This document shows positions 1-22,772 of a stretch of DNA of 22,772 nt, piece by piece. The notes under the pieces were generated by a model. It had not been told where the DNA came from. It was given only the letters and a program-made list of their open reading frames with translations, and made no database searches. This DNA comes from Mikrocytos mackini (taxonomy: Eukaryota; Endomyxa; Ascetosporea; Mikrocytida; Mikrocytiidae), in contig JASNJN010000466.1 of NCBI GenBank assembly GCA_030180075.1, positions 1 through 22,772 of the forward strand, read 5' to 3'. How positions within the stretch are numbered: position 1 is the first letter of the stretch; each line of letters opens with the position of its first letter. The position numbers and the translations under genes were made by a program.

Positions 1-1976
1 CGACTTCCCAACGTCTGCTGAATGCTCTAACCACACTCATGGGATCGTGGCATACATATGTAGTCAACCTAGGGAACACACCAAAGAAGATCAATATCAC
101 AAAAGGGATTTTTCAAGGCGATAAGATGTCGCCGATCCTGTTCTGTCTAGCCCTCTCGCTCTTCAAGCCGAAGATACCCGGCCGACACGAGCCTGAGGAT
201 AGCGTCAACTGGAGCGCTAAGATATGCTACATGGACGATATAAAGATCTTCGGAGGTTCAATTGGCGCTCTCGAAAGAGAGGTAGGGAACATCAAAAGAT
301 TAGGTGAACTGTTAGGTCTAAAAATCAACGAGCAGAAGAGTGCTGTGATTACTGACGAACCGAGAGAACGCTTAGCGTTTACGCGACACCTGAGAAATTT
401 TCCACTTATGTCCAACAAAGGCACGACACAATACAAGTACCTAGGATTCAAACAAGTATGGGTTAACTCTAGGACCACGAAAGAAGATATGAAAAAGGAA
501 GCACTAAGGAGAATAAGGAAGATATGCGGGTCAGGGCTGACCATAACGAATTGCGGGAAACAGCTGCAAGTGAGTGTATCTCCGCTTATAGGCTGGGTAG
601 CGCAAACAATCACATGGACAGCAGCAGAGCTCGACACCCTTAACCGATTTGTGAGGATCTGCCTCAAAAAGAACGGGGTCCTTCCTTGGAGGATCACGAA
701 CGGTAGGCTTTACACCAATCCAAAGCAAGGAGGTTTTGGGATTCCAAACTTCTTAGAGACTTACTACATATCCATCTGTGGCACAATTCGGTACATGGAA
801 TTCCAAAGGGAAAGCATAGGAGGAGAAGGCGTCGAGGTACTGGACGCAGTAAAATCCCCTGTTGTTATGGCCCACAATCAAGAAGACATCAGAAGAATAA
901 TAATAGAATTCGCACCTGGGAATCCGAAACTTATACTTGGAAGACTCAAAGACAGCAGGAGAAGATTCCAATTTGAAGGAAAAGAAGACTGGTCGTCTGA
1001 GACAGAAAGCGAAGAGAAGAAACTCATAAAACAGGCATTCCAGAAATCCTACTTGGACAAATGGAACACTGCGAAGTTTCACTCTGGGTTTAACCGGGCG
1101 AGAAAAGAAGCAGCGCAATGTTGCTCGTACAGCCATATATGGTTGAAAAAACCCGGTCTGTCAAGAGGAGACGTCAAGAACATTCTGCTCCTTCAAGACG
1201 GAATAGGAAAACATAAGAGTTGGCTGAAAACAACCGGAGTACTAGACTCTAACCGTTGCAGACGTTACAATGCTGCCCCAGAGACTGACGGCTACACACT
1301 AGGAGGATGTAATGCAATACCGTTCTCACTCCTTAAAGGAAGGCACGACTCTGTGGTACACATGATTGCCAACGAGGTAATAGGAACACGAAAACTTGGA
1401 CAGAAGCTATCACTAAGCGACGCGGGCAAGCGGAGTTCAAGAAGTAGCGAGAAGTTCGACATTGTCTTGGACCAACGGGTTGCGATCTTTAATGGGAAGG
1501 AGAGAACTATCCAGATGCCAGATATAATGTGCATAGACCACGACAAGCGAAGGATCACTGTCCTGGAAGTCGGGGTCTCTGCCGAAGATCTCATAGAACA
1601 TAAAGAGATCGAGAAAAGTGAAAAATACAAGAGGTTTGGAGCCAGGCTCAAGGAACAGTATAAAGGGTATCAGGTGAAGACACTCGGGTTCGTAATAGGC
1701 CAATTGGGAGTTATCTCACAACAGTCGATGAAATGTTTGAATACATTCAGAAGACTGGCTATACCTAAGAAGGTGATGCATACATCGTATCAAAAAGGAA
1801 TACATATAGCAAAATTAATAAGGGTCAATCTCAAGGGGTCTCTCAACATTTATCGGTGGTTCGTATCAGGTAACCCCACCCGTCATGGGAGAAAAGGGGA
1901 TTACCACCGCTGGAATACGAGAGAAGCCTCAATCAGGGAGGGAAGAAAACGAACTTCTTCAAGAGAATGGGAATAA
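1..1976 (+). CDS. Non-LTR retrotransposon ORF, C-terminal part: reverse transcriptase, zinc knuckle and restriction-like endonuclease (5' end outside window)
   Basis: The frame is open from base 3 to the TAA at 1974-1976, so the N-terminus lies left of the window; the first ATG (39) is internal. Numbering from that Met, RT motif B is GIFQGDKMSP (23-32) and the catalytic box is YMDD (64-67). A zinc-knuckle position follows at 407-424, then a PD...E endonuclease core (P494 D495, E510) with a KEIEKSEKY helix about 20 residues later. The order RT, knuckle, endonuclease is that of restriction-like-endonuclease LINEs (R2/NeSL/Utopia-like), which nick target DNA and prime reverse transcription there. 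The knuckle is degenerate: expected C-x2-C-x8-H-x4-C reads C407, Y410, Y419, C424. The rest has no stop or frameshift. GC content is far above the surroundings. The class is sure; the exact clade is not. Confidence 0.93.
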   Translation, partial: TSQRLLNALTTLMGSWHTYVVNLGNTPKKINITKGIFQGDKMSPILFCLALSLFKPKIPGRHEPEDSVNWSAKICYMDDIKIFGGSIGALEREVGNIKRLGELLGLKINEQKSAVITDEPRERLAFTRHLRNFPLMSNKGTTQYKYLGFKQVWVNSRTTKEDMKKEALRRIRKICGSGLTITNCGKQLQVSVSPLIGWVAQTITWTAAELDTLNRFVRICLKKNGVLPWRITNGRLYTNPKQGGFGIPNFLETYYISICGTIRYMEFQRESIGGEGVEVLDAVKSPVVMAHNQEDIRRIIIEFAPGNPKLILGRLKDSRRRFQFEGKEDWSSETESEEKKLIKQAFQKSYLDKWNTAKFHSGFNRARKEAAQCCSYSHIWLKKPGLSRGDVKNILLLQDGIGKHKSWLKTTGVLDSNRCRRYNAAPETDGYTLGGCNAIPFSLLKGRHDSVVHMIANEVIGTRKLGQKLSLSDAGKRSSRSSEKFDIVLDQRVAIFNGKERTIQMPDIMCIDHDKRRITVLEVGVSAEDLIEHKEIEKSEKYKRFGARLKEQYKGYQVKTLGFVIGQLGVISQQSMKCLNTFRRLAIPKKVMHTSYQKGIHIAKLIRVNLKGSLNIYRWFVSGNPTRHGRKGDYHRWNTREASIREGRKRTSSREWE

Positions 1977-2214
1977 GGAGTAACAGGCATGTCGTCGAAC
2001 GGAAGTGAGGGTGTGAAAAAAGAATGGGTAGTAGGGCAGGGAAGATGTAGCAGGTTGTAGCAAGTTGTAGAGGGAATATGGCTGGTGCGGCCAAAGAGTA
2101 GAGAGTTAGGAGTGTCGTGGTGGCAGCCGGGCGGGAGAGTGGTCTCGGTAAAGGCATGACCGAGTTATAAGTAATTATAACCGATATGTCAATTAAAAAA
2201 AATTAATGACATAT
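1977..2214 (+). other. Presumed 3' tail of the left non-LTR retroelement, with two hairpins
   Basis: GC-rich, purine-rich sequence continues about 180 bases past the ORF stop, then composition drops sharply to AT-rich near 2165. At that boundary lie two inverted repeats. GTTATAA (2164-2170) pairs with TTATAAC (2175-2181) across a 4-base loop. ATATGTCA (2184-2191) pairs with TGACATAT (2207-2214) around an A-rich loop. Restriction-like-endonuclease LINEs use structured 3' RNA for recognition by their RT, so a role as the 3' recognition structure is plausible but inferred. No target duplication was identified at this end, so the true end is uncertain. Confidence 0.4.
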
Positions 2215-2770
2215 TTATAAGAGCAAAATAATAAAAATAATAAATTATCCCATATTATAGGATAAACATAACGGAAAACAATACCATCATACACTTTCCA
2301 TGCGGCAAATGTTTAAACTCAGTATATTACCGAATATGGATTTGGAAAATAAAAAGATTACTTGTATGTTCTTTAATTGCTCTGTTGGTATTCTTAATGG
2401 TGCTGAATTATAATCGAGTTTATTTGATAGATGCTGTAGTTTTTCAAAAGATGCTGCGAAAAGGTCCATATGAAGAATAATGTCAATATTCACTTTATAA
2501 TAAATATAAAATATATTAGTTAACTGAATAGTAAATATGATAAATATTTATTTGAATAGACAAAATTTTAATTAATTGGTTCACCTTGTGTAGAATTTAC
2601 ATGTTGGTGTATTTTGTGAGTTTTTTAAACTATAAAATCCATTTTAGGTCGTTTTAGGTATTTAGGTTTTCTAGGCAAAATAAAACCTCGTTTCTTGACG
2701 TATTTATTAAAATCTAAGCTGTTCTACGTTGTTTTCAGCTCAAAGTATCACATATAGGAAAATAAAAAAA
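2215..2770. other. AT-rich interval without a recognisable gene
   Basis: About 550 bases of AT-rich sequence between the retroelement tail and the helicase remnant. Short open frames exist on both strands (for example 2287-2493 on the minus strand) but resemble no family I recognise and keep no consistent frame. Part may be decayed upstream sequence of the helicase element. Confidence 0.4.
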
Positions 2771-3939
2771 TAGGTATTTTGGTTGCACTAGTAATAACAA
2801 AGCACTCCGATTAACAAACGAAAGTACAGAAAATTCACATACCACACTTACTCTAGAACAAATGCGGGTTATTTCATATTTCAGCAACAAACTCTCAACA
2901 GGAGATATAGAAACACGATCAATAATTCTTGGAGCAGCAGGGACAGGAAAAACATATCTGATAAAAAAATATGATGGAAAAGTTTGGTTCATCAATATAT
3001 GTATGCGCAACTACAGGAAAAGCAGCTTCTAATATAGGTTACAATGTCCTGAAAATCCACACTTCATTTTCTGGCACGAGTGCCCACAGCCACAAAAATG
3101 TTTCACAATCAAAATTTAAAAATTTTTATTTATTTTCGAAAAAAAATAAAAATAACTAGAAAGTTAATTTTAGTATTTAGAATAAATTATTTTTTACCAA
3201 GATATTGTTATTATCGTTCCATCGATCAACATCAACATTATTTTGGAATTTCAATAAATTTGTGTTTTATCATAAACTATCCTGTCTATAATACATTTTT
3301 TCTATATATAATATCTCTCGCGTATTTATTTATAATTTAAAAATAATTTGTGGCGATTAATATGATTTTTGTGATTTTGAAAAAAAATGGTGGCTGTCGT
3401 CATTTTTTGTGGCTGTGAAGAATGGTGCCTCATTTTCTTTGCCAGTTGGAAGAAAATATGAGTTTGCACTAAATGATAATAAACTAAATGAATTAAGAGA
3501 AAAATTATCAATGGTCAAGCTTATTTTGATTGATGAATTTTCGATGCTTAGCCAATATAATTTATAATGGCTAGATGCTCGTCTAAAAGAAATTAAGAAT
3601 GTTCTGATAAACCATTCGGAGGATTTTCTATCATATTGTGCGGGGATATATTTCAACTACTACCAGTTATGGGGACTGCTCTATACTCATTTAATGACAA
3701 TTCAATCGAAAATATGTATGGGTATAACTTATATATGTTGTTCAAACAAGTTTTCATATTAAATAAAATAATAAGACAAGAAGAATCAACTAATAGCCAG
3801 TTTATAAACCTACTTGATAGATTGAGGATGGGGAAGCCTGTAAAGAACAATAGGGAATATTTACATAGCAATTTTATAACTATAGAGAATAGTAACATAA
3901 AAGAAAACATACTACATTTATTTTCTAGGAACGAACAAG
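2771..3939 (+). pseudogene. Broken Pif1-like helicase, probably from a Helitron
   Basis: Helicase motifs appear in order across several frames. Walker A GAAGTGKT is at 2931-2954, an ATTGKAAS segment follows the first frameshift, Walker B LILIDEF is at about 3520-3540, and GDIFQLLPV begins near 3643. A Pif1-type segment with RQEES and a DRLRMGKP stretch follows. Breaks: a frameshift near 2968 in an A run, a 357-bp insertion (3073-3429), an in-frame TAA (3565-3567), a frameshift near 3609, and loss of the C-terminus at the foldback element from 3940. The frame is open back to 2771 and no convincing start codon is visible. Pif1-like helicases unwind DNA 5' to 3'; in Helitrons the domain is fused to a Rep nuclease, not seen here. 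The assignment to Helitron rather than host PIF1 is inferred from the TE-only context. Confidence 0.85.
3073..3429. mobile_element. 357-bp non-autonomous DNA transposon with 9-bp target duplication
   Basis: The 9-mer TCATTTTCT occurs at 3064-3072 and 3430-3438, directly flanking the segment. Its ends are imperfect inverted repeats: left GGCACGAGTGCCCACAGCCA, right read inward GGCACCATTCTTCACAGCCA, both followed by CAAAAA. The interior is AT-rich with no credible gene. Removing the element plus one 9-mer (366 bases, a multiple of three) makes the helicase read IHTSFSLPVG across the join. A 9-bp duplication fits MULE or Merlin elements, and a GG start fits Merlin; the superfamily is not settled. 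Confidence 0.88.
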
Positions 3940-3950
3940 GGCTCCACTTC

Positions 3951-4040
3951 ATTTTCCCCGTTTTTCTTGCATTCTCCCCGAATTTTTTTCATTTTCCCCG
4001 CAGTTTTTCATTTTCCCTTCGGTTATTCATTTTCCCCGTT
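3951..4040. repeat. Subterminal motif cluster of the foldback element (CATTTTCCCCG)
   Basis: About five copies of a motif close to CATTTTCCCCG, with variants CATTCTCCCCG and CATTTTCCCTTCGG, are spaced roughly 18-25 bases apart inside the left terminus. The mirror cluster lies at about 5497-5568. Such arrays at transposon ends commonly serve as transposase-binding sites; that function is inferred. Confidence 0.7.
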
Positions 4041-5084
4041 TTTTTAGAAATGGAAGTCTTAAAAATGATCAAAAAAATGCAGTTCAACAATTTAAAATTT
4101 AATGGGTCGGTTTAAAAATTTCTGTAAATTATTATCAGTAAAAAAATTTGAACTTGAATTTCAAAATTTCCACTGCTTTGTAAATTCGGTAAAAACTTGA
4201 TTTCCTATAAAGGTATAAAATTTTCAAATATAAACTACCTAATAAAAAAATTCTGAAAATCAAATTTTTTTGGTGATGAAAACAGCGTTTTTATGGTCTA
4301 ATTAAAATTTTTGAAAAAAAATATTTTGGATTTTTCCAAGGGGGTACATCAGGTAGTTTTCAAAAAAAGTCGGGCCATAAAAACTCAAAATTNTGCATGA
4401 AATTTTTTTTGAAATTTATTTAGCAAATGTATTTTTGAGAGATCTACAAATAGATACCTATAAAAATTTTCATGGATTTTCCAGTCGAGTTAATATCAAA
4501 AAAGTAAAAATTCGGGTTAAAATTCACCTTTATTGGGTCGTCCATATATCAAGTATTTTTTCGAATTTTTATCTCAAAATTGTTTTATCGTTAAGATTTC
4601 ACCCGTTAAAAGCTGTAAAAAAATTTTGAGAAAAAATTTTGTATAAAAATCATATATTTTTGTGCACGACTTTTGGACCAAAATCAAAATTTTTGGTTCA
4701 AAAAATTCGAAATTTTTTTTGATGGAAATCAATATTTAAACACTATAAATATCAGAATAACATGTTACCTGAACAATAAAATAACTTTTTATGATTTTTT
4801 TTGAAAATTTGATCAAAAAAAATTTCGAATTTTTTGAACCAAAAATTTTGATTTTGGTCCAAAAAGTCGTGCACAAAAATATATGATTTTTATACAAAAT
4901 TTTTTCTCAAATTTTTTTTACAGCTTTTAACGGGTGAAATCTTAACGATAAAACAATTTTGAAATAAAAATTCGAAAAAATACTTGATATATGGACGACC
5001 CAATAAAGGTGAATTTTAACCCGAATTTTTATTTTTTTGATATTAACTCGACTGGAAAATTCATGAAAATTTTTATAGGTATCT

Positions 5085-5215
5085 NTTTGTAGATCTCTCN
5101 AAAATACNTTNGNTANATAAATTTCAAAAAAAATTTCNNNNAAAATTNTGAGTTTTTATGGNCCNACNTTTTTTGAAAACTANCTGATGNACCCCCTTNG
5201 AAAAANNNAAAATTN
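5085..5215. other. Patch of unresolved bases (N) in the right palindrome arm
   Basis: Scattered N calls occur across this stretch, with single Ns at 4393 and 5329. Other Ns occur at 16505-16541 and 22009. The mirror positions in the left arm are nearly all called, so the Ns reflect sequencing or assembly trouble in a hairpin-forming region. A frame on the minus strand across this patch has no coding value. Confidence 0.9.
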
Positions 5216-5578
5216 TTTTTTTTCAAAAATTTTAATTAGACCATAAAAACGCTGTTTTCATCACCAAAAAAATTTGATTTTCAGAATTTTTTTATTAGGT
5301 AGTTTATATTTGAAAATTTTATACCTTTNTAGGAAATCAAGTTTTTACCGAATTTACAAAGCAGTGGAAATTTTGAAATTCAAGTTCAAAATTTTTTACT
5401 GATAATAATTTACAGAAATTTTTAAACTGACCCATTAAATTTTAAATTGTTGAACTGCATTTTTTTGATCATTTTTAAGACTTCCATTTCTAAAAAAACG
5501 GGGAAAATGAATAACCGAAGGGAAAATGAAAAAAATTCGGGGAGAATGCAAGAAAAACGGGGAAAATGAAGTGGAGCC

Positions 5579-6885
5579 GATTAAAGTAGCTTAAAGCCAA
5601 CCCAAATCTAACCAATAAGGACAGAAACAATATGTTAATAATTAACCTGGTTCCAAGCCCAGTGGTAAAGATGCTATTTATTAAGATGAAGTGCGGATTT
5701 GAAATTGAACTTATCAGTAAAATGGTAACAAGTTGAAATGATACTAAAATAGAATTAAAACAAAAAGCATATACTATTTAAAAGTATCAAACCTTCATTC
5801 AAAATGTTGACTTGATATTGGATACATTGCACAAAGAAAATACATATGCAAAAATGGTTCTAAAAAGTAGTAACGAAAATCAATAGAACCATTGAATGTT
5901 AAATCAGCGATTTGAGATAGCAAATACATTACAAATTTTTCAAATACAACTCAAAGCCGTTTGACTGAATGTTGTATTTCGAATCAACTAAATACATGCT
6001 GACTAAAAGACAAATGAAGATAGGAACACTTTTCTAATTCTAAGTTCTAAGTCTACGGTTTAAAATAGGTGTGTATATGATAAAAAGATTGAATTTCTAA
6101 TATTTTGATTGGCATATCAAATTAATAGTGTAATTCTATAATAATAGTATTAAATACAATTTATCAACAATCAGGAGTATGTAGATAAATGGTTATATAC
6201 ACACCATGAAATAATGGACAAATAACCAAGCGAATTCAAGACACGTGATCGAAATCATAAATCGAAAAGAATTTAAACAATGACAGATGGATGTGTTAGA
6301 TAAGATAGGTCGTATCAGCGGAATAGGCAGTAGTAGAATGTATAGAATAGAATAGGAATTAAATGTCTTTCTTAGAGCTTAAAATTTCAAACTTAAAGAA
6401 ACTATAACATGTGAAGATGGATTTGCATTTGGTTTGAGAATTTTAACAAAAGTGTACCAAAAGCATGGAAATTAACCAAATCTATTAGACAAAGATAAAT
6501 AGCAAAATTCAACTTTTCAAAGCATTTTGAACAAATAAATACTTCATATCCGGGAGTATAATCATATATAGAGCGGTTGAATCTGTAATGGATTACATTT
6601 GAGTTTATGGATTATAATTAAACGTTAAATGGACTAACGAACTTTAATTGAATGGGACATTGGTTGTAGCTTCTTTTACAGTTTCTTTGTGCATCTGATG
6701 ATGGCTTTTCTTGATAAAATTGAGAAAAACAATAGGGAAAATATGGGAAATTAAATACGAATTTTATTTATTAAAAAACTCATTTAAATTTAAAAATTAT
6801 GTGTTTATTGGTTCATATAACCTTTTAAACAAAACAAAATAAATGGAACTTTAGCTTATAATGTACTAATGTAATCAATATTTAA
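5579..6885. other. 1.3-kb interval without a recognisable gene
   Basis: AT-rich, with the plus strand rich in purines (many AAAAG, GAATTT and AAATGG-like words). The longest open frame, around 5606-5735, matches no family I know. The left terminus of the hAT element (expected to start CAGAGATGAG after GTTCAGAC) was searched for here by eye and not found, so the hAT element may be truncated on this side. Nothing else can be supported. Confidence 0.4.
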
Positions 6886-8700
6886 CTATTTTGTATTGCT
6901 ATTCAAAAAGGAATAGGCCTTTAACTTTTCGTCCTTCAACTTAGCTTTTCGATTATTAATATAATAACCCAGTTTGCTGAAATGTGATTCTACTAGTGAA
7001 GTTGAACACATTACGTGGTCAATTTGCCGATGGATATCGTAAAGAACGGGTAATCTGTTTTTGTTTTTCTTCCAAAACAAATCCTCGTTTTCAATTATAT
7101 GTTGGCTTTCCTGATAACTATTGTCTCGTAATCGGCCAACTGGTTATTTAGTTCCTTGTTTGACCTTTTAGATGTTTTGAAAGATTTATAAGACTTATAG
7201 AACTTATTACTTTCAGAAATACTATCGTTTGCAGTTTTTTTTCATCTCGCTATCATTTTTGTAATTAGTAATCTCCTCATCAATGCAGTAAGTCCTTGTT
7301 TTGTTTTCAATTTCTTCAGTTAAAAGTTTATGCATATTGTTGTTCACTTCGTTCCCAAAATATTTTTCATGATTGCAGTATAAAGGATTGAGAAAATAAG
7401 CTTTGTAAATCAAGTATTCCTGCTTTTTGTATATTTTTATCTTTTCTTCCAATATATCGATGGCGAGTAATTTAATAGTCTTTATATCTTTGCTATCTCC
7501 GGCCAAAATGGTTAAATGTTTTTCCAGACTTACGACAAATGGAAAGACTTCTGAAAGATTGCTAACTTGCTTTTCCATGCATTTTGTCACAAAATTGAAT
7601 GGTGACAAGAAGTTTACCATTTCTTGTATAAGCTTCTTCGGAATCTTTTCAATACAGTTAAGATACCTTTTTTCTTTCATAAACTCCACAATCTTATCAT
7701 AATGTAACAGTATCTTTTCTAACAAACTAAATGTACTGTTCCATCTCGTAGTTTGAATAGAAGGCAATTTTATGCCCACAAAATTGTAGAAGTCGCTGTA
7801 TTTTGACCAATGGGAGATTTTCGTGCATGTTTTGATCATCTTTGTAATACGCTGATCACATTCAGAGAGTATATTGGACACTACCGTGTTTATACGATGA
7901 CACAAACAGACCAAACTCGAAGTATCCGATAAACAATTCAAGATATTAGTCCCGGCATCGGAAACTAGAGCTGTGCATGATTGCAAATCCAAACCAAATT
8001 CGCAACATGTATCTGTTATGGTTGTTTTCACATTTTCTTTTGTTGCTACTTGTATGTGTTCTGTTGCTAAATTGTGCACGACCATTTTCCCATCATCGCA
8101 TTTAAAAGATATGAAAATAGAGACATACTTGTGGCTTGTTGGTTTATGTGTCCAGATGTCTGTATATAGTGTGTATGAATGTAAATCTTTTATGCTGTTA
8201 ATGAAATCTGTTTTTCTCTCGTTGTAAATGTCTATTATTTTCCTAGAAAAGGTAGTTCGATGTAAAAGTTGTTCTGAAGAAAGCTTAACAACATTTCTAT
8301 GAAACAGAACAGAAAGAACGTTTAGGAATTTAATAAAATCCTGATTCTCAACCAATCTCAATGGAAGCCAACACTTTATAACAAAATCCAAGATAGCCTT
8401 ATTTATCGCATCTTTTAAGTTGGGATTCATTTAAACCGTTTCGAGATAGGGAATAACTGTAGATTCTTGCAAGTTTATGCACGAATGGATGAGTAGAGAT
8501 GATGTACCTGTAGACTTGCTGTTATATTTATAGCTTTTCCCACACGAATCACAGACAGCAACATCGAACTCTTTCACTCTCGAAAACTTCTCCCAGGCCT
8601 TTGAAGTTGAATTGGGCTTATATAGGCTTAGTTTTGACCTGTCACTTTGTTTCACATAGTCGCCTAAAGTAAAATTTTGTATTGGGAAATTTTCCATCAA
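6886..8700 (-). pseudogene. hAT-superfamily transposase, broken by one stop and two frameshifts
   Basis: hAT transposases cut and paste DNA through an RNase-H-like DDE domain split by a helical insertion. Here an 89-codon segment (8700-8434) holds a BED-like finger (C50, C53, H72, C74 after AWEKFSRV). A TAA (8431-8433) follows, and the next codon in the same frame is ATG, opening a 402-codon segment. That segment has D91 in YTDIWT, D158 in SDAGTN, the CLCHRIN box (175-181) and TRWNSTF (228-234). It is lost at a run of eight T near 7235. After a second shift near 7120 the C-terminal dimerisation domain resumes (6886-7080) with the SLVESHFSKLG signature. Total length, about 610 codons, is normal for hAT. 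The single stop is likely a nonsense change, since both sides share a frame and are needed for function. The BED part could instead be translated separately. Confidence 0.92.
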
Positions 8701-8839
8701 TTTAAGTTTTTAAAAAGATAAAATACAATATAAGAGCTAACAATAATATATATACATGTTTGTGCTGTTGTTTTTAATTTTTAATCCCATAAAATAAGAC
8801 ATGGATATCGTGTGCATTTTTTGGAAAAATGGGGCCAAA

Positions 8840-8879
8840 CCCGACCATTTCCGACCCGTTCGGGTCGGAAATGGTCGGG
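8840..8879. repeat. GC-rich perfect hairpin near the hAT terminus
   Basis: CCCGACCATTTCCGACCCG (8840-8858) is followed by TT and then its exact reverse complement (8861-8879). A third partial copy of the motif (GGTCGGGTCGG) leads into the terminus. It lies 23 bases inside the hAT end, where transposase-binding repeats are expected, and stands out as a GC-rich block in AT-rich DNA. Confidence 0.9.
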
Positions 8880-8890
8880 TCGGCCGAAAA

Positions 8891-8902
8891 TGCTCATCTC
8901 TG
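8891..8902. repeat. Outer terminus of the hAT element
   Basis: Read inward from 8902 the sequence is CAGAGATGAGCA, a typical hAT start. It lies about 200 bases upstream of the BED-finger segment of the minus-strand transposase. The adjacent eight bases, GTTCAGAC (8903-8910), would be the target duplication, but no partner copy was found on the far side. The end is therefore supported by its motif and position alone. Confidence 0.65.
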
Positions 8903-8910
8903 GTTCAGAC

Positions 8911-9241
8911 ATATTTAAGACGACTAGTTATGCGATACCATTTGGAATGTTGTTTTGGATTTTAACACTAGGGTCTAACAATGGTTAAAGTAATAGCATT
9001 TGTACTATAAATTTGTTGGATTGGTTAACATATATTAATGGAATATGGATTTATATTAATTTTCCATGTTAAAATCCCATTGGGATGTTAATTGAATTGC
9101 CGAATTTTTTAAAATGGAAACAAATGTCTATTTATTTAAAAATAAACGTAACCTATAATTTATAGTAAATGAATTAGGATATTATATAAAACTATGTGAT
9201 TACTGTTGGGATGAGAATATTCTTCGTATATAATTAATTAA
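8911..9241. other. AT-rich spacer between the hAT terminus and the MULE pseudogene end
   Basis: No gene is seen. GTCTAACAAT at 8972-8981 recurs inverted at about 15796-15805 beyond the other end of the MULE pseudogene. This could be a decayed terminal repeat of the MULE element, but ten matching bases followed by poor agreement is weak. A TTAATTAA-rich stretch lies at 9231-9255. Confidence 0.3.
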
Positions 9242-9589
9242 CTAATTAATTAATTCAGTACCACAACATACCCACGCTTCCATATTAACAATGTTCGAAC
9301 CCAAGTTATTTTCCACGCATTTAACATGGAAAGACTTCCCGCAATATGTGCATTGTTTGTGTGTTATATCTCCTGCCCCAGAATTTACTATCTCTAAAAA
9401 CACTCACTGCAATAAATCCCCAAATAAGTAGTTTTTTACGGCCTCTTTTGGCTGGTATATAGCTACGTAGCTCAGTCCTGGCTATGCTACATCCTGAGAA
9501 ATGTGTTTACTTTTCAAACTCCGTTGAGGAATAGACACTCTTGTTTTATCGGTGACCTTATAAGATTCTATTTTTTCTTCACTTATCAC

Positions 9590-11920
9590 TAGGGCACCCC
9601 AAATGCATAATTACAATAGTGATATATAATCTGTATTTGTTTATAATATAAAATATATGTGAATATTGTACCATATTGAACGCTTACTGGTAAGTTATAG
9701 ACGTCGTGTTTTGTCATGTTGCATAAAACGTCACTTTTTCGAAAAATAAATTTTAAATTTGCAAAATTTCAAAATTTTGACTCAACTAACTATGGCGGGA
9801 AGTTAAGCTCATTCTAAGACAACAAGAAACACGAAATAACACTACAAATGATTATTGTGCTTAAACATACAATACATTTCCCTATGAACGCTATCAGGTC
9901 TTACAAAAAGAATTACAATTTTGGCGATGGTATAAACTTTAGAAATGCACTGACTTGAACTGCGTATACTCAAAACCATTGACTGACAATGAAGAAGTAG
10001 GCTATGGTTTGCTAGATTAACGTTCAAATTAACACTAGAGCGCAGATTTCAATCATTAAGAACGGAAAGGCTACAAGACATTAAACTAACAATCAAATTA
10101 CTATGAAAGATTTATATATTTGAAATAGGCTAGTTCGATATTTAAAAAGGGATTAAAACACACTCAAATGATTTATAGAAAACAAGGACGTAAAGTATAA
10201 AGAGCGAAATAGAGATTTTTTGGTAGGTGGAGAATCAACACGAGGAAGAAACAAAACATTAATAACTTTTCAACAAATGATTGAAATTAGGTCATATTAT
10301 TCAACGACTTTAAAGAAATGAACAAGGGAAGTAAGGCACCAAGTAAGTAAATATAAATAATATTACATCGGAATATATAATATATATATGAAAGGGTCGG
10401 TTAAAGGTTTTTATACAAAAGTTTTAAACCAACTTATATTTTTAAATAAAGTTGTGGCATATTTGTTATAAGTTGCTAAATTAAATATGAATTTTTTGAG
10501 AATTAATTAAATATATTATATTATACTATATTGTTTCGCATACTTATTTATTTGTTTTTAAGTAAAGAATTAACCATAGGCACTGGTAATAAACAGCGAT
10601 TATCGTGTGGCATATAATCCATAAGTAAATAGAAACTAATAATATGCGAAATCTAAGTTCTATCTTCCTTTTAGTTTCATGCTTTTTAAGTTTGCCTTCA
10701 TGATTTCGCCCTATCTCTATTTCCACACATACCTTCCTGGCCCAAGCCAATGCTTGATTATCGTGTTAAATACTGTACATGAAATATCTGTTTATTCCCT
10801 GGGTTCTTCTACAGAAAATATGAACATAGAGGTAAGTTTTCTCATTATTTAAATTACAATGTCCCTAGACTACTTCCACTTATCAAACAACTCACATGTT
10901 TATAGTGACTGAGTGCTTCAAGTATTTACGATTCTAGAAGTTGATTAACAGGTTCTGGTTACTATAGAGTCGCGGGAGATTTTTACGAAAGTTGTTTGTT
11001 CTTTTGTAACAGTCAATGGGAGGAGAAATAGACATGTTGTCAGGCCGAGAAAGATTACAAGTTTGTAAGAATGTGCAACCAAGAGAAGTGCATCAATGAA
11101 TTTTTTATACTGTGGATTTCCACAAAGAAAAGCGAGTAATTTAGAGATACATTAGATGGTTGGTCTTCTGAAAACTCCTCATGTTGGTTTGCACAAAGCA
11201 AATTCGGTTGTGGTATAAGTCTATGGCACGAATAGTTAAAGTTGGATGATGTTTTTGCCATGTAGAACACATGCTTCGGTTGATACATAATCTGATATTT
11301 CTTATTCTATCTATACCCTGACAACGCTCTGTAAGATGGCTAATAGAATCTGGGTTTATATGTAGAAGGAAAGTCATTTTGTCTAGAATTTATCTTTTGT
11401 TTTTCATTTTTATCTTATATTTTTTATTTCCACCGTTAGTTAAATGTTTAAAGCATGTTTTCGACAATATAAGAAACAAAAACACTAGAATACCCTTGAA
11501 TGAATAATCTCGGATGGTATTTAATAATTTGTTATAATTTTGTATGAGTAAAGGAGTTACGTATATTCCCATGGTTTAATATCGATTACAAGCCATTATT
11601 TTGTATTGAATAAATGATGGTAATGTTTTCACGCGTTCAAAATGCATTAATGAAGTCATTTCGCCGATTTTCCCAAAATATATAATAGAATAAATTAAAA
11701 TTAAAACTCAATAATTTTAATTAAAAAACACATAAAATTGTTGGAGTTTATAATAATTTGTAGATATCTTAAAAAAAACAGTGTAAAAATATGAATTTGT
11801 TAAAATATTCGAATCCCAACAACAATTTACGAGCCATTTTTAAATGCATAAAACGTCATAAAATGGCAAAATTTAAATGCATAAATTGCATTTTATTATG
11901 CAAAAAAGTGGGGTGCCCTA
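9590..11920. mobile_element. 2331-bp non-autonomous hAT-like element inside the MULE gene
   Basis: CTTATCAC occurs at 9582-9589 and 11921-11928, directly flanking the segment. The ends are perfect 12-bp inverted repeats, TAGGGCACCCCA. Both subterminal zones share GCATAAAACGTCA-like and AAATGCATAA words (for example near 9722 and 11846). The 8-bp duplication and the TAGGG start (YARNG type) fit hAT. The MULE protein resumes across it: ...ILSVIS on one side and EEKIESYK on the other. Several frames of 60-80 codons exist inside, mostly on the minus strand, but none shows a known domain or a consistent coding pattern. It is much longer than an ordinary MITE, so it may carry captured or decayed sequence. 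Confidence 0.9.
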
Positions 11921-12090
11921 CTTATCACCGATAATATCCTATCTTTTAGAGCCTCAATGTCCTTGTATATATATTTCAGTTTGTTTGTATTGGATTCTTC
12001 GATTTGGTCGGAAAGAGAACTTAGAGTTTTTTTAATATTACCAATAGCTACAGTCGGAGGGTATTCTGTAGCTTTTAATCGTACCGAAAT

Positions 12091-12427
12091 TAGATATTGG
12101 ACACTTGAAAAATGTACGAATATTCGAAGCACGATTTTTGAAGGAGACGAATATTCGAAGAAACTTCGGAATTTTGAAATGTCTTAATATACTGAAAATT
12201 TCAAAATAAATTTATTTTTAATATCGATTTATTCATTCTGGTTTTAAAGTCTAAATTTTGCATAATTTTTTCAAATAAAAAAATCGACGAATATTCGAAT
12301 ATTTTTTGAAATTTTCGCAAAATTTGAAATTATTTTCAAAAAATCTTCGGAAAACGAATACCAGAAATCCGATTTTTGACGAATATTCGAAGTTTTCCAA
12401 AACGAATATTCGTTTGTCCAATCTCTA
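12091..12427. mobile_element. 337-bp hAT-like MITE inside the MULE gene
   Basis: ACCGAAAT flanks it at 12083-12090 and 12428-12435. Termini read inward are TAGATATTGGACA and TAGAGATTGGACA (12 of 13 identical). The palindrome CGAATATTCG occurs about five times, near both ends. Element plus duplication is 345 bases, a multiple of three, so a chance open frame from the MULE runs straight through the element. Removing it joins EKAISV to RLKATEY. There is no coding capacity of its own; it must have been moved by a hAT transposase encoded elsewhere. Confidence 0.93.
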
Positions 12428-13617
12428 ACCGAAATAGCTTTCTCACCATATACATTCTTACATTTGTCTATTTTGCCGTGCAAAGGTTCCGTTCCCCCAA
12501 TCCTTTTGTATTGATTGATTTTAATTGCGTGAAATCTTGAAACCAAATGAATATGACAACAAAGCTCTTTCTTATATAGATTCTGACGGCATGTACAGGT
12601 GTAGTTGTGATGGCAAATGCAACATTTCATACACAAAGGTAAACACCTATGGGAGCAATCTGATGTCACTAGTTTCACTGTATAACGCCCATATTTGAAT
12701 GTATTATCTAACAGCATTTCTACCTTATGTGTATCCATGTCTTCACTCGTTGTATGGTGTTTACGTGCAATTTTATAACGATAGTTATTAAATCGTCCCA
12801 ATTGAACATTTTTCCCAGTGTCTACTTCTAGTTGTGTAACATTTTCAAGAATCTTTTCCGTTAGCTGTATCAAGGAACTTCTACAGTTCCATTTTAAGTT
12901 CACGCGTTTGAAAGACATAAACCATGATTTGGCGAAGTTATTAGTATTGGCATTGGCTTCTTTTCTGTAACACATTCCCCATTTTTTTGTATTTTTAGTA
13001 TAATTCTTTTCGAAATATGAATAGAAAGGGACACTTATTTCTTTAGCCGTGTCTAGAAATGTACTTAAGAATGTTTTAAAATCGTTCTCTTCGGCTATAT
13101 TTTCGAGGTTTCTAAACATATTGATTATTTTCTGTCTATCGGTTTTAGTTTTGATATAAGCCTCTATTTTTTTAATGACGGCTTTTTGAAATGAAAATAA
13201 CAAAACAAGTATTCGCCTGCGCCATTAAAAACTCTGTTCCATGAATTGAAGAATCCATGATAGAGATCCGACATAAAATGCTTAGGTCTCTTATATCCTT
13301 CAACCAAGCATTTAAATTTACGAAAACAGCTTTCCAACACTGTTTCCTTTTCTGTGTTGGTTATCATGAATAAGAATGGAACGGCCGTCTGGTGGTCGTT
13401 TATCACGAATCCTACAGTTAATAAGAATTTAAATCATTAGTAGAAAACGTTGTGTCGAAATGTATGATATTAGACGAGTACTTTAGGAATGAATTTATCA
13501 TAAAGTTTGATGCAAAGGCTTCAAGAAATACATCCTTTCTCAATAATATATCGTCACTTTTCATAAGGAAATTATGTGATAATACGCTGATAATCTCTTT
13601 TGTATTGGCTTTGTAGT

Positions 13618-14014
13618 TAGAGTTTCCCCTCGATTCGGCTCGAGGCGAGTACTCGCTCCGAGTTGAGACAAAATTCAACTCGAACTCGACTCGAATTAGA
13701 GGTCGAGCTAAGTATGCAAAATATTTTATAGAAACTTGTAGATTTACTACCAAAATATAGCAACTGGTTACAACAAAATTTTGGTTAAAACAATAAAAAG
13801 CAGCAAAATTGTAATTTTGAATGATATTTTAGTAAAATTTCATATTTTTGGGATTTTTCGAATTTGCATTTTGACGGTTGTTTTAGTTATTATCCTATTT
13901 TCTTTATTTTTACAATTTTATTTGGAAAATAACTCGCTCGAAATACTCGACTCGGTATAAAATCACAGACTCAAAACTCGAGTAATTTAACAACTCGGAA
14001 CTCGTAGAACTATA
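13618..14014. mobile_element. 397-bp hAT-like MITE with ACTCG/CGAGT-rich ends inside the MULE gene
   Basis: TTTGTAGT flanks it at 13610-13617 and 14015-14022. The termini, TAGAGTTT and TATAGTTC read inward, match imperfectly. Both ends are dense in ACTCG and its complement CGAGT: about ten copies in 13630-13710 and about eight in 13930-14006, around an AT-rich core. Element plus duplication is 405 bases, a multiple of three. Removing it joins FIDYK to ANTKEIISVL in the MULE. The weaker terminal match suggests an older insertion or looser ends; the duplication itself is perfect. Confidence 0.88.
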
Positions 14015-14180
14015 TTTGTAGTCTATAAATATTTTGAAATCTTCCAAATCTCCAGAACTTGAAGTTCCGAACTGGTTATTTATTCGAAATTTCAAAACAT
14101 GCAACCAATTTTTACTTATAGTATGGCTCTTCTGTAAATTATTGAGATCTGTTTCTCTGGTTATATCGGCTGGAATCTTG

Positions 14181-14270
14181 TTTCCCACACTTTCTTCCAT
14201 TTCCCACACTTTCTTCCAATTCCCACACTATCTTCCAATTCCCACACTATCTTCCATATCCCACGATCGT
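14181..14270 (+). repeat. Left subterminal tandem array (about 18-19-bp unit, five copies)
   Basis: Units close to TTCCCACACTTTCTTCCAT repeat with small changes (CTTTC or CTATC, ending AT or AAT). The inverted counterpart is at 14867-14951, so the array is a feature of the element ends. Confidence 0.9.
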
Positions 14271-14866
14271 CCATTTTAGCATGATTGCTGGCGGTTTTAT
14301 GGTGTTTCACACATCCTAACCGATGTATGACGATATTTCCCAGAGACTGAGACTATTTTGATCTGTTAATACGAAAATCCACACTATATTCTTGGATATT
14401 ACGAGCAATTTTCCAATTTTAAAAATTTTTAAATTTCAGGAATTATATGCATATTATTGTGTAAAATCAACTTCCCAGCTTTCATAACCTAATATATTTG
14501 TAAAAATTTTCAAAAATTATCTTGAAAATTTAATATAATTTGTTCCCACGTGCCATATTTAGTGATAAAAATCAACTTAAAAGTCATTGTAATGTGCGTA
14601 CGTAGTCGGTTATTCAACCATGTAAATATGCTTATATTTATTCATTAAACAGATAATATGCAATAATTGACCAATATTCAAAGTATTTTGTTGTTCGTAA
14701 GACTCGGAAAAAAAACCAAAAAACCATTTTTTAATTTTGCAAAAACTATACTAGAGTACTCACTGAAAATGTTAAATATGCACAATATGGGGCTAATGTG
14801 AGTACGTAGCCATGGGATGGCATTATTTTCCGTATTTCTGGTAAAAATCATGATAAAATTGATCTG

Positions 14867-14951
14867 AGTGTGGGGTATGGAAGAAAGTGTGGGAATCGGA
14901 AGAAAGTGTGGGAAATGGAAGAAAGTGTGGGAAATGGAAGAAAATGTGGGG
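14867..14951 (-). repeat. Right subterminal tandem array, inverted copy
   Basis: About five units of ATGGAAGAAAGTGTGGGAA, the reverse complement of the left array. An open frame of the MULE reads through it and appends a low-complexity tail, an artefact of the insertion. Confidence 0.9.
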
Positions 14952-15595
14952 TGACGATTTATAGCCGGTTATATTTGTATAGATAGTGTGTATTGGAACT
15001 CCTTCTCGAATCCGTTTTTTAATATTTTGTATGAATGTGCTTGGGATCTTTAATTTGGCCAGATTTTGTTCGTGGTTGTGTTTGAATGTGTATTGGACTT
15101 TATAGTAGTACTCAGCCAGTCTATTGATTTTAATAATCACAGGACACTTAACTAACAGGCTCCTATGGTCATTACATTTATATACGGATACTTTACGAAT
15201 TTCATCGAGCTGTTTAGAATATTGCAAAGTTAGTGTCTGGTTATTTGTTCTCAAGTTAGTATTCAAAAATCGATTCAGTACGTAATCCGAATGAAAATAT
15301 GTTGTTGATAATGGGGACTTAGGTTTGATGGGAATAGATGTATTTGCTTCATTTTTAATCAATACTTTATGTAATTCGCCTTTAAAATGTTTTCGTGTAG
15401 TTCTTAAGGTTTGTTATAGGAATTTGCCGACGTGATTAAGTATTTGGCACGTATCAAATAAAAATTTTCTTGGACAGGTGTTAAGGTTGAAATGAAGTGT
15501 ATTCAAGCGGATCTCGGTCACAAATAGATTCTTTTCCGGCGGGATTGGTTGGGCAAGTTTGTTGGATCTTTTTTCTGTTCAAGGAGGTCCTCCAT

Positions 15596-16005
15596 AAGAT
15601 TGCTGGAATTTAAATTTTGAAAAAGTATTAGGCATTTATATACCAACCAGCAGCTTTGACCACTACAAAAAACATACAACGCGTTTATAACAACATCAAA
15701 ATCTATATGTCGTGTTGAAATAATGTTTAGAATAATAAACTTTGTATTTCACTAAAACCAACACCAAGTGTTTAAAAGCTAAACAAATGACATATTGTTA
15801 GACATCTTTTCTATAATACAATATATATACAATAATTTGAATTAAAAATCATAAACAAAAAAATAAAAATCTTGGATTTGTAATTTAATCATAAAGTTAT
15901 TCTGAATAAAATCAGTAGAGCTGATGTGTGTGTTGCTTTAAATGAATGTACATATATGTGTATCTTGTAAATCTGGGCAAGAAATAAGCGAGAAAATGAA
16001 CTTGA
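15596..16005. other. AT-rich spacer between the two head-to-head MULE pseudogenes
   Basis: No gene is recognised. The interval lies upstream of the minus-strand MULE start (15595) and upstream of the plus-strand MULE fragment, and would contain 5' flanks and terminal repeats if any survive. A GTTAGAC word near 15800 has an inverted partner at 8972. Confidence 0.35.
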
Positions 16006-16036
16006 AAATTCCCTGTGAAAAAAGGCACAGAATTAA

Positions 16037-16605
16037 CCCAATGACTGCGGCATGGTCAGTATACTGACTATTGTCATTTCGCTTGATTGCGGTATGGTCA
16101 GCATATTGACCACAATGACATCCGTTTGACTGCGACATGGTCAGTATTCTGACCATACCTGAATTATAAATTTTTAATTATTTTCTGTGCACAATATAAT
16201 TTTATTTTATTTTATTACAATATTCTAAAAAGGTAATTTTAGACATGTTATATTAAATTGAAATGGTTTGGTGTTGTGCATCGGAAATAAATTTTTAAAA
16301 AATTTTAAATGTCTAAAGAAATTCCTATCTACATAACTTCGACCATTATTATTCAAAATCGATCCATTAATTATTCGTTTGTTTAAATATATCACTGTAA
16401 ACGGAAAATTGTATAATAACAACATTAATACCGAATTTTATAACAAATTAAATATTTTCCAGTTTTAAATCAAAACAATAAAAATTTACCAAGCGTCAAT
16501 AACANTTTCTATATAAATTATATATATNTNTNTATTATAANTAAAAAACAGATATCCATGGTAGAATGTGATATGAATACCTAGATTCGCGACGCAGTCA
16601 ATGGG
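16037..16605. mobile_element. 569-bp piggyBac-like MITE at a TTAA site
   Basis: TTAA flanks it at 16033-16036 and 16606-16609. The ends read inward are CCCAATGACTGCG and CCCATTGACTGCG, 12 of 13 identical. TTAA duplications with CCC-starting termini are the hallmark of piggyBac elements, which excise precisely. Removing element plus one TTAA joins the MULE fragment in frame (GTE-LKNTAF). The left side carries three palindromic subterminal units; the core is AT-rich with some Ns. No transposase is encoded. Confidence 0.88.
16041..16154 (+). repeat. Three palindrome-bearing subterminal units in the piggyBac-like element
   Basis: Units begin at about 16042, 16085 and 16127. Each reads TGACTGCGGCATGGTCAG or close to it, followed by a short AT centre and CTGACC. 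Each contains a GGTCAG...CTGACC inverted repeat. A single partial unit is at the right end, so the element is asymmetric. Confidence 0.8.
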
Positions 16606-17360
16606 TTAAAGAATACTGCTTTTAGAGATTTGAATATGATGCAACGAGCTTTCATTAAATCGCTATTTATCAAATCATATGAAGCATTTAAGAGGAAATA
16701 CAGTGAATGCGCAGGTTTTGACGAATTCATAAGATATTTCGACTCAAACTACATTGAAAAAGATATAAATTTTATGAAGGGTCATATCTGAACATCCCTA
16801 AGACGAATAACGCGTTGGAAGGATTTAATCGCGTTATAAAGGCTGTTCATTTCAATTATACAAAGAATTCTATGCAAAACTTAATTTTGAAATTGGGACG
16901 TGTTTTATGTCTAAAAGAGGAACAACTGTTGGATTTGAATTTTACTTTAGAAGAGAGAATGGTTTACAAAAAGAAATATAACTTATGTTTCAACAGTCAC
17001 TTGTTAGGGAATCAACAAACCATTTTTTACTACTTAGTCTATGAAGGGAATGAAGATGAGTTGGAAGTTTCCTGTGAGAGAATAAAAGAAATACTTTTCG
17101 GAAATGATGCCTTTTATAACTTTAGAGAATATATCTGTCTGTTGAAGAAAGCATTTGTCATTTATGATGCATCCAGTCTTGGACGTTGGGAGAGTTTTTA
17201 TTGTAGCTGCCGAACTTACAAAATAACGAGGCGTTGTGACCACATTCAATATATAGCCGTCTCTATTCTGAAATTATCTGATCTTCGATTTGACTTAACA
17301 AAAAACACCAATAAAAGGAGGAGTATCATTCCGGGGAACTCATTGTTAAGGGACAATTAA

Positions 17361-20018
17361 GCATTAATAATTAAGTTTCTAATAAGATTTTAGACTGTTT
17401 ATACTTTCGTATTTATTTAATTAATTGATTAATTTTGTAATCTACTATAACTCTACTTTCTTAAATAGGAAAGTGAATCATCATTTGTAACTTATCAATC
17501 CGCCAAAGTTTAACTTTGATTTAATCTATATTGAAATAGTTTCTTTGATTGTCTTTGTGTTGAATTATTATCCAATAGCTTCAAAATTAAGTAAACTTCA
17601 AGAAATAGTACCTGTTGTAATTGCTTTTATTAAGTAATCATTTTCATTTTAGAAGCATTGAAATCAAGTTATAGTGGCCGTATAGTACTCACATGGACGT
17701 TCTGTATTAAGCTTTCCATACACATGAATATTTGCTGCTTTAGAAATTCCTTATCAAGTTGAATCATATTATACCCGATATAATTTTTGATTCCAAGTCT
17801 ACTTAATGATGCCTTTACTACATACAACGATAATTGGTTTGGGTATACTTCTATTTTAAGTGTTTCTCAATCTATAACGTCCGAATATACTCGTATTACA
17901 ATCTTCCTTAACTCTACAGTCAAATCTGTTTTATAGGTAATCTATGTTTAATATACCTACGCATTTAAAAACTATACGTAAAGGATTCGTTCACATTTAA
18001 TCAGTAGGTGTATCTATGACAGATTTCATATTTATTTGCCTATTTGTAATATATATGAGAATTTCTTGTTTATCCTTTGAATAAATTTATATCATCAAAT
18101 TTTAATGTTTTGAAGAATACTCTGATGGAATATATACACATATGTCGATTATATGCAAGTGATTCCTATAGTGGTATGTGTGGCTGAAAGAGCTTGGTTG
18201 TGGTAATGGAAATGGCCAGCTTTGTCTCTAAACCCGCGTATTTCAGAGTAAATACTTTTAAAATGTAAATAAATCTATTTCCCTCTTTCCATCGCGATAC
18301 ATCTTCTGTGTGTTATTAAATGCTATCATGGGTTTTTTATAAATTTTAAATACTGAGGAAATATCGACCACACACATATCCAAGCGAGATCCTAATACAA
18401 GAAAACAATAATGGTAAGTAGAAGATACCCCGACCACTGCTTATTCAAGATGTGGCCTTCATTTCATCTTAAATTATCAGGACGAAAAAAAACTCATCTG
18501 CTTCTCTTTACAAAGCATTAAACACATATAAGGGACAATAAGGTCGTATGTTAATAAGTCCCGTAGCATAAATAGGGGATATTATCTTATACAGTTTTTA
18601 CATCAAATATGAAGAAAGGATTTATTCGGTCTATATTCACTACTTATAATCAGTAATAAAATCTATAAAAGATGTCGGAAATTTAAGAATGGGCATAAGC
18701 ACGTATAGTTAAGCTCGGTTCTAACTGTAATTGTTGAATTGTAATAACTGAATGGTGAAAAAAGAAAATTAAATAGCGATCTAACTAGTGTTTTACTTGT
18801 GAACAGTAATATTACATCTCCAACCTGAATAGTTTTTGATTAAATTTTTTGTGTATAGACTGAATCCGTGTCGCTTATAACCATTTTTCATTATTCAGCT
18901 AAAATTTGCCAAAACAATGTTAAAATGAACCTTATAAACTGCTAAATGACTTCAGAATATGATTTATATAAGTATAGTCTGATATATGTATGTGGGGATG
19001 TATGGTGTTCGGGCTGCGTATATATTAATATTTTAATTCTTTGATAAGGAGACTTTTAGTTTGAAAATAAAACAGCGTATCTCTATTTATAAGAACTATG
19101 TTTAAAATAGAGACTTTGTTTTAGATATATAAAATATAAATAATTGATTTTGAAAATATAAAAAATTAAACGCAATAGCTATCGGAGGGATTGTTTCTTA
19201 ATGTTTTTTGAATGCTTGGTGTGTAAAGTTAAATCACAACACATACCACGCATCCCAATCCCATTACAATACAACGACTAAAATTTTACAAATTTTAAAT
19301 TTTCAAACTAACTAACTTAAATGACAGTTATTGACAAGGGAAGCTATTCGCATTAACAGTAACTCGGCGGTAATCTATACAACGCCTACATTGTATTTGT
19401 ACAACCATGTAAACTTTCTAGGTGTCTTTATGTTCTTGTTGAAGTAAGTTCAAAGCCAAATCATATTTTAAAAGTAAAAGAATGGACAAATAAGTATAAA
19501 GATAGATAACAAAGGAAATAAAGATATTGAACAATGGCATACTAAGTCAAGTTGAAAGGAACTACAAAAGAAATGAAACTAGGACGAAATAGCTGCTCCA
19601 ATTAGAAAGGGAATGATAGCTATAAAGAAGGTTATTCTATATATTAACCAATTAAACAGATGGATGCTAAGAGAATGGCTGATTGCGTTTACCAGGACAG
19701 AAATATAAAGATAACAACGACAATACAAAAGCAGTACCAAATAACACCATTAAACACAGCAATTGAACCGCAAAGTATAAATATAAACAATTGGAAATTT
19801 AGGAAGAAAATGAAAACGGAAATTATGATTTAGCAAATATGAAAATATATTAACTTTAAAAGAATTTGAAAAACATTATGATTTTCAGATATTTTTTATT
19901 TGCTATCTAAATAATTATTAATATAGTATCGTCATTTATTAATTTGTGTTAATTTTATCATTTAAATTATATTCGAACTTGTAAATTATTTCATGTGTAA
20001 CGTTTAATAAAACATAAT
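17361..20018. other. 2.7-kb AT-rich interval without a recognisable gene
   Basis: No frame longer than about 60 codons has coding character on either strand. About 17400-18400 is pyrimidine-rich on the plus strand, while 19440-19860 is purine-rich, an opposite strand bias. No tRNA- or rRNA-like segment is visible. No convincing terminal repeat with target duplication was found, although more non-coding element sequence may be present. Confidence 0.35.
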
Positions 20019-20020
20019 TA

Positions 20021-20612
20021 CAGTAAACCCTCGATAGGATTTACAAAGTTTCGTTTTTTCTGTGTTTTGTAATTCTAGGGAGTAGTTTTGGATTTTGTAA
20101 CGATACGCCCAGAGTTTTGGAAAACTATAAATGAATATTTTATGTATTTATCAATTATAAAAAAATGTAACCCATAGATCTTAAAATTATGGTAAAATTT
20201 TATTTCTTCAAGAGCATAAATGGCAAAATTGTCCTGATTTTGCACTAGGCTATAACTTATAAGTTTATTACTGGAGATTCTAAATTGGTATAACACTTCT
20301 ATTTAAAGTCAAATTATACCTAGAATATTGAACCAAAATTTTTCGATGGGATATTTTTGATACAATGAATTTTATCCGAGTGTAAATCTTACGAAAACAA
20401 TATTTTTTCAATTTTTGATGAATGGATTTATATGCTATTTTAGCAAACAATTAATACTTATTGGGTCGAGTTCACATAAATTATGCACAATTTGATGATT
20501 ATTGAGTCATTTTCCGTAAAATCTTTTCGGAAAATCGTCGAAAATGGGCGTTTTTGTAAATCTTACGTGTGTAAACCTTAGGAAATTTGTAAATTTTATC
20601 GAGATTTGACCG
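20021..20612. mobile_element. 592-bp Tc1/mariner (pogo/Tigger-like) MITE
   Basis: The ends read inward are CAGTAAACCCTCGATAGGAT and CGGTCAAATCTCGATAAAAT, both followed by TTACAAA; about two thirds of 30 bases match. A TA dinucleotide flanks each side (20019-20020 and 20613-20614). CAGT...CCTCGAT with a TA duplication is characteristic of pogo/Tigger-type elements. GTAAATCTTACG recurs inside (20382 and 20557). No transposase is encoded; a minus-strand frame at 20075-20296 has no recognisable domain. Confidence 0.75.
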
Positions 20613-20614
20613 TA

Positions 20615-21029
20615 GAATCAAAATTATAAAATTATTAGGATTATTATTTAACGGAGTAAATCAAAATCGTATAGAAAGAGATGATATTTACTTAATTTAC
20701 GTATATCCTTTTGATGAAGCTTTTTTGAAAAGTTAAATGGTTTTCTTATGATCATGAATGTTTTCCCCCAATTTTATCAAATCGGTGGAAATTAACATCT
20801 TTGATTTAAGATTTAAACCAAAACATAATATGTTTCTGTTATTTGATGTTATTAAAATTTTAAATTAATCTTTTTGGAATACATAAAGAATTATATTACT
20901 ATCTACAATACCTTAAGCTATTTATACATACAAATTATATCTTGACAACAGAATAATGTTTAGAATTGTCTCCAGAATAAGTTCAATTGTAATATTTGCA
21001 TTAAACAAATTAAATGTTTATTCTTTGCC
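20615..21029. other. AT-rich spacer before the second retroelement
   Basis: About 415 bases of AT-rich sequence without a gene. A rise in GC near 21030 marks the start of the retroelement-derived block. Confidence 0.35.
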
Positions 21030-22772
21030 TCAACAAATGAATTCATCCAAGAGAGAATGAATGCAGTGAAGGTCCCAGGCTCCATCATAATGCAAGATGC
21101 ATCAAACTGGTGTAAAGCCTTCTCAGAAATCCTCAACCCAGAGACTGGAACATACTCTCCTGAACGCAACAAAGTTGTAATAAGGAAGAAGTTCGACGCA
21201 GCGCACTTCCCAAATGTGGGACGAGTGCAAAATCCCATCCGGGTTTAGCTCCGTGAGGAACTTGGATGATGTGGACAAGCACTATAGGCACTTATGGATC
21301 CGCGTACCAGGCTTAGGTCAGACAGACACCCGCCGCTAGAGTTTGCAATTGCGAATGCGAATATTCGAGTATTCGAAGGTTTTTGGCGTGTAAACGAATG
21401 TTATTCGAAAAACGAACATTCGACTGTTTTCAAACACAAATTCATGTGCAATAAGTAGGCATATAATGATCGTAACAAATATATTATTATCAAGCCATTA
21501 TCTGTTGATTATAAATATTTATATTTAATTTTTGATATTTGAATTCATGTATGGTTCCGATTGGTGTTGGAAGTATTCATTCCCGGGAGATGCCCCCTTT
21601 AAAAAATTCCGCGTTTTTAGGACATATTTAATGGGAAATTGCTAGGGGAAAATTCTCGAATTCTTGAAATTTTTTGATATAAATGTCAAGATCCTAGGTA
21701 TAGTTTTCCCGACTTTCGGAAATTGTGAACTTAACCCATAGATAATGTTGTCAATAGACGGCCTAAAGCATTGAAGTTTAACGGAGTAGTCAATTTTACC
21801 CTTCTTTAGATATAATGCTCTTCTTAGTACTTTCGAAGTTTTTTTATAAGTTATTGCACAATACTGTTAAATGGGAAACTTTAGTATCTATTGATTCAAT
21901 CAAGACTGTTTCAAGCCGATACTACAACAAATATATCAATATTATCCAAACATATCCAGAATGTCGTTTTTATATCCTTCGTTGCATTAGGTATCTTATA
22001 TGTTGGTTNTATTAAGAAAATGAAAAACAATAAAAAAGTGGTGCAGAGAAAGATCTAAATATAAAATCATTATCATTAATATTAATTCTGATTAAATTAT
22101 TGAACATAATTCATAGATAGTTGTGTAATACAGTATTATTCGTATATAAATGTGTGTCTTCCATTCAATTTCAACCATGTGCGTTGGTAGTTTAGTTGTC
22201 GTTACTTTTTTGGGGTTTAAAATCAAGCTTGGGCATCCCATTTCTAATATGAAATATAATCCGTATAAAGAAAATACATAAAATCTAAAAATATTGTATA
22301 ACAAAAAATCAATCAAACATTCGTACGAATGTACCGACATTCGACTGATTTCATACTAATCGAATATTGCAAACTCTACCCGCCGCACACTCCTTCTATA
22401 GGATGGCAAAGGGAACATTCGAACCTGGCTAAAACGAATCGGGTCTGCAGAGAGCGACACTTGTCGTCGATGCAATAAGGTGCCCGAAACCGTCGGACAT
22501 GTCCTGAGTGGGTGCCCAAGGATACCCTTCGTGCTTCTCAAAGAGAGACACGATGCCACTGTGGTGCAGATAGCCAATATGGTAATTAAGCACCGTGGCC
22601 TCGGCGACAAGATCTCAATCTCAAATATGGGACGGAAGATCACACGTTCGGCCAACGGCTTTGACCTCATGCTTGACCAAAGAGTTTGGAGCAAGAATGA
22701 ACAAGGTCAACGTACCTCCCAACTGCCTGACATCATTTGTGTCGACACTCTCAAGAAAAGGGTAACAGTTCT
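21030..22772 (+). pseudogene. Second non-LTR retroelement (RT-side linker, zinc knuckle, endonuclease), broken and split by a hAT-like element; continues past window
   Basis: From about 21184 the frame reads MWDECKIPSGF... and, after the insertion (21337-22378), TRRTLLL, TAG, DGKGN. This aligns segment by segment with FHSGF...LLLQDGIGK of the left retroelement, the TAG (22399-22401) standing where the left copy has Gln. The zinc knuckle C-x2-C-x8-H-x4-C is intact (22462, 22471, 22498, 22513). The endonuclease PDI follows near 22719 and the sequence runs off the window. By eye about half the residues match the left copy, so it is a related family, not a recent duplicate. Upstream, 21030-21240 is open in another frame (NAVKVPGSII...). 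It has the same GC-rich character but no clear match in the left copy, so a frameshift near 21185 is inferred. The RT domain itself is missing. Confidence 0.87.
21337..22378. mobile_element. 1042-bp hAT-like element inside the second retroelement
   Basis: CCCGCCGC flanks it at 21329-21336 and 22379-22386. The ends are perfect 13-bp inverted repeats TAGAGTTTGCAAT, a YARNG-type hAT start. Variants of CGAATATTCG cluster at both ends (21355-21425 and 22320-22370), the same motif as in the 337-bp MITE at 12091, though the TIRs differ. Element plus duplication is 1050 bases, a multiple of three. The contrast between the GC-rich target duplication and AT-rich element makes the boundaries clear. Internal frames of 60-80 codons show no domain. 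Confidence 0.94.

Follow-up and report, generated by a model that had tools for sequence, protein, structure and literature searches.

Non-autonomous elements of the hAT type are characterized by 8-bp target duplications and by short terminal repeats beginning with TAG or TAT. Mutator/MULE elements are accompanied by duplications of 8-11 bp, and a duplication of 9 bp is compatible with non-autonomous elements of either Mutator/MULE or Merlin type. Nested transposon insertions have been documented in coding MULEs of maize and rice, according to the portion of that work considered here (Zhao and Jiang, 2014; PMC3903597). In the main text of a survey of microsporidian transposons (PMC4202319), the portion consulted, the words "MULE" and "Mutator" are absent.

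We describe here a MULE transposase gene of Mikrocytos mackini parted by four inserts, to which we will refer as A, B, C and D. It lies in a stretch of 22,772 nucleotides (the window), corresponding to contig C367 of a 13.6-Mb assembly of 733 contigs. With high confidence, one MULE gene received insertions of four non-coding elements, each from a different family, predicted to move by cut-and-paste and bordered by a target duplication of its own. Those of C and D probably followed the split of the gene into two copies, and those of A and B maybe preceded it. The nested insertions are real, well delimited and ordinary in kind.

The MULE gene and its surroundings

The gene occupies positions 9242-15595 of the minus strand and consists of five pieces (Table 1). 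The pieces were mapped unjoined by tblastn, using as query an uninterrupted 804-aa open reading frame (ORF) of contig C70; four of the five are collinear with this ORF on the minus strand, with identities of 29-48%, piece by piece. The piece between A and B (11929-12081) is without a tblastn match of its own to C70. The C70 ORF matches PF10551 above the Pfam cut-off (E = 1.3e-11, 45.3 bits), and an 80-aa fragment of the window gene (13164-13406) matches the same family one bit below it (E = 8.1e-6, 26.6 bits); the window gene is therefore placed in PF10551 through a collinear relative above the cut-off, together with its own fragment just below. A search of a large protein collection, in which 7982 candidates were scored, gave no homologue of the C70 protein at E <= 0.001, and the inserts could consequently not be dated through relatives from outside. 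In-frame stops are present in the window gene at 15579-15581, 15414-15416, 9482-9484 and 9404-9406; compared with a second copy on contig C412, described below, it also has one-base gaps near 13182 and 13435.

Table 1. Positions in the window of the MULE gene pieces, the inserts, the duplication of D and the tblastn matches to the C70 ORF.
Feature	Positions	Strand	Details
MULE piece 1 (N-terminal), including one D duplication	14967..15595	-	tblastn; stops 15414-15416, 15579-15581
MULE piece 2, between C and D	14015..14167	-	C70 aa 248-285
MULE piece 3, transposase core	12428..13617	-	PF10551; SWIM-like cysteines by eye
MULE piece 4, between A and B	11921..12090	-	open in expected frame
MULE piece 5 (C-terminal)	9242..9589	-	C70 aa 740-790; PHD-like finger by eye; ends TAG 9242-9244
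Insert A	9590..11920	.	2331 bp; terminal repeat TAGGGCACCCC
Insert B	12091..12427	.	337 bp; ends TAGATATTGGACA/TAGAGATTGGACA
Insert C	13618..14014	.	397 bp; ends TAGAGTTTC/TATAGTTC
Insert D	14168..14966	.	799 bp; ends GGCTGGAATC/GGCTATAAATC
D left 9-bp duplication GGTTATATC	14159..14167	.	right copy 14967-14975 GGTTATATT
C70 aa 40-243	15575-14970	-	tblastn
C70 aa 248-285	14149-14036	-	tblastn
C70 aa 289-350	13621-13436	-	tblastn
C70 aa 352-453	13433-13128	-	tblastn
C70 aa 431-650	13197-12538	-	tblastn
C70 aa 740-790	9589-9434	-	tblastn
C70 aa 777-804	9479-9396	-	tblastn

Several further features were observed in or around the gene. A PHD-like spacing of cysteines and histidines was recognised by eye at the C-termini of two MULEs, those of the window (9242-9400) and of contig C401. 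On the plus strand, 16815-17360 displays a SWIM-like cysteine pattern, also by eye, and is a possible MULE remnant, with no Pfam match and no tblastn match to two MULE proteins; nearby, at 16042-16156, a 30-bp motif (family D4) is repeated three times at a spacing of 42-43 bp. On the other side of the gene, a transposase-like frame in two pieces spans 7222-8700, with a weak BED zinc finger match below the cut-off and no Pfam hAT domain. At 3636-5578, part of a frame resembling a PIF1 helicase (E = 0.002, below the Pfam cut-off) is followed by a 1.6-kb inverted repeat; the arms of the repeat (approximately 3940-4720 and 4816-5578) are 89-96% complementary, and many N bases occur at 5085-5329. 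Furthermore, an open frame of 645 aa with a reverse transcriptase domain lies at 39-1976, with one relative at 48% identity.

The inserts, their duplications and their families

Counted together with one duplication each, the inserts amount to 2339 (A), 345 (B), 405 (C) and 808 bp (D), and subtracting these 3897 bp from the 6354 bp of the locus leaves 2457 bp, i.e., 819 codons. The frame continues across all four inserts, and the lengths agree with the tblastn frames. Perfect 8-bp duplications border A (CTTATCAC, 9582-9589/11921-11928), B (ACCGAAAT, 12083-12090/12428-12435) and C (TTTGTAGT, 13610-13617/14015-14022). The duplications of D match at eight of nine positions; the right one is likely a changed copy, as the empty site for D in C412 carries the left version, GGTTATATC. 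Terminal repeats are clear in A and B and weak in C, and inverted arrays of 19-bp repeats lie inside both ends of D. The first-pass annotation had proposed an 819-codon gene with a protein frame continuous across the joins, at least three terminal types, and perfect 8-bp duplications throughout: gene length and frame are borne out, the terminal types number four, and the duplications are as proposed for A, B and C, D instead belonging to a 9-bp family and having one mismatch.

All four inserts belong to repeat families of the same genome. For each of them, the best 40 candidates were scored, out of 180 (B), 86 (C), 142 (D) and 48 (A), the resulting matches including the window's own copy and partial ones. 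Many near-full-length matches are found among the 40 scored for B, for C and for D, the family of D occupying at least 39 other places, some of them partial. For A, the 40 of 48 scored are partial matches with the exception of C412, mainly of the ends or of internal pieces, at 70-92% identity; contig C449 carries a near-identical half copy, which over 10714-11920 differs at 3 bases and has one N besides. Among the full-length copies at the fetched loci, with the window and C412 left out, perfect duplications flank 13 of 21 for B and 6 of 12 for C. The two relatives of A that were read at both ends, on C41 and C540, also have perfect 8-bp duplications. As for D, 17 other copies with both ends recognised at the fetched loci comprise 7 with perfect 9-bp duplications, none with 8 bp only, and 10 with unmatched flanks. 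Given these 10, not every repeat junction of this assembly can be relied upon.

The inserts look young, to judge from the changes private to the window copies: 2 of 337 positions in B (C412 left out), 4 of 397 in C and 1 of 798 in D, in alignments of 23, 21 and 22 sequences, respectively, window included; such changes are a rough guide only and understate age. Private changes were used for B, C and D after rejecting an age taken from the identity to the nearest relative, since the source copy is possibly unsampled. No MULE remnants were detected by tblastn within A, B, C or D, using two MULE proteins at E <= 0.5. Two candidate partners of A were also discarded. A longer relative (3.4 kb) on C157 was considered as an autonomous partner, and its frames resemble only pieces of reverse transcriptase by eye, with no transposase seen; on C401, approximately 204 bp of the left end of A lie at the start of a MULE frame, with no right end found by pattern up to 7400.

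Regarding the mechanism, the anatomy of the elements suggests that transposases supplied from elsewhere in the genome would have acted on the terminal inverted repeats of A-D. Integration would have taken place at a staggered cut of 8 bp for A, B and C and of 9 bp for D, the duplications would have been made by gap repair, and the insertion sites may have been tolerated because the MULE gene was presumably useless to the host. Both the transposases and the order of arrival are what we infer. The four inserts lie side by side, none within another, so that nesting does not reveal which came first.

Clusters of B and C within approximately 2 kb are also found elsewhere, on C455 (B, B, C) and C506 (B, C, B, C) (loci L015, L018, L042 and L041). 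No MULE was detected in the stretches fetched at these clusters with two MULE queries, and reverse transcriptase matches occur on C455. As such clusters recur, the presence of four inserts in one gene is not claimed to be beyond chance.

Empty sites in a second copy

Contig C412 and the window are 98.9% identical over window positions 13617 to 9576, with A and B in place. C and D are missing from it, and their target sites are single, unduplicated and without footprint; the site for C, TTTGTAGT, is present in both arms of a foldback and the site for D in one arm, and the sequence continues in the MULE frame across the C site. Most likely, C and D are later, separate arrivals that were never present in the C412 copy, a traceless loss being less likely. 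For A and B, this MULE yielded no native empty site; that they are insertions too is suggested by their duplications, by related copies and by the collinearity of the gene with a relative 29-48% identical. A further partial copy on C267 matches 15321-15761 at 99.3%, followed by a small rearranged stretch up to the contig end.

The possibility that A and B were in the MULE before the copies split, and that C and D followed, is a refinement compatible with four insertions into one gene, and we consider it about evenly balanced. The right end of A, the MULE stretch between A and B, and B itself occupy the same places in C412 and in the window. Nevertheless, the divergence along the shared stretch is uneven. 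The part of A up to 11133 differs by 12 substitutions and by one gap of 5 bp. The following 1,546 bp (11134-12679), which take in the right part of A, B and the MULE sequence on either side of B, have 1 substitution vs. 22 in the next 930 bp of the MULE (12680-13609); p = 1.6e-6 against an even spread, for tract ends picked after inspection of the data. Thus, the two parts of C412 have different histories, and A and B could have been brought next to an older, different part by gene conversion, by allele exchange or by mixing during assembly. In addition, synonymous changes make up 10 of the 22 core substitutions vs. an expectation of 26.5% that takes the observed share of transitions into account (one-sided p = 0.04; two-sided p = 0.004 under a uniform model), as if the gene had remained coding while much of this divergence accumulated. 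Some of the differences between window and C412 thus seem to have arisen in a coding gene, a hint that also speaks against an arrival of A and B ahead of all the divergence.

The same data bear on whether the MULE was already non-coding before all four arrivals, as the first-pass annotation had thought probable; this may be so but is not established. The core covered by both window and C412 has no disabling change in common: both one-base gaps are private to the window, and the sole core stop of C412 is private to C412, beside the mild synonymous excess. On the other hand, the two N-terminal stops of the window are identical in C267, and some of the decay may thus be older than the split between window and C267.

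To the left of A, the flank on C412 is not this MULE and ends in GTAATCAT, and on C449 the right end of A is followed by the same GTAATCAT, an 8-base match that is weak alone, similar duplications occurring at several copies of A (loci compared: L010/L002, C412:279-6136; L071, C449:11600-13424). By eye, the left flank on C412 (with one stop) and the right flank on C449, read in frame, resemble the left and right parts of a different MULE gene. Two MULE genes or more thus likely contain A, with C412 connecting them via recombination or misassembly. Misassembly is the likelier source of this link, because C412 folds back near its contig end and many copies of D have unmatched flanks; C412 itself may be partly misassembled. 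It is conceivable, although improbable, that this MULE locus and a second MULE gene, each with a near-identical copy of A, recombined with one another through A in vivo, C412 joining the left side of the second to the right side of the first; nests in dead MULEs would then act as recombination hubs reshuffling the genome, and C and D would still segregate as present/absent alleles.

We regard as very unlikely that the four-insert arrangement itself, whole or in part, is a misassembly joining repeats of different loci. Repeat-bordered joins with unmatched flanks are indeed frequent, as seen for other D copies, and on C412 this MULE is linked to the left flank of a different A insertion; however, matching duplications around A, B and C, an eight-of-nine match at D and a MULE frame running across all four inserts are not expected from random misjoins. 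There is similarly little to recommend excision as the reason for the empty C and D sites, since cut-and-paste elements do excise but their transposases usually leave a footprint, and the sites in C412 are single copies without one, that of C in two arms.

Four insertions into one pre-existing MULE gene remain the preferred reading. The separate insertions put forward by the first-pass annotation are supported, with C412 providing native empty sites in the case of C and D. Its proviso, that the same segments in other copies of the MULE would point to a single arrival or to parts of the MULE, finds a divided answer, with A and B at the same places in C412 and C and D absent from it. The "unusually clean layered record" that had been claimed is not upheld: the elements are not inside one another, the D duplication is imperfect, and C412 is a mosaic.

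Comparison with known elements

In one small eukaryotic genome, four element families look to have been active recently, two of the insertions having native empty sites, and C and D can serve as presence/absence markers for comparing isolates. The locus also advises caution: matched duplications in one contig do not amount to a time series; the other copy is mosaic, and the reliability of many repeat joins in this assembly is doubtful.

With their 8-bp duplications and short terminal repeats beginning with TAG or TAT, A, B and C are candidate non-autonomous hAT elements; the duplication length is found in the window, in other copies of B and C, and in the A relatives on C41 and C540. D does not have the 8-bp duplications of hAT; those of 9 bp make it a putative non-autonomous element of Mutator/MULE or Merlin type. 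No transposase was linked to any of the four families. As in maize and rice MULEs (PMC3903597, in the portion considered), transposons lie inside MULE transposase genes. The maize nested inserts treated in that portion are mostly LTR retrotransposons (PMC3903597), whereas in the small eukaryotic genome described here all four inserts are non-coding and bear terminal repeats.
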